A DNA stretch of 64,000 nucleotides from Thermoanaerobaculia bacterium (GTDB lineage: Bacteria > Acidobacteriota > Thermoanaerobaculia > Multivoradales > J023). Location: positions 20,415-84,414 of the forward strand of contig JALCBJ010000001.1 in the NCBI GenBank assembly GCA_028066595.1, in the 5' to 3' direction. The position numbers and the translations under genes are program-made. A model generated the notes under the pieces. It saw only the letters and a list, made by a program, of their open reading frames with translations. It did no database searches and was not told the origin of the DNA. This document shows positions 1-64,000 of this stretch, in pieces (the stretch's first letter is position 1; each line of letters opens with the position of its first letter).

Positions 1-1470
1 CACCAGGCGATCGGGTCGTTCGAGATGCTCTTCGAGGCGCAGGACCCACACCGTATCTCCGTCGCGCAGGCCCGATGACACGACCTTCGCGCCGCGACCG
101 AGCGACGCGCTCGCAGACTCGACATTCACCGGTTCGTCGAACCGTACGCGGATCTCGTTCATGGTCTGGTCTCGTCCCGGATGGACGTCCACCTCGAGGA
201 TCTTCGGCGGCGCAGGGGCACGGATGTGGACCGTTCCGTACAGCACGGTATCCCCTCGCTGGGCACGGACCCACAGCCGGCCTGGCTGCTCCCAAGTCGC
301 GGTGACACTGCGGCCTCGGACTTCCGGACCGGCGCCTGTTTGCCACGACCAATCATCGCCTGCGGCGTCGGCCGGGACCCTGAGGGTCGCCTCGAACGGC
401 GCCTCGCCGTCGTGCCGGCCGAGCGCGAGCGGTTCGGTCCAAACATCGGGAAAGCGGTCGGTGGCGCGATGGTGAGTCGCACGCCATGGCGGGCCGAGGA
501 GCTCCAAGGTTTCTGGATCGGTTTCGGCGACGAAAACGTCGTAGTCGGCTCGCTCGTGATCGTGGGTGCCGTCAGAGGCCGCCCAGGAGAGATGCCGACC
601 GTCCCGCGAAGGCATGGGAAAGTAAAGGTAGCGTCGGTCAGCGGGGAGACGTTCGTCACCCTTGGCCAAGAGCGGCCACTGCCGGCGTGAAGCCAGATCG
701 ATAGCGCGGATCGGACCTCCGGCTCCAGCCACCCACACACCGAGCGCTGCATGATAGGCGAAGTAGGGTTGGCAGCCGCCCAGGTGTGGCCGGGTCCGGA
801 CCTTGCCTGAGGCCTGGTCGAAGCGCGAAAAGGTCGGCATTCCTTGGCTGGCAAAGGACTGACTACGGTCCACGAGCCAACCGTGGGCCGCTTGGGGTTG
901 ATCGATCAGTGCTCTCGTATCACCGGAGTCCACGTCGCGTGAGACGGTGCGGCCCTCTGCATCGATATGAACCAGGGTCCGGTCGTCGTGCCAGACGGCA
1001 GCACGATGCTCGAAGTAGGTCCGCGCTCGGGCGCTCAACACCCGACTCGTCCCCAACTCCAGATCGAGCAGACGAAGCTCGCCTGCCGCACCCGATTCCG
1101 GATAGTCAGCCTGTCCCTGCGGAAGGGCAAGGTACGCCATCTGGCGCCCGTCCGGCGACACGTGGGCACAACAATGGGCCTTGCCGGGCTCGTCGGGCGT
1201 CAGGGCCGTGGGTTCCGAACCGTCGAGGCCTCGCCGCCAGATGCGCCACCTGCCGCCACGATTCGACTCCCAGACGACGAACCCTCGGCCGAGGGACTGT
1301 ACGCCCTCGGATTCGCCACCGATCGCTGATGCGGACGGCTCGGGCGTTGTCGTAGGCAGGGAAGAGCCGGCGGAATCACCGCAGGCCGTTCCCACCGAAA
1401 CGACGAGAGCGGCCAAGAGAAGGGCGGAGTGCGAACGGAGGCGCCTGAGGTGGACAATCATCCATGACAT
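1..1470 (-). CDS. Lipoprotein with TolB-like beta-propeller, 3' end outside the window
   Basis: The frame is open from an ATG at 1470 down to base 1, so about 490 residues are visible and the C terminus is missing. A second in-frame ATG lies three codons in. The N terminus has arginines, a leucine/valine-rich stretch and a lipobox ending VGTAC, so it is read as a lipoprotein. Residues 55-250 carry propeller-like repeats such as VWESNRGGRWRIW and HVSPDGRQMAYLAL, typical of TolB/WD40-type proteins. The later part (DVFVAETDPETLELL, then HIRAPAPPKILEVDV) resembles a beta-sandwich or SbsA/FN3-like module. Substrate and partners are unknown. The following gene on this strand would lie outside the window. 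Confidence 0.75.
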   Translation of the reverse strand, partial: MSWMIVHLRRLRSHSALLLAALVVSVGTACGDSAGSSLPTTTPEPSASAIGGESEGVQSLGRGFVVWESNRGGRWRIWRRGLDGSEPTALTPDEPGKAHCCAHVSPDGRQMAYLALPQGQADYPESGAAGELRLLDLELGTSRVLSARARTYFEHRAAVWHDDRTLVHIDAEGRTVSRDVDSGDTRALIDQPQAAHGWLVDRSQSFASQGMPTFSRFDQASGKVRTRPHLGGCQPYFAYHAALGVWVAGAGGPIRAIDLASRRQWPLLAKGDERLPADRRYLYFPMPSRDGRHLSWAASDGTHDHERADYDVFVAETDPETLELLGPPWRATHHRATDRFPDVWTEPLALGRHDGEAPFEATLRVPADAAGDDWSWQTGAGPEVRGRSVTATWEQPGRLWVRAQRGDTVLYGTVHIRAPAPPKILEVDVHPGRDQTMNEIRVRFDEPVNVESASASLGRGAKVVSSGLRDGDTVWVLRLEEHLERPDRLV

Positions 1471-1650
1471 GTTACGGCGCCATGTGCCATCGCGTCGCCC
1501 ACTACTGACTGCCTCGGCCAACAACGAAGGCAGCAGCCGGGACCCACCTTCGAGCGTCACAGCAAATTCGCGCTCGGTCGCCACACAACCGGATCTGCCC
1601 GGCCGGAGTCGGGCGGTCCAGCTACCAACGCTACTGAACCTGCCGCGACT

Positions 1651-1767
1651 CACAACAGAGATACCCGCTGGGACCGCAGGCGTCCCGCATGCTGCCTTCC
1701 CATCCTTCTCACAACAGGGGTACCCGCTGGGACCGCAGGCGTCCCGCCTGCTGCCTTCCATCCTTCC
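1651..1767. repeat. Two tandem copies of a 59-bp repeat
   Basis: A unit starting CACAACAG and containing ACCCGCTGGGACCGCAGG then CGTCCCGC runs 1651-1709 and again 1710-1767 with only a few substitutions and one single-base indel. It fills the gap between two minus-strand genes. There is no spacer diversity, so it is not a CRISPR. The rest of the 310-bp gap (1471-1780) shows nothing else I can support. The same phrase read on the other strand (GGGACGCCTGCGGTCCC) is a partial palindrome, as in dispersed intergenic repeats. Confidence 0.8.
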
Positions 1768-1780
1768 GGCAGGCGGTTCC

Positions 1781-1798
1781 CTACCGTCCCGACGGTAG
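1781..1798. terminator. Hairpin containing the stop codon of the lipase gene
   Basis: CTACCGTC and GACGGTAG form a perfect 8-bp stem with a 2-base CC spacer, and the TAG stop of the minus-strand gene lies inside it. There is no T tract. It may aid termination or be chance. Confidence 0.3.
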
Positions 1799-3154
1799 CG
1801 GCATGTGCAGAAAGTCCACCATGCGCCGCAACGTTGCCGGATCGAGGATCATCTCGAAATGGCTGCCATCGACCAAATACGCCGGTGCTGCCAGCGCCCG
1901 GAGCTCCTGCGGCGAGAGTGCCCGCTGGCTGTCGTAGGTGGCGTGACCATCGCCCGGAGAAGAAACGAGATGGTGCAGGTAGGGATCCTGTTCGAGCTCC
2001 TCGTCGCCCGTAAACAGGAGCTCGTATCCATCCGCGACCGACCGTAGAACCGCACGCTCCGGGCTGGATCCATAGCCGCTCTGAAGCAGGTAGTAGGCCG
2101 TGTCGAACCTCGCGACATCGCGCGACAACGCGTCGTGAAACCGCCGTGCTCGCTGCAGGTTCCGGCGCAGATAGTCGACCCGATCCGCTTCCGTGCCGAA
2201 GAGATCGGGACGCGACGCCATGCGGTCTCTCGCCTCGTCGGAAAAGACCGAGAGACCGTATGCCTGCCAGGTCTCGGCGTCGAAGAGATCGATGTCGAGA
2301 CGACGCCCTCGACCGTCGACGAAGGGCTCGGGGAGAAACGCTGGCAAGTCCTGAAGGATGGCGGGAAAGGTGAACAAGGTCTCCGGCTGCATGGTGCGAC
2401 CAATCAACGGCACGTAGCGACGCCCGCGATGCACTTCACGCAGGATTCGCACGCTGCCGCCGTTCGACGTGCCCACCAGGACCATCTTGCGGATTCGTAG
2501 TTCTGACGGCGATTCGGCTCTCCCGGCCAGGGCGTCTTCCGGCTCGGCGTCACCATATTTCGTCAAGTAACGGCAGATGTGGGCGCCGTTCGACTGACAG
2601 ATCAAGTCGATAGCGAACGGAGCGTCCCCGGCACCTCGCTGATGAGCCCGAGCCAGCGCCCGCAGCCGCACCAGCAGTTCTCCCACGGTCTGTACGTTGT
2701 CCTGGCGCCAGTCATATGCGAACGCATAGAGATCGGCCCCTTCATCGGGCGCGTCCAGATCGCCGAGGACCCAGCCGTTCGCCACGAGCGTCTCGAGGAC
2801 GGGTCCGTAGACGGGCTTTCTCACGAGCCCTCCGAACAGCCGGAGCTGCTCGATGGCCTCGACGGCTTCGAGGCGGTCGGGCGCGTCGGCGCCTACGGGG
2901 ACGATGGGCCGGGCGAGTAGGTAGCCGCCATCCTTCGGCGCGAGAACCTCAGGGCCTCGTCCCCAAAGAACCTCGCCGGTTTCCTGGTCGCGCAGCACCG
3001 AGCCGGTGATTCCCGGCACCAACACCACCGGCACCCGCGACGCGACATCGACCCGCGGCGCCACGACGGGCACCTCCACTCCTCCACAGCCGACGAACAC
3101 CGATAGAACGACGAGTGCGGGGAGCAGCCGGCGCAGCTGCAGATCAAGATTCAG
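1781..3154 (-). CDS. LCAT-like alpha/beta-hydrolase lipoprotein (phospholipase/acyltransferase), probable CTG start
   Basis: About 457 residues in the lecithin:cholesterol acyltransferase / phospholipase fold. VPVVLVPGITGS is the typical first strand and oxyanion region, DLICQSNGAHICRYL the probable serine elbow, and VDGSHFEMIL the likely histidine region near the C terminus. The first ATG/GTG/TTG-type start in frame is GTG at 3100, which would begin at FVGCGG and cut off the signal peptide. Reading upstream gives NLDLQLRRLLPALVVL then a lipobox-like VFVGC, starting at a CTG at 3154. That CTG overlaps the upstream nitroreductase stop as CTGA and sits 6 bases after GAAGG. I therefore call a CTG start coupled to the upstream gene. 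The product is probably an envelope lipase; substrate unknown. Confidence 0.75.
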   Translation of the reverse strand: MNLDLQLRRLLPALVVLSVFVGCGGVEVPVVAPRVDVASRVPVVLVPGITGSVLRDQETGEVLWGRGPEVLAPKDGGYLLARPIVPVGADAPDRLEAVEAIEQLRLFGGLVRKPVYGPVLETLVANGWVLGDLDAPDEGADLYAFAYDWRQDNVQTVGELLVRLRALARAHQRGAGDAPFAIDLICQSNGAHICRYLTKYGDAEPEDALAGRAESPSELRIRKMVLVGTSNGGSVRILREVHRGRRYVPLIGRTMQPETLFTFPAILQDLPAFLPEPFVDGRGRRLDIDLFDAETWQAYGLSVFSDEARDRMASRPDLFGTEADRVDYLRRNLQRARRFHDALSRDVARFDTAYYLLQSGYGSSPERAVLRSVADGYELLFTGDEELEQDPYLHHLVSSPGDGHATYDSQRALSPQELRALAAPAYLVDGSHFEMILDPATLRRMVDFLHMPLPSGR

Positions 3155-3744
3155 AGCGGGCCTTCGTGAGAGATCTCGTCTACCGTCCTGCGGCCCGATG
3201 GCTTCTCGTTGTCCCGTAGCTTCTCCGGCAGGGACTCGATGTCACCCGGACGACCCACGGCCACCATGCAGTGCACCGCCAGCTCGTCACCGAGCCCGAG
3301 GGCCTGTGGGATCTGGTCGTAGTGGATACCCGCCATGCCGTGGGTCACGAGGCCCATGGCCGTCGCCTGGAGCGCCAAGCTCACCCAGGCTGCGCCAGCA
3401 TCGAAACCATGAACCGGGTTGGGCTTTCCGTTGTGACTGAAGGTCTTCTTCGAGGCAACGACCAGCAGAGCCCCCGCTCGAGAGGCCCAGACTTGGTTGT
3501 AGGGGTTCAGGAATCCTTCGAACAGCGACCAATGTTCGGTGCCCCGGCGGGCCCAAAAGAAACGCCAAGGTTGTTCGTTGAACGATGAAGGCGCCCAGCG
3601 AGCGGCTTCGAAGAGGCGATGCAGCTCCTCCTCCGACACCGCCTCCCCCGACATCGCTCGTGGTGACCAGCGGTTGGGGAAAAGGGTCTCGATGTCGTGG
3701 TCGGGCCGGCGGGTCTCCGCGATCTGGATTTCGCTGACGTTCAT
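3151..3744 (-). CDS. Nitroreductase family FMN oxidoreductase
   Basis: 197 residues. FPNRWSPRAMSG near the N terminus and ARWAPSSFNEQPWRF are the FMN-phosphate/ribityl-binding signature of the nitroreductase superfamily. GFDAGAAWVSLALQATAMGL forms the dimer-interface helix, and a VAVGRPGD segment lies near the C terminus. The frame extends upstream, but the ATG at 3744 follows AGAGGACCGAA and begins MNVSEIQIAE, so it is preferred. The family reduces nitro compounds, quinones or enoates with NAD(P)H; the natural substrate is not predictable here. It lies 92 bp downstream of the esterase gene and overlaps the start of the lipase gene, so these three are likely co-transcribed. Confidence 0.85.
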   Translation of the reverse strand: MNVSEIQIAETRRPDHDIETLFPNRWSPRAMSGEAVSEEELHRLFEAARWAPSSFNEQPWRFFWARRGTEHWSLFEGFLNPYNQVWASRAGALLVVASKKTFSHNGKPNPVHGFDAGAAWVSLALQATAMGLVTHGMAGIHYDQIPQALGLGDELAVHCMVAVGRPGDIESLPEKLRDNEKPSGRRTVDEISHEGPL

Positions 3745-3836
3745 TTCGGTCCTCTGGGCTGGTGATGTTTCCGGTTGCGTTGGGATCGTACCAACGCAGC
3801 GTGTGGATCGGGACTCGCCAACCCGCTGCCCGTGAT

Positions 3837-4580
3837 TCAGCTCGCGAAGCGGCGGCTCAAGTGCATCCAGGCCTGGCGACGCCACCAGGTCCAATCGTGG
3901 GATACATCATGGCCCCAGATGTCGCGGTGGTGGGGGATGTTCTTCCACTGAAGGATGTCGGCGAGCGCGTGGGTCTCTTCGATACAGCCCTCTTCGTAGG
4001 CGCCCTGCCCGCAAACCAACGTCAGAAAGGTCCGGGACGACACGCTTTCGAGTACGTCGCCGTCCATGTTGGGCACGTAGGCCATCGGATTGTTGAAGTA
4101 GACGTCCTCGTTGCTGTAGCCCTGGGTGAAATGAGTCGCCAGATAGCGGCCCGAAAGACAGAGCGCATAGAAGAAGGTGTCGGGGAACTTGAGGGCAAAA
4201 TTCGCGGCATAGAAGGCACCCAGACTGGCTCCGGCGACGGCCATACGAATCGAGTCGCTATTGCAGTCCTTGCGTATGGCGGGCACCAGATCGTCCAGCA
4301 GGAAGCGCTCGTAGGCGAGGTGCTGCTTGACCCGCAGGGCGGGGTGCTGCTTCTTGTCGGTCCAGGCTCGGGAGACGTTCGACTCTGGACAGTAGAGCTT
4401 GAGTTTGCCGCCCTCGATCAGCGGCGCCAACGTGTCCACCATTCCTTGGGCGTCCCATTCGTGTGCGAATCCGGCGGCCGACGGGAAGACCACCAAGGGC
4501 GTGCCCCAATGACCAAAACACCAGACGTTCATCTTCCGGCCCATGGCCGGGCTGTAGACGAGTTCGTGACGACGACGCAT
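3837..4580 (-). CDS. Putative esterase (esterase D-like alpha/beta hydrolase)
   Basis: 247 residues of the putative-esterase family. PLVVFPSAAGFAHEW is the oxyanion-side strand/loop, MAVAGASLGAFYAANFAL is the GxSxG nucleophile elbow, and WGHDVSHDW near the end supplies the histidine. The open frame reaches further upstream, but the ATG at 4580 is preceded by GGAGACTTCGCC and gives a compact N terminus (MRRRHELVYSP). No signal peptide is visible, so it is probably cytoplasmic. It is first in the minus-strand run esterase, nitroreductase, lipase. A second, longer esterase of the same fold lies at 60172-61380. Confidence 0.8.
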   Translation of the reverse strand: MRRRHELVYSPAMGRKMNVWCFGHWGTPLVVFPSAAGFAHEWDAQGMVDTLAPLIEGGKLKLYCPESNVSRAWTDKKQHPALRVKQHLAYERFLLDDLVPAIRKDCNSDSIRMAVAGASLGAFYAANFALKFPDTFFYALCLSGRYLATHFTQGYSNEDVYFNNPMAYVPNMDGDVLESVSSRTFLTLVCGQGAYEEGCIEETHALADILQWKNIPHHRDIWGHDVSHDWTWWRRQAWMHLSRRFAS

Positions 4581-4783
4581 GGCGAAGTCTCCAGCGGGAG
4601 TTCGGGAGAGAGGCGTCAGCTCTTCATCGCGTCGCCGGCTGCGGGAATGGCCGGGCGGGACGCGGAACGGGACACGGACACCGATCCGGGACAGCGATAC
4701 TAGTACAACCAGCCCCACTCTCACCGGCCGACGGCGACCGCCGCGCACCGCCGCCAAGCCCTACGAGCGCGAAGGAAAACCGA

Positions 4784-5302
4784 CTAGGCGGACCAGGTCG
4801 CTTGCCACCGCGCCGACCTGACACCGAATCGGCCCGAATCCAGAACGCGAACCTGGATGCCTGTGGCGCCCGAAAGTCGAAGCATCTTTTCCATGTAGCC
4901 AGCTTGAAAGGATCCGAATCGGTCATCCAGCCAAACGTAATCGCGGATCAGTACTTGGGCACGATTGGGACCCTGGTAGCCGACGTCGGCACTACCACTG
5001 TCGTGGAACAGTTTCCACAACCTGGGAAGGCGTTCCAGGGTCGCCCACGGATTGGAGCGATCGACCATGGTGTAGTAGATCTCCACCAGGTCTACACCAG
5101 CGCTCTTGCGTCCCAGCCACCTCCACGGGTCGCGCTCTACTCCCGGCACGAAGTGACTCAATACCTGAAGCAGTCTGCGGTAGTGGGTCTCCGGATACCA
5201 CTTGGTGACCAGAAGCAACTCGTCGAAATAGGATCGTAGGTCGGCATCCACCAACGGCTCGGCGTGGTCCCTGCGTTCTCGCAGTTCCTTCACCACGGTC
5301 AT
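4784..5302 (-). CDS. Conserved hypothetical protein, possibly DUF2378/TIGR02265-like
   Basis: 172 residues if it starts at the ATG at 5302, 11 bases after GAAGGG. GTG codons upstream to 5344 are alternatives. No signal peptide or membrane segment is visible. The middle reads LERLPRLWKLFHDSG, then GPNRAQVLIRDYVW, then EKMLRLSGATGIQVRVLDSG. This order (helix, conserved strand, small domain with a terminal W) recalls the myxobacterial TIGR02265/DUF2378 proteins, a comparison made from memory only. It lies 53 bp downstream of the symporter gene and may share its transcript. Function unknown. Confidence 0.6.
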   Translation of the reverse strand: MTVVKELRERRDHAEPLVDADLRSYFDELLLVTKWYPETHYRRLLQVLSHFVPGVERDPWRWLGRKSAGVDLVEIYYTMVDRSNPWATLERLPRLWKLFHDSGSADVGYQGPNRAQVLIRDYVWLDDRFGSFQAGYMEKMLRLSGATGIQVRVLDSGRFGVRSARWQATWSA

Positions 5303-5355
5303 CAGACACGAGCCCTTCACTCTTCCTTCCACGATTCTCCCCACTCCTCGGTGCG

Positions 5356-6864
5356 CTACGTGGACACGAAGTCTCGCACGCGCGCTTCGTCCTGGGGAGG
5401 CGTCGCCAGGCTCACCAGTACGAGCACGACGACGTTGACGACCAATCCATAGATGCCCTCGTGCAGATCCGCGACGGGCTTGAGCTCAGGTAGACGGAGG
5501 AAGAACGTGTTGACGCCGACGCCCGCCAAAAGACCGGCCATTGCACCCTGGCCGTTGGCGCGCGGCCAGTAAAAGGCAGCGAACATGAGTGGGAAGATCT
5601 GTGCCACGCCACCGTAGCTGGCGAGCAGCAGCCCGACGATCGACGCTTCGCTGAACACCGCGTAATAGTAGGCGACGAGGCTGAGCACCACCACCAAAAC
5701 TCGGATCATCAGCTGCTCGGCCCCGTCGGGGAGAGGCGACCTCCTGATGCCTGCGATTCCGTCCCGCACACCGATCGAGGCGGCCGAATGCAGGATCGAA
5801 TCGCCCGACGACATGGAAGCGGCCAACGTACCCGCGCAGACCAGGCCAACGAGTACCGGCGATAGGTCGGTGCGAGTGAGTACGAACGGCAGGATCGTAT
5901 CTGCGGGCTCGACGCCGGGGAAAGCCAGGATGCCGGCAAAGCCGATGAGGAGAATCGGTACCAAGAAAATCTGAAACGTCGGGTACATCACCACCGTGCG
6001 CCGCAGCGCGCGGTCGCTCTTGGCGGCGTAGGCCTTCATGAACAAGTGCGGCCACATCGAGAAGCCGAAGGCCGACACCAAGACGGCCGACGAGAACCCT
6101 GCCCACGCCCACGGCGAGCCGTCGGGCAGAAGACCGGGTGCCACCAACTTGGCGGCGTGATCACTCGCCTGCAACTGGCGAAACATCTCGCCCACTCCGC
6201 CATACAAATGGTTCGGCAGATAGAGTCCGAGGAACCAGGCGATGATCATCATGAACAGGCCCTGGAAGGTGTTCGTCCAGCCGACACCCAATACGCCACT
6301 GAAGAGCACGTAGATCATCACGACCGCATACGTGACGCCGGCGCCCAGCGCCGGTGAGATCCGTCCCTCCGTGATCGTGGACAGAATGTAGCCGGCGCCC
6401 TTCATTTGGATCGTCAAGTAGGGCACGAAGACGATCACCGAGAGAGCTGCCAAGAGCACCGAAAGAGCCGGTGACTGAAACCGGTAGGACAGCAGCTCCG
6501 CTTGCGTGACGAAACCGTGCCGCTGTCCGAGCCTGCGGGCGCGTGGGCCGAAGAAGTAGAACGGCACCATGCCCACCGCGCCGTAGCCGAGGATGTAGAG
6601 CGCCGCGGTGCCGCGGGAGTAGGCCCAGCCCGGACCACCCAAGAACGCGAAGGACGAGAAGACAGAGGCACCGAGCACGAAGTAGAGCACCAGGAAGCTC
6701 ATGGACCGGTCGGCGGCGACATAGCCCGCGACGCTCTTGGAAACCCGAAGGCCGGGCAAGATCCCCATCACCAACGTCGCGACGAGATAGGCCGCGCAGA
6801 TCCAAAGCGCAACCATCCCCACCGAAGCGGTGGAAGCCACTGCGGCAGGAGCGGAAGCGTCCAC
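5356..6864 (-). CDS. Sodium:solute symporter (SSS family)
   Basis: 502 residues with about 13 hydrophobic segments. The early motifs SKSVAGYVAADRSMSF and FSSFAFLGGPGWAYSRG, then TQAELLSYRF, match the N-terminal half of SSS symporters (the PanF/ActP/proline type). GWTNTFQGLFMMIIAWF and AGTLAASMSSGDSILHSAAS are the conserved TM6 and TM8-9 regions, where Ser residues contribute to the second sodium site. The start is GTG at 6864, after an AGGAGG-like site and one base past the stop of the small upstream membrane protein. The substrate is probably a small carboxylate or amino acid; this is inference from the family. Confidence 0.9.
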   Translation of the reverse strand: MDASAPAAVASTASVGMVALWICAAYLVATLVMGILPGLRVSKSVAGYVAADRSMSFLVLYFVLGASVFSSFAFLGGPGWAYSRGTAALYILGYGAVGMVPFYFFGPRARRLGQRHGFVTQAELLSYRFQSPALSVLLAALSVIVFVPYLTIQMKGAGYILSTITEGRISPALGAGVTYAVVMIYVLFSGVLGVGWTNTFQGLFMMIIAWFLGLYLPNHLYGGVGEMFRQLQASDHAAKLVAPGLLPDGSPWAWAGFSSAVLVSAFGFSMWPHLFMKAYAAKSDRALRRTVVMYPTFQIFLVPILLIGFAGILAFPGVEPADTILPFVLTRTDLSPVLVGLVCAGTLAASMSSGDSILHSAASIGVRDGIAGIRRSPLPDGAEQLMIRVLVVVLSLVAYYYAVFSEASIVGLLLASYGGVAQIFPLMFAAFYWPRANGQGAMAGLLAGVGVNTFFLRLPELKPVADLHEGIYGLVVNVVVLVLVSLATPPQDEARVRDFVST

Positions 6865-6865
6865 T

Positions 6866-7165
6866 TCAGCCCTCCTCGGCAGCTACGGAGCCATGCTGCA
6901 GTTCATGCTCACCCGTCGTCTCGGCCCGATCCTCTTCTCCCAGGTAGAGCCAGAGCAAAGCTACGAACTGAATCAGCAGAGCCAGGGCGACCCACGCGAT
7001 CGATGCCGGCAGACCGAAGACCAGAGTCTGACGCGCGCCCAGCCATGGAAAAAGCGGCCACACCACCATGGCTCCCACGAGCAGCCAGACGACGAGAAAG
7101 GACTTACGCCGCCGACGGGCTTCCGGAGGCGTGTCCGGCGGAAAGAATTCGATGCCGAGCTTCAT
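6866..7165 (-). CDS. Small two-helix membrane protein, probable symporter partner
   Basis: 99 residues with two hydrophobic segments, about 25-45 and 53-75, joined by a short loop containing GARQTLVFG, and a charged C-terminal tail. Its stop lies one base before the symporter start. Small two-helix proteins (DUF485 or DUF3311 type) precede SSS symporters in many bacteria, for example yjcH-actP. The layout fits that, but I cannot assign the exact family. Confidence 0.75.
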   Translation of the reverse strand: MKLGIEFFPPDTPPEARRRRKSFLVVWLLVGAMVVWPLFPWLGARQTLVFGLPASIAWVALALLIQFVALLWLYLGEEDRAETTGEHELQHGSVAAEEG

Positions 7166-7273
7166 GGGTTGCGAGCGTAGCTACATACCGTGATCCGATT
7201 TGAGAGATAGACCATCATAGCCCGGCAAACGACTTCCGGCCGCGGCACAGGTCCTTTCACCAAGGTCTCGGAC

Positions 7274-9061
7274 TCAAGGGAGCGACAACGACGCCATCAC
7301 CGGATCGTGGTCGCTTGCCTGGCGCGATGCCGGTATGTCGGCGTTGCGATGCACGATGGTCACCTGTGCGCCTTCCGCCAGCGCGGGAGAGACGAGGATG
7401 TGATCCAGAGCCATCGCATTGCCACGGTAGACGTAGGTGTAGCGATCCTCGTCGGGGACCCGCTCCGTCAGGTTGATCAGGCCAGCCTTCTTCAGCTCCA
7501 GGAGCGGCGGCCGAAATGCGTACTCGTTGAGATCCCCCAGGACGACGAGGTGAGCGTCCGACTGCACCTCACGGATGAGCGCAACGAGTCCGGCCACTTC
7601 GCGAGCCTGTTCCGTACGTTGACCCTCGGTGGACCGGCGCGGCGGTTGTATCGCACCCCACTCGGAGTCGTCTCCGCCCTTGGACCTGAGGTGAAGCGCG
7701 ATCACGAAGAGCGGCTCGCCTTTCGGCAGGACTTCGACACGCGCCACGAGTGGCTTGCGACTGTTGCGCCAGCCTTCGCCGCCGTCCGCGCGGAAAGCCG
7801 GAGTGTCGAGAATCGCCGGGTTGCTGTCGAATCCGGTAGGTGGCCGGCCGTTCGCGACCCGACTTGGGTCGAACAGGAGTACCGATCGAATGTTGCCACC
7901 CGGCTGTCCACCGTCGCGATTGTTCTCCGGATCCTGCTGGAGCCAGCGATACTCCGGCCCGCCAGCAAGAGCTACCGCCTCCACGAGGCGGCTCAGGGTG
8001 CCGGTAGCGCTCACCGTTCCGTCGTCCACCGGACCGGAGTCGTCTTGAACCTCCTGCAGAGCTAGAAGCTCCGGCGCGCCGAGATCTCGGACGATCATCT
8101 CGGCGGCCGACGAGAAGCGTCGCTCGTCGTCGGTGGCCGAAAGATTGAGCAGGTTCAGCGACGCCACCCGCAATCGATCCGGTCGCGGCCCGAGGACAGA
8201 GGTCGGGGGGGAAGACGCCTTCCGCGGCAAAGCTGGAAGCGAGGACGGCAGCAGCTCGAAATGGCCACGCCGGTAGTGCATGACGCCCTCGACCGCAGCA
8301 GAGAACGTTTCGCCCACCGACGCCAACGGAATCCTCTTGCCGAGGAGCAGGTCGGCAACCTGGATCCGTTCAGGGTTCGAATCGTCCTTACCGATCCGCA
8401 GTCCACCGGCAGAGGTGCGCGGGCCCGCGTCGCGCGCTCCATCGGCCACCACGTACAGAGAGCGACCCTTGGTGGCACCGACCACCAAGGGCTCGGGAAC
8501 GCGTACCCGCGTGCCTTCCAGACTCTCCCAGAAATCGATGGCGTCGTCGGCCGGTTCGAAGCGGGCGAGTCCGTCGTCGTCGATCGTCTTCGCCGGCGGA
8601 ACACGGCCGATTTCTCCGAGCACCACAGGCTCTGGTGTGGTGCCAGCGCCTTCCTCCACCAGGCGATCGGCCGTCAGCGAAGTCACGGTCAGGTGGTCCG
8701 GATGTCCAACAATCTCCTCTACGACACCCGTCACTTTCACCTCGCGGCCCACGGGGGCCGACGCCCCGGTCACCAGAAGACCACGTGATGTCGCTGGATC
8801 GCCGTCGTCCTCCTCCTCGATCCAGCAGACGGCCGTCGGCGGATCCGGCCCACGCGGATCTCCGAACGGAAGGCTCCCTTCAGCCACCACGACGCCTCGA
8901 ACCGTCACCTCCCGTCCGACGAGCGGCGAGGTATGCCCTGATCCTTGGATTTCCGCGATCGACACTGTGGACGGCTGGTCGCAGCCGACGAAGGCGCACC
9001 AGACCATCAGCAAGGCCGGGCTCAGCCGTCGGCTGAGTTGGCGCGCGACCTGGCTGCTCAT
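7274..9061 (-). CDS. Extracytoplasmic endonuclease/exonuclease/phosphatase family lipoprotein with OB-fold
   Basis: 595 residues. The N terminus has a hydrophobic stretch and a lipobox ending AFVGC. Residues 35-120 (GREVTVRGVVVAEGSL, then WIEEEDDGDPATSRG) look like the OB-fold found in large secreted nucleases such as ExeM. The C-terminal half carries EEP catalytic motifs in order: LNLLNLS, LLALQEVQDD, ALHLRSKGGDDSEWG, VVLGDLNEYAF, MALDHILVS and SDHDPVMASL. All expected metal and catalytic residues (N, E, D/N, D, H) are visible, so a metal-dependent nuclease or phosphodiesterase is likely, anchored outside the cytoplasm. Its ATG overlaps the stop of the MaoC gene (ATGA). Confidence 0.85.
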   Translation of the reverse strand: MSSQVARQLSRRLSPALLMVWCAFVGCDQPSTVSIAEIQGSGHTSPLVGREVTVRGVVVAEGSLPFGDPRGPDPPTAVCWIEEEDDGDPATSRGLLVTGASAPVGREVKVTGVVEEIVGHPDHLTVTSLTADRLVEEGAGTTPEPVVLGEIGRVPPAKTIDDDGLARFEPADDAIDFWESLEGTRVRVPEPLVVGATKGRSLYVVADGARDAGPRTSAGGLRIGKDDSNPERIQVADLLLGKRIPLASVGETFSAAVEGVMHYRRGHFELLPSSLPALPRKASSPPTSVLGPRPDRLRVASLNLLNLSATDDERRFSSAAEMIVRDLGAPELLALQEVQDDSGPVDDGTVSATGTLSRLVEAVALAGGPEYRWLQQDPENNRDGGQPGGNIRSVLLFDPSRVANGRPPTGFDSNPAILDTPAFRADGGEGWRNSRKPLVARVEVLPKGEPLFVIALHLRSKGGDDSEWGAIQPPRRSTEGQRTEQAREVAGLVALIREVQSDAHLVVLGDLNEYAFRPPLLELKKAGLINLTERVPDEDRYTYVYRGNAMALDHILVSPALAEGAQVTIVHRNADIPASRQASDHDPVMASLSLP

Positions 9062-9519
9062 TCCGGGGGTGCCGCGAGGAAAAGCGTCTCGGCCACGACG
9101 GCCCGCTTTCCGCTCGATTCGCCGCGACGCATCTCGATGTCGCCGCGTATGCGGATCAAGATCCGGTCTCCCCGCGGTGTCGACGACACCAAGCGGGCCA
9201 CCAGGCGTACTTCGCCATCGGCAGGGACGGGCTGGATGAAACGCACCTTGTCGAGGCCGTAGTTCACCGTCATGGAAGCGTCGCGAATCTCGAAGACCTC
9301 AGCGAACAGGCGGGGCAGGAGCGAGAGAACGAGGTAGCCGTGGGCGATGGTGCCGCCGAAAGGACCTGTCGCTGCTTTCTCGCGATCGATGTGGATCCAC
9401 TGTCGGTCTTCTGTGACCTCGGCGAACCCATCGACTCGCTCCTGGCCGATCTTCAGCCAATCGCTGGCTCCCAGATCGACATTCTCAGACCGAGCCGCCT
9501 CTTCAAAGGTGAATTGCAT
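9058..9519 (-). CDS. MaoC-like (R)-specific enoyl-CoA hydratase
   Basis: 153 residues with a hot-dog fold signature. VTEDRQWIHIDREKA then GGTIAHGYLVLSLLPRLF match the MaoC hydratase-2 motif, including the catalytic Asp and His (D-x-N/W-x-x-H and AHG). The start at the ATG at 9519 follows AGGGAAGCCACG; in-frame sequence upstream to 9687 is arginine-rich and not family-like. The enzyme class hydrates trans-2-enoyl-CoA, or related thioesters, in fatty-acid or polyester metabolism. Translational overlap with a nuclease gene is odd and gives no functional hint. Confidence 0.85.
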   Translation of the reverse strand: MQFTFEEAARSENVDLGASDWLKIGQERVDGFAEVTEDRQWIHIDREKAATGPFGGTIAHGYLVLSLLPRLFAEVFEIRDASMTVNYGLDKVRFIQPVPADGEVRLVARLVSSTPRGDRILIRIRGDIEMRRGESSGKRAVVAETLFLAAPPE

Positions 9520-9548
9520 CGTGGCTTCCCTGGGAACCCCTCGACGGA

Positions 9549-10271
9549 TCAGCTGCAGGGTGAGAAATGGTCGAGAAAATCGCGTAGCCGCCCCAGCTCG
9601 GCCAGAGGCTCGTCTCCGGGAGGGTGCTCGATCCACACGCCCGCTCGCGGCACCTCCCCGCCACAGCGGAAGCGTACCGCCACCCACTGAGCCTCCGTGG
9701 ATCCGGAAAACATGCCCAAGGTGCCGCGGGCTGCCCGCCAGTCTACGGTCGTACCCGCAGCCTCCAGGCTCCCTTCGCCGAGGGACTCGTCGAAGTCGAA
9801 CTCGAGGCCGAGATCGATGCTGGTCGTGCCGCCGGCTCTCTCGCCCCCCAAGATGTCATCGATGCGCTGATCTTCGCGCATGCTCTTGGCTTCCAGGTAG
9901 ATGAACGTGTGCTCTCCCAGGTCGTCGGCCCGAGGAATCATGTTGACCATCATCTCGGCCTTCTCTTCGAAGCTGGCACCGTCGGCTGTCTCCGGCTCGG
10001 GTCCGTCACTGAGACTGGCGAGCTTCAACGCAAAGGGAAACGAGAAAATGGAGTGAGCATGGTAGCCATCGGGAAGGCCGCCCTCGGCACCTAGCAACTC
10101 GACGACAGCCTCGTGCCGCATGGCAGGGTCGGCCATCTTGTCCACCGCGCGGGTGAAGAAGCTGACCCCGGCCAAACCCAACGCCATCGCGCCTCCGATA
10201 AGGAGAAGAATGCATAGACCACAGCCGCAACCGATCCAAACCCAGGCCGGTACCCCGTTGTTCTTCGACAT
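9549..10271 (-). CDS. Membrane-anchored hypothetical protein
   Basis: 240 residues. One glycine/leucine-rich membrane segment lies at about residues 10-36 (with CGCGLCILLLIGG inside it) and is followed by an acidic extracytoplasmic domain of about 200 residues. A good GAGGAG site lies 5 bases before the ATG. I recognise no family. It sits 29 bp upstream of the MaoC gene start and may be the head of that transcript, or the end of one coming from the reductase gene 71 bp upstream. Confidence 0.7.
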   Translation of the reverse strand: MSKNNGVPAWVWIGCGCGLCILLLIGGAMALGLAGVSFFTRAVDKMADPAMRHEAVVELLGAEGGLPDGYHAHSIFSFPFALKLASLSDGPEPETADGASFEEKAEMMVNMIPRADDLGEHTFIYLEAKSMREDQRIDDILGGERAGGTTSIDLGLEFDFDESLGEGSLEAAGTTVDWRAARGTLGMFSGSTEAQWVAVRFRCGGEVPRAGVWIEHPPGDEPLAELGRLRDFLDHFSPCS

Positions 10272-10342
10272 GGTCGCTCCTCAATGCGTGCTGCGGTGCT
10301 GTTCTCGGTAGTGCGCGTCGCCGAGTTTACGCCATGGGCCGG

Positions 10343-11518
10343 CTATCCATTCGACAGCATGCGCCACGCCAGCCGGGGCGACATGGGCATCAACCGAGAA
10401 GGTGGCACATGTCGAACATGTACCGCCAGAAACCGCTCGAACAAACCGGGTTCACCGGCGAGGGCGCGGAAGGCTCGCCGGCGAATCGCCGGATGTCTCT
10501 GCAGCCAAAGCACCAGCTCCGTGAGACCTCGGGCCGTGCGATCGAGGCGACGGCAACCCTTCGTGTAGAGCGATAAATCTCCGGCGGCCACCGCGGTCGC
10601 CAGCTCTCGAGCCTGGTGTAGGGCGACCGACAGTCCCTCACCGGTGATCGCGTCGACATAGCCTGCGGCGTCACCCACCAATGCCACGTTGCCCCGCACC
10701 ACTCCTCGTACTCGCTGGCGAAGCGGACCTGTACCAAAGTCCCGCGAGCTGGCCCTCGTTCCAGCGAGTCGCCGCCGTAGCTCTGGTAGCTCCTCCAGGA
10801 GCTCTTCGAACCGCGCCTTTCGTCCAGACCACAAGAGCGCCACACCGATCTCGTCGTCGGCTACCGGAGTGACGTAGCCTTCGAGACCTAGCGCCCAGTG
10901 GACTTCCACCAGATCGGTCCACGGAGCGACAGCGAAATGGCGGCGGACGCCGAAGCGCTGGCGCGAGGGAGCTTCGGGCCTACCGGCCAGGCCCAGCTCG
11001 CGACGCACGGGAGATCGCAGCCCATCGGCCGCGACTACCAGGCGCGCTCGAACCTCGCTTTCCCGACCGTCCGGCGCTCGAACACGCAGGCATCTATGTT
11101 TCCGGCCCGGCGTTCCCAGCACCTTCCAGCCCCAACGAAGCTCGACTCCGGCCGACTGGGCCGAGTCCACCAGAGCGCGCTGCAGCTCCGTGCGGCGCAC
11201 GCCCAGCCCGGGCCGGCCGGGAAACCGGCCTGCCACCTGGAGCGGCCGCTGAGCCGAGCTGTCGAGCCAGCGGATACCGCAGAAGGGCCGCGCGTGTAGC
11301 GCCTCGACATCGACACCAATCTGTCGCAGCCTGTGAACACCGTCGGGCATGATGCCTTCGCCGCAAGGCTTGTCGAGAGGCGGGACGCCCCGATCGAAGA
11401 CGGTGACCGAGAGCTCGGACGCCGCCTGGCGCAGCTCCAGGGCACAGGCCAGGCCCGCGGGGCCGCCCCCGACGATGGCGACGTCGTGCTCCGCCGAACG
11501 CAGAGCGGAGGCGGTCAC
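10343..11518 (-). CDS. FAD-dependent geranylgeranyl-reductase-like oxidoreductase
   Basis: 391 residues. The N terminus has the Rossmann FAD motif VAIVGGGPAGLACALEL (residues about 13-29). CGEGIMPDGVHRLRQIGV is the conserved PxxxxCG-type segment of geranylgeranyl-reductase-like enzymes, and GNVALVGDAAGYVDAITGEG is the second FAD motif with the GD signature. The start is a GTG at 11518 whose last bases form GTGA with the stop of the ApbE gene; the frame is open further upstream only because it overlaps that gene. The family saturates prenyl chains or epoxidises/halogenates. Isoprenoid work is plausible, since a UbiA and a prenol-kinase-like gene occur elsewhere in the window, but that link is inference. 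Confidence 0.85.
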   Translation of the reverse strand: MTASALRSAEHDVAIVGGGPAGLACALELRQAASELSVTVFDRGVPPLDKPCGEGIMPDGVHRLRQIGVDVEALHARPFCGIRWLDSSAQRPLQVAGRFPGRPGLGVRRTELQRALVDSAQSAGVELRWGWKVLGTPGRKHRCLRVRAPDGRESEVRARLVVAADGLRSPVRRELGLAGRPEAPSRQRFGVRRHFAVAPWTDLVEVHWALGLEGYVTPVADDEIGVALLWSGRKARFEELLEELPELRRRLAGTRASSRDFGTGPLRQRVRGVVRGNVALVGDAAGYVDAITGEGLSVALHQARELATAVAAGDLSLYTKGCRRLDRTARGLTELVLWLQRHPAIRRRAFRALAGEPGLFERFLAVHVRHVPPSRLMPMSPRLAWRMLSNG

Positions 11519-12573
11519 CGCGGCTCGCGAACCCGGTCGAGCTCGCTCCAACGATAGGGCGACTCGAGGGGCAACCCACCTCCGGTTCCCAGGAGCCAAA
11601 GCACCGAAGGCCTTGGGTCGAGGGAGCCGACGTGACGCTGGCCCAAGGTGTGCCCCATCGCGTACAGCGAATGGGCCAGCACTTCGGCATCCCGAGCCAT
11701 CGTGGTCACAGCGGCGACCAACCGTACGCCGATCGTCGGCACGCCGGTCTGCTGGTTGATCGGAAGATGGCCGTCGGTGCCCGTTCGCGCCACCCACGCC
11801 AGACTCTGGTCGCGTAGGTAGAGCTGATCGATGGGATGACGAGTTCCCTCTACGCCCGGAACCTGTACCAACCAGCCGCGCCCGGAGGTGCCTGGCCCGA
11901 CGCCGGTGATCAAAGCTTCCGTTTCGATGATCGCGTTTCGGATGCCGTGGCGTTGCAACTCGGCAAGAGCCAGGTCGATCGCGTAGCCCCGCTCCATGCC
12001 GAAGCCGTTCAACCGGGTGCCTTCTCCGATCCGTACACGACGAGGGTTCTGTTCCAGCCCGAGGGTCGAGCAGTCCGCCGAGGCAACGGCGTCGCGCAGC
12101 TGGAACGGCGAGAACTCATGACCTTGTCTTCGTTCGTCCCAAAGCCGGTAGATTTCTCCACCGAGTGGACCCTGCATGCCTCCGGACCAAAGGCAATAGC
12201 GCATGCTGTGGAGGACGAATTCGAAGACTTCCTCCGTCACGGGGACGAAGCTTCCGGGACGCCGGTTGATCTCCCCGAGGCTGCCTCTCTGGGGCGAGTC
12301 TGCGGCAATCTGAGCCGAGAACGAGTGCATCTTCAACATCGCCAGCCGGATCGCCTCGAGAGCCATGTTGCGATCGACGTCGCGCACCTCGATCTCCATC
12401 ACGTCGCCGAAGAGCTGTATCTGAAGCCGCACGGCCGTCTGGTCGGAGGACGGCCCGCCGGTCTGAGCCAGCGCCCCGCACGCAGGGAGGAGCAGACAGC
12501 AAGCGACCACCCAACAGCCGGTGAGGCGGAAGAAGGCGCCGTAACGAAGCCGGGTCGGGGAGCGATGCTTCAT
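11515..12573 (-). CDS. Exported ApbE-like FAD:protein FMN transferase
   Basis: 352 residues with a signal peptide (about residues 18-38, ending near ACGALAQ). LFGDVMEIEVRD, then AIRLAMLKMHSFSAQI, then a NRRPGSFVPVTEEVFEFVL segment follow the ApbE order. RLNGFGMERGYAIDLAL replaces the usual DLGGIAKGYAVD, and TTMARDAEVLAHSLYAMG replaces the C-terminal AD-x-x-STALFVLG. So the fold is recognisable but the metal/flavin loop is divergent. ApbE attaches FMN covalently to a Thr/Ser of periplasmic redox proteins; no NqrC/RnfG-type target is visible nearby. The ATG at 12573 is used because it begins the signal peptide; the longer upstream frame is arginine-rich and overlaps the next gene. Confidence 0.75.
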   Translation of the reverse strand: MKHRSPTRLRYGAFFRLTGCWVVACCLLLPACGALAQTGGPSSDQTAVRLQIQLFGDVMEIEVRDVDRNMALEAIRLAMLKMHSFSAQIAADSPQRGSLGEINRRPGSFVPVTEEVFEFVLHSMRYCLWSGGMQGPLGGEIYRLWDERRQGHEFSPFQLRDAVASADCSTLGLEQNPRRVRIGEGTRLNGFGMERGYAIDLALAELQRHGIRNAIIETEALITGVGPGTSGRGWLVQVPGVEGTRHPIDQLYLRDQSLAWVARTGTDGHLPINQQTGVPTIGVRLVAAVTTMARDAEVLAHSLYAMGHTLGQRHVGSLDPRPSVLWLLGTGGGLPLESPYRWSELDRVREPR

Positions 12574-12617
12574 CGCACTGTGTCTATCACGCCGCGCGCC
12601 TCGCCGGGTCGGCCTTC

Positions 12618-14411
12618 TCACGGCGCGCGAAACGCTCCGCGGCCACAATGCAAGAGGCTTTGGTTGCGGCCTCGGGCCTTGGCTTCGTATAGAGCTTCGT
12701 CGGCGAGGAGCAGCAGCTCGCTCGGCGCTTTGATGGTCAGCTCGGGGAAGGCGGCGACACCGAGGCTGAGGGTCAGGGGCAGGCGCTCTCCTTCCCAGCG
12801 GCAGTCGATCGCCTCGACACCGACCCGCAGGCGCTCCGCCAGGCGCAATGCCGAATCGCCGTCCGTGTGTTCCAAGAGCACGGTGAATTCTTCGCCGCCC
12901 CACCGGCACAGCACATCGTCATCGCGGCGGGTGTCGTCGAGGACGCTCGCCACAGCTTTCAGTGCCTCGTCGCCTGCGGCATGTCCCCACGTGTCGTTGA
13001 CCTTCTTGAAATGGTCGATGTCGCACACGATGGCGGCCAACGGACGCCCCTCGTCGCACGCCCTGCGGTAAGCCTGCTGCAGCCTAGTCTGAAAGACGCG
13101 GCGGACCGGCACGCCGGTCAAGGGATCGAGACGGGCTTCCCGATCCAGGTAGGAGCGCTCGAGGGAGCTGGCCATCTGCGGTACGAGGCGCCACAGCAAG
13201 TCCTCGGCACCGTCTTCGAGGCGCCGTGGATCGGACCACAGACGCACCGTGCCGAGACTCGGCCCGGCATCTCCCTTTTCGGCCTTCCCAGGACGCTCTT
13301 CTACGGGCGGCACCAGTGGTACGTCCATACGGTGCCAGACAGCGCGCCGGTGGATGCCAGGAAGCATGGCGGGACGCGGCGGCGGCTCGGGAACGCCCTC
13401 GACGACCCGGCCATCGGGCCCAGCGGCCCAGCTTCGACCGTCGGGCAACTCGAGCTGGAACCACTGCACTGGCAAAATGTGCCGGCATTCGGAGTAGATC
13501 TGCTGGGCGATTCCCGGCTCGCCGGATGTCTCGCCGAGGATGCGCTCTTGACCCTCGGTCAGCCGGGCGAAGCTGTCGATCCTACGACCGGCGCGCCGGT
13601 GCAGTACCGCATGCCGCGCCGCCTCTGCGGCCAGCATCGCGAACGCCGCGTAGAGGAAGAAGGTGGCCGTTCCGGTCTGAGTTGCCAGCAGCAAGACCCC
13701 GACGAGCCAGCCGAGAAGATCTACCGCCACGGAACCTAGGTCGATCCAGCGCGGTGATCTGCGTCGTCGCAACGCCGGAAGCAGAACCCGCGCTGCGGCG
13801 AGGACGAGACCATAGGTAAAGGCGGCCAAGACCCATTCGTGCGCCCTTGGCAGAGCACGTCCAGTAAGCCACGCGCCGCCTGCCAGGACCGACGCCGCGA
13901 GGAGCAAAGCTCCTTCCAGCCCCGGCAGGATACCCGGCACGCGCTCGCTGTTGCGCAATGCGCGACGGCGCGCCCAGGAGGCGACGAGGTTGGCGACCGC
14001 CGCCGCCGCCGCGGCCGGTAGCACGCCAAGGCGCAAAGCCAAGGCCGGAAGTGCGACAGCTCCGAGGGCCAGGGTATCCACCGCAGCCAGCGTGGCGGCT
14101 GGACGGTGCGGAGTTAGTGGCTGATGTAGCGCGGCGAGCGCGGCGAGCAGAGTCCATCCGAACAGCTCCGCCAGACCACTCGGAGTCCAAGCTCCGCTCC
14201 GGCTCCAAGCTTCGCTGCCCGTCATGAGCAGCAGAGCCGCAACGGAAAGGGCTGTCGGTACCACCAGGAGCGACAGGTCCCGGGCGCCCTCGGCCACGGT
14301 GCGCCGACCCGCACGACGCGTTGCGAATCGTCGGGCGCGCCGCGGCACCGGCGCTTCCATCGAGTCCGGTGATTCGCTCTGTATCTCGGCCTTCTCCCAG
14401 CCCTCCGGCAT
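12618..14411 (-). CDS. Membrane diguanylate cyclase (GGDEF)
   Basis: 597 residues. Residues about 45-275 contain seven or more hydrophobic segments rich in alanine and leucine. A linker with a possible GAF-like region follows (SECRHILPVQWFQLEL), then a C-terminal GGDEF domain. The active-site motif is GGEEF, and the inhibitory RxxD site is present five residues upstream as RDDD. The substrate Asp region reads CDIDHFKKVNDTWGH. The enzyme should make cyclic-di-GMP and be product-inhibited. The start is an ATG at 14411 after GGGAGTGCCG; a GTG two codons upstream is possible. It ends 45 bp before the ApbE gene start. Confidence 0.9.
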   Translation of the reverse strand: MPEGWEKAEIQSESPDSMEAPVPRRARRFATRRAGRRTVAEGARDLSLLVVPTALSVAALLLMTGSEAWSRSGAWTPSGLAELFGWTLLAALAALHQPLTPHRPAATLAAVDTLALGAVALPALALRLGVLPAAAAAAVANLVASWARRRALRNSERVPGILPGLEGALLLAASVLAGGAWLTGRALPRAHEWVLAAFTYGLVLAAARVLLPALRRRRSPRWIDLGSVAVDLLGWLVGVLLLATQTGTATFFLYAAFAMLAAEAARHAVLHRRAGRRIDSFARLTEGQERILGETSGEPGIAQQIYSECRHILPVQWFQLELPDGRSWAAGPDGRVVEGVPEPPPRPAMLPGIHRRAVWHRMDVPLVPPVEERPGKAEKGDAGPSLGTVRLWSDPRRLEDGAEDLLWRLVPQMASSLERSYLDREARLDPLTGVPVRRVFQTRLQQAYRRACDEGRPLAAIVCDIDHFKKVNDTWGHAAGDEALKAVASVLDDTRRDDDVLCRWGGEEFTVLLEHTDGDSALRLAERLRVGVEAIDCRWEGERLPLTLSLGVAAFPELTIKAPSELLLLADEALYEAKARGRNQSLLHCGRGAFRAP

Positions 14412-14573
14412 CGGCACTCCCTGGCGGTCATTCCCGGGTATGATGAGAGCCCGGCTCGCGCCGGTCGTCTCCTGTCAGCCCGATGGTAAGCGGTACGTCG
14501 CGACGGCGCTACGCCCGCTTCGCTTCGAGGCGCGCGTTGCGAGCCACTCCGGAATGGACGACAATAAACAGTC

Positions 14574-15047
14574 ATGAGGCGCTTCAAGCCCGCATACGGC
14601 GTCGGCATCGTATTGATCTTCGTCGCCGCCATACTCGCCGCCGACTACGCCTTGTCCGGCGGCTTCTACGGAGATTTCGAGCGCGTGGCGCCCGATTCCG
14701 ACGGTCGGGTGATCCTCGACGTTTCGGAGCTCGAGAATCGTCAGGTTCGCTTCTTCCGCTTCCTCAACACCGGCAATCAAGAAGTCAAATTTTTCGTGGG
14801 TCGCGACCTGACCGGCCAACTACAGGTGGCCTTCGACGCTTCAGAAACGGACTACAAGCGGAAGCGAGGGTTCCGTCACGAGGGTGACTGGCTGGTGAAC
14901 AACAAGTGCGACACGACTCTTCGCCTCTCGGAGGTCAACGAGGGCCTCAGCGGCTGCCGCCCGGTTCCTCTGAAGCATCGTCTCGTCGAGGGTCGGCTGA
15001 TCCTCGAAGAATCCGACATTCTGGCCGGTTGGCGCTACTTCCGATGA
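14574..15047 (+). CDS. DUF2318-like membrane-anchored protein lacking most cysteines
   Basis: 157 residues with one N-terminal membrane segment (about 9-25). The rest follows the DUF2318 pattern closely: QVRFFRFLNTGNQEVKFFV, then AFDASETDY, KRGFRHEGDWLV, GCRPVPLKHR and a terminal ESDILAGWRYF. In typical DUF2318 proteins, from memory, the AFDA segment is followed by two cysteines (CDVC) and a later VCxxCG pair binds the cofactor. Here residues 90-93 read SETD and only C112 and C128 remain. An iron-sulfur or heme role as in the parent family is therefore doubtful. It is divergent from the diguanylate cyclase gene. Confidence 0.65.
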   Translation: MRRFKPAYGVGIVLIFVAAILAADYALSGGFYGDFERVAPDSDGRVILDVSELENRQVRFFRFLNTGNQEVKFFVGRDLTGQLQVAFDASETDYKRKRGFRHEGDWLVNNKCDTTLRLSEVNEGLSGCRPVPLKHRLVEGRLILEESDILAGWRYFR

Positions 15048-15086
15048 GCCCTTCCGAACGCTCGTTTCCGACCTCCATCTCGATCT

Positions 15087-15115
15087 TTGACGGCCCCTGG
15101 GGGCTGTGCTATACC
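15087..15115 (+). promoter_or_regulatory. Sigma-70-type promoter of mglBA
   Basis: TTGACG (15087-15092) and TATACC (15110-15115) are separated by exactly 17 bases. Start would be near 15122, giving a leader of about 20 bases with GAGAGG 6 bases before the mglB ATG. The spacer contains a small palindrome, GCCCCTGGGGGC. Confidence 0.6.
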
Positions 15116-15141
15116 TTCGGCTTACCCGCGGAGAGGTAACC

Positions 15142-15627
15142 ATGGATCTCGTACTGTACGAAGAAGAAATCCGGAATCTGGAGAGGGTGCTCGAGCGCCT
15201 GCGCCACGATTCCAACGCGCGAGCGGTGTTCCTGATCGACAAGAACGGTCAACAGATCGCCGCCGACGGCGACGTCGATCAGTTCGACACCACGTCGCTC
15301 GCCTCACTCACCGCGGGAAATGTAGCCGCTACCGACAGCCTCGCCCGCCTCATCGGCGAACGCGAGTTCTCGGTGCTTTTCCACGAGGGTGAACGCGACC
15401 ATATCCACATCTCCATCGTGGCTCGTCGCGCTATTTTGCTGGTGATCTTCGACGAACGCTCTTCTCTCGGGCTCGTCCGTCTGCGGGTCAAGCGAGCCGC
15501 CGGCGAATTCGACAAGATCTTCGAGACCATGGCACAGAAGGCCAGCGCAGGTCCCGTGGAAGGGCCCATGGAGACGCCTTTCTCGGAGATCACCGACGAC
15601 GATATCGACGCTCTTTTCAGCGACTAG
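15142..15627 (+). CDS. mglB: MglB-like roadblock/LC7 protein, GTPase-activating partner of MglA
   Basis: 161 residues. [15 protein letters not shown], then [20 protein letters not shown] and [19 protein letters not shown], match the roadblock/LC7 fold as in Myxococcus MglB, including the acidic C terminus ending [14 protein letters not shown]. The ATG at 15142 follows GAGAGGTAACC and is preferred over an upstream TTG at 15106. In Myxococcus, MglB is the GAP that sets cell polarity with MglA. Here the two genes are adjacent, 17 bases apart, in the same order. Confidence 0.93.
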
Positions 15628-15644
15628 CTGCCGGCCAACGCGAT

Positions 15645-16229
15645 ATGACGTTCATCAATTACGCGGCCAAGGAAATCAACTGCAAGATCGTCTACTACGG
15701 CCCTGGGCTCGGGGGCAAGACGACAAACCTGCAGTACATCTATTCCAAGACTTCTCCGGACGCCAAAGGGAAGATGATCTCCCTCGCCACGGAGACGGAT
15801 CGCACCCTCTTTTTCGACTTCCTGCCCCTCGATCTCGGAACGATTCGCGGCTTCACCACCCGATTCCATCTCTATACGGTTCCGGGTCAGGTGTTCTATG
15901 ACGCCAGTCGCAAGCTGATTCTCAAGGGCGCCGACGGTGTGATCTTCGTCGCCGACAGCCAGGAAGAGCGAATGGAATCGAACATCGAGTCGATTCGAAA
16001 CCTAGAGACCAACCTCAAACAGCATGGACTCGACCTGAAGACGCTGCCTTACGCATTGCAATTCAACAAGCGCGACCTACCCAACGCCATGGCGGTGGAC
16101 GAGATGTATCGCATGTTGAACTTCAAACGCGAGCCTACTTTCGAGGCCGTGGCGCCGGAAGGCAAAGGCGTCTTCGACACGTTGAAGTCGGTCGCCAAGC
16201 AGATTCTGGTCGAGCTGCGCAAGCGCTGA
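15645..16229 (+). CDS. mglA: MglA-like small Ras-family GTPase
   Basis: 194 residues, full length for bacterial MglA. The P-loop is GPGLGGKTT at 19-27 (Myxococcus has GPGLCGKTT), the G3 region is TVPGQVFYD at 78-86 and the G4 motif NKRD lies at 141-144. [17 protein letters not shown] is highly characteristic of MglA. It follows mglB directly. The family acts at the cytoplasmic face to set polarity for motility machines such as type IV pili. No motility gene is in the window, so polarity control is inferred from the family. Confidence 0.95.
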
Positions 16230-16310
16230 TCGCTTCGGCCCCCTGAACTCCCGGGCGCCGCCAGGCCGCGAGCGCACTTTCTTTACTTCACGAATTGGAG
16301 CCGAATCACT

Positions 16311-16925
16311 ATGTCCAAACGTTGGTCCAAGACCGAGATCGCCCACCTCAAGCGTCACGCCGACTCGCAAACCCTAGAAGAGCTGGCGCAACGATTCCAT
16401 ACCGAGACGGCCGAAGTGCGCGCCAAGATGGAGGAGTTGGGGCTCGCTGGAACCAGCGGCGACGACCATGACGCCGCGCTTTCCGCTTTCGAATCGGCCC
16501 TCAAGCTGGTGCAGGACGGCAAATGGAAGAAGGCCGCTGAGACCTTCGAGAACGTGATCGCGGAGTCGGATACCCATGAGCTGACCGATCGAGCCCGTCA
16601 GTACCTGGCGATCTGTCAACATCGTCTCGACGGTGAGCCAGAGATCGAGGACCCCTATCTCGCGGCGGTCGTGAGCAAGAACAGTGGTGACGTGGAGACA
16701 GCGCAGCAGTTGATTTCCAAAGCAGGGTCCGATGACGAGAGGATCGCCTATCTCCAAGCGTCGCTCCACGCCCTGGCTGGGGATGATGACCAAGCGATCG
16801 AGGCCCTCGGCAAGGCCATTCGGCTGAACCCCCGCAATCGAGTTCAGGCGTTTCACGACCCTGACTTCAAGGACCTGCGTGAGAACGAAGAGTTTCAGGG
16901 GCTCCTGGAACAAGCCCAGGCCTGA
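16311..16925 (+). CDS. TPR-containing cytoplasmic protein
   Basis: 204 residues. The N terminus (MSKRWSKTEIAHLKRHADS, then LEELAQRFHT) resembles a SANT/Myb-like or Trihelix helical module that spaces residues as in small DNA-binding proteins. Residues about 55-105 and 140-175 contain TPR-like helices, including ALSAFESALKLVQDGKWKKAAETF and QAIEALGKAIRLNPRN. No signal peptide. It lies 81 bp after mglA and 8 bp before yvcK, so it may belong to the mgl transcript. Role unknown; a scaffold for the MglA system is a guess. Confidence 0.75.
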   Translation: MSKRWSKTEIAHLKRHADSQTLEELAQRFHTETAEVRAKMEELGLAGTSGDDHDAALSAFESALKLVQDGKWKKAAETFENVIAESDTHELTDRARQYLAICQHRLDGEPEIEDPYLAAVVSKNSGDVETAQQLISKAGSDDERIAYLQASLHALAGDDDQAIEALGKAIRLNPRNRVQAFHDPDFKDLRENEEFQGLLEQAQA

Positions 16926-16933
16926 GCGCTGAC

Positions 16934-17893
16934 TTGAAAATCACCGCTCTCGGCGGCGGATCGGGTCTAGCGGTCCTGCTGCGGGGACTGAAGCAAGAGG
17001 TCTCCCGCAGCGAGCAGCTCACCGCCGTAGTCACCGTATCGGACGACGGTGGCTCGTCCGGGCGACTACGGCGCGAACTGGGTGTGCTGCCACCGGGCGA
17101 CATCCGCAACTGCATCGTCGCCCTGGCGGACGACGAGGACTTGCTGGCACGGCTGTTCCAATACCGCTTTCCCAATGGCAAAGGGTTGTCGGGACACAGC
17201 TTCGGCAACCTATTCCTCACGGCGCTCACCGGAGTCACCGGCGACTTCTATCAGGCGATCCTCACCGCCGAGCAGATCCTGTCCGTGCGAGGGCGTATCT
17301 TGCCGGCAACACTCCAGGACGTACGGCTTCGTGCAGCCGGACGCTCGGGCCGCGTCTACGAAGGTGAATCGGCGGTCGGTACGTCCGGTGAGCGCCTGGC
17401 CCACTTGCGTATCGAGCCGCCCGCTGCCCCGGCATTCCCGCCCGCGGTGCGCGCTATCGAGGATGCAGACTTGGTGGTTCTCGGCCCGGGCTCGCTCTAC
17501 ACCTCCGTCATACCCAACCTGCTCATCCCAGGAATTCGCGCTGCCATAGAACGCAGTTGCGCGCCCACGGTCTTGGTGATGAATCTGATGAGCCAGCCAG
17601 GCGAGACCGACGGTATGACCGCAGTCGAGCACCTCGAGGCCATCGAAGAGCTCGCCGGCCGTGGACTCGTCGACGTCGTGCTGTTGAGTGAAGACAACCC
17701 TCCCGATCCGCTACTCGCTCGCTACGCGGAGTCGGGCTCGGCGCGCATCGAGATCGATCGAGACGCTTTGCGCCGGCACGAGGTGGAGCTAGTGGACTGC
17801 GATCTCCTGGTGGACGGCGAGGAGGGTCTCGTGCGTCACGACTCTCAGAAGCTGGCACGGGCGATTACGGCTCTGGCGCGCCGAACCCGCTGA
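16934..17893 (+). CDS. yvcK: YvcK/CofD-like protein (gluconeogenesis factor)
   Basis: 319 residues beginning at a TTG at 16934, which gives the family N terminus MKITALGGGSGLAVLLRGLK. VTVSDDGGSSGRLRRELG and PPGDIRNCIVALA are the hallmark motifs of the YvcK/CofD superfamily, and GPGSLYTSVIPNLLIPGI follows. In Bacillus, YvcK binds UDP-sugars and affects cell wall and growth on gluconeogenic carbon. A clear ribosome site is not visible, and the gene starts 8 bp after the TPR gene, so translation may be coupled. Confidence 0.9.
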   Translation: MKITALGGGSGLAVLLRGLKQEVSRSEQLTAVVTVSDDGGSSGRLRRELGVLPPGDIRNCIVALADDEDLLARLFQYRFPNGKGLSGHSFGNLFLTALTGVTGDFYQAILTAEQILSVRGRILPATLQDVRLRAAGRSGRVYEGESAVGTSGERLAHLRIEPPAAPAFPPAVRAIEDADLVVLGPGSLYTSVIPNLLIPGIRAAIERSCAPTVLVMNLMSQPGETDGMTAVEHLEAIEELAGRGLVDVVLLSEDNPPDPLLARYAESGSARIEIDRDALRRHEVELVDCDLLVDGEEGLVRHDSQKLARAITALARRTR

Positions 17894-17910
17894 GAGGTCG
17901 GCAACCTCTC
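17892..17910. terminator. Hairpin at the end of yvcK
   Basis: GAGAGGT and ACCTCTC form a perfect 7-bp stem around CGGCA, overlapping the stop codon of yvcK. No T run follows, so it would be a weak or factor-assisted terminator. Confidence 0.4.
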
Positions 17911-17965
17911 GTCCAGGGTTGCAACACTGCCCCCTAGGCGCGGTACATCATCGACTGGCGACAGC

Positions 17966-17980
17966 TGGCACGGACGTTGC
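17966..17980 (+). promoter_or_regulatory. Sigma-54 (-24/-12) promoter upstream of the TPR / exported / barrel genes
   Basis: TGGCACG (17966-17972), four bases, then TTGC (17977-17980) match the RpoN consensus exactly, with ten bases between the GG and GC. Start would be near 17992, leaving a leader of about 258 bases before the ATG at 18250. A short palindrome, GTTGCAAC (17918-17925), lies upstream and could be part of an enhancer site. A second possible -10 (TATACT at 18078-18083) has no good -35. The rest of the 356-bp gap (17894-18249) shows nothing else. Confidence 0.6.
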
Positions 17981-18249
17981 TCATGGAGTGCAGCAGGGCG
18001 CCAGCGACGTCGCGCCGCGGGCCGAGACGAGTCCGCCGTGGGGCCGCCCGCCCGTCCGGTGATCCCGGCCCCCCGTATATACTCACCCTAGGTGTCCCCT
18101 AGTTCTCGAATGCCTGGTCACAAGCCGGTTTACGCTTCGATTTTCGACCGGACGTCTTCATCCAACCGACGATCGAATCCGAACCTCCATCCGGCCGTTG
18201 CTTCGACGAACCGACCTGATCGCAAGCGAGTCCCCCCGAAAGGACTGCA

Positions 18250-18819
18250 ATGAAATCCGGATCCTCTTCCGGCCTTAGCAAGACTCCCTCCTCCGATGCC
18301 GCCCCGCTCGGCTCGTACCTGCGTCACACGACGATACGACTTGCGATGCCGGTGGTGCTCGTGCTCGCCCTGGCTCTGAGCTCAGCAGCCACGGCGCCGG
18401 CTCAGGACTCCCAGGCGCTGGCCCGAACCAGCCAGGTGACCGATGCCAAGGAGCAGCTGGATTTCGGCGTCCGAATGGCCCGACGCGGCCTGTGGAGCGA
18501 GGCTCTCTTCCGTTTCAAACAGGCGCGGCGGCTCGATCCGGGGAATGCCCGCGTGCTGAACAACATGGCCGTCGCCTACGAAGCGCTCGGCCAGTTCGAC
18601 AACGCGCTCGAGACTTACCAGGAGGCGATCAGGATCCAGTCGACCGACCGCGATCTGCGCAAGAACTATTCACGCTTCGTCGAGTTCTACCGCGCGTTCC
18701 GGCCGGACGACCAAAAGGACGCCTCTCTCGAGGATTCAGAGACCTCCACCGAGCAAGCTGCCAACGACAACGAGCCCGTGGCCGAGCCGGCAGATGGAGA
18801 ATCGGGGTCGGGGCAATGA
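18250..18819 (+). CDS. Exported TPR protein
   Basis: 189 residues. A basic, serine-rich N terminus is followed by a membrane segment (about 32-50, VVLVLALALSSAATAPA) that looks like a late signal sequence or anchor. Residues 65-140 contain TPR helices such as EQLDFGVRMARRGLWSEAL, RRLDPGNARVLNNMAVAYE and AIRIQSTDRDLRKNY. The tail is acidic. AAGGA lies 7 bases before the ATG. It is first in a three-gene run behind the sigma-54 promoter, and the next start lies 94 bp further on. Function unknown; an envelope adaptor is likely. Confidence 0.75.
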   Translation: MKSGSSSGLSKTPSSDAAPLGSYLRHTTIRLAMPVVLVLALALSSAATAPAQDSQALARTSQVTDAKEQLDFGVRMARRGLWSEALFRFKQARRLDPGNARVLNNMAVAYEALGQFDNALETYQEAIRIQSTDRDLRKNYSRFVEFYRAFRPDDQKDASLEDSETSTEQAANDNEPVAEPADGESGSGQ

Positions 18820-18913
18820 TCCGGCGGGTGCTTCACTGCCCCCGGAAAGGGACGGCGCGACCGCTGAGGGCGACGCCGAGCGAGTTTCCAACGACGATGT
18901 CAGCGGAGGTTGC

Positions 18914-19645
18914 ATGACCAAGACCCGCAGAACGCTACCAGCCGGAACACTCCTCCTGGTCTCGATCGCGACGTTTCTCCTCATACCGCTGCTCGCCAGC
19001 GTCCCGGCCATGGCCGGCACCACCGAGGTCACCCTGACTCTTCCTGTACGCGCCCGTCTGGACCTCACCGGCCGCCGGACGATCGTGGCCACTCCCTTTC
19101 TGATGGTCAGCCGTGAAGGTGAGGGTCGGCTGCCGGGACGCGACATCGACGTCCAAGACGAGTTCGAGCGCTACCTCGACAAGCTTCTTCGCCGCGAGAC
19201 CGATCTGCGGGTGCTGGAGAGTGGCCCTGTGCGCTTCCCCACCTACGATCTGGAAATGTTGTCGCGCGACGCTCAATTCTGGCGCGCCTTGGGCGAGAAG
19301 CTCCAGGCCGATTTGATCCTGACCGGCAGCCTGGACTTCGACATCCAAGATCGCTCCGGCTACCGGACGGAGGAGTACGTCTCACCGTTCGACGGCCGCA
19401 GCTATCGGCGCCAGGTGTTGGTGGAGGAGACCGGCTTCGAATACGACATCGTGATGCAGGTGTACGACGGTCGAACCGGTGAGCTCCTCTACACCGACAA
19501 CTTCAAGGATTTCAAGGAGTATCAGGGCGAAAACGCAGACCCGCTGGAAGGCATGTTCCAGAATCTCTACGCCCTCGAAGATCGCATCGTCGGCATCTTT
19601 GCTCAGCAACAGGTGCAGGCTACGCGGACGCTGTTCACCAACTGA
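18914..19645 (+). CDS. Exported protein of unknown function
   Basis: 243 residues with a clear signal peptide (about 5-35, ending SVPAMAG). The mature part is rich in beta-forming residues; GEKLQADLILTGSLDFDIQ and DIVMQVYDGRTGELLYTDNF resemble periplasmic CsgG/TolB-N-like proteins that measure or bind envelope partners. GGAGG lies 5 bases before the ATG at 18914; the frame is open 120 bp further upstream, but the signal peptide fixes the start. It is followed by the barrel-fusion gene after 84 bp. I would call it a CsgG-like or TolB-N-like candidate only. Confidence 0.7.
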   Translation: MTKTRRTLPAGTLLLVSIATFLLIPLLASVPAMAGTTEVTLTLPVRARLDLTGRRTIVATPFLMVSREGEGRLPGRDIDVQDEFERYLDKLLRRETDLRVLESGPVRFPTYDLEMLSRDAQFWRALGEKLQADLILTGSLDFDIQDRSGYRTEEYVSPFDGRSYRRQVLVEETGFEYDIVMQVYDGRTGELLYTDNFKDFKEYQGENADPLEGMFQNLYALEDRIVGIFAQQQVQATRTLFTN

Positions 19646-19729
19646 ACCGGCGCCACCAACACCACCCGGTCCCGATCGTCTCTTGCTCGAACTCTCCCGA
19701 GAACCCGATTCCAGCCCGAGGAGGTCCCA

Positions 19730-22630
19730 GTGACCGAACGCTCTTCGCAGCTCACAGCCCCACAAGCCGTCCGGAAGATCACAGGAGTCCTTGTCGGCGT
19801 CGCCGTGCTCTTCGGAGCCGTCACCGTGGCCCAGGCCCAGGGTTTCGGCAAGAACAAGATCGCCTATCGCGAGTTCGATTGGCGCATCTACCACTCGCCG
19901 CATTTCGACGTGTACTACTACACGGAGAACGAAGATCTGCTGCAAAAGATGGTGTCGTTCGCCGAATCGGCCTACGACGACCTGTCGCGAACGTTCGACT
20001 ACCAGATCCAGGATCCTGTCCCGCTGATCGCCTACGAGAGCCACTCGGCGTTTCTGCAGACCAACGTGCTCCTCGGTGCTGTCCCCGAGGGTGCCCAGGC
20101 CTTCGCGACCTCGCGCAAGTTCCGGATCGTCATGCCCATGGATCCCCCCGATCCGGAGCTCCAGGCGCTGCTCAAACACGAGCTGACGCATATCTTCCAG
20201 TACTACGTAGTGCTGCGGAGCCGGATCGGCGGCCTGCGGGGCCAGCCACCTCTGTGGTTCATCGAGGGTATGGCCTCCTACTTCGGCGAAGACGAAGCCC
20301 CCGGCGACAAGAAATACATGATCGACGCGGTGGTCAACGACAACATCCCGTCCGTGACCACTCGCGGTGGAGGCTTCTTCGCCTATCGCTTCGGAAACGC
20401 TGTCTTCTCCTATATCGAGGAACGCTGGGGCAGAGAGGCGATCCTCGACTTCATCTACGAGATGCGCAACACATTCGGTTCGAGACCCGAGAAGGCGGTG
20501 GAGCGCACCTTCCGCATGGACGTCGAGGACTTCGACGATGAGTTCCGTCGGTGGGCGCGCCGCAAATACCTGCCGGAGCTCCTGGCCACGGGCGAGCCTG
20601 GCGACTTCGGCCGGCCCTTTCGTCTCGGAGACAACAAGCAGGGTCACGAGATGTCGCCGGCGGCCTCGCCGTCCGGCGATCTGGTGGCAGCCTTCACCAC
20701 CGACCGAGGCGAGATCGACATCTCTCTCTTCGACGCCAAGACTCGCAAACGGATCAAGAACCTGACTCGTGGCCTCAATACACAGATCCGCGGCCTCCAG
20801 GTTCGCACCAACCGCCAGATCGGTACCGACTTGGCGTTCTCGCCCGACGGCAACACCATCGCCGTCTTCGCCCGTCGGGAGCGCGGTTACAGCCTGCTCC
20901 TCTACGATGCGATTTCGGGCAACCTGCGCCGCATCGTCGACATGGACGTGGAGCAGCAGCGCTCGCCAGCGTTCTCCCCCGACAACCGCTACCTGGCGTT
21001 TTCCGGCAACGTCGGCGGCACTACCGACATCTTTTTCCTGGACCTCGACACGCTCGAGGTAACCAACATCACGCGTGATCCGATGTTCGACGCCACGCCT
21101 ACTTTCTCGCCCGACGGTCGTTGGCTCACCTACACAGGCGCCGTGGGCGCGCACGAGCAGATCTTCCGCCTCGACCTGCAGAATCCCGAGCGTCGCTTCC
21201 AGATCACCACCGGCGACTACAACAACAAGGAACCGGCCTACAGTCTCGATGGAGGGCGGATCTACTTCAGCTCCGACCGCACCGGCGCGGACAACGTCTT
21301 CAGCATCGACCTCGACAGTGGACGGGTCCTGCAGTACACCAACGCCATCACCGGCTGCGATCGGCCAACGGTCCTGCCGCTGCCCGATGGTGGGGAGCGG
21401 CTGGTGTACAACGCGTATTGGAAGGGTCGGTTCAGCCTGTACACCACCGACGTGGAAGAGCCGGTGGCCGAGCCCGAGAGCGTGCAGATCGCGGACCAAC
21501 CGGCTACCTTGGGCGCCCTTCCTACCTTCGAGCCCTCCATCGAGGTGGTTCTCGACGACGCCAACGATGAAGAGTTCAACAACCGTAAGTTCTTCCTGGA
21601 GAACGCACAGAGCTTTGTCGGAGTCGATACCAACCAGATCTTCGTCGGTCGTGTTTTCGTCAGCTTCGCCGACTATCTCGGCGATCGGAGGATCTTCTTG
21701 ACCCTGGGTGCGGTCGACACCTTTTCGGACTTCGACGCCCTGTACCTCAACCAGACCAAGCGGCGGCAGTGGGGCGCCCGGGTCTTCGACACTCGGGTCT
21801 ACGGTGTCACCCAGGTCTCTCGCCAGGGGGATTTCTTCGCCTCCACGGACCGGGAGCAGGTCTACGGCATCACCGGAGCCGAGTTCCTCAACATCTACCC
21901 GTTCGACTTCAACAACCGTGTCGAGCTGCGCTTGGGGTACTACGTACGCGAGTACGACTTCGGCCTCCAGGTCCGCGATCGCCAAGACCAGGTGATCCCT
22001 ATCATCGACCCGCGCAAGGACGACTATCCGCAGTTCTCGGCCGCCTTCGTCAGCGACAACACGGTCTACGACCAGTGGGGTCCGGCCAAGGGGCACCGCG
22101 TCCGGTTCGACTATTCCTATGCGGCGGACATCGAAGAATCGGGCAAGCTGACCGACGTCTTTCGACTCGACGCCCGCCAGTACATTCCCACCACACGCCG
22201 CAGTGGTTTCGCGCTACGCCTCTGGGGCTACGAATCGACCGGCACGGTACCCCAACCCGTCTGGATCGGCGGATTCGATACGGTCCGTGGTGTCGATCTC
22301 TACGCTCTTCCAGGCAATCGCGCATTCCATGCCAATGTGGAATGGCGTTTCCCGTTGATCGACGCGCTGGCGTTCCCGGGTTTCGCCATCGGTGGCATTC
22401 GAGGACGTGTCTTCTTCGACATCGGCGGTGCTTACTTCCCCGACTTCGAGCCCGACTACGACTTCGAAGAAGATGACCGCCTGGTCGATGGCATCGCTTC
22501 GTACGGTTTCGGCCTCTCGGTCAATCTCTTCGGCCTACCTCTGCATTGGGATTTCGCCAAGCTGACCGATCTCGAAGAGGATGTCACCGACAGCTTCGAG
22601 ACGCAGTTCTGGATCGGCTTCCGCTTCTGA
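19730..22630 (+). CDS. Exported metallopeptidase-like / TolB propeller / outer-membrane barrel fusion
   Basis: 966 residues from a GTG with GAGGAGG 6 bases upstream. A signal peptide (about 17-36, ending VAQAQ) is followed by a gluzincin-type domain with HELTH at 150-154 and WFIEGMASYF about 25 residues later, supplying a likely third zinc ligand (Glu). Residues about 305-600 carry TolB/WD40-like repeats (AFSPDG, FSPDNRYLAFSG, FSPDGRWLTYTG, YSLDGGRIYFSS). The last 340 residues alternate in polarity and end GFRF with a terminal aromatic, as in Omp85/BamA-type barrels. This suggests a surface or periplasmic protease tethered by its own barrel. Activity is inferred from the motif. Confidence 0.85.
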   Translation: MTERSSQLTAPQAVRKITGVLVGVAVLFGAVTVAQAQGFGKNKIAYREFDWRIYHSPHFDVYYYTENEDLLQKMVSFAESAYDDLSRTFDYQIQDPVPLIAYESHSAFLQTNVLLGAVPEGAQAFATSRKFRIVMPMDPPDPELQALLKHELTHIFQYYVVLRSRIGGLRGQPPLWFIEGMASYFGEDEAPGDKKYMIDAVVNDNIPSVTTRGGGFFAYRFGNAVFSYIEERWGREAILDFIYEMRNTFGSRPEKAVERTFRMDVEDFDDEFRRWARRKYLPELLATGEPGDFGRPFRLGDNKQGHEMSPAASPSGDLVAAFTTDRGEIDISLFDAKTRKRIKNLTRGLNTQIRGLQVRTNRQIGTDLAFSPDGNTIAVFARRERGYSLLLYDAISGNLRRIVDMDVEQQRSPAFSPDNRYLAFSGNVGGTTDIFFLDLDTLEVTNITRDPMFDATPTFSPDGRWLTYTGAVGAHEQIFRLDLQNPERRFQITTGDYNNKEPAYSLDGGRIYFSSDRTGADNVFSIDLDSGRVLQYTNAITGCDRPTVLPLPDGGERLVYNAYWKGRFSLYTTDVEEPVAEPESVQIADQPATLGALPTFEPSIEVVLDDANDEEFNNRKFFLENAQSFVGVDTNQIFVGRVFVSFADYLGDRRIFLTLGAVDTFSDFDALYLNQTKRRQWGARVFDTRVYGVTQVSRQGDFFASTDREQVYGITGAEFLNIYPFDFNNRVELRLGYYVREYDFGLQVRDRQDQVIPIIDPRKDDYPQFSAAFVSDNTVYDQWGPAKGHRVRFDYSYAADIEESGKLTDVFRLDARQYIPTTRRSGFALRLWGYESTGTVPQPVWIGGFDTVRGVDLYALPGNRAFHANVEWRFPLIDALAFPGFAIGGIRGRVFFDIGGAYFPDFEPDYDFEEDDRLVDGIASYGFGLSVNLFGLPLHWDFAKLTDLEEDVTDSFETQFWIGFRF

Positions 22631-22637
22631 TCTGCGC

Positions 22638-22658
22638 TGCCGAGCGAAGAGCTCGGCA
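22638..22658. terminator. First intergenic hairpin between convergent genes
   Basis: TGCCGAGC and GCTCGGCA form a perfect 8-bp stem with a GAAGA loop, 8 bases after the stop of the barrel-fusion gene. Confidence 0.6.
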
Positions 22659-22667
22659 ACCTAGGAG

Positions 22668-22700
22668 CACGAACACCCGGGCTGGTCCCGGGTGTTCGTG
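22668..22700. terminator. Second, stronger bidirectional hairpin between convergent genes
   Basis: CACGAACACCCGGG and CCCGGGTGTTCGTG form a perfect 14-bp stem around CTGGT, between the barrel-fusion gene (plus) and glyQS (minus). It can serve both directions. No T run is present, so it may work with Rho or by stability alone. Confidence 0.75.
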
Positions 22701-22714
22701 TCATGACCGGAGTG

Positions 22715-24292
22715 CTAACGAGCGCCCTGCGCCAGGGCTTCTCGGACAGCCGCTACGGCCTCGTCCACTGCGATGCGCTCCTGGCGGCGATCGTCACGGT
22801 AGCGCAGGGTGACGGTGTCGTCATCCTTGGTCTGTCCGTCGACGGTCAAGCAATAGGGCGTCCCCACCTCGTCGTGCCGCGCGTACCGCTTGCCGATGGC
22901 GTGCTGCTCGTCGTACTTGGCGTTGATGCCCGCATCCAAGAAGCGCGACACGATCTCCCGCGCCTTCTCCGGCATGCCTTCCTTCTTCACCAGAGGCAGG
23001 ACGCCAGCCTTGATCGGCGCCAGGCGCGGATGAAGTCGCAACACGGTGCGCTCGCCCTTCCCCTGCTCATCGGCCGGCTCCTCGGCATAGGCATCGCACA
23101 GTAGCGCGAGCACGCCACGGGTGGCGCCGGCGGCGGGTTCAACCACGTGCGGTGCGTAGCGCCAACCGTTCTTGCCCGTCACGGGGTCCTGGGACTGCGG
23201 GTCGAAGTAGGTGAGGTTCTTTCCCGAAGCCTGTGCATGGGCGCGGAGATCGTAGTCGGTACGTGAAGCGATGCCTTCCAGCTCGTCCCACCCCCATGGA
23301 AACTGGTACTCCACGTCGAAACAGCCGTCTGAATAGTGAGCCAGCTCGTCGTCACCGTGTCGGCGGAAGCGCAGGTTGTCCCGACGCAAGAACGTGCTCC
23401 ACCAGGTCATGCGTTCTTCCTTCCAGTATTCGAGCCACTTCATACCCTCGCCGGGCTCCACGAAGTACTCCATCTCCATTTGCTCGAACTCCACGGAACG
23501 GAAAATGAAGTGCTCCACGGTCACTTCGTTGCGGAAGCTCTTGCCCATCTGGGCGATGCCGAAGGGGACCTTCATCGCCGTCGACTGCAGAACGTTGGCA
23601 AACTGCACGAACATGGCCTGTGCCGTCTCGGGGCGCAGGTAGACCGAGCTCGCTTCGAGCGCCTTCTCGGCTGCAGCGCGTGTGTCCTCACCCGCCGCCA
23701 CCGCCGCCTCCACAGCTTTCGCCACTTCGGCGATCGGATCCACCGGACCAAGAAAGCTGCGCAGCATGAGGTTGAACTGACGCTCGTCCGACAGAAAGGG
23801 CGAGCCGCAGCTGGGGCAAACGTAACCGGTGCGGCCGCCCTGGGCACCGTAGATGCTCTTGCCGACGCGCCGGAAATCCACGCCTGGGGCCACCTTGGCG
23901 AGGCGCTCTTGCGCGGCTTTGGCGCGACCCTTGTCGGCGAACTCCAGGTCAGCGTCGTCACCCTCTGCGAGCCTCGGCGCCTTGTCGGCACGGAAGCGCT
24001 CGCCACACACTTTGCAGTCCACCAGGGGGTCGGAGAACGAGGCGAGATGCCCACTCGCCTGCCAGACCTGAGGATGCATGACGATGGACGCGTCCAGGCC
24101 GACGATGTCCTCGCGACTGTGCACCATCGCGCGCCACCACTCGTTCATCAAATTACGCTTCAGCTCGACTCCCATGGGTCCGTAGTCGTAGCTGGAGCGA
24201 AGCCCGCCGTAGATTTCGGAGCTCTGGTAGACGAAACCGCGCCGCTTGGCCAGCGACACGATCTTCTGCATGGAGGGACTTTCCTGGGTCAT
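22715..24292 (-). CDS. glyQS: Glycyl-tRNA synthetase (single-chain alpha2 type)
   Basis: 525 residues. QSSEIYGGLRSSYDYGPMG, then LVDCKVCGERFRADKAPRL and GYVCPSCGSPF (two zinc-type CxxC pairs), then GKSFRNEVT (class II motif 2 region) and RTDYDLRAH, GVLALLCDAYAEE and APIKAGVLPLVKKEG follow the order of the homodimeric enzyme; the anticodon-binding region is in the last 110 residues. The enzyme charges tRNA-Gly and belongs to the archaeal/eukaryal-like type found in many bacteria. The ATG at 24292 follows GAGAGAAACG; the frame upstream is not family-like. Confidence 0.95.
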   Translation of the reverse strand: MTQESPSMQKIVSLAKRRGFVYQSSEIYGGLRSSYDYGPMGVELKRNLMNEWWRAMVHSREDIVGLDASIVMHPQVWQASGHLASFSDPLVDCKVCGERFRADKAPRLAEGDDADLEFADKGRAKAAQERLAKVAPGVDFRRVGKSIYGAQGGRTGYVCPSCGSPFLSDERQFNLMLRSFLGPVDPIAEVAKAVEAAVAAGEDTRAAAEKALEASSVYLRPETAQAMFVQFANVLQSTAMKVPFGIAQMGKSFRNEVTVEHFIFRSVEFEQMEMEYFVEPGEGMKWLEYWKEERMTWWSTFLRRDNLRFRRHGDDELAHYSDGCFDVEYQFPWGWDELEGIASRTDYDLRAHAQASGKNLTYFDPQSQDPVTGKNGWRYAPHVVEPAAGATRGVLALLCDAYAEEPADEQGKGERTVLRLHPRLAPIKAGVLPLVKKEGMPEKAREIVSRFLDAGINAKYDEQHAIGKRYARHDEVGTPYCLTVDGQTKDDDTVTLRYRDDRRQERIAVDEAVAAVREALAQGAR

Positions 24293-24513
24293 CGTTTCTC
24301 TCGGCGCTTGGGGTTCTCGATTTTGCGGGTATCGCGGAGGTGGTTTTGTACCACAGCACCGGGCGCCCGCAGAACGAGCCACCCGACGTGACACAAGGGT
24401 CGCACAAGCACGAAGGTGCGAAATCTGCAGTCGCTCAGATGCGAGAACCGCACGCGTTGCGCATCCCGCACGCAGTCTAGAGCCCAAGGCCCAGTTTTCC
24501 GGCGCCGAAAAGT

Positions 24514-24528
24514 TGGCACCGACCTTGC
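24514..24528 (+). promoter_or_regulatory. Sigma-54 promoter of small RNA candidate 1
   Basis: TGGCACC, four bases (GACC), then TTGC match the -24/-12 consensus with ten bases between GG and GC. Expected start is near 24540. Confidence 0.65.
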
Positions 24529-24539
24529 TCTATAGGAAG

Positions 24540-24658
24540 GCGTACGTGGCAAACGCCACGCGTCGAAAATACGACAGGCTAGAGACCGACCCGCGGAGGC
24601 CGTTGTTGGCCACCCCGATTCCGCAAAGCCCGGTTTCCAACCTGTCGATTTCTTTTTT
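24540..24658 (+). ncRNA. Small RNA candidate 1 (about 119 nt), sigma-54-preceded
   Basis: Starting at the site predicted by its promoter, the RNA would have a 5' hairpin (CGTGGC 24545-24550, loop AAAC, GCCACG 24555-24560), then CGTC and an A-rich linker, then CGACAGG (24572-24578) pairing with CCTGTCG (24641-24647). The closing stem is followed by ATTTCTTTTTT, as in intrinsic terminators. A nested GCGGA/TCCGC stem (24593-24597 with 24620-24624) lies inside. No convincing ORF is present. The order of elements repeats in the next copy, which is the main evidence. Family and function are unknown; the sigma-54-driven Pxr sRNA of Myxococcus is a precedent for the control only. Confidence 0.65.
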
Positions 24659-24707
24659 GGGCCAATCTCGCCCCGAGTAAAGAATCCACGCAGCCGCCGT
24701 CTCGATC

Positions 24708-24722
24708 TGGCATTCACCTTGC
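24708..24722 (+). promoter_or_regulatory. Sigma-54 promoter of small RNA candidate 2
   Basis: TGGCATT, four bases (CACC), then TTGC with ten bases between GG and GC, 180 bp after the first one. Expected start is near 24734. Confidence 0.6.
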
Positions 24723-24733
24723 TGAGGTTACCG

Positions 24734-24842
24734 GCGTGGCCGAGAGCCACGCGTCATCACGACAGGTGAGGCGTTCGACAGCGGCAGGTCCTCCAGGCTA
24801 TTCCGTCCGCACGGTCGAACGTCTCACCTGTCGCTTTTCTTT
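24734..24842 (+). ncRNA. Small RNA candidate 2 (about 109 nt), paralogue of candidate 1
   Basis: The 5' hairpin is GCGTGGC (24734-24740), loop CGAGA, GCCACGC (24746-24752), starting right at the predicted transcription start. GCCACGCGTC and ACGACAGG are identical to copy 1. CGACAGGTGAG (24760-24770) pairs with CTCACCTGTCG (24823-24833); with one G-U pair and CGTTCGAC/GTCGAACG this makes a 20-bp stem, with nested GCGG/CCGC in the loop, and CTTTTCTTT follows. The arms vary between copies (RNA 1 has 7 bp) while pairing is kept, as expected for structured RNA under selection. Confidence 0.7.
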
Positions 24843-25312
24843 GCGCGTTTTCGGCAAGGCAGGAAGGTCCCGCCCGATCGGCGGCCGGCCCCTGGCATCC
24901 GGGACTTCGCTACGGTGAGCTGATCTTGGGTAGGAAGGTAGGGAAACCCGAGGTAGTCGCGCCACAACATGCCCCATCGGGCCTGCCGGGCGGCCTTTGG
25001 CACTGCTAGTACGAATCGGCGCCTTCGGTGACGTTCGCTGGTGCCCTCAATATCAGAGATGCGGCCACTTGAACTTTGTCGCGGTCGGCTGCCGTGATTT
25101 TGAAGCATCCCCTGCTCGCGGTGGACCTTTCCGCACTCGTCCTTGCTGCGCTGTATCAGTTTCCAGAGGTTCGAATTCTCCTCGGACAAGGAAGGGAACC
25201 AACCAGCCGCAGACACCTTGACGTGACGACACCTATTTCTAGCACTATTATTGCCGGCATTATCTCGGCTATGACTGCCGCCACAGACATTGCTTCTCAG
25301 GCGTTACACACC
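24843..25312. other. Gene-poor stretch after the small RNAs
   Basis: No convincing gene is visible on either strand. Its base composition is less G+C-rich than its neighbours, especially from 25060 on. Open frames of 60-130 codons here have no family-like segments. A GAGGTTCGAATTC string at about 25166-25178 resembles a tRNA T arm, but no acceptor partner was found. Confidence 0.5.
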
Positions 25313-25342
25313 TTGACTCAATGATTCACTGCGTCGTAGACT
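25313..25342 (+). promoter_or_regulatory. Sigma-70-type promoter before the 140-aa gene
   Basis: TTGACT (25313-25318) and TAGACT (25337-25342) are 18 bases apart. Start would be near 25349, only about 5 bases before the ATG at 25354, so the mRNA would be nearly leaderless; no ribosome site is seen. Confidence 0.45.
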
Positions 25343-25353
25343 CGATGTCTATC

Positions 25354-25776
25354 ATGGCTTTTCAGAGATTCACCCGGAAGACCGCCGCGCTAACGAGAGA
25401 CCCCGTAGTAGGCATACAGAAGCGCGGCACGTTCTCGATGAACGCATCCGCCGTTCAAATCTTGCGCGCTACCCGAGACCTCGGTATCGACGAAGAAGTC
25501 GTGGTGGAATTCCTCTACGACCCAGAGAGCCAGACCGTGGGCCTTCAGATCGCAGAAGATCCACTGGAAGGATACGAAGTCAGAAAACAGCCGAACTCGG
25601 AGTCATATCTGGTTTCGGGGCGCTCGTTTACGCAGTACTACAAGCTCGACACCTCTGTCGCGAGGCGTTATAGAGCCGCCGAGAGGAACAATATGCTCGT
25701 AATTGACCTCAAGAGGCCCCTAGGACAAAGCAGCCCGGGCCGGCCAAGAGCGGGGGACCTGTTCTCGACGAGGTAG
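25354..25776 (+). CDS. Small conserved hypothetical protein (140 aa)
   Basis: 140 residues from the ATG at 25354; an internal ATG at 25438 is an alternative. The N terminus (MAFQRFTRKTAAL, then VGIQKRGTFSMNASAV) and the later VEFLYDPESQTVGLQI and SYLVSGRSFTQYYKLDTS follow a pattern I recall from small bacterial proteins with two swapped-hairpin-like halves, but I cannot name the family. No signal or membrane segment. It ends 14 bp before a strong terminator, so it forms its own unit in the accessory stretch. The low codon bias compared with neighbours is consistent with transfer. Confidence 0.65.
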   Translation: MAFQRFTRKTAALTRDPVVGIQKRGTFSMNASAVQILRATRDLGIDEEVVVEFLYDPESQTVGLQIAEDPLEGYEVRKQPNSESYLVSGRSFTQYYKLDTSVARRYRAAERNNMLVIDLKRPLGQSSPGRPRAGDLFSTR

Positions 25777-25790
25777 ACAAGTTCTAATAG

Positions 25791-25824
25791 TGAAGGGGAA
25801 GCGGCAGCCACCGCTTCCCCTTCA
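25791..25824 (+). terminator. Strong terminator hairpin
   Basis: TGAAGGGGAAGCGG and CCGCTTCCCCTTCA form a perfect 14-bp stem around CAGCCA, 15 bases after the stop of the 140-aa gene. ATCACAAA follows rather than a T run. Confidence 0.8.
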
Positions 25825-25834
25825 ATCACAAACC

Positions 25835-25902
25835 GAGGCCCCCGCCGATGGGGGCACCCTTAGGTTGTACACCCTGAGTGTACCACCGTCGGCGGGCGCT
25901 TC
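25835..25902. repeat. 68-bp imperfect palindrome before the small SANT-like gene
   Basis: The two 34-base arms match at 27 positions, with three of the seven differences giving G-U pairs in RNA, and meet at TGTACA. Six or seven of the differences fall three bases apart or a multiple of three, so both strands spell nearly the same peptide pattern (APADGGTLR, then VPPSAGA). It ends 19 bases before the ATG at 25922. It may be a dispersed repeat, a hairpin in the leader, or a mobile-element scar. Confidence 0.7.
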
Positions 25903-25921
25903 AAGCACATGGAGAAACCCC

Positions 25922-26146
25922 ATGGCTCGAAGTACGAAGTCGAACAGAAACGCCGGCAAACGCTGGACCTCAACGGAAGAAGCGACGCTCCAGAAGCTCG
26001 CCTCGAAGAACACACCAACCCGGGTCATCGGGCTAAAGCTCGGACGGACAGAAGACGCCGTCTACTCGAAGGCGAGTGCACTCGGCGTTTCGCTGAAGCC
26101 GGTGAATCAGTCACCCTACGGCCGGAGTGGGAGTGGTTCCCGATGA
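25922..26146 (+). CDS. Small SANT/Myb-like or HTH DNA-binding protein (74 aa)
   Basis: 74 residues: MARSTKSNRNAGKRWTST, then EEATLQKLASKNTPTRVIGL, KLGRTEDAVYSKASALG and SLKPVNQSPYG. This matches a widespread small bacterial family with three helices resembling a SANT/Myb or GcrA-type reader, in which GRTEDAV is the recognition helix; family recall is from memory. GGAG lies 9 bases before the ATG. The stop overlaps the start of the 313-aa gene (ATGA), so the two are translationally coupled. Possible regulator of the pair; target unknown. Confidence 0.75.
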   Translation: MARSTKSNRNAGKRWTSTEEATLQKLASKNTPTRVIGLKLGRTEDAVYSKASALGVSLKPVNQSPYGRSGSGSR

Positions 26147-27084
26147 TCATTCGGAAGTCACGCATCCGCTCTCTTCAGTCCTATCTCGCCGGTGTTGCCG
26201 AAGGTGAATCCTTCACCTTCGGCACGCGGGTGTCCTCAGAGATCCAAGCCCGCCTCTACGAGTTCGGGTTCTCGAGAATCTGGATCGATGGTGAGACCCT
26301 ACTACCCCCCTGCTCGGCCGGACCTTCATGCCGGAAGAATGCGGAAGGATGGGAAATCGTCCATCGCGACCAGCCGAAGGAAACAGCCTATCGGCAGTTC
26401 GAATGGAGCTGGACCGAGTGGCATGGTCCCTATGGACACGTAGAGTCCAGAATCATCGATCAGCAATACGAGCGCTACCCTCGGACTCACGTTCCGCCAC
26501 CGTCCATCGAGATCTACACGGTCAGCACGCCGCAGGGCCGCATGGTAGTTCTTGGACGGACCTTCCTGCAGGGCGACGAAGACCTCGACTACGCCAAGCT
26601 CGGCGTCAATGTCCTCCTAGAGCTGTTCAGTGAGGCCGAACTCTTGCACGAGAACCTGACGGCCATCGTTCCGGCCAAGGTTCGAAGGGTCAACTGGAAG
26701 GTACTGCCTCAAGGCCGGCATCCTTGGGCGACTCTTCAACTGTCGGTTCGGGACGTCCTGGACGCACAGGGCGAGCGGAAGAGGCCCGTCTTCGAGCACC
26801 GATGGGAGACCATCTCCGGCTACAGCCCGGACTTCGTTGCCGTAGGGCGCGCCGGATTCTCCGGCTACTTGATCTTCGGATTCACCGACTGCTCTCTCTA
26901 CATCCTCGAGAGTGCTCACTACGGCAACGCCACCTACGTCCTGGATCGGGATTGGGAAGCGCTGTCCTCTCTGACCAAGGCCGAGCTACTCGACGCGTCC
27001 CTCCACCAGGATCGTCTCATCCATACCGACAACTGGGATCGCCGTATTCGCGGGCTCCTCAGAGGCGCCAGGCGCGCTTCTTGA
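26143..27084 (+). CDS. Hypothetical protein coupled to the SANT-like gene (313 aa)
   Basis: 313 residues from an ATG that overlaps the previous stop. No signal peptide, membrane segment or known catalytic motif is visible. Notable features are an aromatic-rich core (AYRQFEWSWTEWHGPYGH, DRDWEALSS) and a Gly/Pro/Cys segment, LPPCSAGPSC, with two cysteines. A short hydrophobic patch (YLIFGFTDCSLYIL) lies near residue 250. I do not recognise it. The accessory location and translational coupling suggest a toxin, defence or phage-derived function, but nothing in the sequence proves it. Confidence 0.6.
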   Translation: MIIRKSRIRSLQSYLAGVAEGESFTFGTRVSSEIQARLYEFGFSRIWIDGETLLPPCSAGPSCRKNAEGWEIVHRDQPKETAYRQFEWSWTEWHGPYGHVESRIIDQQYERYPRTHVPPPSIEIYTVSTPQGRMVVLGRTFLQGDEDLDYAKLGVNVLLELFSEAELLHENLTAIVPAKVRRVNWKVLPQGRHPWATLQLSVRDVLDAQGERKRPVFEHRWETISGYSPDFVAVGRAGFSGYLIFGFTDCSLYILESAHYGNATYVLDRDWEALSSLTKAELLDASLHQDRLIHTDNWDRRIRGLLRGARRAS

Positions 27085-27098
27085 CTAGGAATTGATCT

Positions 27099-27130
27099 AG
27101 CGACCAGACCTCTCCCTCGGTCTGGTCGCT
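27099..27130 (+). terminator. Terminator after the accessory gene pair
   Basis: AGCGACCAGACC and GGTCTGGTCGCT form a perfect 12-bp stem around TCTCCCTC, 14 bases after the stop of the 313-aa gene. It is not followed by a T run. Confidence 0.75.
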
Positions 27131-27339
27131 CATCGCTTCTTCGCCCGGCCCTTCGGGTTCTCGCCCGAGCCCACTAGATGTTGATCCTGACCCAGTGCGC
27201 AGCGTGTCAGGTTCGGAGCCGCGTGCAACTCCCTGGATCTGGTAGTGGCCGGGGAAACCGATCTCGCCCGGCGGCTCCGGGCACAAGGGATGAACCCCGC
27301 TTCCGACGTCGCTTCAAACCGCGCTATGCACGGGCCAAG

Positions 27340-27510
27340 ACGCCAAGCGGTGCCTCGATAGGGCGCGAGCTTGTTTTCCTGGGCAGTGTGCACAATGTCG
27401 ACTAGATGGACGATTCGCTCGCGCTCATGGATGAAGTAGAAGACGCGAATGAGCTGACGAGCTTCGAGTGAACCGGCCGGCCCCTGGTAGGCTTCGGCGC
27501 CACCCCGTTG
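27340..27510 (-). pseudogene. RelE/ParE-like toxin remnant
   Basis: On the minus strand, codons read LEARQLIRVFYFIHERERIV, then HLVDIVHTAQENKLAP. This is the central strand pair of RelE/HigB-type toxins (R-V-x-Y-F/F-x-x-x-x-x-I-x-L), but no start codon of proper length and no C-terminal half (KKTQKTP type) follow, and no antitoxin lies next to it. I read it as a decayed fragment. The rest of the 505-bp gap (27085-27590) shows only the terminator. Confidence 0.35.
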
Positions 27511-27590
27511 GACCCGCCTCTGTCCTATCCGTGCCCTCCTTCCCGCGATCTCTGCGCTCCCTGCTCCGACCTTTCCATCCCCGGAGGGTC

Positions 27591-28931
27591 ATGGCTCGCC
27601 TGCTACACCTGAGCCATCTCCTCGGCTGGCACCATGCCCGGCTGTGGTTGGCAGGGCTTCGGCCGTCACGGCTCGCCGCGTCCTGGCGTTGGCTGCACAG
27701 ACAGCGCGAGGTGCTGCTGCGGCGACGCAGGGAACCGCGGTTGACGGTGGGGGTGGATGTTTCGCCCTTCTGGGAGCCCCTGACCGGTATCGGGTGGTAT
27801 CTCTTCCGGTTGCTCCAGCACCTGGCTCAACGGGACGATGTCCGTCTGCGTCTCTATGGCCCCGACTTGGTAGACAAGGGCGACCAGCCGCCGCCCGTGG
27901 AGAGCCTTCCCGAAGGACCGGCTATCGAAGTGGTGCGCTGGCGTATCCCAGAGGACTTCTCCGTCGTCCACTACTGGCTGGCGGACCGACTGCGCGGGCG
28001 CGAGCGCTGGCTCGTCTCTCGCGATCGCAACGACATCCTCTTCGCGCCGAACTTTCTGCCACCACCAAGGTTTCGCGACTGCCCTGGAGCGTTGGTGACA
28101 ACGGTGCATGATCTGGCGGTCGAAGTGGTGCCGGAAACGATGCGCGAGTCGACTCGCGAACAGCTGGCGGCGGGTCTGCGACGCGCCATGGAGGAGTCCG
28201 CGCTGGTGCTCACCGACGCGGAGGCAGTGAGGGGGGAGATCATCCGAGCCGGTTTGGCGCCCTCGGAGAGAGTTCGAGCCGTCCACCTGGCCCCCGCCTC
28301 GGGAGCCGGTACGGAGGTACCAGGCCAGAGGCTCGAGGGGTTGCCAGAGCGCTACGTGCTGCATGTGGGGACCCTGGAACCGCGCAAGAATCTACCGGTC
28401 CTCCTCGACGCATTCGAGGCGCTGCTCTCCTCGTGGAACGCACCGGAAGAGCCGCCGTCTCTGGTGTTGGTCGGCGGCATGGGATGGAAGAGCGAGGCAT
28501 TGTCGGCCCGACTCGCCTCGCTCGACGACTCGGGCTGGCTCCACCGGGAAGGCTACGCCGATGAGGATCGCCTCGCCAGAATCTACCGCCACGCCGAGTG
28601 GTTGGTGTTGGCGTCGCGCTACGAGGGATTCGGGCTGCCGGCGGTAGAGGCCATGGCGGCGAGCGTGCCGCTCCTGCTGTCCGATCTACCGGTGCTGCGG
28701 GAGATCGCGGGCGACGCAGCCCTCTACGCGTCGGCCGGGGACGTCCCAGCCTGGACCCAGCTTTTGCGGAAGGCACTCACCGACGCGTCCCTGCGCCTCG
28801 AAATGGTCTCCAGGGCCCAGGCTCGCTCCCGGCGATTCGACTGGCGTAGGACAGCCGACGAGACCGTGGCCGCATGGCGGGACGCCGCTCGGGCGCATCC
28901 CGTACAGCGAAGGGGGAGGGTCTCCCTATGA
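27591..28931 (+). CDS. Glycosyltransferase family 4
   Basis: 446 residues. LTVGVDVSPFWEPLTGIGWYL is the N-terminal domain start, and YVLHVGTLEPRKNLPVLLDAF, LVLVGGMGWKSEAL and VLASRYEGFGLPAVEAMA (the E-x7-E motif) are the GT-B, GT4 nucleotide-sugar-binding hallmarks. GGAGGGTC immediately precedes the ATG at 27591, so it is preferred over a GTG at 27468. The product likely adds a sugar to a polysaccharide or glycolipid in the cytoplasm. Its stop overlaps the ATG of the next gene. Confidence 0.85.
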   Translation: MARLLHLSHLLGWHHARLWLAGLRPSRLAASWRWLHRQREVLLRRRREPRLTVGVDVSPFWEPLTGIGWYLFRLLQHLAQRDDVRLRLYGPDLVDKGDQPPPVESLPEGPAIEVVRWRIPEDFSVVHYWLADRLRGRERWLVSRDRNDILFAPNFLPPPRFRDCPGALVTTVHDLAVEVVPETMRESTREQLAAGLRRAMEESALVLTDAEAVRGEIIRAGLAPSERVRAVHLAPASGAGTEVPGQRLEGLPERYVLHVGTLEPRKNLPVLLDAFEALLSSWNAPEEPPSLVLVGGMGWKSEALSARLASLDDSGWLHREGYADEDRLARIYRHAEWLVLASRYEGFGLPAVEAMAASVPLLLSDLPVLREIAGDAALYASAGDVPAWTQLLRKALTDASLRLEMVSRAQARSRRFDWRRTADETVAAWRDAARAHPVQRRGRVSL

Positions 28932-30226
28932 AGCGCCGGTCGGCGATCTGCTTGGCGCTCGCTCCCCTGCTGGTACTCGCAGGCCTGGCCCACTGGCGGT
29001 TCGAATACCAGCCGCGTTTGCGGCCGGCCGCGCCGGAGGACGACCTGCCAGCGAGAATCCTGAGTGCAGACGGGTGGGACACCGCGGTGTGGATCGCTCA
29101 TCCACATCAGAACCTTCCCGCTCTGGCCGAGACCACCGGACTCGACGGACCCGGCTTGGCAGCAGCATTGCGTCTCGCCGGGATCGACCCACCGGACCTG
29201 GACCGCTTCCGAGTACCACCGGCCTCGTCTCTCGCCGTCGCCGTCGGCGAGGGCGGTCGTGAGTGGGTCGCTGCAGCCCGCGTTCACTTCCTGGCAGCCG
29301 GATTCTTCCGCCTCGCGGGAACGCTGGCCGGCAATCCGTGGCTGCGCGGTGGAACGGTACGCTGGACCTCGGTCGACGACCAGGCCCTCGATGTGACGGT
29401 GTCATGGAGAGGAACCACCTGGGTAGCGTCCACCGACCCAGAGAGCGCCGCGACGCTGGGCGCGTCGGCAGGATCTAGTGCGCGGTCCCCAGCCATCGCC
29501 TGGATCGATCACCGCTCGGGCCCAGAGCAGCGGAAAGACGGACCCGGGCCATTGCCGTTCGGTGCCATCGTTCTTCAAGCGGAAGAAGGCCGGGTCCAGC
29601 TGGCTTCCCAGGGGAGCCGGCTCGCCTCATCGATGGGACAGACCGAGGCGGCCGACGGGCTACGCGCAGGCCGGCGTGTGATCGCCGCGGCGGAGGCGCT
29701 CCTTCTCTTGGTACAGCGATCCCGACCCGAGACCGGAGTTCCTGACCAGTCGATGTTGCTCTTGCCGTTCCCGCCAGCGACCGATACGTCGGAGCTACCC
29801 CGCGCCGCGCTGCTCCACCGCTTGCTTCCGGACGGGCGAGAGGGAAAGATCTGGGATCTTCCCGGTGAGGGTCTCTTGGAGATCGTGGGCCACAATCTGC
29901 CCAGTGATACTGCGGCGAACTGGACAATACGTGCTACCGATAGAGTCGCGTTGGGCGGCGCGCTGGCCGCGGCGCCGGCACTGGAAGCAGCCAGCGAGGG
30001 CGGCCTGCCGACCTGGGGTTTGTGGCTCGACGTGGTGCCTGCGTCCGTCGAGATCGATCGCTTGGCCCGCGGCCTCGAGAGCTCTCCCCTTCTCAGCCGC
30101 TCCGAGCGACAGATGTGGCGGGACGCCGCGCACGTCCTACGCGCCATGGCGCGCCATCCCGCCCGGGTCGAGGGCTATGTCGAAGGCGAGGCGCTGCTTC
30201 TGCGCTGGTCGGCGGAGATCGACTAG
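28928..30226 (+). CDS. Hypothetical protein with one N-terminal membrane segment
   Basis: 432 residues. MKRRSAICLALAPLLVLAGLA is an uncleaved anchor or signal. No further membrane segment. The rest alternates strands and alanine-rich helices; a DGREGKIWDLPGEGLLEIV region and an ALVARAMA-like C-terminal helix have no family I can name. It resembles DUF3352-like exported proteins in layout, but I am not sure. It is coupled to the glycosyltransferase by an ATGA overlap, so an envelope role is likely. Confidence 0.7.
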   Translation: MKRRSAICLALAPLLVLAGLAHWRFEYQPRLRPAAPEDDLPARILSADGWDTAVWIAHPHQNLPALAETTGLDGPGLAAALRLAGIDPPDLDRFRVPPASSLAVAVGEGGREWVAAARVHFLAAGFFRLAGTLAGNPWLRGGTVRWTSVDDQALDVTVSWRGTTWVASTDPESAATLGASAGSSARSPAIAWIDHRSGPEQRKDGPGPLPFGAIVLQAEEGRVQLASQGSRLASSMGQTEAADGLRAGRRVIAAAEALLLLVQRSRPETGVPDQSMLLLPFPPATDTSELPRAALLHRLLPDGREGKIWDLPGEGLLEIVGHNLPSDTAANWTIRATDRVALGGALAAAPALEAASEGGLPTWGLWLDVVPASVEIDRLARGLESSPLLSRSERQMWRDAAHVLRAMARHPARVEGYVEGEALLLRWSAEID

Positions 30227-30320
30227 CAGACGATCGGCCGAGACGCCGACGGTCCGGCAAGGCACGGGTGGACGCCGCCGATACCGGAGATCTCGCGTTG
30301 GGCGCTGCGACGGAGCCGCG

Positions 30321-31964
30321 CTACATCCCCACCAAAGTCACCACCCAGCGGCCCGAGAGCGTCGCAAAGACGGCGCCGATCGCGTACGAAGCTGCGTAGG
30401 CCACTGCCAACTCGCTCGACTCGGTGGCGCGCCGAAGGGCCGCCAGCGCCGACGAGGACGTCATGCTTCCAGCCGCTGATCCCCAACTCTCGATGGGGCC
30501 GAGGCGGAGGAGGAGGCGCCCGACCAGAATCGTACCGACCACCGACACCAGCAGCACCACGGCCGCGGCCGCGAGCAACTCCGGGATTCGATCTTGCACC
30601 GAATCAAAGCTCTGCCCGCCGGCCGCGACTCCGGTCTCCGCGATGAATAGGAGGATTCCCAGATCGCGCACCAGCTGGCGCGCAGCTGCTGGAACGTGGG
30701 CGGACCAGGGCCCGATGCGGCGAAAGCGTCCGAGCACGATTCCTGCGGCGAGCAGGCCCACGGCATAGGCATCGATGTAAAGAAACAACTTGGCGAGGAA
30801 GCCGCATCCCAAGCCGATGACGATACCTCCGGAGTACACCGCGAGATCGGTCTCGCGGGTGGAACGTTCAAATTCGCCCAGATGCCGGGACACCGCTCGC
30901 ACGTCCTCGGCACGGCCGACGATCAGCGCCACGTCATCCCGCTCCAGTCGTAGGTCGGCAGACGCCTCGATCGAAACATCCTGGCGCCGCACTGCGGTGA
31001 CCAAGCAGTGGTACCGCCGCAGCACCGGCAGCTCGCGCAGCGTCTTGCCGACGGCCTGTGGCTGGTTGACCACGACCGCCCGCGGCGAAGGCAGGCGTTT
31101 CCGTAGCTCGGCATCGTAGACCTCCGGCCCGATGCGCGCCTCGAAGGCCGTCAATTGCTCGAGCCGCCCCGCAGCCATCACGTGGTCGGTCTCCTGCAGT
31201 CTGGTGGCGGCGCTCGGCGGCATGACTTCCGAGCCGCGATGGATCTGCACCACCCGGCAACCGGTGGTGGCGGGCAGGTCGAGCTCGGCCAAACTACGGC
31301 CCACCGCATCGGACTGTCGCACTTCGAAAGCTCGGCGGAGCACCGGCCGCAGAACCGTAGCGCGCTCGGCTTCGTCGGTGTCGGCATCAGGTGCTGCGGT
31401 TTGCAGGTCGTCGCCCATCCAACGCGGCAGCACTTGCGTCAGAGCCACGAGGCCCACCAAGCCGATCGGATAGGTGAGCGCGAAGACCACGGCCAAGCTG
31501 TGGGTGTCGCCGCTTACCTCGACCGCTGCGGCGTACGTCGGCGCGCTGGTCAGCGCACCGGCCAACACACCCGCAGCCATCGACTCGGTGAAGCCGAAAG
31601 CACGACCGAGCGCCACCGCGATTCCGAGAGCCAGCAGGTTCGCCAGGATGCCTATCGCCACGAGCCGCCACCCCTGGCGGTCGGCCAAAGCGCCGAAGAA
31701 GCGGGGTCCGGCTTCGAAGCCCACGGAGTAGATGAACAGAGCGAAGCCCAGCGCACCCAACGTGAGGCGAGGCTGATTCTCCGACACGTACAGATGGGAA
31801 AAATCGAGACCCAGCGCGCCCAACGTCACGGCAACCAGCAACGTGCCACCCGCCGGCCCGAGCGCCAGTCCACGAACGTTCCAGCGTCCGAGAGTGAATC
31901 CCAAGGCCACCACCAGCATGAAGCCGGCAAGCGGGGCCTGGTCGAAGAAATCGAGTGGCTGCAT
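30321..31964 (-). CDS. AspT/YidE-type transporter with two RCK_C (TrkA-C) domains
   Basis: 547 residues. Two membrane halves (about residues 10-180 and 375-547) flank a cytoplasmic part with two RCK_C-like repeats (AFEVRQSDAVGRSLAELDL, then VVVNQPQAVGKTLRELPVL). SAPTYAAAVEVSG and MTSSSALAALRRATESSELA are the paired loops conserved in the AAE transporter family. The family includes aspartate:alanine exchangers and uncharacterised YidE proteins. The substrate here is not predictable. Start ATG at 31964, with GAAGGA upstream. A minus-strand gene standing between plus-strand units, with 94 bp to the previous gene. Confidence 0.85.
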   Translation of the reverse strand: MQPLDFFDQAPLAGFMLVVALGFTLGRWNVRGLALGPAGGTLLVAVTLGALGLDFSHLYVSENQPRLTLGALGFALFIYSVGFEAGPRFFGALADRQGWRLVAIGILANLLALGIAVALGRAFGFTESMAAGVLAGALTSAPTYAAAVEVSGDTHSLAVVFALTYPIGLVGLVALTQVLPRWMGDDLQTAAPDADTDEAERATVLRPVLRRAFEVRQSDAVGRSLAELDLPATTGCRVVQIHRGSEVMPPSAATRLQETDHVMAAGRLEQLTAFEARIGPEVYDAELRKRLPSPRAVVVNQPQAVGKTLRELPVLRRYHCLVTAVRRQDVSIEASADLRLERDDVALIVGRAEDVRAVSRHLGEFERSTRETDLAVYSGGIVIGLGCGFLAKLFLYIDAYAVGLLAAGIVLGRFRRIGPWSAHVPAAARQLVRDLGILLFIAETGVAAGGQSFDSVQDRIPELLAAAAVVLLVSVVGTILVGRLLLRLGPIESWGSAAGSMTSSSALAALRRATESSELAVAYAASYAIGAVFATLSGRWVVTLVGM

Positions 31965-32085
31965 GTAGAAGGAGCGTCCTTCGGCTCATCCTACCGAGGC
32001 GATTCCAACGTCCTCGAGTCGACCTTCACAACCCCCTCGCAAAGGAGTCGTAGAATTCGTAAAACAGCACTCCAAGGAGATCAGG

Positions 32086-32610
32086 ATGGTTCGCTCCAAG
32101 AGACCCGGGGCCGAGGAATACGACCCCTTCTACGACGGATATATCCAAACGGTACCTGACGGCGACATCGTGGATCGGCTGGCTTCCGAGCTCGACTCCG
32201 GTCTGACCTTCTACGGTGCGGTGCCGAAGGCCCGGCGCGACTATCGCTATTCCGACGACAAATGGACCCTCCGCGAGGTGCTGGGCCATGTCCTCGACAC
32301 CGAGCGGATCTTTTCCTATCGCTCGATGTGTATCGCGCGTGGAGATCAGACCGCTCTGCCGGGCATGGACCAGGACGAATACATGGCCGGTGCCGATTTT
32401 GGCCGACGTTCCTGGGATTCGTTGATGTCTGAGTACGAACACCTGCGCCGCGCCAACCTAGCGCTGGTCTCGAGCTTCGGCGAAACCGAGCTCCAGCGAC
32501 GAGGGACCGCTTCGGGGCTTCCCATCTCGGTGCGCGCTCTGGTCTGGATTCTGGCCGGTCACGAGATGCACCACCGAAACGTGATCCAAGAACGCTACCT
32601 GGCCGACTGA
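32086..32610 (+). CDS. DinB-family metal-dependent protein
   Basis: 174 residues. KWTLREVLGHVLDTERIF and ILAGHEMHHRNVIQERYL carry the three histidines of the DinB/YfiT-like four-helix metal site. AAGGAG lies 7 bases before the ATG. Members act as thiol-dependent transferases or damage-inducible enzymes; the family is broad and the substrate is unknown. It lies 15 bp before the trypsin gene, likely in one transcript. Confidence 0.85.
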   Translation: MVRSKRPGAEEYDPFYDGYIQTVPDGDIVDRLASELDSGLTFYGAVPKARRDYRYSDDKWTLREVLGHVLDTERIFSYRSMCIARGDQTALPGMDQDEYMAGADFGRRSWDSLMSEYEHLRRANLALVSSFGETELQRRGTASGLPISVRALVWILAGHEMHHRNVIQERYLAD

Positions 32611-32625
32611 CAGGAGTTGCAGAAC

Positions 32626-34227
32626 ATGTGGGGACCACATCTAGCAAGCGGTACCAAACGTCACCGATCTCATTTCCCTTCAGGCCTCGGCCCGGTACTG
32701 TCCGCCTGGCTGTTGTGGCTCGGCGTCACCTGCTCCAGCGTGTGGGCGGAGGAGGATCCCGTTGGCCAGTCGCTCCGGCCCGTGAGCTTGAAGATCGTCA
32801 ACGGTGAGACCACCGCAGCGTTCGAGTCGACTGTTGCGCTTCTCGACGCGACCAACGGCCGCTCGTTCTGCTCCGGTGTGCTGATCGGCTGTGCCACCGT
32901 GCTCACCGCAGCACACTGCCTGTGCGACGGAACCGGCAACCAGTGCGGAGACGATGGACCAGGTCTCCTCACCTCGCCGGACCAGATTCAGGTGTTCGCC
33001 CAGCACGGCGGCCTGTTCGGCGTGGAATCGTTCGACATCCACCCAGGGTTCGCGTTCGGCTTCAGTGCCGACGTCGCCGTGCTGCATCTCGACCGGGACG
33101 CCGCCGGCGTGCGTCCGTCATCGATCAACACCGAATTCGATCCGGCACCCATGACTCCCGGCCTGATCACGGGCTTTGGCTTGACCGACGGAACGGCACC
33201 GGTGGCGGACTCCGGTCTGAAGCGAACGGGCTCCGTGATCCTCGAGGAATGCTCGGTGGTCCCCAATGGAACGCACCTGTGTTGGAGCTTCGAAGAGCCG
33301 GTGGGACCGCCGGGCGACGACTCCAACACGTGTCGGGGCGACTCCGGAGGGCCGCTATTCCTCGAGGTGGACGGTGAGCTCGTGGTGGCCGGGGTGACGT
33401 CCGGCGGTATCAGCGCTTCTTGCCAGGCCCCGGACCAGTCGTTCGATACCAACGTCTTCGCCGTACACGAGTGGATCGTGCAACAGGGAGGTTCCGATCT
33501 CGATCGCACGGTTTGCGGCCCGCTACCACCCGCCGGCTCGTCCGACACATTGGTAGTGCACGCCGAATCTACTCTCGGGCCCGACAACCTGCGAGACGAC
33601 TGGAGCCTCGAGGTACCGCCGGACGTCCAGCTGCTTCGCGTGGCGGTCAACGGCGTCGATCCCGCGGACAACGACTTCGATCTCGCCGTGCGCTTCGACG
33701 AAGCGCCCGACGGCGCGAACGACGCATGTACCTCCGAACGCCTCAGTACCTTCGAGACCTGCGACGTCGTGGGACCTGAACCCGGAGAATGGAACTTCGC
33801 CGTCGAGCGCCGCACCGGCGAAGGCGACTACCAGATCGTGGTCACACGCTTCGCCGCCACCGAAGGGCAAGGTTGCATTCCCACCTCGGACCACCTGTGC
33901 CTGGGCGAGGGCAGCCGCTTCAAGGTCTCCGCCCGATGGCGCGACTTCGAAGATGAGACCGGCACCGGAAAAGCCGTCGACATCAGCCGCCGCGACTCGG
34001 GTCTGTTCTACTTCTTCGGCCCCGACAACCTGGAAGTGCTGATCAAGATCCTCAACGGATGCACTCTGAACGACCGCTTCTGGGTGTTCTCCGCGGCTAC
34101 TACCAACGTGGAATTCACTCTCACCGTGGAAGACACGGTCTCGGGTCAGTTCTGGGAGTTCGAAAATCCGTTGGGCGAACGGGCTCCGGCGGTGACGGAT
34201 ACGGACGCGTTCGCTACGTGTCCATAG
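32626..34227 (+). CDS. Secreted trypsin-like serine protease with C-terminal domains
   Basis: 533 residues with a signal peptide (about 20-41, ending SVWAEE). KIVNGETTAAFESTVAL starts the protease. The triad is visible as TAAHC (His), SADVAVLHL (Asp) and RGDSGGPLFLEV (Ser). After the protease, residues about 295-420 look like a PPC-type domain (FDLAVRFDEAP, then EPGEWNFAVERRTG), and the last 105 residues (SRFKVSARWRDFEDETG, SGLFYFFGPDNLEVLIKIL, RFWVFSAATTNVEFTLTV) form a beta-sandwich module common in secreted proteins of Acidobacteriota as I recall. ATG at 32626; a TTG three codons upstream is too close to the AGGAG site. Confidence 0.9.
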   Translation: MWGPHLASGTKRHRSHFPSGLGPVLSAWLLWLGVTCSSVWAEEDPVGQSLRPVSLKIVNGETTAAFESTVALLDATNGRSFCSGVLIGCATVLTAAHCLCDGTGNQCGDDGPGLLTSPDQIQVFAQHGGLFGVESFDIHPGFAFGFSADVAVLHLDRDAAGVRPSSINTEFDPAPMTPGLITGFGLTDGTAPVADSGLKRTGSVILEECSVVPNGTHLCWSFEEPVGPPGDDSNTCRGDSGGPLFLEVDGELVVAGVTSGGISASCQAPDQSFDTNVFAVHEWIVQQGGSDLDRTVCGPLPPAGSSDTLVVHAESTLGPDNLRDDWSLEVPPDVQLLRVAVNGVDPADNDFDLAVRFDEAPDGANDACTSERLSTFETCDVVGPEPGEWNFAVERRTGEGDYQIVVTRFAATEGQGCIPTSDHLCLGEGSRFKVSARWRDFEDETGTGKAVDISRRDSGLFYFFGPDNLEVLIKILNGCTLNDRFWVFSAATTNVEFTLTVEDTVSGQFWEFENPLGERAPAVTDTDAFATCP

Positions 34228-34272
34228 ATCGCCGGATCGCCTACGGCTCTGCGAAGGCCTCCGGGGCCCTCA

Positions 34273-35367
34273 CTACTTTCCGTTCCGTTCCTTCGCCCAC
34301 TTCTCCCTCCAGTAGAGCTTCTGCCAGCGGTATACGTTGCGGTTGTGCTCGGCGAGACTGGCGGCGAAGGCATGCGTTCCGTCGTTGCGGCTGACGAAGT
34401 AGAGGTATTTGGTGTCGGCTGGCTGGAGCACCGCCAGCAGGCTGTCGAGGGTCGGCGAGCAGATGGGACCCGGTGGCAGGCCACCGCGGACGTAGGTGTT
34501 GTACGGATGGTCCATCTGCAGATCGGGACGACGGATGTTCCCGTCCCACCGGCCCTCACGCTTGAGTGCGGCGATCACGGTCGGATCGGCCTGAAGTGGC
34601 ATGCCGATGCGCAGCCGGTTGGTGTAGACGGAAGCCACCAGGTTCCGCTCGTCGTCTTTCTGCGTCTCCTTCTCCACGATCGAGGCGAGGCTCACGACGG
34701 CGCGCACCAGACCTTCCTCCGGCACCTCGTCCAGGCCCAGATCTTCGAGCTCCGCCCGCCGTTCCAAGAGTGGTGCCACTTCGTCGCTCCAACCCTGTCG
34801 GAACGTGCCGACCATGAGATCGACGATGTCGCTTTCCGGCGTACCCCGGGAGAAATGGTAGGTCTCCGGATAGAGATAGCCCTCCAGGTCCTCCGCCAAG
34901 GGATCGAGATCCGAGATCCGTGACGGATCTCTCATTTCGCGCAGAAACACGTTCACGTCGCCGAAGCCCTGGCGTGTCAATGCCTCGGCCGTCTCGTGCA
35001 GGTCGAGACCCTCGATCAACGTCACGGGGTAGGTCGTCACCTCGCCACGTATGAGCTTGGCCAGAACGTCGGGCGCTGCCATTTCCTGGCGGAAACGATA
35101 CTCGCCCGCCAGGAGCGGCGGATCGCCCAACCGATAGATCAGGAAGTAGCGAGCCAGTCGTGCGTCACGCAGGACGCCGGCCCGTTCCAAGTCCGCGAGG
35201 ATGCGCGGTGCCGAGGTCCCGGGCGCCACGTTCACGATCTGCTCTGCGCCTACCCATGCCCGGAATGGCTGATGGAACTGCTGCCAGAGATGCCAGCCAA
35301 CCGCGGTCGCTGCGCCGAGCGCGACCAAGCCGAGCACGAGAATCGTGAAGAAAATCTTCCTGATCAC
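34273..35367 (-). CDS. mltG: Endolytic murein transglycosylase MltG
   Basis: 364 residues with one N-terminal membrane segment (about 5-25) from a GTG at 35367. A LysM-like part (VNVAPGTSAPRILADLERAG, then AGEYRF) is followed by the YceG/MltG domain: LEGYLYPETYHFSRG, ASIVEKETQKDDERNLVASV (catalytic Glu in VEKE), VYTNRLRIGMPLQADPTV and YNTYVRGGLPPGPICSP. MltG cuts nascent peptidoglycan and limits glycan length. It lies 44 bp downstream of ruvX, the pairing seen in many bacteria (ruvX-mltG or yqgF-yceG). Confidence 0.93.
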   Translation of the reverse strand: MIRKIFFTILVLGLVALGAATAVGWHLWQQFHQPFRAWVGAEQIVNVAPGTSAPRILADLERAGVLRDARLARYFLIYRLGDPPLLAGEYRFRQEMAAPDVLAKLIRGEVTTYPVTLIEGLDLHETAEALTRQGFGDVNVFLREMRDPSRISDLDPLAEDLEGYLYPETYHFSRGTPESDIVDLMVGTFRQGWSDEVAPLLERRAELEDLGLDEVPEEGLVRAVVSLASIVEKETQKDDERNLVASVYTNRLRIGMPLQADPTVIAALKREGRWDGNIRRPDLQMDHPYNTYVRGGLPPGPICSPTLDSLLAVLQPADTKYLYFVSRNDGTHAFAASLAEHNRNVYRWQKLYWREKWAKERNGK

Positions 35368-35411
35368 GGAGCGAGCCTAACGCAGGAAGGCCGTCCGACG
35401 TCGGTGACGTC

Positions 35412-35840
35412 CTAGCCGACCAGGCCGCGATCGATCGCCTCGCGCAGGATAATCAGCGCTGCCAAGGAATCCCGGCGCCCGTCATGGTCGGACCGGCGGC
35501 GCTTCGGCTCCATATCGAGGGCGGCGAGCGCCTCCGCCGCTTCGACGGTAGTCAGCGCTTCGTCGACCCAGACGATCTCGAGCCCCGTGGCCCTCCGCAG
35601 CTTGTCGGCGAACCGGTGGACCCGGTCGGTCCTTTCGTCGGGGACGCCGTCGAGCCCCTTGGGCTCCCCGACGACCAATATCGCCACCTCCTCCTGGCGG
35701 ATCAGATCACGCAGACGGGCGATGGCTCGCCGATCGGTATCACGTGTCAGAGCGCCGAAGGGCGTTGCCACCCGTGCCTCATCGTCGCAAATGGCGAGGC
35801 CGATGCGCGCCTCCCCGAAGTCGATGGCGAGGGCTCTCAT
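35412..35840 (-). CDS. ruvX: Holliday junction resolvase RuvX/YqgF
   Basis: 142 residues. ALAIDFGEARIGLAICDD is the RNase-H-like first strand with catalytic Asp, LVVGEPKGLDGVPDERTDR is the VGxP segment and VDEALTTVEA supplies the middle acid; the last RRDSLAALIILREAID is the C-terminal helix with Asp. The domain is implicated in pre-16S rRNA processing or recombination. Typical length. Followed by mltG. Confidence 0.93.
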   Translation of the reverse strand: MRALAIDFGEARIGLAICDDEARVATPFGALTRDTDRRAIARLRDLIRQEEVAILVVGEPKGLDGVPDERTDRVHRFADKLRRATGLEIVWVDEALTTVEAAEALAALDMEPKRRRSDHDGRRDSLAALIILREAIDRGLVG

Positions 35841-36125
35841 GACCCAAGGCTACACGGCGTTGCAAAACGGGCCGTATGGTAGATTCGGGGTATCCCGGCG
35901 CCTTTTCGAGGCGCCGTTCTGCCTGGTGTCTCGCTTGCAGAACTCGTTGATCCTCGGACCGGTCCCTTCGTTGCGGTCCCAGAATCGCGTCTCCCGAAGT
36001 AGCTCGGCTATTTCTCGTCTTCACACCTGGGAGACCTGCGAGCTCTACCCCCAGTGATTCGACGCGCTTTCCAGCGCTGGACACTAGAGTTTCTCGAAAT
36101 TCCCGACTCACGAGGTCGTTCACAT
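35841..36125. promoter_or_regulatory. Divergent intergenic region with hairpin and weak sigma-54-like site
   Basis: CGGCGCC and GGCGCCG (35896-35902 and 35910-35916) form a 7-bp stem. TGGTGTC, TCGC, TTGC (35924-35938) has correct GG-N10-GC spacing, but the -24 box departs from the consensus. GTTCTGC (35916-35922) and GCAGAAC (35937-35943) flank it as an inverted repeat. It may control the thiolase gene that starts at 36126. Confidence 0.3.
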
Positions 36126-37319
36126 ATGTCCGCTCAGCTTCCCGAGATCGTCTTCCTGAGCGCCGCCCGCACCCCGATCGGTTCGTTCCAGGGCGCTCTT
36201 TCCAGCCTGACCGCGCCACAGCTTGGTACCAGCGCTCTCTCCGGAGCGATCGATCGAGCCGGGCTCGAGCCGGCGCAGATCGACCAGGTCTACATGGGCT
36301 GCGTCTTGCCCGCAGGCCTCGGTCAGGCGCCTGCGCGGCAGGCCTCTCTGGGTGCAGGTTGCCCCACGTCCACTGGTGCCATCACCCTGAACAAGGTCTG
36401 CGGCTCGGGCATGCGCGCGATCATGAGCGCCGCCAACGATCTGCGCTGCGGCGAGTTCGAGGTCGCGGCCGCTGGAGGCATGGAGTGCATGAGTCAGGCT
36501 CCGTACGTGGCGCGGGTGCGCGACGGACTGCGTCTCGGTCACGGCCAGCTCGTCGACTCGATGATCCACGACGGTCTCTGGGATCCGTACAACGACCAGC
36601 ACATGGGCAACTGTGCCGAGTCATGCGCCACCGAATATGGTCTCGGCCGCGACGAGCAGGACGCATTCGCCGTCGAGAGCTACCGGCGAGCCATCGCCGC
36701 TCAGGAGAACGGCGCATCTGCGAGAGAGATCGTACCGGTGGAGGTGCCGCAGCGTCGCGGTGAGTCGCGCCTCGTCGACACCGACGAAGAGCCTGGACGG
36801 GTGGATTTCGACAAGCTCAAGACGCTCCGTCCCGCGTTCCAACGCGATGGTGGGACGGTGACGGCCGCCAACGCATCGACCATCAACGACGGCGCGGCCG
36901 CGCTGGTGCTCACCACCGCAGCACATGCCGACCGGTTAGGCAGGAAGCCCGTCGCGAGACTGGTCGCGCAAGCGACCCACAGCCAAGAGCCCGAGTGGTT
37001 CACCACCGCGCCAGTGAACGCGATGAAGAAGGCGCTCGATCGCGCTGGGCTCGCGATCTCCGACATCGACCTATTCGAGATCAACGAGGCTTTCGCAGTC
37101 GTCGTATTGGCGGCGATCCGCGACCTCGGCCTCGACGCCGCCAAGGTCAACCTCCACGGAGGGGCCGTCGCCCTCGGCCATCCCATCGGCGCCTCGGGAG
37201 CACGCATCGTCGTTACTTTGCTGCATGCCTTGAAGTCGACAGGAGGCCGCTACGGTTGCGCCGGCATCTGCCTCGGCGGCGGTGAGGCCACTTCGATCGT
37301 CGTCGAGAGAATCGACTGA
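36126..37319 (+). CDS. Acetyl-CoA acetyltransferase (thiolase)
   Basis: 397 residues. The acylated cysteine lies at C92 in NKVCGSGM, and EINEAFAVV, LGHPIGASGAR and GICLGGGEATS are the remaining thiolase hallmarks, with the usual C-terminal Cys. The length and N terminus (IVFLSAARTPIGSFQGAL) are typical of biosynthetic acetoacetyl-CoA thiolases. The ATG at 36126 gives the family start; the frame upstream is unrelated. It can feed acetoacetyl-CoA into polyhydroxyalkanoate, fatty-acid or isoprenoid routes. Confidence 0.93.
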   Translation: MSAQLPEIVFLSAARTPIGSFQGALSSLTAPQLGTSALSGAIDRAGLEPAQIDQVYMGCVLPAGLGQAPARQASLGAGCPTSTGAITLNKVCGSGMRAIMSAANDLRCGEFEVAAAGGMECMSQAPYVARVRDGLRLGHGQLVDSMIHDGLWDPYNDQHMGNCAESCATEYGLGRDEQDAFAVESYRRAIAAQENGASAREIVPVEVPQRRGESRLVDTDEEPGRVDFDKLKTLRPAFQRDGGTVTAANASTINDGAAALVLTTAAHADRLGRKPVARLVAQATHSQEPEWFTTAPVNAMKKALDRAGLAISDIDLFEINEAFAVVVLAAIRDLGLDAAKVNLHGGAVALGHPIGASGARIVVTLLHALKSTGGRYGCAGICLGGGEATSIVVERID

Positions 37320-37541
37320 GAATGGCCGAAGAGCGTCGCTCGCGAATCGTGTTCCAAGTCGCCATGGTTCTGAGATATATCCGTCCAAGGTGAACTACTT
37401 CAAGCCTCACCATGCGGTCGACCAGCCTCAGAACGCGGCGACCTCCGTTCCACGGGCTGGACAGTTCGCTGCCATCGCGGTAGAACCGTCGCGGTAGTTT
37501 CACCTCGTCGACCTGATCGCCCTACCCGAGGTTCCCCCAGG
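37320..37541. other. Short intergenic stretch before lptD
   Basis: No promoter with convincing boxes or hairpin was seen in these 222 bases; the sequence is mixed and carries no ORF of note. Confidence 0.3.
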
Positions 37542-39980
37542 ATGCCTTCGACCCCTTCGAAACGCTCGAATCGTCCGGCACCGACCCGCAACCTTCCCCC
37601 TTCCGCCGTTGCGACCGAAACGCTGAGCCGCTGGACGGCGTTGTTGGCGGTGGCGGTGGCAGGCCTCTCGTTCGCTGCCTGGACGGCGGTGCCGTCCCGG
37701 GCTCAGGCCGTTCCGGAAATCGAGAGTGCGGCGTCGGAGGAACAGCCCGCCCAGACCACCGACTCGACGGAGGTCGAAGCCGCACCGGCGGAAGAACAGT
37801 GGCCGGACGGCGTCACCTTCGACGTGCGATTGAGCGCTGCGGCAGGCGGTGGACGGGTCACGGGCGTGGCGGGCGACTTCGACTTCGAGCCTGAACGCTT
37901 CCTCGTCGCCACCGACGGTGTGATCTTGAAATACGGCGACATGCGCCTCGAAGCGGATCGTATCCGCGTCGACATCCCTGCCAACGTCATGACCGCCGAA
38001 GGCAATGTGATACTCGACGAAGGCCCCCGCCGCTTGGTGGGTGAGGTGCTGGAGTGGGATCTCGGAGCGCGAACCGGTCGGGTCACCCGAGCCTCCGCCC
38101 ACGTGTCGAGCGACTATTTCTTTTCCGGCGCCGAAATCCGCAAGACCGGACCCGACACCTATACCGTCACGGACGGTGTCTTCACCGCCTGTGAGGGCGA
38201 ATCGCCATCGTGGAGCATCGCGCTCACCCGCGCAGAGGTCACGATGGACGCCTACGCGCGGATTCGCAACGCGCGGGTCAAGTTCAAGAGCCTGCCGGTC
38301 TTCTACGTGCCCTACATGCTCTGGCCAGCCACCACGGAGCGTACTTCGGGTTGGCTGGTTCCCAAACCGGGGTATTCCGAGCGGCGCGGTGCCGAGCTGT
38401 CGCTGGCGTACTACCAGACCCTCGGCCGCAGTGCCGACACCACGTTCTTCTTCGACCTGTCGTCGAACGAGTTCTTCGGTATCGGCAACGAGGTCCGCTA
38501 TCGGCCGTCCGAGACGACCGCCGGCGTTCTTCGCGCCTACTACCTCACCGAGCCGGAGGACGCCTACGACATCAACCAAGGCGATGTGTTCTTCGATCCC
38601 GACCGGGAGCCTGGCGATGACCGCTGGAAGCTGACATGGTCCCACGACAGTAAGAAGCTCTGGGGCGGCTGGCGCGGGGTGGTGAACCTGAGTCTCTACT
38701 CCGACTTCGACTACCTGAAGGACATCGAGCGTAGCGTCGCCAATCAGACACGAGCCTTCGTCTATTCAGATGCGTTTCTCACCCGCAACGTCGGCCCTCA
38801 TTCGATCAATGTCGTGGTCGACCAGCGCGAATGGATCCTCGGCGATCAAGCGACCGATGTGCGCCGCCAGCTACCCGAGGCGGAGTACAGGCTTCGTCAG
38901 GTGCAGCTCGGTAACGCCCCGATCTACTTCCAGATGGCGGCCAACGCTCACTACTTTCAGATCGACCGTGAGCCGCCGCCACCAGCCGAAGGAGAGGAGC
39001 CCGGCGAGGGCTTCTCCATCGACTACGGCCGCGTGGACCTCGCACCACTGATTTCCGTTCCGCTGTCGACCCTGCCGTGGCTGTCGATGACAGTCAAACT
39101 AGGAGGCCGCTTCACTTACTACACCGACAGTCTGGACGAAACTCGCACCTCGTTCACCGGTGACACCGTGGAGCGTTTCTTCGAAACGGCTAGCGCGGAG
39201 ATCATCGGTCCGACCTTCTCCAAGATCTACGATCTGTCGGGAGACGGCCGCTTCAGCAAGATGAAGCACGTCATCGAGCCGCGGATCGACTACGGCTATG
39301 TGGGTGAGTTCGAAGAGGGTCCCCAGATCTCCGTCTTCGACGAGATCGATAGCTTCCGCTCGTTCAACGGTGCGGTCTTTCGTCTCAAGAACCGCCTGCT
39401 GGCCAAACCCGCGGACGAGTCCAAGGGTGGTGCCTTCGAGATCGCTTCCTTCGAACTGGCCCAGGGTTACAACTTCGACGACCAGCCAGGGCAGCGGGAC
39501 GTGCTGCAGAACGAAACGTCCGAGGGACCACTGTCGGCGCAGCTGCGAGTCAACCCCAGCAGCGACACCAGTCTCAAGATCGAAGGGGTCTACGACACGC
39601 TGGCCGGTGGACTGGAATCCGCATCGATATCGGGCGGCACGAAGATCGGCCGGCACGGAATCGGCCTGACCTACTACCGCAACTGGAGCGAGCAGCTCGT
39701 CGACGGCGAGTCGGAGTTCGTCGATAGCCGCGACCAGTTGCGCCTGTTCACCAGCTTCGCCCTCGGCAGCCGCCTGACGTTCAGCTCTGAAGTCAGCCTC
39801 GATCTGCTCGCCAGCGAGACCTTGAACCAGCGCTTCGTCCTCGACTGGCAGGCAGCCTGCTACCGCTGGACTCTCGAATTGCGCGAGACGAACTATCGGG
39901 GCATCGAAGAGCGTGACGTGCGGTTCCTGCTGAACCTCAAGAACATCGGCACCTTCCTCGACGTCAACGATTCATTCTGA
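37542..39980 (+). CDS. lptD: LPS-assembly protein LptD
   Basis: 812 residues. The N terminus has an Arg/Pro-rich part and a membrane-like segment (about 25-50) that acts as a signal. VTFDVRLSAAAGGG, then GVILKYGDMRLEADRIRVDI and MTAEGNVILDEGPRRLVGEV, is the OstA/LptA-like beta-taco domain, followed by a large LptD barrel: ARVKFKSLPVFYVPYMLWP, WLVPKPGYSERRGAELSLAY and DTTFFFDLSSNEFFGIGNEV are typical. LptD inserts LPS into the outer leaflet, so the organism is diderm and LPS-bearing. It is followed by the sugar-nucleotide cluster 58 bp later. Confidence 0.9.
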   Translation: MPSTPSKRSNRPAPTRNLPPSAVATETLSRWTALLAVAVAGLSFAAWTAVPSRAQAVPEIESAASEEQPAQTTDSTEVEAAPAEEQWPDGVTFDVRLSAAAGGGRVTGVAGDFDFEPERFLVATDGVILKYGDMRLEADRIRVDIPANVMTAEGNVILDEGPRRLVGEVLEWDLGARTGRVTRASAHVSSDYFFSGAEIRKTGPDTYTVTDGVFTACEGESPSWSIALTRAEVTMDAYARIRNARVKFKSLPVFYVPYMLWPATTERTSGWLVPKPGYSERRGAELSLAYYQTLGRSADTTFFFDLSSNEFFGIGNEVRYRPSETTAGVLRAYYLTEPEDAYDINQGDVFFDPDREPGDDRWKLTWSHDSKKLWGGWRGVVNLSLYSDFDYLKDIERSVANQTRAFVYSDAFLTRNVGPHSINVVVDQREWILGDQATDVRRQLPEAEYRLRQVQLGNAPIYFQMAANAHYFQIDREPPPPAEGEEPGEGFSIDYGRVDLAPLISVPLSTLPWLSMTVKLGGRFTYYTDSLDETRTSFTGDTVERFFETASAEIIGPTFSKIYDLSGDGRFSKMKHVIEPRIDYGYVGEFEEGPQISVFDEIDSFRSFNGAVFRLKNRLLAKPADESKGGAFEIASFELAQGYNFDDQPGQRDVLQNETSEGPLSAQLRVNPSSDTSLKIEGVYDTLAGGLESASISGGTKIGRHGIGLTYYRNWSEQLVDGESEFVDSRDQLRLFTSFALGSRLTFSSEVSLDLLASETLNQRFVLDWQAACYRWTLELRETNYRGIEERDVRFLLNLKNIGTFLDVNDSF

Positions 39981-40038
39981 AGATCGTTCCTCGCCCGCCA
40001 GCGGGCAGGGGATCGCGTCCGCAGATGGAGATCTCCTC

Positions 40039-41112
40039 ATGAAAGGCCTGATCCTTTCCGGTGGCAAAGGCACGCGTCTGCGCCCACTCACCTACACGTC
40101 CGCCAAGCAACTCGTGCCGGTGGCCAACAAGCCGGTTCTCTTCTTCGGCATCGAGTCGATCGTCGCTGCGGGCATCACGGAGATCGGAATCATCGTCGGT
40201 GACACCAAGGACGAGATCCGAGCCGCGGTGGGTGATGGCTCGCAGTTCGGCGCTCGCTGTACCTACATCGAGCAGGAAGCACCGCTCGGCCTGGCCCATG
40301 CGGTCAAGATCGCCAAAGACTTCCTGCAGGACGACCCCTTCGTCATGTACCTGGGTGACAACCTCATCGCTGGTGGCATTCGAAGCTTGGTCGACGAGTT
40401 CCGCGAAAGTACCGCCAACGCGCAGATCCTCCTCGCGGAGGTCGCCAATCCGCAGCAGTTCGGCGTCGCCGAGCTTTCTGCCGATGGAACGATGGTGAAG
40501 AAGCTGGAAGAGAAGCCACCGCAGCCCAAGACCAACCTGGCCCTCGTCGGTGTCTACATGTTCGACAAGACGATCTGGGAGTCGGTGGAGCGCATCGAGC
40601 CGTCGGCCCGGGGCGAGTTGGAGATCACCGATGCCATCCAAGATCTGATCGACCGCGGTCTCGAAGTCCATCCACACAAGGTCCGGGGCTGGTGGAAAGA
40701 CACGGGCAAGCTGGCCGACATGTTGGAAGCCAACCGCATCATGCTCGACTCGGCCGACCTTCACCGCCAACACTCCGAAGTCGGGACCCATTCGAGAATC
40801 GAGGGTCGCGTGCAGCTTGGCGAGAACGTGACGCTGGTGAATTCTCTGGTGCGCGGCCCATCGGTGATCGGTGACGACGTGCGCCTCGAGAACGTCTTCG
40901 TGGGGCCCTATTCGTCGATCGGCAACCGCTGCGTCCTTTCGTCCTGCGAGATCGAGAACTCCATCATCCTCGCCGATTCCGAGATAGCCGACTTGCCCGC
41001 ACGCGTCGACGGTTCACTCGTCGGCCGGGGAGTCAAGATCCGACGCTCCGACGCCAAGCCCAAGGCATACCGCTTCATGCTGGGCGACAATTCCGAGGTT
41101 TCCGTCGGGTGA
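40039..41112 (+). CDS. Glucose-1-phosphate thymidylyltransferase-like (RmlA, long form)
   Basis: 357 residues. LILSGGKGTRLRPLTYTSAK is the nucleotidyltransferase signature, and MYLGDNLIAGG the Asp motif. The C-terminal third (residues about 245-345) has hexapeptide-like repeats (EGRVQLGENVTLVNS, RGPSVIGDDVRLEN), as in StrD/long-form RmlA enzymes. The product forms a dTDP-sugar from hexose-1-phosphate; dTDP-glucose is likely but other sugars are possible. RmlB and RmlC are not present in the window. Confidence 0.85.
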   Translation: MKGLILSGGKGTRLRPLTYTSAKQLVPVANKPVLFFGIESIVAAGITEIGIIVGDTKDEIRAAVGDGSQFGARCTYIEQEAPLGLAHAVKIAKDFLQDDPFVMYLGDNLIAGGIRSLVDEFRESTANAQILLAEVANPQQFGVAELSADGTMVKKLEEKPPQPKTNLALVGVYMFDKTIWESVERIEPSARGELEITDAIQDLIDRGLEVHPHKVRGWWKDTGKLADMLEANRIMLDSADLHRQHSEVGTHSRIEGRVQLGENVTLVNSLVRGPSVIGDDVRLENVFVGPYSSIGNRCVLSSCEIENSIILADSEIADLPARVDGSLVGRGVKIRRSDAKPKAYRFMLGDNSEVSVG

Positions 41113-41170
41113 GGGCGCAGCGACGTTCCACTGTGCCCGGTCGGCTTGAGAGATGCCAGGGGTTCGATAG

Positions 41171-42013
41171 ATGAGAACTCTCGTCCTCGGCGGCGCGGGC
41201 ATGCTCGGGAAGGCGGTGGTCGCTGACGGACGGAGACGCGGGCGCGCGGTGCTCGGCCTGGGCCGAGTTCACGCCGACGTTACCGAGCGGGCACAATTGC
41301 TCCGCTGGGTGGACGAGTACAGGCCCGAGCTGATCATCAACTGTGCGGCTTTCACCTTGGTGGACGAATGCGAGACCCGGCGCGAGGAAGCGCTCGCGGT
41401 CAACGGTGAGGCATTGGAGAACATCACGGCCGCTGCCGGACACGCCGGTGCGGATCTGGTCCACGTATCCACCGACTACGTCTTCAACGGCTCGGCGACC
41501 GCACCGATCCCCGAGGATGCGCCTACCGACCCACAATCGGTCTACGGCTTGTCGAAGCTGCGGGGTGAAGAGCTCGCGTTGCGCTATGATCGGGCGCTCG
41601 TGGTGCGGGCCAGCTGGCTCTTCGGACCTGGCGGACCCAACTTCGCTGCCACCATCCGCCGGCTGATCGGCCAGGGAACGAATCCACTCCGGGTCGTCGA
41701 CGATCAGATCGGCCGTCCGACCTTCACACCATTCCTTGCTCGAGCGCTGTGGGACCTCGCCGAGGCAAAAGCCCGCGGCGTCGTCCACTACGGCAACCGC
41801 GAACGCACGAGCTGGCATGGCTTCGCCTCCGAGATCGCTCACATCCTGGCGCCCGAGGTGAAGGTCCTCCCGGTCTCGACCCGCGAGTTTCCGCGACCTG
41901 CGCCCCGGCCCAACTACTCAGTACTCGACGTCAGTCGCTTCGAACAGATCACGTCGCGCCGAGTGGAGCCGTGGCTCTCGGGCCTGGTCGCCTATCTCGA
42001 ATCCCGCGCCTAG
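41171..42013 (+). CDS. rmlD: dTDP-4-dehydrorhamnose reductase (RmlD-like)
   Basis: 280 residues. LVLGGAGMLGKAVV is the Rossmann motif, INCAAFTLVDECETRREEA then VSTDYVFNGSATAPIPE, and VYGLSKLRGEELAL carries the YxxxK pair of short-chain reductases. The segment after it (VVRASWLFGPGG, NFAATIRRLIG) is the RmlD-type substrate region. It reduces dTDP-4-keto-rhamnose to dTDP-L-rhamnose. It follows the RmlA-like gene by 58 bp. Confidence 0.9.
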   Translation: MRTLVLGGAGMLGKAVVADGRRRGRAVLGLGRVHADVTERAQLLRWVDEYRPELIINCAAFTLVDECETRREEALAVNGEALENITAAAGHAGADLVHVSTDYVFNGSATAPIPEDAPTDPQSVYGLSKLRGEELALRYDRALVVRASWLFGPGGPNFAATIRRLIGQGTNPLRVVDDQIGRPTFTPFLARALWDLAEAKARGVVHYGNRERTSWHGFASEIAHILAPEVKVLPVSTREFPRPAPRPNYSVLDVSRFEQITSRRVEPWLSGLVAYLESRA

Positions 42014-42057
42014 AAGCACCGACAAGGCATTCGACTTTTGATTCCAAAGAGACTCTC

Positions 42058-43086
42058 ATGCGTGTATTGATCACTGGTATCACCGGCTTCGCAGGCTCTC
42101 ATCTCGCCGACTACCTGCTGGAGCACCATCCCGACGTCGAGATCTTCGGCACCCGTCGCTGGCGCAGCCGCACCGAGAACATCGAGCACTTGCCGGAAGG
42201 CGCAGTGACACTGATCGAAACCGACTTGCGTGACTACAAGTCGGTGCATGCCTGCCTCGAAAGGGCGCAGCCCAAGTTCATCTTCCACCTGGCGGCTCAG
42301 AGCTTCGTACCGACCAGCTGGAATGCGCCCACCGACACCCTCGACACGAATATCGTGAGCCAAGTCAATATCTTCGAAGCCGTCCGGGCTCTGGGCATCG
42401 ATCCTGTGATTCAGATCGCCTGCTCCAGCGAGGAATACGGCTTGGTGAACAAAGACGAGACACCGATCAAGGAAACGAACCCCCTGCGGCCGCTGTCGCC
42501 CTACGCGGTCTCCAAGGTGGCGCAGGACTTCCTCGGGTACCAGTACTTCCAGAGCTACGGCATCAAGGCCATTCGCACCCGCGGCTTCAACCACACCGGA
42601 CCTCGCAGGGGTGAGGTCTTCGTGACCTCGAACTTCGCCAAGCAAGTGGCGCGTATCGCCGCCGGGCTGGCGGAGCCGGTGATCCGCGTCGGCAACCTGG
42701 AGGCCATCCGCGATTTCACCGACGTTCGCGATACGGTGCGCGCCTACTGGCTGGCGGTGAATCACGCCAAACCCGGCGAGGTCTACAACATCTGCACCGG
42801 TAACCCGATCACCATCCGTGAGCTACTCGACCGTCTGATCGCCATCGCCGGCATCGACGTGAAGATCGAGCAGGATCCGGCTCGCATGCGACCGTCAGAT
42901 GTCGAGATCCTCATCGGTGACTGTTCCAAGTTCAAGGCCGACACCGGCTGGGAACCGCAGATTCCGTTCGACCGGACGCTTCACGACACCTACAATTACT
43001 GGCGTCAGAGGATCGCCGCCGAGCAGGCCGCCCACGAGGCCACCCGAGCGGTCACCGCAGCCGCAGCGGAATCAGCCACCGCGTAG
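42058..43086 (+). CDS. GDP-mannose 4,6-dehydratase-like NAD-dependent dehydratase
   Basis: 342 residues. VLITGITGFAGSHLADYLL is the Rossmann start, then HLAAQSFVPTSWNAPTDTL, SSEEYGLVNKDETPI and PYAVSKVAQDFLGY (YxxxK), and FNHTGPRRGEVFVTSNFA then RDFTDVRDTVRAYWLA follow the GDP-mannose dehydratase order. It removes water from GDP-mannose to give GDP-4-keto-6-deoxymannose. The ATG at 42058 is used; the frame upstream overlaps rmlD. It is 2 bp before the RMD-like gene. Confidence 0.85.
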   Translation: MRVLITGITGFAGSHLADYLLEHHPDVEIFGTRRWRSRTENIEHLPEGAVTLIETDLRDYKSVHACLERAQPKFIFHLAAQSFVPTSWNAPTDTLDTNIVSQVNIFEAVRALGIDPVIQIACSSEEYGLVNKDETPIKETNPLRPLSPYAVSKVAQDFLGYQYFQSYGIKAIRTRGFNHTGPRRGEVFVTSNFAKQVARIAAGLAEPVIRVGNLEAIRDFTDVRDTVRAYWLAVNHAKPGEVYNICTGNPITIRELLDRLIAIAGIDVKIEQDPARMRPSDVEILIGDCSKFKADTGWEPQIPFDRTLHDTYNYWRQRIAAEQAAHEATRAVTAAAAESATA

Positions 43087-43088
43087 CC

Positions 43089-43994
43089 GTGCGTGTCCTG
43101 ATCACGGGCATCACGGGTTTCGTCGGCTGTCACCTGGCGAAACGCCTCACGGACCGCGGTCATTCGGTGGCGGGATTGGCCACCGATCCCGCCCGCTCGC
43201 CCCTCGGAGTCGAGGTTCGTTCGACCGATGTCTGCTGCGTCGAAGCGCTCCGTACCGCGGTCGAGGAGCTCGATCCCGAGGCCATCGTGCACCTGGCGGG
43301 GCTGTCGAGTGTAGGACGCTCCTGGGAGGCACCGGGCGACTACCTGCGGGTGAACTTCGGAGGCACACGCAACCTGGTCCACGTGGCCGAAGGGCGCAAG
43401 GTGGTCTTTGCTTCCAGCGCCGAGGTCTATGGCAAGGTGCCGGAGTCCGAACAGCCCATCGCCGAAGACCGCCCCCTCGACCCCAGATCGCCCTATGCCA
43501 TGACGAAGGCCTGCGCCGAGGAAGTGGCGCTCGACTACGATGCCATCGTCGTGCGCTCGTTCAATTCGATCGGCCCGGGTCAGGCGCGGCATTTCGCTCT
43601 GCCGTCCTTTGCTTCCCAACTGCGGAGCATCGCCCAGGCCGAGGCTCCACCGGTCCTCAGTGTCGGCGACCTGTCACCGCGCCGAGACTTCCTGCACGTG
43701 GCGGATGCGGTAGAAGGTTACGTCACCATCGTGGAACGCAGTGCACCCGGTGAGGTCTACAATCTGGCGAGCGGCTCAGCTCATTCCATTCGACACGCGC
43801 TCGACCGCCTGCGGGCCATTTCGGGCGTCGACGCCGAGGTAGAGATCGATCCACAGCGGGTGCGTCCGGTCGACGTTCCGCTCCTCCAGGGCGATGTCAG
43901 CAAGCTCCGGTCCCTCGGCTGGAGCCCGGAGCGAGATCTCGACGCCGCGCTCGAGGACATCTGGCAAGAGACACTGGCAGCCGAGACGACCTGA
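43089..43994 (+). CDS. GDP-6-deoxy-4-keto-mannose reductase-like (RMD)
   Basis: 301 residues from a GTG at 43089. VLITGITGFVGCHLAKRL, HLAGLSSVGRSWEAPGDYL, FASSAEVYGKVPESEQPI, SPYAMTKACAEEVAL and RSFNSIGPGQ are short-chain reductase motifs; it starts two bases after the dehydratase gene, which supports the pair function. The likely product is GDP-D-rhamnose or GDP-L-fucose-type sugar for polysaccharide. Which epimer is made cannot be read from the sequence. Confidence 0.8.
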   Translation: MRVLITGITGFVGCHLAKRLTDRGHSVAGLATDPARSPLGVEVRSTDVCCVEALRTAVEELDPEAIVHLAGLSSVGRSWEAPGDYLRVNFGGTRNLVHVAEGRKVVFASSAEVYGKVPESEQPIAEDRPLDPRSPYAMTKACAEEVALDYDAIVVRSFNSIGPGQARHFALPSFASQLRSIAQAEAPPVLSVGDLSPRRDFLHVADAVEGYVTIVERSAPGEVYNLASGSAHSIRHALDRLRAISGVDAEVEIDPQRVRPVDVPLLQGDVSKLRSLGWSPERDLDAALEDIWQETLAAETT

Positions 43995-44006
43995 TAGGAG
44001 CATGCG

Positions 44007-45014
44007 ATGAAGATCCTGGTCACGGGAGGAACCGGCTTCCTCGGCCGCCGCATGGTAGAGCGTCTGGCGCCGAATCACGACTTGCGCCTGTTGGTGCGCA
44101 AGACGTCGGACCGCAGCCGTTTTCCGGACAACGTCACGTTCGCCGAGGGCGACGTCACCGACGCTGCCAGTCTCGAGGCTGCGGCCGAGGGCTGCGACGC
44201 CATTCTCCACGCTGCCGCCCTGGTCAAGATCCTGGCGCCCTCGGCGGACTTCGACCGCATCAACGTCCGGGGTCTGGACCATGTGCTCGCCGCCGGCGAA
44301 AAGGTGGGTGTCGAGAGGATCGTCTACGTATCGAGCTTCATGGCTCTGGGGCCTACCGAAAACGGTCCGGAACGCATGCTGGACGAGTCGGCCCCCGCTC
44401 GCGATCGCAAGTGGATCAACGACTACGAGCGCACCAAGACCCTATCCGATCGCGCGGCACGCAGGGCCATCGAAAACGGAGCGCCCCTCTGCGTGGTGTA
44501 TCCCGGGGTCATCTACGGCCCAGGTGAGCTGACCGAGGGAAACATCGTCGTCCGCCATGTTCTCGATCTCGTGAACGGTCAGCTTCCCGCTCTGCTCGGC
44601 AAGCCCCAGCGCATCTGGAACTACTCTTTCGTCGAGGATGTGGCGTCCGGCATCGTCCGTGTGCTCGAGGACGCCCCCCTCGGCGAACGGTATGTGCTCG
44701 CGGGCGACAACGTCACGCAAGGACGCTTCTACGAGATCGTCGGGGAGCAGACCGGGGTCAAGATGCCGAGCCTGCGCATGCCCGATTTCCTGGCCAAGAC
44801 CTCGGGCTTTTTCATGAAGTCCTGGGCTCAGATGTTCGGCGGCACTCCGAAGCTGACGCCGGATCTCGTAGACGTCTATACCCATGACTGGGCGCTGTCG
44901 TCGAGAAAGGCCCAGGAAGAGATCGGCTACACCTATCGCAGTTTCGAGGAGGGTCTGCAGGCGACGCTCGAGTGGCTGAGCGAAGAAGGGATCTGGCCCG
45001 CGCGACGCTCCTGA
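44007..45014 (+). CDS. NAD-dependent epimerase/dehydratase (dihydroflavonol-reductase-like)
   Basis: 335 residues. ILVTGGTGFLGRRMVERLA is the Rossmann start, ILHAAALVKILAPSADFD and YVSSFMALGPTENG follow, and the YERTK (YxxxK) catalytic pair is visible in NDYERTKTLSDRAA. VYPGVIYGPGELTEGNIV then NYSFVEDVASGIVRVLE is the extended-SDR substrate region. The last 100 residues are long for the family, ending with an EEG-rich helix. Substrate unknown; it may act on a prenyl, sterol-like or sugar intermediate next to the following genes. Confidence 0.85.
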   Translation: MKILVTGGTGFLGRRMVERLAPNHDLRLLVRKTSDRSRFPDNVTFAEGDVTDAASLEAAAEGCDAILHAAALVKILAPSADFDRINVRGLDHVLAAGEKVGVERIVYVSSFMALGPTENGPERMLDESAPARDRKWINDYERTKTLSDRAARRAIENGAPLCVVYPGVIYGPGELTEGNIVVRHVLDLVNGQLPALLGKPQRIWNYSFVEDVASGIVRVLEDAPLGERYVLAGDNVTQGRFYEIVGEQTGVKMPSLRMPDFLAKTSGFFMKSWAQMFGGTPKLTPDLVDVYTHDWALSSRKAQEEIGYTYRSFEEGLQATLEWLSEEGIWPARRS

Positions 45015-45022
45015 GCCAACCC

Positions 45023-46399
45023 ATGGAACAAGCAGAAACGCCAGGTAGGTCCGGCCGACTCACCGCCCGCGAGCTCGCGCGCAAGGTCGTCCATATGGGC
45101 GTAGGCCTCATCGCCTTCGCGGTCGTTTTCCTGGGACCGGCCTATTCGGCCCTGTGCGCCGTCGGTGCGGTGCTGATGAACGTCTTCTTACTCCCGCGGG
45201 CCGGCGGCAAGTTTCTCTGGCGTGAACACGAAGAGAAGCGCGGTGCGTCGATGGGCATCGTGCTTTACCCCACGGCGGTCCTATTTCTCATCCTGGCGTT
45301 TTGGAACCACCTGGAGGTGGTCGCGGCGATCTGGGCGATCCTCGCGTTCGGCGACGGTATGGCCTCGCTCGTCGGTATGACGGTGGGCGGTGCCCGTCTG
45401 CCGTGGAATCCCAAGAAGAGCTGGTCGGGCACCTTCGCCTATTGGTGTTTCGGTACCGCGGGAGCTGCCACTCTGCTCGCCTGGACGTTGCATCATCAGG
45501 GAGAGAGCTACTGCCTCGGTTACTTGATCTTCGCTGCCGCCGTCACGGCGCTGGTGGGTGCGGTGATCGAGAGTCAGCCCATCGGACTCGACGACAACAT
45601 CTCCGTGCCGTTGCTGGCTGCACTGGTGCTGCACGGCGTACTCATGGCGGAGCCCGCCTTCACGCAGGAGCTCCTCGTGGAGCGCTGGTTGCCGGCAATC
45701 CTGGTGGGTGTGGGCATCAATCTCGTGCTCGCGGTGCCTGCCTATCTCGCGCGCTCTGTCTCCGTATCAGGAGCCATCGCCGGTCTCTTCATCGGCACCG
45801 TGGTGTGGGCATCCCTCGGTTGGAGAGGCTGGGCTGTGCTGGTGGCGTTCTTCGTCATCGGTACCGGCGCCACCAAGCTCGGCTATCGGCGCAAGGCGGA
45901 GCAGAACCTGGCTCAGGAAGGTGGAGGGCGTCGCGGTGCCGGCCACGCCTTCGCCAATACCGGCGTGCCCATGATGGCCGCGTTCTTCGCCGCGACGACG
46001 CCCGCGGAACCCCTGTATCTCGCCGCGTTCGTCGCGGCGTTCGCCACCGCCACCGGCGACACCATGGGCTCCGAGATCGGTCAGCTCTGGGGACGCCGCA
46101 CGTTTCTCGTCACAACGCTCAAACCCGTTCCCCGGGGCACCGAAGGTGCCGTTTCCCTCGAGGGTACCCTCGCTGGCCTGTTCGGCTCCGCTTTCATCGC
46201 CTGCTTCGGCTGGGTACTTGGCTTCTATGGCCCGGCAGTCGCCGGCCTCGTCACCCTGGCAGCCTTCCTCGGCACCACCCTTGAGAGCTTCCTCGGTGCC
46301 ACAGTGGAGAAGGCCGGGTTGCTCGACAACGAATCGGTGAATTTCCTCAACACCCTGATCGGCGCTCTACTCGCCGCTGGCTTCGTGGCTGTTCTTTGA
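45023..46399 (+). CDS. SEC59/VTE5-like plus DUF92/VTE6-like fused membrane protein
   Basis: 458 residues with 11-12 hydrophobic segments. The N-terminal half (KVVHMGVGLIAFA, EEKRGASMGIVLYPTAV, FGDGMASLVGMTVGG, WNPKKSWSGTFAYW) fits the dolichol/phytol kinase (SEC59/VTE5) type, with the GDG and KSWSG motifs. The C-terminal half (GAIAGLFIGTVVWASLGWRGW, GTGATKLGYRRKAEQNLAQ, GDTMGSEIGQLWGRRTFLV, EGAVSLEGTLAGLFGSAF) is DUF92, the phytyl-phosphate kinase (VTE6) family. Together they would convert a prenol to its diphosphate in two steps. The next gene is a prenyltransferase that could use it. Confidence 0.85.
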   Translation: MEQAETPGRSGRLTARELARKVVHMGVGLIAFAVVFLGPAYSALCAVGAVLMNVFLLPRAGGKFLWREHEEKRGASMGIVLYPTAVLFLILAFWNHLEVVAAIWAILAFGDGMASLVGMTVGGARLPWNPKKSWSGTFAYWCFGTAGAATLLAWTLHHQGESYCLGYLIFAAAVTALVGAVIESQPIGLDDNISVPLLAALVLHGVLMAEPAFTQELLVERWLPAILVGVGINLVLAVPAYLARSVSVSGAIAGLFIGTVVWASLGWRGWAVLVAFFVIGTGATKLGYRRKAEQNLAQEGGGRRGAGHAFANTGVPMMAAFFAATTPAEPLYLAAFVAAFATATGDTMGSEIGQLWGRRTFLVTTLKPVPRGTEGAVSLEGTLAGLFGSAFIACFGWVLGFYGPAVAGLVTLAAFLGTTLESFLGATVEKAGLLDNESVNFLNTLIGALLAAGFVAVL

Positions 46400-46430
46400 G
46401 ATCCCCGGCTCGATCCTGGATTCCCACCCC

Positions 46431-47417
46431 ATGAATAAGCTTCAGCTCTACATCCGTCTTGCGCGGCCCTTTACCCTCCTGCCGCCACTGCTGGGCATTC
46501 TGTCCGGTGCCATTTGCGCCTTCGGCTCCGCACACAACCCTGATCCCGACAGCAGGGTCACGCTGTCGGTCGTCCTCACGGTTCTGCTCGGTTCGCTATG
46601 CGCCAGCCTGATGAACGCCGGCTCCAACGCGATCAACCAGATCTACGACCTCGAGATCGATCGTGTGAACAAGCCACACCGCCCTCTGTGCACCGGTGAG
46701 CTGTCTCTGCGCGAGGGCTGGGCATTCACCTGGATCATGTACGCCCTGGCCCTCATCCCGACGTGGCTGGTGGTTGTCTACCCCTACAACTCGTTCTCCG
46801 AGAAGCTCTTCGCGCCGCTGAAGTACCACGAGACGTTCTTCATCTACCTCGCCGGACTGATCTTCACCTTCATCTATTCCGCACCACAGCTGGGCCGGAC
46901 CAAGGAGAACGGCTTCTGGGCCAACCTCACGATCGCCATCCCGCGGGGCTGCCTGCTCAAGGTCGCGGGTTGGGCCATGGTGGCTCATATCTGGCATGTC
47001 GAGCCCTGGTACATCGGAGGGGTCATCGCCCTGTTTCTGATGGGAGCCGCTTCCACCAAGGACTTCGCCGACATCGAAGGCGACCGAGCCGGAGGCTGCA
47101 AGACTCCGCCCATTCTCTACGGCCCGAAGAAGGCCGCCTACATCATCAGCCCCTTCTTCGTCTTTCCCTGGGTCTTCCTGCCTCTGGGCGTGCGTATTCC
47201 CGACCCCCAGAATCCCGAGCACCCCATCCTCACCGGCAACCCTACACTGCTCACCTGGCTCGGCGTGATCATGTTCCTCTGGGGCCTCTACACCGTCTAC
47301 CTCATCCTCCGCGACCCTGACGAGCTCACGCGCTTGGAGAACCATCCGTCGTGGAAACACATGTACATGATGATGATGTTCGTGCAAATCGGCCTTGCTG
47401 CTGCGTACGTACTTTAG
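46431..47417 (+). CDS. UbiA-family prenyltransferase
   Basis: 328 residues with about eight hydrophobic segments. The first Asp motif is visible as N66-x2-N69-x3-D73-x3-D77 (NAINQIYDLEID) followed by RVNKPHRPL, and the second as KDFADIEGDRAGG near residue 210. These bind Mg-prenyl diphosphate. The variant NxxNxxxDxxxD is closest to UbiA members for chlorophyll/homogentisate/digeranylgeranylglyceryl-phosphate type acceptors. Acceptor unknown. It lies 31 bp after the prenol-kinase-like gene, so salvage and use of an isoprenoid alcohol may be coupled. Confidence 0.9.
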   Translation: MNKLQLYIRLARPFTLLPPLLGILSGAICAFGSAHNPDPDSRVTLSVVLTVLLGSLCASLMNAGSNAINQIYDLEIDRVNKPHRPLCTGELSLREGWAFTWIMYALALIPTWLVVVYPYNSFSEKLFAPLKYHETFFIYLAGLIFTFIYSAPQLGRTKENGFWANLTIAIPRGCLLKVAGWAMVAHIWHVEPWYIGGVIALFLMGAASTKDFADIEGDRAGGCKTPPILYGPKKAAYIISPFFVFPWVFLPLGVRIPDPQNPEHPILTGNPTLLTWLGVIMFLWGLYTVYLILRDPDELTRLENHPSWKHMYMMMMFVQIGLAAAYVL

Positions 47418-47446
47418 CTGCTGACCACGGGGGGTAGGAGGTTTTG

Positions 47447-47605
47447 TTGTTGATCGACTTCGTATCGTTTCCTCTGATCCTGCGAACTTCGTACGGCAGC
47501 CAAGACTGGAAACTAGCGACCAGGGAGCGCCTAGAAATCGGCACGGTGTCAGCGGTAGCCGCGCTCGTTCTGATCGGTCTTGGGATGTTCATAAGCCATC
47601 AATAG
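47447..47605 (+). CDS. Small single-span membrane protein (52 aa)
   Basis: 52 residues from a TTG at 47447 (a TTG at 47444 or 47450 is also possible). AGGAGG lies at 47436-47441, at the right spacing. The peptide begins MLIDFVSFPLILRTS and ends with a hydrophobic segment, VSAVAALVLIGLGMFISHQ, so a single helix near the C terminus is likely. It lies 29 bp after the UbiA gene and 10 bp before the nitrilase gene. No family is recognised. Confidence 0.5.
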   Translation: MLIDFVSFPLILRTSYGSQDWKLATRERLEIGTVSAVAALVLIGLGMFISHQ

Positions 47606-47615
47606 GGCGATACAT

Positions 47616-48410
47616 ATGCCTCCCCTCGTCCGAATCGCCCTTGCCAACATTCGCTACCCTACGACGCCCGACGAGTCCATCGAGCTGACGGCCTCTGCCG
47701 TGGAACGGGCCTCGGACGCAGGCGCCGAGGTCGTCTGTTTCCCAGAGTGCTACATACCGGGCTACCGCGGCCTGGGTCGTTCCGCTCCGCCCCCGGATGC
47801 GAGCTTTCTCGATCGGGCGTGGGCGGAGGTGGCGGCGGTCGCTGCTCGCCGCGGCATCGCGGTCGTTCTGGGCACCGAGCGACTGACTGAAGGTGACCTC
47901 TTGGCGTCTGCCATCGTGATCGACAACGACGGAGAGGTCCTCGGATTCCAAGACAAGGTGCAGGTCGACCCTTCGGAGGAAGGGACCTACACGCCCGCCG
48001 AGGGCCGCCAGGTCTTCCAGGTGGGTCCGCTGACCTTTGGCGTCGCCATCTGCCACGAAGGGTGGCGCTATCCAGAGACCGTCCGATGGGCTGTCCGACG
48101 GGGTGCCCATCTCGTATTTCATCCACACATTGACGAAGCGGAGCCCGGCTCCTTCCGCCCCAGCTGGTTCGCCGATCCGGCCAATTCGTTTCACGAGAAA
48201 GCTCTGCTCTGCCGGGCCGCCGAGAACACGTGCTACGTGGCGTCCGTGAACTACGCCAGCGACGGCTCTCCGACGACGTCCGCGGTCGTCGATCCTGACG
48301 GCGCCGTGGTTTGCTGGCAGCCCTACGGCGAAGAGGGCGTCTTGACCGCGGATCTCGACCTTTCTCGGGCGACCGGCTTTCTGGCCAGGCGCCTTCGTCC
48401 CCTGAGCTGA
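47616..48410 (+). CDS. Carbon-nitrogen hydrolase (nitrilase superfamily)
   Basis: 264 residues. The catalytic triad is visible: Glu44 in FPECYIPGY, Lys114 in FQDKVQVDPSEE and Cys146 in VAICHEGWRYPE. The order and spacing match the superfamily. It cleaves or transfers non-peptide carbon-nitrogen bonds (amides, nitriles or carbamoyls); the subfamily is not clear. ATG at 47616, 10 bases after the sORF stop, with a weak AGGG site. No signal peptide, so cytoplasmic. Confidence 0.9.
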   Translation: MPPLVRIALANIRYPTTPDESIELTASAVERASDAGAEVVCFPECYIPGYRGLGRSAPPPDASFLDRAWAEVAAVAARRGIAVVLGTERLTEGDLLASAIVIDNDGEVLGFQDKVQVDPSEEGTYTPAEGRQVFQVGPLTFGVAICHEGWRYPETVRWAVRRGAHLVFHPHIDEAEPGSFRPSWFADPANSFHEKALLCRAAENTCYVASVNYASDGSPTTSAVVDPDGAVVCWQPYGEEGVLTADLDLSRATGFLARRLRPLS

Positions 48411-48457
48411 CGGGTAAGGCTCGCGCGGCGATTTCGCGGATCGGTCACAATACGGCC

Positions 48458-49000
48458 ATGACGCCTCGGACCATCGGGTCCTCCGAAAGACTGCGTACCG
48501 AACGCCTGTCGTTGATTCCGTTCGGCCCCGAGCATGTGGACGATCTCCACGCACTCTGGACCGACCCGGACGTCCGACGCTATCTGTGGGACGACGAGGT
48601 CATCTCTCGCGAGGTCGCGTCCAGCGTGGTGAAAGCCAGCCTCGCCTCGTTTCGCAAGTACGGTTTTGGCTTCTGGGTGCTTCTTCCTTCGGGCGGCGAC
48701 GACATCGTCGGTTTCGCAGGCCTTCGACCGTTCGGAGTGGATGGAGAGATCGAGCTGCTTTACGGACTCGAGCCGAACAGCTGGGGCCGCGGACTCGCCA
48801 CCGAGGCGGCGCGGGCTGTTCTCCGGCATGGCTTCTCGGCCGTTGGCCTCACGACGATTTTCGCAGGCGCCGACCCGCCCAACATCGCATCACTGCAAGT
48901 GATGGATCGGCTCGGATTCGGAGACGAGCATCGAAGGGAGATCGATGGAGTCGAGTCGATCTACCGCTCCCTCGATTCGTTCTCCCTCGATCGAGTCTGA
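48458..49000 (+). CDS. GNAT acetyltransferase (RimJ/RimL-like)
   Basis: 180 residues. RLRTERLSLIPFGPEHVDDL is the RimJ-like start, LLYGLEPNSWGRGLATEAARA holds the acetyl-CoA pyrophosphate loop (R/Q-x-x-G-x-G/A as WGRGLATE), and ADPPNIASLQVMDRLGF is the last helix and strand. The ATG at 48458 gives the family N terminus; upstream the frame overlaps the nitrilase gene. Substrate (N-terminus, ribosomal protein or small molecule) unknown. Confidence 0.85.
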   Translation: MTPRTIGSSERLRTERLSLIPFGPEHVDDLHALWTDPDVRRYLWDDEVISREVASSVVKASLASFRKYGFGFWVLLPSGGDDIVGFAGLRPFGVDGEIELLYGLEPNSWGRGLATEAARAVLRHGFSAVGLTTIFAGADPPNIASLQVMDRLGFGDEHRREIDGVESIYRSLDSFSLDRV

Positions 49001-49076
49001 TGCACCTACCTGGGGATCGATCGCGGGCGTTCCTGCCGACTCCTTCCGATTCCCCGAAATACCGTGCGGGACATCC

Positions 49077-49796
49077 ATGAAGGAATCGGATCTCTATCCG
49101 CCCGTCAAGCGGTTCTTGGAGTCTCAGGGCTACGAGGCGAAGGGCGAAGTCCAGGACTGCGACGTCGTTGCGATTCGGGGCACGGAGCTACCGGTGGTCG
49201 TGGAGCTGAAACGCTCCCTGATCATGAACGTGATGCTTCAGGCGGTGGACCGATTGCTGCTCACACCCAAGGTGTACGTCGGTGTTCCCAAACGCTGTGC
49301 CTCCCTGAGCCGTCAGCGGAAACGCGTCGTCAAGTTGTTCAGAATGCTCGGGCTCGGACTCTTGGCGATCGATTGCCACAGGGAGCCCGGTAGTGTGGAG
49401 GTGCTTCTCGACCCGGGCGCGTATCGGCCCCGCCAGTCGAGGTTCCGGCAAGAGCGCTTGCTTGGCGAATTCGCTCGACGGGTCGGCGATCCGAACCTCG
49501 GAGGCATCGAGAAGCGAAAGGGCATCATGACGGCCTATCGCCAGCGAGCAGTTTCGATCGCCCAGTTCCTCAGCCTGCAGGGACCGACCAAAGCATCCCG
49601 CATCGCTCAATCCCTCGGGGAGCCCCAGGCCCGGGGCATCCTGTACCGGGACGTCTATGGTTGGTTCGATCGAGTGTCGTTCGGTGTCTATGCGCTGTCG
49701 CCTCGTGGCGAAGAAGAGCTGTCCCGCTGGCAAGGGAAACCAACTACCGTGTCTTCGGAATCACAGGGCTCTCCGGGGTCGCGGGGTTCGGAATGA
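49077..49796 (+). CDS. DUF2161 PDDEXK-like protein
   Basis: 239 residues. ESDLYPPVKRFLESQGYEAK starts the protein, then CDVVAIRGTELPVVVELKRS with the E-L-K of a PD-(D/E)XK core, and LMLQAVDRLLLTPKVYVGVP follows. This matches DUF2161 as I recall it. The C-terminal part (KRKGIMTAYRQRAVSIAQFL, SRIAQSLGEPQARGILY) is a winged-helix-like extension. It could be a nuclease or a DNA-related protein. The ATG at 49077 is preferred over in-frame starts upstream, which overlap the acetyltransferase gene. Confidence 0.8.
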   Translation: MKESDLYPPVKRFLESQGYEAKGEVQDCDVVAIRGTELPVVVELKRSLIMNVMLQAVDRLLLTPKVYVGVPKRCASLSRQRKRVVKLFRMLGLGLLAIDCHREPGSVEVLLDPGAYRPRQSRFRQERLLGEFARRVGDPNLGGIEKRKGIMTAYRQRAVSIAQFLSLQGPTKASRIAQSLGEPQARGILYRDVYGWFDRVSFGVYALSPRGEEELSRWQGKPTTVSSESQGSPGSRGSE

Positions 49797-49809
49797 GAAG
49801 CGTACGGGT

Positions 49810-50274
49810 ATGTCAGACGTGAGCCCCTACTCCATTCGCCAGCTCGGCTCTGACGATCTGGATCTGATGGACGGCCTCTTGACGATGTTCGGCAAGGCCT
49901 TCGACGAGGTTGCGGTATACGACGGGAACCGACCCGCGGCGAGCTATCTCCGTGACCTGCTGGACCGGGACTCGTTCCTGGCGCTCGTGGCGCTGGGCGG
50001 CGGTCGCGTCGTGGGAGGCCTAACGGCCTACGTCCTGAGGAAGTTCGAACAGGAACGCAGCGAGGTCTACGTCTACGACCTGGCGGTCGCGGCCGAGCAC
50101 CGGCGCCGCGGCGTCGCGACGGCTCTGATCCAGGAGCTCAAGTCTCTTGCCGCAGAGCGCGGCGCCTACGTGATCTTCATTCAGGCCGACAAGGGTGACG
50201 AGCCGGCGACCGCTCTCTATTCGAAGCTGGGGATCCGCGAGGAAGTGCTGCACTTCGACATCCTGGTGGATTGA
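49810..50274 (+). CDS. AAC(3)-I-like aminoglycoside N-acetyltransferase
   Basis: 154 residues. VAVYDGNRPAASYLRDLLDR, then LTAYVLRKFEQERSEVYVY, DLAVAAEHRRRGVATALIQE, AYVIFIQADKGDEPATALY and SKLGIREEVLHFDI line up along the full length of AAC(3)-Ia as I recall it, including the EHRRRGVATALI acetyl-CoA loop. Resistance activity is plausible but unproven; the natural substrate may differ. It lies 13 bp after the DUF2161 gene in a chromosomal run with no integron or transposase, so it looks resident rather than mobile. Confidence 0.85.
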   Translation: MSDVSPYSIRQLGSDDLDLMDGLLTMFGKAFDEVAVYDGNRPAASYLRDLLDRDSFLALVALGGGRVVGGLTAYVLRKFEQERSEVYVYDLAVAAEHRRRGVATALIQELKSLAAERGAYVIFIQADKGDEPATALYSKLGIREEVLHFDILVD

Positions 50275-50406
50275 GACTGAACCGTTTTTTCGATCTCGGG
50301 CATGGGTCGTTTCAACACCATCGGTCCTCCCAAGGAGCCGACGAGTGGTTCTTCCCTATCCGCGGGGTTGCGCTCTTCTCGGCTCGTCGTGAACAATCAG
50401 CCTGTC

Positions 50407-51231
50407 ATGTCCGATCTTCCTTCCCCATCATCCGCCGCGAGTCGTCTTCCCGTCGGATCGGCCGCGCTCGTCGTCGGCCATCCAGGACACGAGATGCGGG
50501 TTCACAGCTGGCTCAATAAGGTACGTCCCACTGTCTTCGTACTGACCGACGGCTCCGGCCATGGAGATCGAGGCCGCATCGGATCCACCGCTGACGTCTT
50601 GACCTCGGCAGGTGCGGCCAAAGGATCCATCTTCGGGCGGCTGACGGACCGCCAGGCCTATGAGCTCATCCTGGAGCATCGAACAGAGGAGCTGAAGGGC
50701 CTGGTTCGCGAGCTGGCCGACGGACTGGAGCAGCTTCGACCTGCGTACGTTCTGAGCGACGCGGTGGAGGGACTCAACCCCGTCCACGACCTCTGCTGCG
50801 TGCTCACGGTCGCAGCACTGGAGCTCCTCTTCTCACGCTTCGCGATCCGCGTCGATCACTACGAGTTCGTACTGGCCGAAGCTCCGGCAGCACGCCGGTC
50901 GAAGAACGAGGACACGATCTTCTACCGGCTCTCCGACGCGGAGCTACAACGCAAGCTGGACCGTGCTCGGGACTACGCCGAGCTCCGTCCGGAGGTGGAC
51001 TCTGCCCTCGCCGCCTGGGGAGAAGAGGCCTTTCGCCTCGAAGTGCTGCACCCGGTGAAGTCGCCGCGCAGTTTGCAAGAGATCGTCGGCGAACGTCCCT
51101 CCTACGAGGCGTTCGGAGCGCGTAGGCTAGAGGAAGGCGTGTACTCGACGCTGCTGCAATTCCATCAGCATTTCGAGCCCGTGGCGTCGTCGATCCTCGA
51201 GTGGTCCGGCGCGATACGCCCACTCCCGTAG
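50407..51231 (+). CDS. PIG-L/LmbE-like deacetylase with altered metal motif
   Basis: 274 residues. ALVVGHPGHEMRVHSWLNKV corresponds to the AHPDDE motif (Asp-Asp replaced by Gly-His), VFVLTDGSGHGDRG is the following strand and loop, and DAVEGLNPVHDLCC resembles the HxxDH-region that completes the zinc site. So metal ligands may be retained in another pattern. PIG-L enzymes N-deacetylate GlcNAc-type conjugates. The start is uncertain (ATG at 50407, or GTG 18 bases upstream); no ribosome site is visible. It lies 8 bp before a glycosyltransferase gene. Confidence 0.7.
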   Translation: MSDLPSPSSAASRLPVGSAALVVGHPGHEMRVHSWLNKVRPTVFVLTDGSGHGDRGRIGSTADVLTSAGAAKGSIFGRLTDRQAYELILEHRTEELKGLVRELADGLEQLRPAYVLSDAVEGLNPVHDLCCVLTVAALELLFSRFAIRVDHYEFVLAEAPAARRSKNEDTIFYRLSDAELQRKLDRARDYAELRPEVDSALAAWGEEAFRLEVLHPVKSPRSLQEIVGERPSYEAFGARRLEEGVYSTLLQFHQHFEPVASSILEWSGAIRPLP

Positions 51232-51239
51232 GCGCGACG

Positions 51240-52769
51240 ATGCGGATTCTGCTGACAAACCACACCCTGGACGTCCGCTCGGGGAGCGAGCTCTACGTCC
51301 GTGACGTGGCTCTTGCCCTGCTGGCTCGGGAACACGAGCCGATCGCCTGCAGTCGCCACCTGGGGGAGGTGGCTCGGGAGCTCCGCCAGGCGACCGTCAG
51401 CGTCGTCGACGATCCGGACTGCCTTTCGACCGCCCCAGACCTGATCCACGCCCAGCATCATCTCGAGGCGATGACCGCGTTGACCCGCTTCCCGGAGGCC
51501 CCGGCGATCTACGTGTGCCACGGTTGGCTACCCTCGGAGGAAGCGCCACCACTGCACCCTCGGATCCTGCGCTACGTGGCGGTCGACCAACTGGTGCGGC
51601 AGCGACTGGTCGACGAATGCGGCATTTCGCCCGAGCGGGTCGTCGTCCATCACAATTTCGTCGATCTGCAACGATTCCGCCTCCGTGCGGCTCTAGCTCG
51701 ACCGCCCACTCGTGCTCTGGTGTTCAGCCATCAGATCTCCGAGACCGCGGGCCTTCCCGAGCTGCGGCTGGCGTGCGAGTCACACGGTATCCAGCTGGAC
51801 GGGATCGGCCGCCGAATGGGCTCGGCGACCGCCACGCCGGAAGAGGAGTTGCGCGACTACGACATCGTGTTCGCCAAGGCCCGAGCGGCCATGGAAGCGC
51901 TGGCCGTCGGCTGCGCGGTCGTCTTGTGCGACGCGGCCGGCCTGGGACCGATGGTGACTTCTGCCGATCTCGAGCGGCTGCGCAGCCTCAACTTCGGCGT
52001 CCGCCTGTTGCGGTATCCGATCACCGTAGATGGCGTCGCGGAACGCTTGCAGCTCTACGATCCAGACGATGCGCGGGCCGCGACCCACTGGATACGGGAG
52101 AACGTCGGACTCGACCGAGCCGTCGACAAACTTGTCCAGCTCTATGACGACGTCCTCACCGAGCACGCCTCGTCTTCCTACGACCAGGCCGAACAGGCAC
52201 GTGCTGTCTCACGCTATCTGCGTCGGGGGCCGCTCAGCGGAGGCGATTTCTTCCAGCAGGAGCGATCGGCGTACCAGGTAGAGCTCGCCCGCTCGATGGA
52301 GTTCGCCGAGTCGCTGTCCGAACACCTGCAGGCATCTCGACAGGACCAACAGGCTGCCCGAAGCGAGCAGGAAGCGGCCCTACAGGATCAACAGGCTCTC
52401 GGTGACGAGGTGCGGCGGCTCTCCCAGGAGCTGCAACACAGCGAAGACGAAGCCGAGCGGCAGCATGCAGCGCTCGAGCAACGTCTCCAGAAGATGCAGG
52501 AGAACCTCACGCGCAGTGAAGAGCAGATCTCCGAGGCCGAGCGGCAGAAGCGCGTGACTACGGATCGGCTGCAAGCGGAGATCCGAGAAAGCAGCATGGA
52601 CGCCGAGCGCCTGCGCCGTGAGACTCGGCAGGTGACGACGGACTTGGCAGCAGCCCGGCAGGAGCTGGAGTGGATGCGGCGTTCCCTCACCTGGCGGCTG
52701 CGACAGCGGCTCGCGAACGTCGGATGGCTGGTGCGGATATACCGAGTCTTGCGCGGCCTCGAACGTTGA
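51240..52769 (+). CDS. Glycosyltransferase-like protein with C-terminal coiled coil
   Basis: 509 residues. ILLTNHTLDVRSGSELYVRDVA is the GT-B/GT4-type N-terminal start, AIYVCHGWLPSEEAP and VVVHHNFVDLQRFRL follow, and IVFAKARAAMEALAVGCAVVL is the E-x-x-A-x-G region. The later Gly-rich signature is less complete, so activity is uncertain. Residues about 345-485 form a long Glu/Gln-rich coiled coil, then a short basic tail. The coil suggests oligomer or membrane docking. ATG at 51240 follows the PIG-L stop by 8 bases; coupled. Confidence 0.8.
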   Translation: MRILLTNHTLDVRSGSELYVRDVALALLAREHEPIACSRHLGEVARELRQATVSVVDDPDCLSTAPDLIHAQHHLEAMTALTRFPEAPAIYVCHGWLPSEEAPPLHPRILRYVAVDQLVRQRLVDECGISPERVVVHHNFVDLQRFRLRAALARPPTRALVFSHQISETAGLPELRLACESHGIQLDGIGRRMGSATATPEEELRDYDIVFAKARAAMEALAVGCAVVLCDAAGLGPMVTSADLERLRSLNFGVRLLRYPITVDGVAERLQLYDPDDARAATHWIRENVGLDRAVDKLVQLYDDVLTEHASSSYDQAEQARAVSRYLRRGPLSGGDFFQQERSAYQVELARSMEFAESLSEHLQASRQDQQAARSEQEAALQDQQALGDEVRRLSQELQHSEDEAERQHAALEQRLQKMQENLTRSEEQISEAERQKRVTTDRLQAEIRESSMDAERLRRETRQVTTDLAAARQELEWMRRSLTWRLRQRLANVGWLVRIYRVLRGLER

Positions 52770-52773
52770 TCGA

Positions 52774-53430
52774 TCAGCCCCGGTCGATACGTAGCCAATA
52801 CTGGCTGTCGCAGTCGAGTCCCGGTAGCTGCGTAACCCTCAGCCCGCGCTGTCGGCAGTTGTCCTCGATCCAGCCCAGCCGGTGGTAGACCACGCCGGGC
52901 GTGTCGCACTCGTGGCTGGTTCCGACCCAGGTGTCGCCGGAGTAGTCGTCGTCGTACCCGACGGCCGGCAGGTAGGAGGTTAGAAACACTCCGTTCACAC
53001 CAGAGTTCCGCTCGAATCCGTCGAGCATGACGTCGATCTGGCTCTTACTGCAATGAGTCCAAATAGAGCCTGCCAGGAAGTAGTCGAACCGTTCCCCGAA
53101 GACCGATGTATCGAATTCTGCGTTGTAATCGAAGCGTGGCTGTTTCGCTGAAAGCTCCTGGTCCTCGAACAGGTACCGCCTGCCGAGCTCGACACGCTGG
53201 CGCGCCGGTTCGATACCGCGATAGCACCCCGGGTCCAGGAAGCGCACGAGCCAGTACCCGACGCGCAGCACGCCACAGCCGATGTCCAAGACCTTTGACT
53301 CGGGAAGCAGGCCGTTCTGCAGCAGACGCACCAGTTGAGCTCGTCCACCCACCTCGAACGTCTCCCGCGGAACGCCCAAGAACCCGTGCGTGTCGATCAT
53401 CCGCTCGGCCCGCGTCTGCACGCTCGACAT
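52774..53430 (-). CDS. Class I SAM-dependent methyltransferase
   Basis: 218 residues. SKVLDIGCGVLRVGYWLVRFL is the SAM-binding motif I (GxGxG-like as DIGCGVLR), followed by EPARQRVELGRRYL and FDYFLAGSIWTHCSKSQID (the motif II-III area). The C-terminal half has DTWVGTSHECDTPGVVYHRL. Substrate unknown. The ATG at 53430 is chosen over a GTG three codons upstream. Converges with the coiled-coil glycosyltransferase gene four bases away. Confidence 0.8.
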   Translation of the reverse strand: MSSVQTRAERMIDTHGFLGVPRETFEVGGRAQLVRLLQNGLLPESKVLDIGCGVLRVGYWLVRFLDPGCYRGIEPARQRVELGRRYLFEDQELSAKQPRFDYNAEFDTSVFGERFDYFLAGSIWTHCSKSQIDVMLDGFERNSGVNGVFLTSYLPAVGYDDDYSGDTWVGTSHECDTPGVVYHRLGWIEDNCRQRGLRVTQLPGLDCDSQYWLRIDRG

Positions 53431-53479
53431 GGCGCACACACTACAGCAGCCGGGTGGCGATCAGGCCGGGACGCCTTGG

Positions 53480-54082
53480 CTACAACCAGCCACGATCCCG
53501 GGCCAAGCGCGCGGCCTCGATGCGGTTCTGAGCCCCGAGCTTGCCAATGGCTTCCGACAAGTAGTTGCGTACCGTGCCCTCGGAAAGGTGCAACTCGCCG
53601 CCGATCTGGGCATTGGTCTGTCCGTCGCCGGCCAGCCGCAGAACCTGACGCTCTCGATCTGTGAGGGGGTCGGGTTCCGACCAGGCGGCAAGGGCCAGCT
53701 CGGGATCGATCGCTTTGAGTCCCTGGTGGACACGACGAATCGAAGCCGCCAGCTCGCTGGCAGGTGCGTCCTTGAGAAGATAGCCTGCGGCGCCGGCGTC
53801 CAGGGCGCGGCGCAGATAGCCGCCACGAGCAAAAGTCGTGAGGATGACGACCCGAGGCAATGCACCCATCTCCCGCAGGTCGTTCGCCAGCTCCAGGCCG
53901 GTCTTGCCCGGCATCTCGATATCGGTCAAGACGACGTCGGGGCGAGTCTCTGCCACCAGCTGTAGAGCCTCCTCGCCGTCGGCAGCCTGGCCTACCACCT
54001 CGAGATCGTCCTCCAGTTCGAGGAGCGCGGCCAGCGCGCCTCGTACCATGCCCTGGTCCTCAGCCAGGAGGATGCGGATCAC
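53480..54082 (-). CDS. NarL/DesR-type response regulator
   Basis: 200 residues. LLAEDQGMVRGAL gives the acidic pocket, Asp54 in VLTDIEMPGKTG is the phospho-acceptor and KDAPASELAASIRRVHQG the end of the receiver. The C-terminal LuxR-type HTH reads PLTDRERQVLRLAGDGQTN, then LSEGTVRNYLSEAIGKLGA. The gene starts inside the kinase stop (ATGA overlap), so the two form a two-component pair controlling, most likely, the ABC genes upstream in this run. Confidence 0.93.
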   Translation of the reverse strand: MIRILLAEDQGMVRGALAALLELEDDLEVVGQAADGEEALQLVAETRPDVVLTDIEMPGKTGLELANDLREMGALPRVVILTTFARGGYLRRALDAGAAGYLLKDAPASELAASIRRVHQGLKAIDPELALAAWSEPDPLTDRERQVLRLAGDGQTNAQIGGELHLSEGTVRNYLSEAIGKLGAQNRIEAARLARDRGWL

Positions 54083-55185
54083 AGGGAGCCTCCAACGGCC
54101 TCGGCAGCCGGCAGCCGGATTCGCAGCGTCGTACCGTCTCGCACGACGCGTTCCAGCTCTCCGCCGAGGCTCGCCAACCGCTCTCGCATTCCCGCGAGAC
54201 CTGATCCTTCGGGCGCACGTGCTCCGACGCCGTCGTCGGACACTTCGAGGTGCAGCTCACAATCGTCTTTCCGCAGGCTGACGTAACAGCGCTCGGCCTC
54301 GGAATGGCGAATCACATTGGTGACGGCCTCGCGCAACGCCATGGACAGCACACCCTCCGTCCTCGGATCTAGGTCTCGTACCGCAGGGTCGGACTCGGGA
54401 TCGAAGTCGAGCTCCAGCATCACCCCCGCCGCGGCGAGGGCTGCGCGTACTTGGATCAGCTCCACTGCCAGGGATCGACTCTTGTAGCCTGCCACCGCGG
54501 TGCGCACTTCCTTCATGGCCAGGCGAGAAATGCGCTCCACCTCCTTCATTTCCTCCGCCGCCTTCGCGGCGTCGCGAGTAGCCAGCTTCGACGCCAGCTC
54601 CGCTTTGAGGATGATGGTCGAGAGCGTGTGGCCGAGAAGATCGTGCAGGTCTCGGGCGATCCGTTCGCGCTCTGCGACCTTCGCCAGTCGCTCGACCTCC
54701 TCACGGCTCTGCCTGAGCTTCGCGTCGGCCAGACGTTGCGATCGGTAGTGAATGTTGATGCCGGCTACCAGCGGAGAGAACAGGAGCGCCGGGCCCCAGA
54801 ACATCAAGCTGGTTTGGTAGGTCGCCGCGACCACCATCGAGATCACCACGATCAGGAGAGTCAGGCGCAAGGCACGTCGCGGAGGGCCGATCTGAGCGGC
54901 GAAGGCGGCCGCGTAGATGAACAACGAACTGGCGCCCGCGTTCCATATCGCGAAGATCGAGCCCAGCCCACACAGCACTGCGATGGGTCCGAGGACGCGG
55001 TAGCCGCTCAGCCAATAGCCACGGAAGTACGCGACGAGGAAGATCAGCAGGCCCAGTAGGGTCCACCAGCGCTCGTATGAGATCTCCGGAGCGAAGATCG
55101 GCTGAGCAAGGAAGAAGATCAGATAGATCAGATGTCCGAACGGCGTCCAGGACAGCTCGTGACCCGGTGGCAACAGGCGCATCAT
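54079..55185 (-). CDS. DesK-type membrane sensor histidine kinase
   Basis: 368 residues with five or six hydrophobic segments in the first 150 residues and no large sensor domain. The HisKA_3 phosphorylation site is ERERIARDLHDLLGHTLSTI, followed by the HATPase region: LRDALTNVIRHSEAE-type segment (seen as MALREAVTNVIRHSEAERC) and a GVGARAPEGSGLAGMRERLA G-box. The kinase could sense membrane state, as DesK does with lipid fluidity, but no desaturase is nearby. It lies 4 bp after the amidohydrolase gene. Confidence 0.92.
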   Translation of the reverse strand: MMRLLPPGHELSWTPFGHLIYLIFFLAQPIFAPEISYERWWTLLGLLIFLVAYFRGYWLSGYRVLGPIAVLCGLGSIFAIWNAGASSLFIYAAAFAAQIGPPRRALRLTLLIVVISMVVAATYQTSLMFWGPALLFSPLVAGINIHYRSQRLADAKLRQSREEVERLAKVAERERIARDLHDLLGHTLSTIILKAELASKLATRDAAKAAEEMKEVERISRLAMKEVRTAVAGYKSRSLAVELIQVRAALAAAGVMLELDFDPESDPAVRDLDPRTEGVLSMALREAVTNVIRHSEAERCYVSLRKDDCELHLEVSDDGVGARAPEGSGLAGMRERLASLGGELERVVRDGTTLRIRLPAAEAVGGSL

Positions 55186-55189
55186 CGGA

Positions 55190-57103
55190 TCATTTTGCCA
55201 GAAGCTCCACGTCGTCGATCTCCAAGTGGAAAGGTCCCATCGCCGGACCGGCCGCGATGGACAACGCCGAAATGTCTCTCCGATCGCCGCCTAGTTTCTG
55301 CAGGTCGAACCGGTACTCCGTCCACTCCTCGGTGACCTGGAATCCTTGCTGCGCGGGGATCTGTCCGATGGAAGGTGAAAACACCATGAGGCGGTAGGAA
55401 CCCCCGTCCCCGCGAGCTCGCAGGACCAGCTCACCGACTCCCGAGAGATCTGTCGGCTCCATGGGTCGGCTACCCGGGAAGTAGATTGTCCCGGCCCAGG
55501 GGAACGCGAATCCGTCGCGTATCTCGCCATCCATCACCAGCGCACCTTCTTCGACGCGCAACGTCACGGTCGACGTCCCACCCATTCGGGCGTCGACGGA
55601 AGCAGCCCAGCCGAATCCCTGGTCTGCCTCTAGGATCTCCTGCTCGCCATTCCCCAAGAGCTGTCCTTCGGAGGTGTCGAAGCTGCCGATGATGCCGGCG
55701 TCGAGGGCCGACGAGACCGATACCTCGTCCGGAACGGGCGTCCTCGGGACGAGGGAACCCCGCTTCCACACGGCGACGATGTCGCGCATCGCATGCACAT
55801 CGGTCGTCGGGTCGCCCGCCACCAAGAGCAGATCCGCGGGAGCGCCTGCGACCAGGCGCCCCAGCTTCGACCCGAGGCCGAAGCTGGCCATCGGCGTTGC
55901 CGTCGCGGCCGCCAGCGCTTCGGTCGGCGCCAAGCCAGCGCGGATCAGGAGCTCCAGCTCGCGAATCATGCTCACGCCATAGGCGGTGCCCGGGTTCGGT
56001 GCGTCGGTCCCGGCGAGGATCGGTACGCCTGCACGGTGGAGCGCCCCGACGGCGCCGAGGGCTACCTCCAATCGAGACGGGTCCGGCTCCGCCTCGAACG
56101 GCCTGCGGAGGGAGCCAAGCGCCGTTCGAGGCAGAAAACGAGCCAGCTCGTCGTCGGCCGCCAGGGGCGCGCCGCCTGCCGTTCCCGAGACGCTCTCGAG
56201 CACGGTCAGCGTCGGTATGACGAACGCCCTGCTTTTCCTTGCCAGGTCCACTAGCGCGTCGTCGATCGGTTCGTCGATCCAGGCATGGACCAACCCGTCC
56301 GCGCCGTCTTCGAGGACTTCGCGAGCGGCTTCACGCTCCGTGATGTGGACCACAGCGAGCTGGCCTGCGGCGTGGGCGGCGTCGATCAAAGCCGCGACGG
56401 CCACGCGTCCGAGGTGAGGGCGCTGGCCAGCGTCCTTGCCGGACGGATCGCCGAGGCGATCGTAGACGATCTTGATCCAATCCGACCCCTCCGCAACGCG
56501 AGCATCGACGAACTCTCGGGCCGCGGTGCGCAGCTCTGCTGCAGAGACCTTGTCCGGATCGACGTCGAATGTCGGGATGTCAAACCCGTATTGCGTGCCG
56601 TGACCACCTTCTTTGGTCACCAGAACACCGGCTGAGAAAAGGTCGGCTCGCGCTCCCGCTCTCCCGTCGTCTTGTTCCTGGCGCATGCGCCGGACGAACT
56701 CGGGATCGGTGAAGTGGTCCAGCACGGTCGTCACGCCGAAAACTGCACTTTGCTCGAGTGCGTCTCCGAATGCATGCACGTGAGAGTCCACGAGACCGGG
56801 CAGCGCTGTAAGGTCGGCTCCGCGAACGATGGTGGCGCCATCGGGCACGTCGACGTGATCGCGCGGACCGACGGCCGCCACGAGACCATCGTCTACCACC
56901 ACCGTGGCCTGCTCCAGAACCGACTCGCCGTCGAACAACCGTACTCCGACGATGGCGAAGTGGTCATCGGTGGTGATGGCTGGTGTCGCCGCACCAGGTT
57001 CGGCCACCGCTTCGTCCGAGGTCGGCATCAGCATGAGGGCACCCATGACCGCCAGGGTGGCGCCGGCGAGGCCGGTGAAGAAACGGAAAGCGTCGCGGGT
57101 CAT
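55190..57103 (-). CDS. Exported amidohydrolase with C-terminal CIA30-like beta-sandwich
   Basis: 637 residues with an N-terminal membrane segment (about 8-28). The amidohydrolase core shows ADLTALPGLVDSHVHAFGD (HxH metal site), WIKIVYD (Lys position), LAVVHITE and DGLVHAW (His ligands) and LAGTDAPN (Asp ligand), i.e. the imidazolonepropionase-like subclass. The last 160 residues (FDTSEGQLLGNGEQEIL, then FPWAGTIYFPGSRPMEPTDL and WTEYRFDLQKLGGD) look like a CIA30/carbohydrate-binding beta-sandwich. This pairing fits secreted enzymes of unclear substrate. It lies between the ABC exporter and the kinase. Confidence 0.85.
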   Translation of the reverse strand: MTRDAFRFFTGLAGATLAVMGALMLMPTSDEAVAEPGAATPAITTDDHFAIVGVRLFDGESVLEQATVVVDDGLVAAVGPRDHVDVPDGATIVRGADLTALPGLVDSHVHAFGDALEQSAVFGVTTVLDHFTDPEFVRRMRQEQDDGRAGARADLFSAGVLVTKEGGHGTQYGFDIPTFDVDPDKVSAAELRTAAREFVDARVAEGSDWIKIVYDRLGDPSGKDAGQRPHLGRVAVAALIDAAHAAGQLAVVHITEREAAREVLEDGADGLVHAWIDEPIDDALVDLARKSRAFVIPTLTVLESVSGTAGGAPLAADDELARFLPRTALGSLRRPFEAEPDPSRLEVALGAVGALHRAGVPILAGTDAPNPGTAYGVSMIRELELLIRAGLAPTEALAAATATPMASFGLGSKLGRLVAGAPADLLLVAGDPTTDVHAMRDIVAVWKRGSLVPRTPVPDEVSVSSALDAGIIGSFDTSEGQLLGNGEQEILEADQGFGWAASVDARMGGTSTVTLRVEEGALVMDGEIRDGFAFPWAGTIYFPGSRPMEPTDLSGVGELVLRARGDGGSYRLMVFSPSIGQIPAQQGFQVTEEWTEYRFDLQKLGGDRRDISALSIAAGPAMGPFHLEIDDVELLAK

Positions 57104-57146
57104 GAGGACCTCCCTTCGAAAGCGACTCTCGCGGTGTCACCAATTC

Positions 57147-57974
57147 TCATTCGGTCTCTTCGCGCCGCCATGCGGTCACCGCCAGGAGGAGCGACAGGCC
57201 GGTGAATACGGCCAGCACCAACGCCGAAGTCACGAGCGGCGGCGCTTCGTTCGCCGCACCGATCATCGCGTGCCCCTGCACACCCAAGTGAAAGGGAGGT
57301 AGCGCCTGAGCCGCCGTCTGCAGCCATTCGGGTAGGAACCAGATCGGCATCCACAAGCCCGAAGCGAACGATATCGGCAGATAGATGAGATTGAGGGTCG
57401 CGGGCGCCGAATTGGGACCCAGAAGGTGACCCAGCGCCAACCCCAAGGCCGAGAACGGTATCCCACCCAAGATCAACCAGAGCCCCAGTCCGAGCCACGT
57501 CGCCTGGGTCAGTCGTACCCCGCCGAAGGCGGCACCGAGTGCGAACATGATCAGGACCAGAGCTGCTCCGAAGGCGAGAGCTACGAGAATCCGTGCGAAG
57601 AAGTGGGCGAGCGGCGGCATCGGCGAGGCCCGCTTGAGACGCATCCAGCCCATGCCTTTCTCTCCGGCCACGCCGACTCCGAGAGCAAAGAGGTGAGCGC
57701 CGATGACACCAAAGGCCGAATAGCTGACCAGGAGGTAGGCCGAAGCACCGGTAGCGGAGCCGCTGCTCATCTTGTCGGCCAGCAGCAAACCGAAGAGCAC
57801 ATAGAACAGGATCGGGAAGCTGAAGGTCGGCACGACGAAGGACGGAGCACGCAGGAGCTTGAGCATCTCCATCCGCGTCTCGAGCCGCAGGATGCGGAAG
57901 ATGTCCCGGCGGTTCTCGCGACGCGACGGGACGAACCACATGGCGGGATTCTTGACTCGACTGCCGGTGCTCAT
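57147..57974 (-). CDS. ABC-2 type transporter permease
   Basis: 275 residues with six hydrophobic segments. LLRAPSFVVPTFSFPILFYV is the ABC-2 N-terminal region, GVGVAGEKGMGWMRLKRASP the conserved loop with R-x-x-P, and IYLPISFASGLWMPIWFLPE the fifth-helix motif of ABC-2 exporters. Its ATG overlaps the ATPase stop (ATGA), with AGGAGG 8 bases upstream. The longer frame above overlaps the ATPase. The pair likely exports a lipid or drug-like molecule. Confidence 0.9.
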   Translation of the reverse strand: MSTGSRVKNPAMWFVPSRRENRRDIFRILRLETRMEMLKLLRAPSFVVPTFSFPILFYVLFGLLLADKMSSGSATGASAYLLVSYSAFGVIGAHLFALGVGVAGEKGMGWMRLKRASPMPPLAHFFARILVALAFGAALVLIMFALGAAFGGVRLTQATWLGLGLWLILGGIPFSALGLALGHLLGPNSAPATLNLIYLPISFASGLWMPIWFLPEWLQTAAQALPPFHLGVQGHAMIGAANEAPPLVTSALVLAVFTGLSLLLAVTAWRREETE

Positions 57975-58927
57975 GCCGCTACCTCCTCCGCTCGTTCGTC
58001 CTCGTTCGGTGCCGTGGTCGAGGTCAAGGCCATCAGCGCTTCCTCGAGGCTGCCGCGGCGGATCTCCAGATCGGAAACCGCTGCGTCGGCAGCCAGCAGT
58101 CGGCGCACGACCTCTTCGGCCTCGGACGCAACGATCTCGACGGCGCCGCGGAGCTCGCTTACCTTCTCTACGCCTTGCCAGTTCGCTATCTCGCGCGCCT
58201 TCAGGCGCGTCCTGCAACGCACAGTGTTGCCGCGAACCTGCGACTTCACATCCTCCGGCGTACCGTCGGCGACGATCTTCCCGCGGGACAGCACGACGAT
58301 GCGGGACGACAGTGCATCGGCTTCTTCCAGGTAGTGGGTCGTTAGGAGCACCGTCTTTCCCGACGACGCCATCGTCTCGATTCCGCGCCACAAGGCACGC
58401 CGCGCTTCGGTATCCAGACCGACGGTGGGCTCATCTAGAACCAGAAGGTCGGGATCTCCGCACAGCGCCAGGGCAAAGAGTGCCCGCTGTCGCTGGCCGC
58501 CCGAAAGCCTGCCGAAACGCCGGTCTGCAAATTCCGTCGCTCCGGCTGCATCCAGCGCTTCAGCCAGCGGCAGAGGTCGGGCAAAGTAGCTTCGCTGCAG
58601 CTCCAAATGCTCGCGTACCGTCAACGTCTCGGGAACGTTCGAGATCTGCAGCATGACCCCGAGACGCATCCGCGCGGCAGCAGAGTGCGGACCGTGTCCG
58701 AAGACTTCTGCTGTCCCGACATCCGGATAGAGCAGGCCCAGCAGCAAGCCCACGAGGGTCGTTTTGCCGGCTCCGTTAGGCCCTAGTAGCCCCAGCACCT
58801 CCCCGGCCCGCAGCTCCAGGTCTACTCCCGAGAGCGCGGTGACTTCACCGTATCGCTTGACTGCACCGCGCACCGCTGCGACCACCGGGCGGTCGATTGG
58901 GGCGGGTTCTGTGTTTGCTTCGGTCAT
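57971..58927 (-). CDS. ABC transporter ATPase
   Basis: 318 residues. Walker A is GPNGAGKTT, the signature RLSGGQRQR, Walker B LLVLDEPTVGLD and the switch His in TTHYLEEADAL. The C-terminal 90 residues (RTRLKAREIANWQGVEKV) are the extension of drug-type (CcmA/DrrA) exporters. ATG at 58927 after GGAGAGTCCACG. First in the five-gene minus-strand run ATPase, permease, amidohydrolase, kinase, regulator. Confidence 0.95.
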   Translation of the reverse strand: MTEANTEPAPIDRPVVAAVRGAVKRYGEVTALSGVDLELRAGEVLGLLGPNGAGKTTLVGLLLGLLYPDVGTAEVFGHGPHSAAARMRLGVMLQISNVPETLTVREHLELQRSYFARPLPLAEALDAAGATEFADRRFGRLSGGQRQRALFALALCGDPDLLVLDEPTVGLDTEARRALWRGIETMASSGKTVLLTTHYLEEADALSSRIVVLSRGKIVADGTPEDVKSQVRGNTVRCRTRLKAREIANWQGVEKVSELRGAVEIVASEAEEVVRRLLAADAAVSDLEIRRGSLEEALMALTSTTAPNEDERAEEVAA

Positions 58928-59221
58928 CGTGGACTCTCCGTCGTCGTGAGGGCCCATGGTGGAAGACGAGCGCAGCGACGGCCAGGGCGCTACGTCATCG
59001 GTTGGATGTGACGTTTGTCAGGTCGAGATCCGCGACCTGGGTCCAGGAAACACCGGGCGAGCTCTCGACGGTGGGTAGCGCGTAGATCGCCGTCTTGAAC
59101 ATGAGCATGGCGCCGCACGATAGAGTTCCCAACGGCCCGACAGTCGGTCACCGACGTCTCTCCTCCTTGCCGGTCGGCCAGGCCATTCGGCCGCGTCTCC
59201 ATCTGCTCATTCCGTCCCGCT
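58928..59221. other. Divergent intergenic region
   Basis: 294 bases between the ABC operon and the S51-like gene. TGACGTTTGTCA (about 59008-59019) is a rough inverted pair and could be an operator for the DesR-like regulator. No clear -35/-10 pair was identified. Promoters for both units should lie here. Confidence 0.3.
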
Positions 59222-60175
59222 ATGCACGAACTGATCGTCTTTGGACCCCAACGACTCGAGCCTGTCCTCCGGCCACAGCTCGATCGCCTCGGCGTGGGCG
59301 AACCGGTGGCATCGATCACCGCGGGATGGCAGGAACGCGAGGGCGAGATCGAGGACATGACCGACCACCTGCAGCGCCAGGTCGTGGACCTCGAACTGCA
59401 TCGCCGGACCGAAGTGGTATGGGAGGAGGATCCCGATCTATTTCACGCCCACAGAGCGCGCCAAGATCGTCTACAAGCATTGCAGCGCCTCTATCGCTTG
59501 CGACTGGACTACGCACTCGAGCCCGCACGACGGCTGCTTCGGCGTGAGGACGCTTTCGACCCGAAGATGTTGGAAGCTACGCGGGAGTCGGCCATCGGGG
59601 CGGTTCGTTTGCTCGACGACGAGCACCTCCAGCGCGTACGTGCGGAGCACGAGCGTTTCGAGTCGCAATGGCACCCGACGACCCGTGACGCGGTGGCGGC
59701 GCAGCGCGACGAGCTGACGGCGATCCTCTCCCGATCCGATGCGCTCGCCATCGCCGGTGGACATGTTGCCGTCTTGCTCAACCGGATGCGCCTTTTCGGA
59801 TTCGCCGAACTCATCGCGGATTTCATCGCCGAAAAACCGGTCTTCGCCTGGGCCGCGGGAGCCATGGCCCTGTCGTCCCGCATCGTTCTGTTCCACGACT
59901 CGCCTCCCCAGGGCGCGGGCAATCCCGAGGTGCTCGACGCCGGCCTCGGCTGCTATCGAGGCCTCGTGCCCCTCCCTGCTGCCGGCGGCCGTCTGCGACT
60001 CGACGACACCGTGCGGGTGAGTCTCTTCGCGCGCCGCTTCGCCCCCGACGTGTGCCTGCCGCTGGATGCAGGGATGTCCGCGCGCCGCGTGAATGGCAGC
60101 TGGCTCTCCGGCGAGAGAAGCACGTATCTCGCCGAGGACGGTCGCGTCGAGGACTGGAAGGCGATGGCTGCATGA
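59222..60175 (+). CDS. S51/GATase1-like protein with substituted nucleophile
   Basis: 317 residues. The second half reads ALAIAGGHVAVLLNRMRLF, then VFAWAAGAMALSSRIVLFHD and LPAAGGRLRLDD. The WxAGAMAL loop is the site where peptidase S51 and class I glutamine-amidotransferase-like proteins carry the Ser/Cys nucleophile (SAGA), but here it is Ala-Ala-Gly-Ala. So catalysis by this loop is unlikely unless another residue serves. The N-terminal 150 residues are helical and charged. Its stop overlaps the esterase start (ATGA), so the two proteins are made together. Function unknown. Confidence 0.7.
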   Translation: MHELIVFGPQRLEPVLRPQLDRLGVGEPVASITAGWQEREGEIEDMTDHLQRQVVDLELHRRTEVVWEEDPDLFHAHRARQDRLQALQRLYRLRLDYALEPARRLLRREDAFDPKMLEATRESAIGAVRLLDDEHLQRVRAEHERFESQWHPTTRDAVAAQRDELTAILSRSDALAIAGGHVAVLLNRMRLFGFAELIADFIAEKPVFAWAAGAMALSSRIVLFHDSPPQGAGNPEVLDAGLGCYRGLVPLPAAGGRLRLDDTVRVSLFARRFAPDVCLPLDAGMSARRVNGSWLSGERSTYLAEDGRVEDWKAMAA

Positions 60176-61380
60176 GCACGGCAATCTCGGAACGAGCTGC
60201 CGAGGAAGAGAGCGCGAGCCGATCGGACGAGCCGAAGGACACTGCGCAGGGTCTCGCAATCCACGAGCTGATCCGGGGTGCGCCACCCACCACCGAGGAG
60301 ATCGACAGCTTCTTGGAGCGTCACCAGGTGCCGCTCGTCGAAGGCACCTCCGTGACCTTCCTCTATCGTGGTCAGGTCGACGAGGTTCGCCTTCAACACT
60401 TCATCTACGGCCTGGAGACTTCTCAGCCTTTCGACAGGGTGGCGGATACCGACCTCCGGTACCTGGTACTCGACCTACCGCCTCAGTCGGTCCTGCAGTA
60501 CAAGCTCAACGTGCGCAATGGCAACGAAGGTCGCTGGGTTCTCGACCCGTTGAACCCCGAGCGCGCCTTTGACCCATTCGGAGCGAACTCGGTGTGCCGC
60601 ACGGGCGTGCAGACTCCGGACTGGACCCGACCAGACCCAGAGGCCCGACCCGGCGACGTTCTGAACCTCCAGCTCTTCAGCCGAGCAATGGGCGAGAGTC
60701 GCAATCTCCTCCTCTACCTTCCGGCACGTTTCAGGCGCAACCGCCGGTACCCGCTCCTCGTGGTGCACGACGGGAACGACTATCTGAAGTACTCCAACCT
60801 CAAGACCGTGCTGGACAACCTGATCCATCGCCAGGAAGTGGCCCCCCTGATCGTGGCCTTGACCCAGTCCCCCGACCGGCTGGCGGAGTACCCCGACAAC
60901 GAGAACCACGTGAGGTTCCTCACCGACGAGGTGGTGCCCCTCGTAGAGCGCGACTATCCGATCCGGCGCGAGCCTCGGGCCCGGGGCCTCATGGGCGCCA
61001 GTTTCGGCGCAGTGGCGTCGCTCTCCTGCGCTTGGCGCCGCCCCGGCGTGTGGGGCAAGCTACTGTTGCAGTCTGGCTCGTTCGCCTTCACCGACATCGG
61101 ACCCAACAGGCGGGGGCCGGCGTTCGACCCGGTGGTCGAGTTCGTCAATGCCTTTCGGCGCAACCCGGGTCGACCGAGCGAGCAGATCTTCCTCAGCTGC
61201 GGAACCTACGAGAGCCTGATCTACGAGAATCGGTCCATGGTTCCTCTGCTCCAGAGCACGGGTATGGACGTGCGTTACACCGAAGCGCGGGACGGTCACA
61301 ACTGGATCAACTGGCGTGACCGGTTGCGACAGGGCCTGTCGTGGCTGTTTCCGGGGCCACTCTGGATGGTCTACGAATAG
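60172..61380 (+). CDS. Enterochelin-esterase-like hydrolase with N-terminal CBM48-like domain
   Basis: 402 residues. The N-terminal 150 residues (VTFLYRGQVDEVRLQHF, LQYKLNVRNGNEGRWVLDPLNP) look like a CBM48/Fes-N beta-sandwich. The esterase part has YPLLVVHDGNDYLKYSNLKTVL, GLMGASFGAVASLSCAW (GxSxG as GASFGA) and a C-terminal ARDGHNWINW (His). The Asp of the triad is probably in FLSCGTYES or nearby and not certain. The Fes type cleaves ester-linked oligomers such as siderophores. ATG at 60172 overlaps the stop of the S51-like gene. Confidence 0.85.
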   Translation: MSTAISERAAEEESASRSDEPKDTAQGLAIHELIRGAPPTTEEIDSFLERHQVPLVEGTSVTFLYRGQVDEVRLQHFIYGLETSQPFDRVADTDLRYLVLDLPPQSVLQYKLNVRNGNEGRWVLDPLNPERAFDPFGANSVCRTGVQTPDWTRPDPEARPGDVLNLQLFSRAMGESRNLLLYLPARFRRNRRYPLLVVHDGNDYLKYSNLKTVLDNLIHRQEVAPLIVALTQSPDRLAEYPDNENHVRFLTDEVVPLVERDYPIRREPRARGLMGASFGAVASLSCAWRRPGVWGKLLLQSGSFAFTDIGPNRRGPAFDPVVEFVNAFRRNPGRPSEQIFLSCGTYESLIYENRSMVPLLQSTGMDVRYTEARDGHNWINWRDRLRQGLSWLFPGPLWMVYE

Positions 61381-61395
61381 CGGCTTCGCCCCTCG

Positions 61396-62301
61396 TCACT
61401 CCCCGTGGGAGCAGCGGCGGCGGAACCGGATCAGCCGGCTGAAGTAGCGCAGGCTCCCCCACAGGTGCACGTCATTGTGATCGGCCTTGGCGATGCTCAA
61501 GAAGTCTTTGGGTTTCGCAGCTGCCTCGAACAGTGCTCGGCCGTGCTCATGCGGCACGGTTCGATCGGATCCTCCGTGGATGAACAGCTTTGGCATCTGC
61601 AGCCGAGGTACCTTCTCGATCGAGCGGAATTCGTTGCGGCAGATCCAGTGCATCGGCAAGTCGGGATGGCGGTGGCGGGCCATGTCGGCGAGCTGAGTGA
61701 AGCTCGACTGCACCACGAGGCCCCCAACCGGCCGATGCAGCGCTGCATCGATGGCAATCGCACCGCCGAGGCTATGTCCGAACAGCAGGACGCTTCGCAG
61801 GCCTGAATCTCTACGCGCGGCCGCGTAGTCGACGGCGGCACGAGCGTCGGCAAACACGCCCTGCTCGCTGGGAGAGCCCTCGCTCTTGCCGTAGCCGCGG
61901 TAGTCGAAGGCGAAGACATTGACCTTGAGCCGGAGAAGTGAGGCGAACACTTCGACCCTCTCGGCGATGCTGCCACGATTGCCATGACAGTAGACGAGGG
62001 TCATGTCGGCGCCGTCGTGACCGAACCACCAACCGTGGAGCTTGGTGCCGTCTTCGCTCAGGAACTCCACGTCTTCGTAGCGGAGACCTTCTTTTGCCGG
62101 GTCCCATTGCCCCAGGGGATAGCGGGTCGGTTCGAAGACCTGGCTGGCCTGATAGCGACTGCGCGCGATCTCGAGCAGACCGAGAGAACCCGCCGCCACG
62201 AGTGAGGGCAGAACGTAGCGGCGCAATCGCTCGCCGGAGACGCTGTGGGCGAGCGGAACGTGGCGCTCCGATTGTCTGTTGGGTGACTGATCTCGATTCA
62301 C
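61396..62301 (-). CDS. Membrane-anchored alpha/beta hydrolase (serine aminopeptidase S33-like)
   Basis: 301 residues with one membrane segment near residues 25-42. LSEDGTKLHGWWFGH, LVYCHGNRGSIAERVEVF, FAFDYRGYGKSEGSPSE, VLLFGHSLGGAIAIDAALH (GxSxG), FIHGGSDRTVPHEHG (Asp) and KADHNDVHLWG (His) give a complete triad of the YqkD/BEM46-like subgroup. GTG at 62301 follows GAAGGGATCCGAACC; a TTG 54 bases upstream is possible. Substrate unknown. Confidence 0.85.
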   Translation of the reverse strand: MNRDQSPNRQSERHVPLAHSVSGERLRRYVLPSLVAAGSLGLLEIARSRYQASQVFEPTRYPLGQWDPAKEGLRYEDVEFLSEDGTKLHGWWFGHDGADMTLVYCHGNRGSIAERVEVFASLLRLKVNVFAFDYRGYGKSEGSPSEQGVFADARAAVDYAAARRDSGLRSVLLFGHSLGGAIAIDAALHRPVGGLVVQSSFTQLADMARHRHPDLPMHWICRNEFRSIEKVPRLQMPKLFIHGGSDRTVPHEHGRALFEAAAKPKDFLSIAKADHNDVHLWGSLRYFSRLIRFRRRCSHGE

Positions 62302-62428
62302 GGTTCGGATCCCTTCCCTCGAGCTCGATGCTCTCCTGACGTCTCTACGACTCAATCCGGCGCGATGGACGGCTGGTTCCGTCGAAATGCCGACGAGGTG
62401 GGCCGAATCGGTCTTCCGAGACGACGTA

Positions 62429-62797
62429 TCACTGCCGGTAGGTGGCGGAGCAGTGGGGACCTTCCCACACCGTGACGGCCGTCAGTCCGACATCCGGCAA
62501 TCGCCGCGACAGCTCGTCGAAGAAATACTTCGCCAGGTGCTCTGTGGTGGGCGTCAGCTCGTCGAAAGGTGGCGTCGCGTTGATGTCTCCATGGTCGAAG
62601 CGCGCGGACAGCCGGCGTAGGTGTCCCCTGACTTCGACGAAATCGAAGCCCATACCCTCGTCGTCGAGCTTTTCCACGACCAGCTCGGCCTCCACCTGCC
62701 AGCTGTGCCCGTGGACTGTTTCCGGCTCGCCTTTGTAGGAGCGTAGGGCATGGGCGGCTTCGAATCCGTCGCGTATTCGCAGAGTCCAGCTCGGCAT
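62429..62797 (-). CDS. 6-pyruvoyl-tetrahydropterin synthase family protein, atypical
   Basis: 122 residues. Zinc ligands are visible as His16 in FEAAHAL and His29/His31 in VHGHSW, and GFDFVEVRGHLRRL, ARFDHGDINATPPF and VTVWEGP follow the QueD/PTPS order, including the C-terminal Glu. The segment before HGH reads GEPETV, so the catalytic Cys of QueD (four residues before the HGH) is absent and a Glu lies at 26. That Glu-x-x-His-Gly-His pattern recalls PTPS-III folate-type enzymes, so preQ0 synthesis should not be assumed. No other que genes are in the window. Confidence 0.8.
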   Translation of the reverse strand: MPSWTLRIRDGFEAAHALRSYKGEPETVHGHSWQVEAELVVEKLDDEGMGFDFVEVRGHLRRLSARFDHGDINATPPFDELTPTTEHLAKYFFDELSRRLPDVGLTAVTVWEGPHCSATYRQ

Positions 62798-62835
62798 GGC
62801 CGCAGGCTAGCACGTCGTGCCGCGGCGCGGCATCG

Positions 62836-63999
62836 TCAGTCGTCAGTCGGTTTCTGTTCCGCGATCTGGAACCCGTCCAGAGCATCGTGCCGAGGGCTGA
62901 ACGGCTGGTCCAGCTCTTCGAGAATGCGGCGCAGGGGCTCCTGCAGATCCGTGACTGCATGACTCCGAGGGTCGAGAATGATGCGATCGAGCTCGTCGTC
63001 ACGCCCGATCAGCGTCTCGAGATCCTGAAGATGGGCGGGAAGGATGGTGTCGGGACGCCGCTTGGCGTCGAAGAGGAGACGGTGAACACGCTTGATGGTT
63101 CTGCGATCGTGCTCACGAAGCTCCTCGCGATGGTTGATCTGCGCCAGCAACTCGGCGAAGGAAACGAGGTCACTCCAGAGACGCCGGCCAACCTCCTCGT
63201 GACTCCCGTCGGCACCATCGCGCCCCGAGTCTTCGTCCAGCCAGCGAAGAATGCGTTTCTGCAGCTTGCGGATGGGCACGCGATCATAGATCCGCAGAAA
63301 GGGATAGATCTTGAGATCGCGCAAGATGGCGATACGGTGAGCCGCCGATTGAAGGCGCTTGTGCAGATCCTCGCCCTTCGGCTCAGGATCACCCCGCAGC
63401 ACCCAGCGACGGAACTGCCCATAAACGCGGCGGATCTCCAGCGAGTCTCCGAGATCGTTCCAACGACGTTCGCGGGGCGGAAGGTCCTCGTACTCACGCA
63501 CCGCCGTTTCCAACGTCAGCAGAGCCTTGCCGGCACGACGCAGTCCGGTGTCGGCGTTCGAAGCCACCACCCAGATGAACCCGCTATCCATCGCGCTCAC
63601 CAGCGCTTCATGGTTTTCTCGTAGCTGCGTCCGGGCGATGAACGCCATGTTCGCCAGCTCCTGTGACGCCAGCTCGCTGGAGATCGCGGCGCCGATCTCC
63701 TTCAGCACCTCGTCCTCGGCACCCGCAGTTCCGATGTCGGCGAGCATCTCGGGTTCGGGCAATTCGTGATCGTAGTGATCGGTGAGGTCGCACATCAGCT
63801 CGAGGGTGCGTTCGAGCAGGTCCCGCACCTGTTTCACCAAGTCATCTTCGATGGAGAAGTAGCCCGACTCGTCGGGGACGATGAATGTGATGTTGCCGAT
63901 GTCGCCGATCAGCATCCCGATCCGATCCACCAAGGCCTGTTTGTGTGCGTCCAGGGGCAGGGCGGGTGGATGCGTTTCGTCCAACGGATCGGCAAATGG
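62836..63999 (-). CDS. Conserved hypothetical protein; start may lie outside the window
   Basis: The frame is open to the right edge; a TTG at 63984 gives 382 residues, but PFADP codons continue upstream, so the true start may be outside. The product is charged and helical (TLELMCDLTDHYDHELPEPE, RVPIRKLQKRILRWLDED, LIGRDDELDRIIL) without signal or membrane segments. I recognise no family. It is the last feature on this side and lies 38 bp upstream of the PTPS-like gene. Confidence 0.65.
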   Translation of the reverse strand, partial: PFADPLDETHPPALPLDAHKQALVDRIGMLIGDIGNITFIVPDESGYFSIEDDLVKQVRDLLERTLELMCDLTDHYDHELPEPEMLADIGTAGAEDEVLKEIGAAISSELASQELANMAFIARTQLRENHEALVSAMDSGFIWVVASNADTGLRRAGKALLTLETAVREYEDLPPRERRWNDLGDSLEIRRVYGQFRRWVLRGDPEPKGEDLHKRLQSAAHRIAILRDLKIYPFLRIYDRVPIRKLQKRILRWLDEDSGRDGADGSHEEVGRRLWSDLVSFAELLAQINHREELREHDRRTIKRVHRLLFDAKRRPDTILPAHLQDLETLIGRDDELDRIILDPRSHAVTDLQEPLRRILEELDQPFSPRHDALDGFQIAEQKPTDD

Positions 64000-64000
64000 A

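Follow-up and report, generated by a model that had tools for sequence, protein, structure and literature searches.

Tandem candidate small RNAs behind sigma-54-like promoters, and a separate RNA family of similar layout, in a Thermoanaerobaculia bacterium

Two structured units beside the glycyl-tRNA synthetase gene

The window, a stretch of 64,000 nucleotides from a contig of a Thermoanaerobaculia bacterium, carries two units of the same layout in tandem on the plus strand. The pair is flanked by the gene for glycyl-tRNA synthetase (GlyRS; minus strand, start near 24292) and by two plus-strand ORFs (25321 and 25909). Its features are listed below, with the basis of each call in parentheses.

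24400–24421, no strand assigned: inverted repeat TCGCAC-N10-GTGCGA, about 130 bp upstream of the copy 1 +1 (speculative activator-binding site)
24514–24528, plus: sigma-54 −24/−12 boxes of copy 1, TGGCACCGACCTTGC (spacing, pattern match)
24540–24658, plus: candidate RNA copy 1, from predicted +1 to the end of the T-run (MFE −48.2 kcal/mol, z −4.42)
24540–24563, plus: 5′ hairpin of copy 1, GCG-UA-CGUGGC-AAAC-GCCACG-CGU (fold)
24572–24647, plus: closing stem-loop of copy 1, with CGACAGG/CCUGUCG, a 3×3 internal loop and GAGACCG/CGGUUUC (fold, copy alignment)
24649–24658, plus: terminator-like T-run behind the copy 1 closing stem (sequence)
24708–24722, plus: sigma-54 −24/−12 boxes of copy 2, TGGCATTCACCTTGC (spacing, pattern match)
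24734–24842, plus: candidate RNA copy 2, from predicted +1 to the end of the T-run (MFE −61.1 kcal/mol, z −7.51)
24734–24752, plus: 5′ hairpin of copy 2, GCGUGGC-CGAGA-GCCACGC, starting at +1 (fold)
24760–24833, plus: closing stem-loop of copy 2, 20 bp, arms 24760–24779 and 24814–24833 (fold)
24789–24795, plus: UCCUCCA in the copy 2 apical loop, an anti-Shine-Dalgarno-like candidate seed (accessibility against shuffles)
24835–24842, plus: terminator-like T-run behind the copy 2 closing stem (sequence)

Both sets of boxes have the exact GG-N10-GC spacing described in a first-pass annotation of this DNA, and their starts are 194 bp apart. Counting 12 nt from the −12 C places the predicted +1 at 24540 and 24734, and the ‘GCG’ at both positions forms the opening bases of the 5′ hairpin. 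As had been noticed, the hairpin begins near the predicted start; in copy 2, GCGTGGC/GCCACGC pairs from +1, and in copy 1, CGTGGC/GCCACG pairs from +6, enclosed by outer GCG/CGU pairing from +1. A comparable hairpin starting within 8 nt is found at 7% of background positions. TCTATAGG lies downstream of the copy 1 boxes, and recurs at other sigma-54 sites of the same taxonomic family. The inverted repeat TCGCAC-N10-GTGCGA is present in the window as a sole exact copy, short inverted repeats being common by chance. It is a speculative activator site for copy 1, and is not common to the other sigma-54 RNA family described below (R2).

Downstream of the hairpin, the previously reported segments GCCACGCGTC and ACGACAGG were found in each copy, as were the CGACAGG/CCTGTCG closing stem and the T-run. 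GCCACGCGUC and ACGACAGG are identical letter for letter in both copies, and the stem sequence of the 5′ hairpin is invariant between them. Against dinucleotide shuffles on the plus strand, the z-scores of the folds are −4.4 (copy 1) and −7.5 (copy 2), placing the copies at ranks 1 and 2 among 86 sigma-54-like sites in three genomes. A terminator scan did not call the closing hairpins of the pair because their loops far exceed its length limit. Pfam gave zero matches among the ORFs overlapping the two units, and the copies differ in length by amounts that are not divisible by three, which speaks against one common reading frame.

The closing stem had been given as about 20 bp in copy 2 and as stopping at 7 bp in copy 1. 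The former stands, but copy 1 continues beyond an internal loop with seven further pairs, 24582–24588 with 24631–24637, after a symmetric 3×3 loop. These pairs sit at exactly the offset predicted from the 20-bp helix of copy 2. When the copies are aligned by the closing stem, GAGACCG/CGGUUUC of copy 1 lies opposite GGCGUUC/GAACGUC of copy 2. Five of the seven pairs in this inner segment differ by double compensatory changes, one by a one-sided change, and one is unchanged, all being canonical or GU. When the partners are slid by 1–3 columns, pairing falls from 100% to 30–48%. A seven-pair match at a fixed offset has a chance of about 0.001, and a shuffle control, which is weak with two sequences, was as high in 21 of 500 shuffles. 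Because the inner pairs are compensated between the copies, the long helix was kept while its sequence turned over.

The description of the units as tandem, structured small-RNA candidates preceded by sigma-54 sites is supported, with compensatory changes between the copies and without an Rfam match. The units had also been called independent; they are instead paralogues arising by duplication. Each copy is very probably a gene for a small regulatory RNA.

About 27 full sigma-54 activator domains are encoded in the genome, and the activator nearest to the pair on the contig is about 40 kb off (C192:84937). In the genome of the window and six relatives, sigma-54 sites were listed by the patterns TGGCAY-N5-TTGCW (or TTGCT), with the reversed pattern as the control. 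Exact patterns are strongly enriched over the control in five relatives (33 vs 5, 41 vs 4, 45 vs 9, 12 vs 0 and 37 vs 5), and the enrichment is weaker in the sixth (22 vs 8). In the genome of the window, strict patterns barely exceed the control (11 vs 8).

Elsewhere in the window, a good sigma-54-like site, TGGCACGGACGTTGCT, lies at 17966–17980 (plus strand), in the gap between a CofD gene and the gene at 18250 for a TPR protein, with no hairpin at its predicted start. Adjoining the RNA pair, the two ORFs within 25321–27084 (151 and 391 aa) have no Pfam match and lie in a stretch of somewhat lower GC content, possibly an inserted segment.

Searches for relatives and the R2 family

Two of the checks proposed in the first-pass annotation were run. 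In the first, Rfam returned no family match: no match to the window reached the gathering score of Rfam 15, and a permissive run produced only a chance miRNA match far below threshold. The second, the search for orthologues, was negative in every relative covered. The model built from the window pair (R1) yielded nothing credible beyond the pair itself in 72 genomes of the order, and with laxer filters nothing credible in seven genomes of the taxonomic family. Weak R1 matches were without sigma-54 sites, bar one loose match. In six relatives, the DNA upstream of GlyRS holds no counterpart of the pair.

Within its own genome, the pattern of the pair occurs at these two places only. A strict core gave 18 scattered matches among 84,980 species representatives, about the chance number, all lacking the closing stem and none from a myxobacterial record. 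The strict core also gave one scattered match among viral contigs, again without the closing stem and as by chance, and phage and plasmid DNA contained no match to the pair. Among the relatives, the strict core matched once, in the genome G038; this match was rejected as chance, as it sits in a CHAT-like coding stretch. Across 396 genomes of the phylum, a pattern of sigma-54 site and GTGGC hairpin matched 18 places outside the pair, with scattered sequences. As no homologue was found, there is no cross-species conservation of the pair, which is an orphan at the sensitivity of the searches made, since neither a strict core nor a two-sequence model can see far-diverged relatives.

A scan for long-range stems ending at a T-run, with reversed and reverse-complement controls, picked copy 2, a site at C142:21050 in the same genome and one at C3:16891 in the relative G002, with scores of 40–50 against a top control of 21. 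Copy 1 scored 19, from its first 7 bp alone. The C142 site has clear relatives at C49 of G001 and C524 of G006, and these four sites other than the pair (C142, G002 C3, G001 C49 and G006 C524) seeded a second covariance model, R2. Eight members were found in five of the seven family genomes, one in the genome of the window, four in G001 and one each in G002, G003 and G006.

C142:21050–21217: R2 member of the genome of the window (G000)
C49, C48, C32 and C53: R2 members of G001
C3 of G002, C257 of G003 and C524 of G006: one R2 member each

R2 members consist of a sigma-54 site, a short 5′ part, a long closing stem and a T-run, in the sequence frame GAGAGCGGGCUCCG ... CGGAGC-U run. In their 16-bp closing stem, 93% of cells are paired, compared with 79% in shuffles. 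Double changes occur in 7 pairs and 17 cells (shuffle mean 4.6; none of 500 shuffles reached this), in an alignment that was fitted to the model and so biased towards it, 4 of the 8 members being seeds. A palindrome, TGWCC-N6-GGWCA (e.g. TGACCGAATTCGGACA), lies 130–205 bp upstream of the boxes in seven of the eight members and in 0 of 55 control sigma-54 promoters; it looks in every respect like a dedicated activator-binding site. In G002, G003 and G006, the R2 RNA is located between two sigma-54 activator genes, one encoding an AAA+/Fis protein with GIGEGVATG in the region of its GAFTGA-like loop, and the other a response-regulator type NtrC-like protein. R2 has no credible match in Rfam. Arguably, R2 is a stronger find than the window pair.

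Weak R2 matches outside the taxonomic family were rejected, such as that in G297, a long perfect palindrome. The stretch concerned (G297:C354:4184–4388) is nearly perfect over arms of about 74 bp or more, lies beside a start-codon-like sequence, and may be an assembly artefact or an inverted duplication.

Proposed action in trans and competing readings

From sequence and predicted fold, we infer transcription, sigma-54 dependence, action in trans and a seed for the pair. That the locus encodes two paralogous sigma-54-dependent sRNAs acting in trans is, in our judgment, reasonably probable. Two small RNAs of about 110–120 nt each would be transcribed separately, each started by sigma-54 RNA polymerase under an enhancer-binding activator. 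Each would fold into a short 5′ hairpin at or near +1, followed by one long closed domain; the stem of this domain leads directly into the U-run and would so double as an intrinsic terminator. The stems would provide stability, and the apical region exposed by the long domain would act in trans on mRNAs. GUC/GAC pairing as an alternative to the closing stem was rejected as too weak (3–4 bp).

UCCUCCA in the apical region of copy 2 could cover Shine-Dalgarno sequences, and its accessibility was matched in 0 of 60 shuffles. Similar anti-Shine-Dalgarno-like segments are present in the R2 members C53 of G001 (1 of 60 shuffles) and, less clearly, C3 of G002 (4 of 60). Copy 1 has no accessible segment of this kind better than shuffles, and the remaining R2 members are unremarkable. 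Such a seed was rejected as a universal feature, being strong only in copy 2 and G001 C53 and perhaps in G002 C3. Because the seed is accessible in copy 2 but not in copy 1, anti-Shine-Dalgarno pairing is a lead for copy 2, and not an established mode of action.

The strict retention of GCCACGCGUC and CGACAGG suggests a common protein or RNA contact. In the main rival to the trans-acting reading, the RNAs would bind and titrate a protein through GCCACGCGUC, CGACAGG and the 5′ hairpin, as CrcZ/CrcY do with Hfq, and the variable apical region would be irrelevant. Between the strongly diverged copies, no long runs are conserved other than the two identical segments, which lie mostly inside stems, as suits a structure-binding protein; the invariance of the 5′ hairpin stem points the same way. 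However, short-stem identity is also explicable by recent common ancestry, and the repeated single-stranded motif of known titrating RNAs is lacking. CrcZ and CrcY of Pseudomonas and Azotobacter (PMC6292655) resemble the pair as paralogous RpoN-dependent sRNAs in one genome, but titrate Hfq by repeated A-rich motifs, none of which is seen in the pair. We consider titration unlikely, and regard the pair primarily as trans-acting sRNAs.

It also seems quite unlikely that the pair is a fast-diverging branch of R2, with common ancestry and lost sequence likeness. The parts do come in the same order in the same genome and taxonomic family, and the 5′ loop CCGAGAGC is common to copy 2 and the R2 member of the same genome (GGCCGAGAGCC vs CGCCGAGAGCG). 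However, this 8-base similarity is weak, and too little to claim descent. The R2 model aligns with the promoter part of the pair alone (model positions 1–26 in copy 1 and 1–16 in copy 2), and neither the 500 bp around the pair nor the DNA between the units contains TGWCC-N6-GGWCA. For these two reasons, the pair and R2 are taken as two families with one architecture. R2 further differs from the pair in its primary sequence and in a 16-bp covarying stem with a more complex interior; it also has a palindrome of its own upstream, and in three genomes its RNA is flanked on both sides by activator genes.

We give little credence to the sigma-54 boxes being chance matches, with the hairpins, if transcribed, coming from another promoter. 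In its favour, TGGC-N7-TTGC is expected by chance about 1.6 times per window (1.58 calculated, 5 observed). Yet both boxes are duplicated along with the RNA, +1 falls on the hairpin base in each unit, the region of the pair yielded no sigma-70-like site, and relatives likewise use TTGCTCTATAGG-type sites.

That the units are DNA-level palindromes (transposon-end, recombination or REP-like) lying behind sigma-54-like sequences by chance is very unlikely; short inverted repeats are common and the adjoining 25.0–27.1 kb resembles an insert, with its reduced GC content and a pair of ORFs that Pfam does not match, but the genome has just two copies, their position relative to boxes and T-runs is fixed in both units, the conserved asymmetry from 5′ hairpin through closing stem to T-run fits a transcript, and other sigma-54 units of the same plan show covariation.

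Parallels among sigma-54-dependent RNAs

To our knowledge, few sigma-54-dependent RNAs have been described, mostly from Proteobacteria and myxobacteria. Qrr sRNAs of Vibrio and GlmY/GlmZ of enterobacteria are multicopy or paired, with sigma-54 promoters and intrinsic terminators. They differ from the pair, which has no Rfam match, in sequence and fold. A literature search for acidobacterial sigma-54 small RNAs found nothing related.

No tandem family of this form was known to the first-pass annotation, whereas tandem pxr paralogues of Cystobacter had already been published (PMC5568312). The Cystobacter paralogues are diverged and have a sigma-54 promoter each, and two of them are predicted with only two long stem-loops (PMC5568312). 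Pxr is about 108 nt long, is driven by sigma-54, adjoins a sigma-54 response regulator and has, within its last long stem, a conserved core of 8 bp; it is reported from myxobacteria only (PMC5568312, PMC5684412). By analogy, our best reading is that the pair would work like myxobacterial Pxr. Compared through the published descriptions of Pxr, the two have in common an upstream sigma-54 promoter, similar size and stem-loops, and with Cystobacter also the tandem arrangement of diverged paralogues with their own promoters, which is a likeness and not membership. Unlike pxr, which adjoins its response regulator gene (nla19/pxrR), the pair lies upstream of the glycyl-tRNA synthetase gene in divergent orientation, and no activator gene turned up in the neighbourhood that was inspected.

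Because the taxonomic family has a conserved RNA set of the same plan, its sigma-54 switch probably drives an unstudied layer of RNA regulation. We propose, tentatively and with somewhat less than even confidence, that this layer has a common architecture and comprises a conserved activator-linked family and fast-turnover duplicated offshoots, among them the window pair, each with a different activator. The common architecture may consist of a start-proximal small loop and one long closed terminator domain, with an exposed anti-Shine-Dalgarno loop in some RNAs. The pair supplies defined predicted start sites and a compensated stem. R2, with its eight members, covarying stem, palindrome and, in three genomes, activator flanks, opens a sigma-54/RNA circuit to direct testing, and might be entered as a new RNA family.
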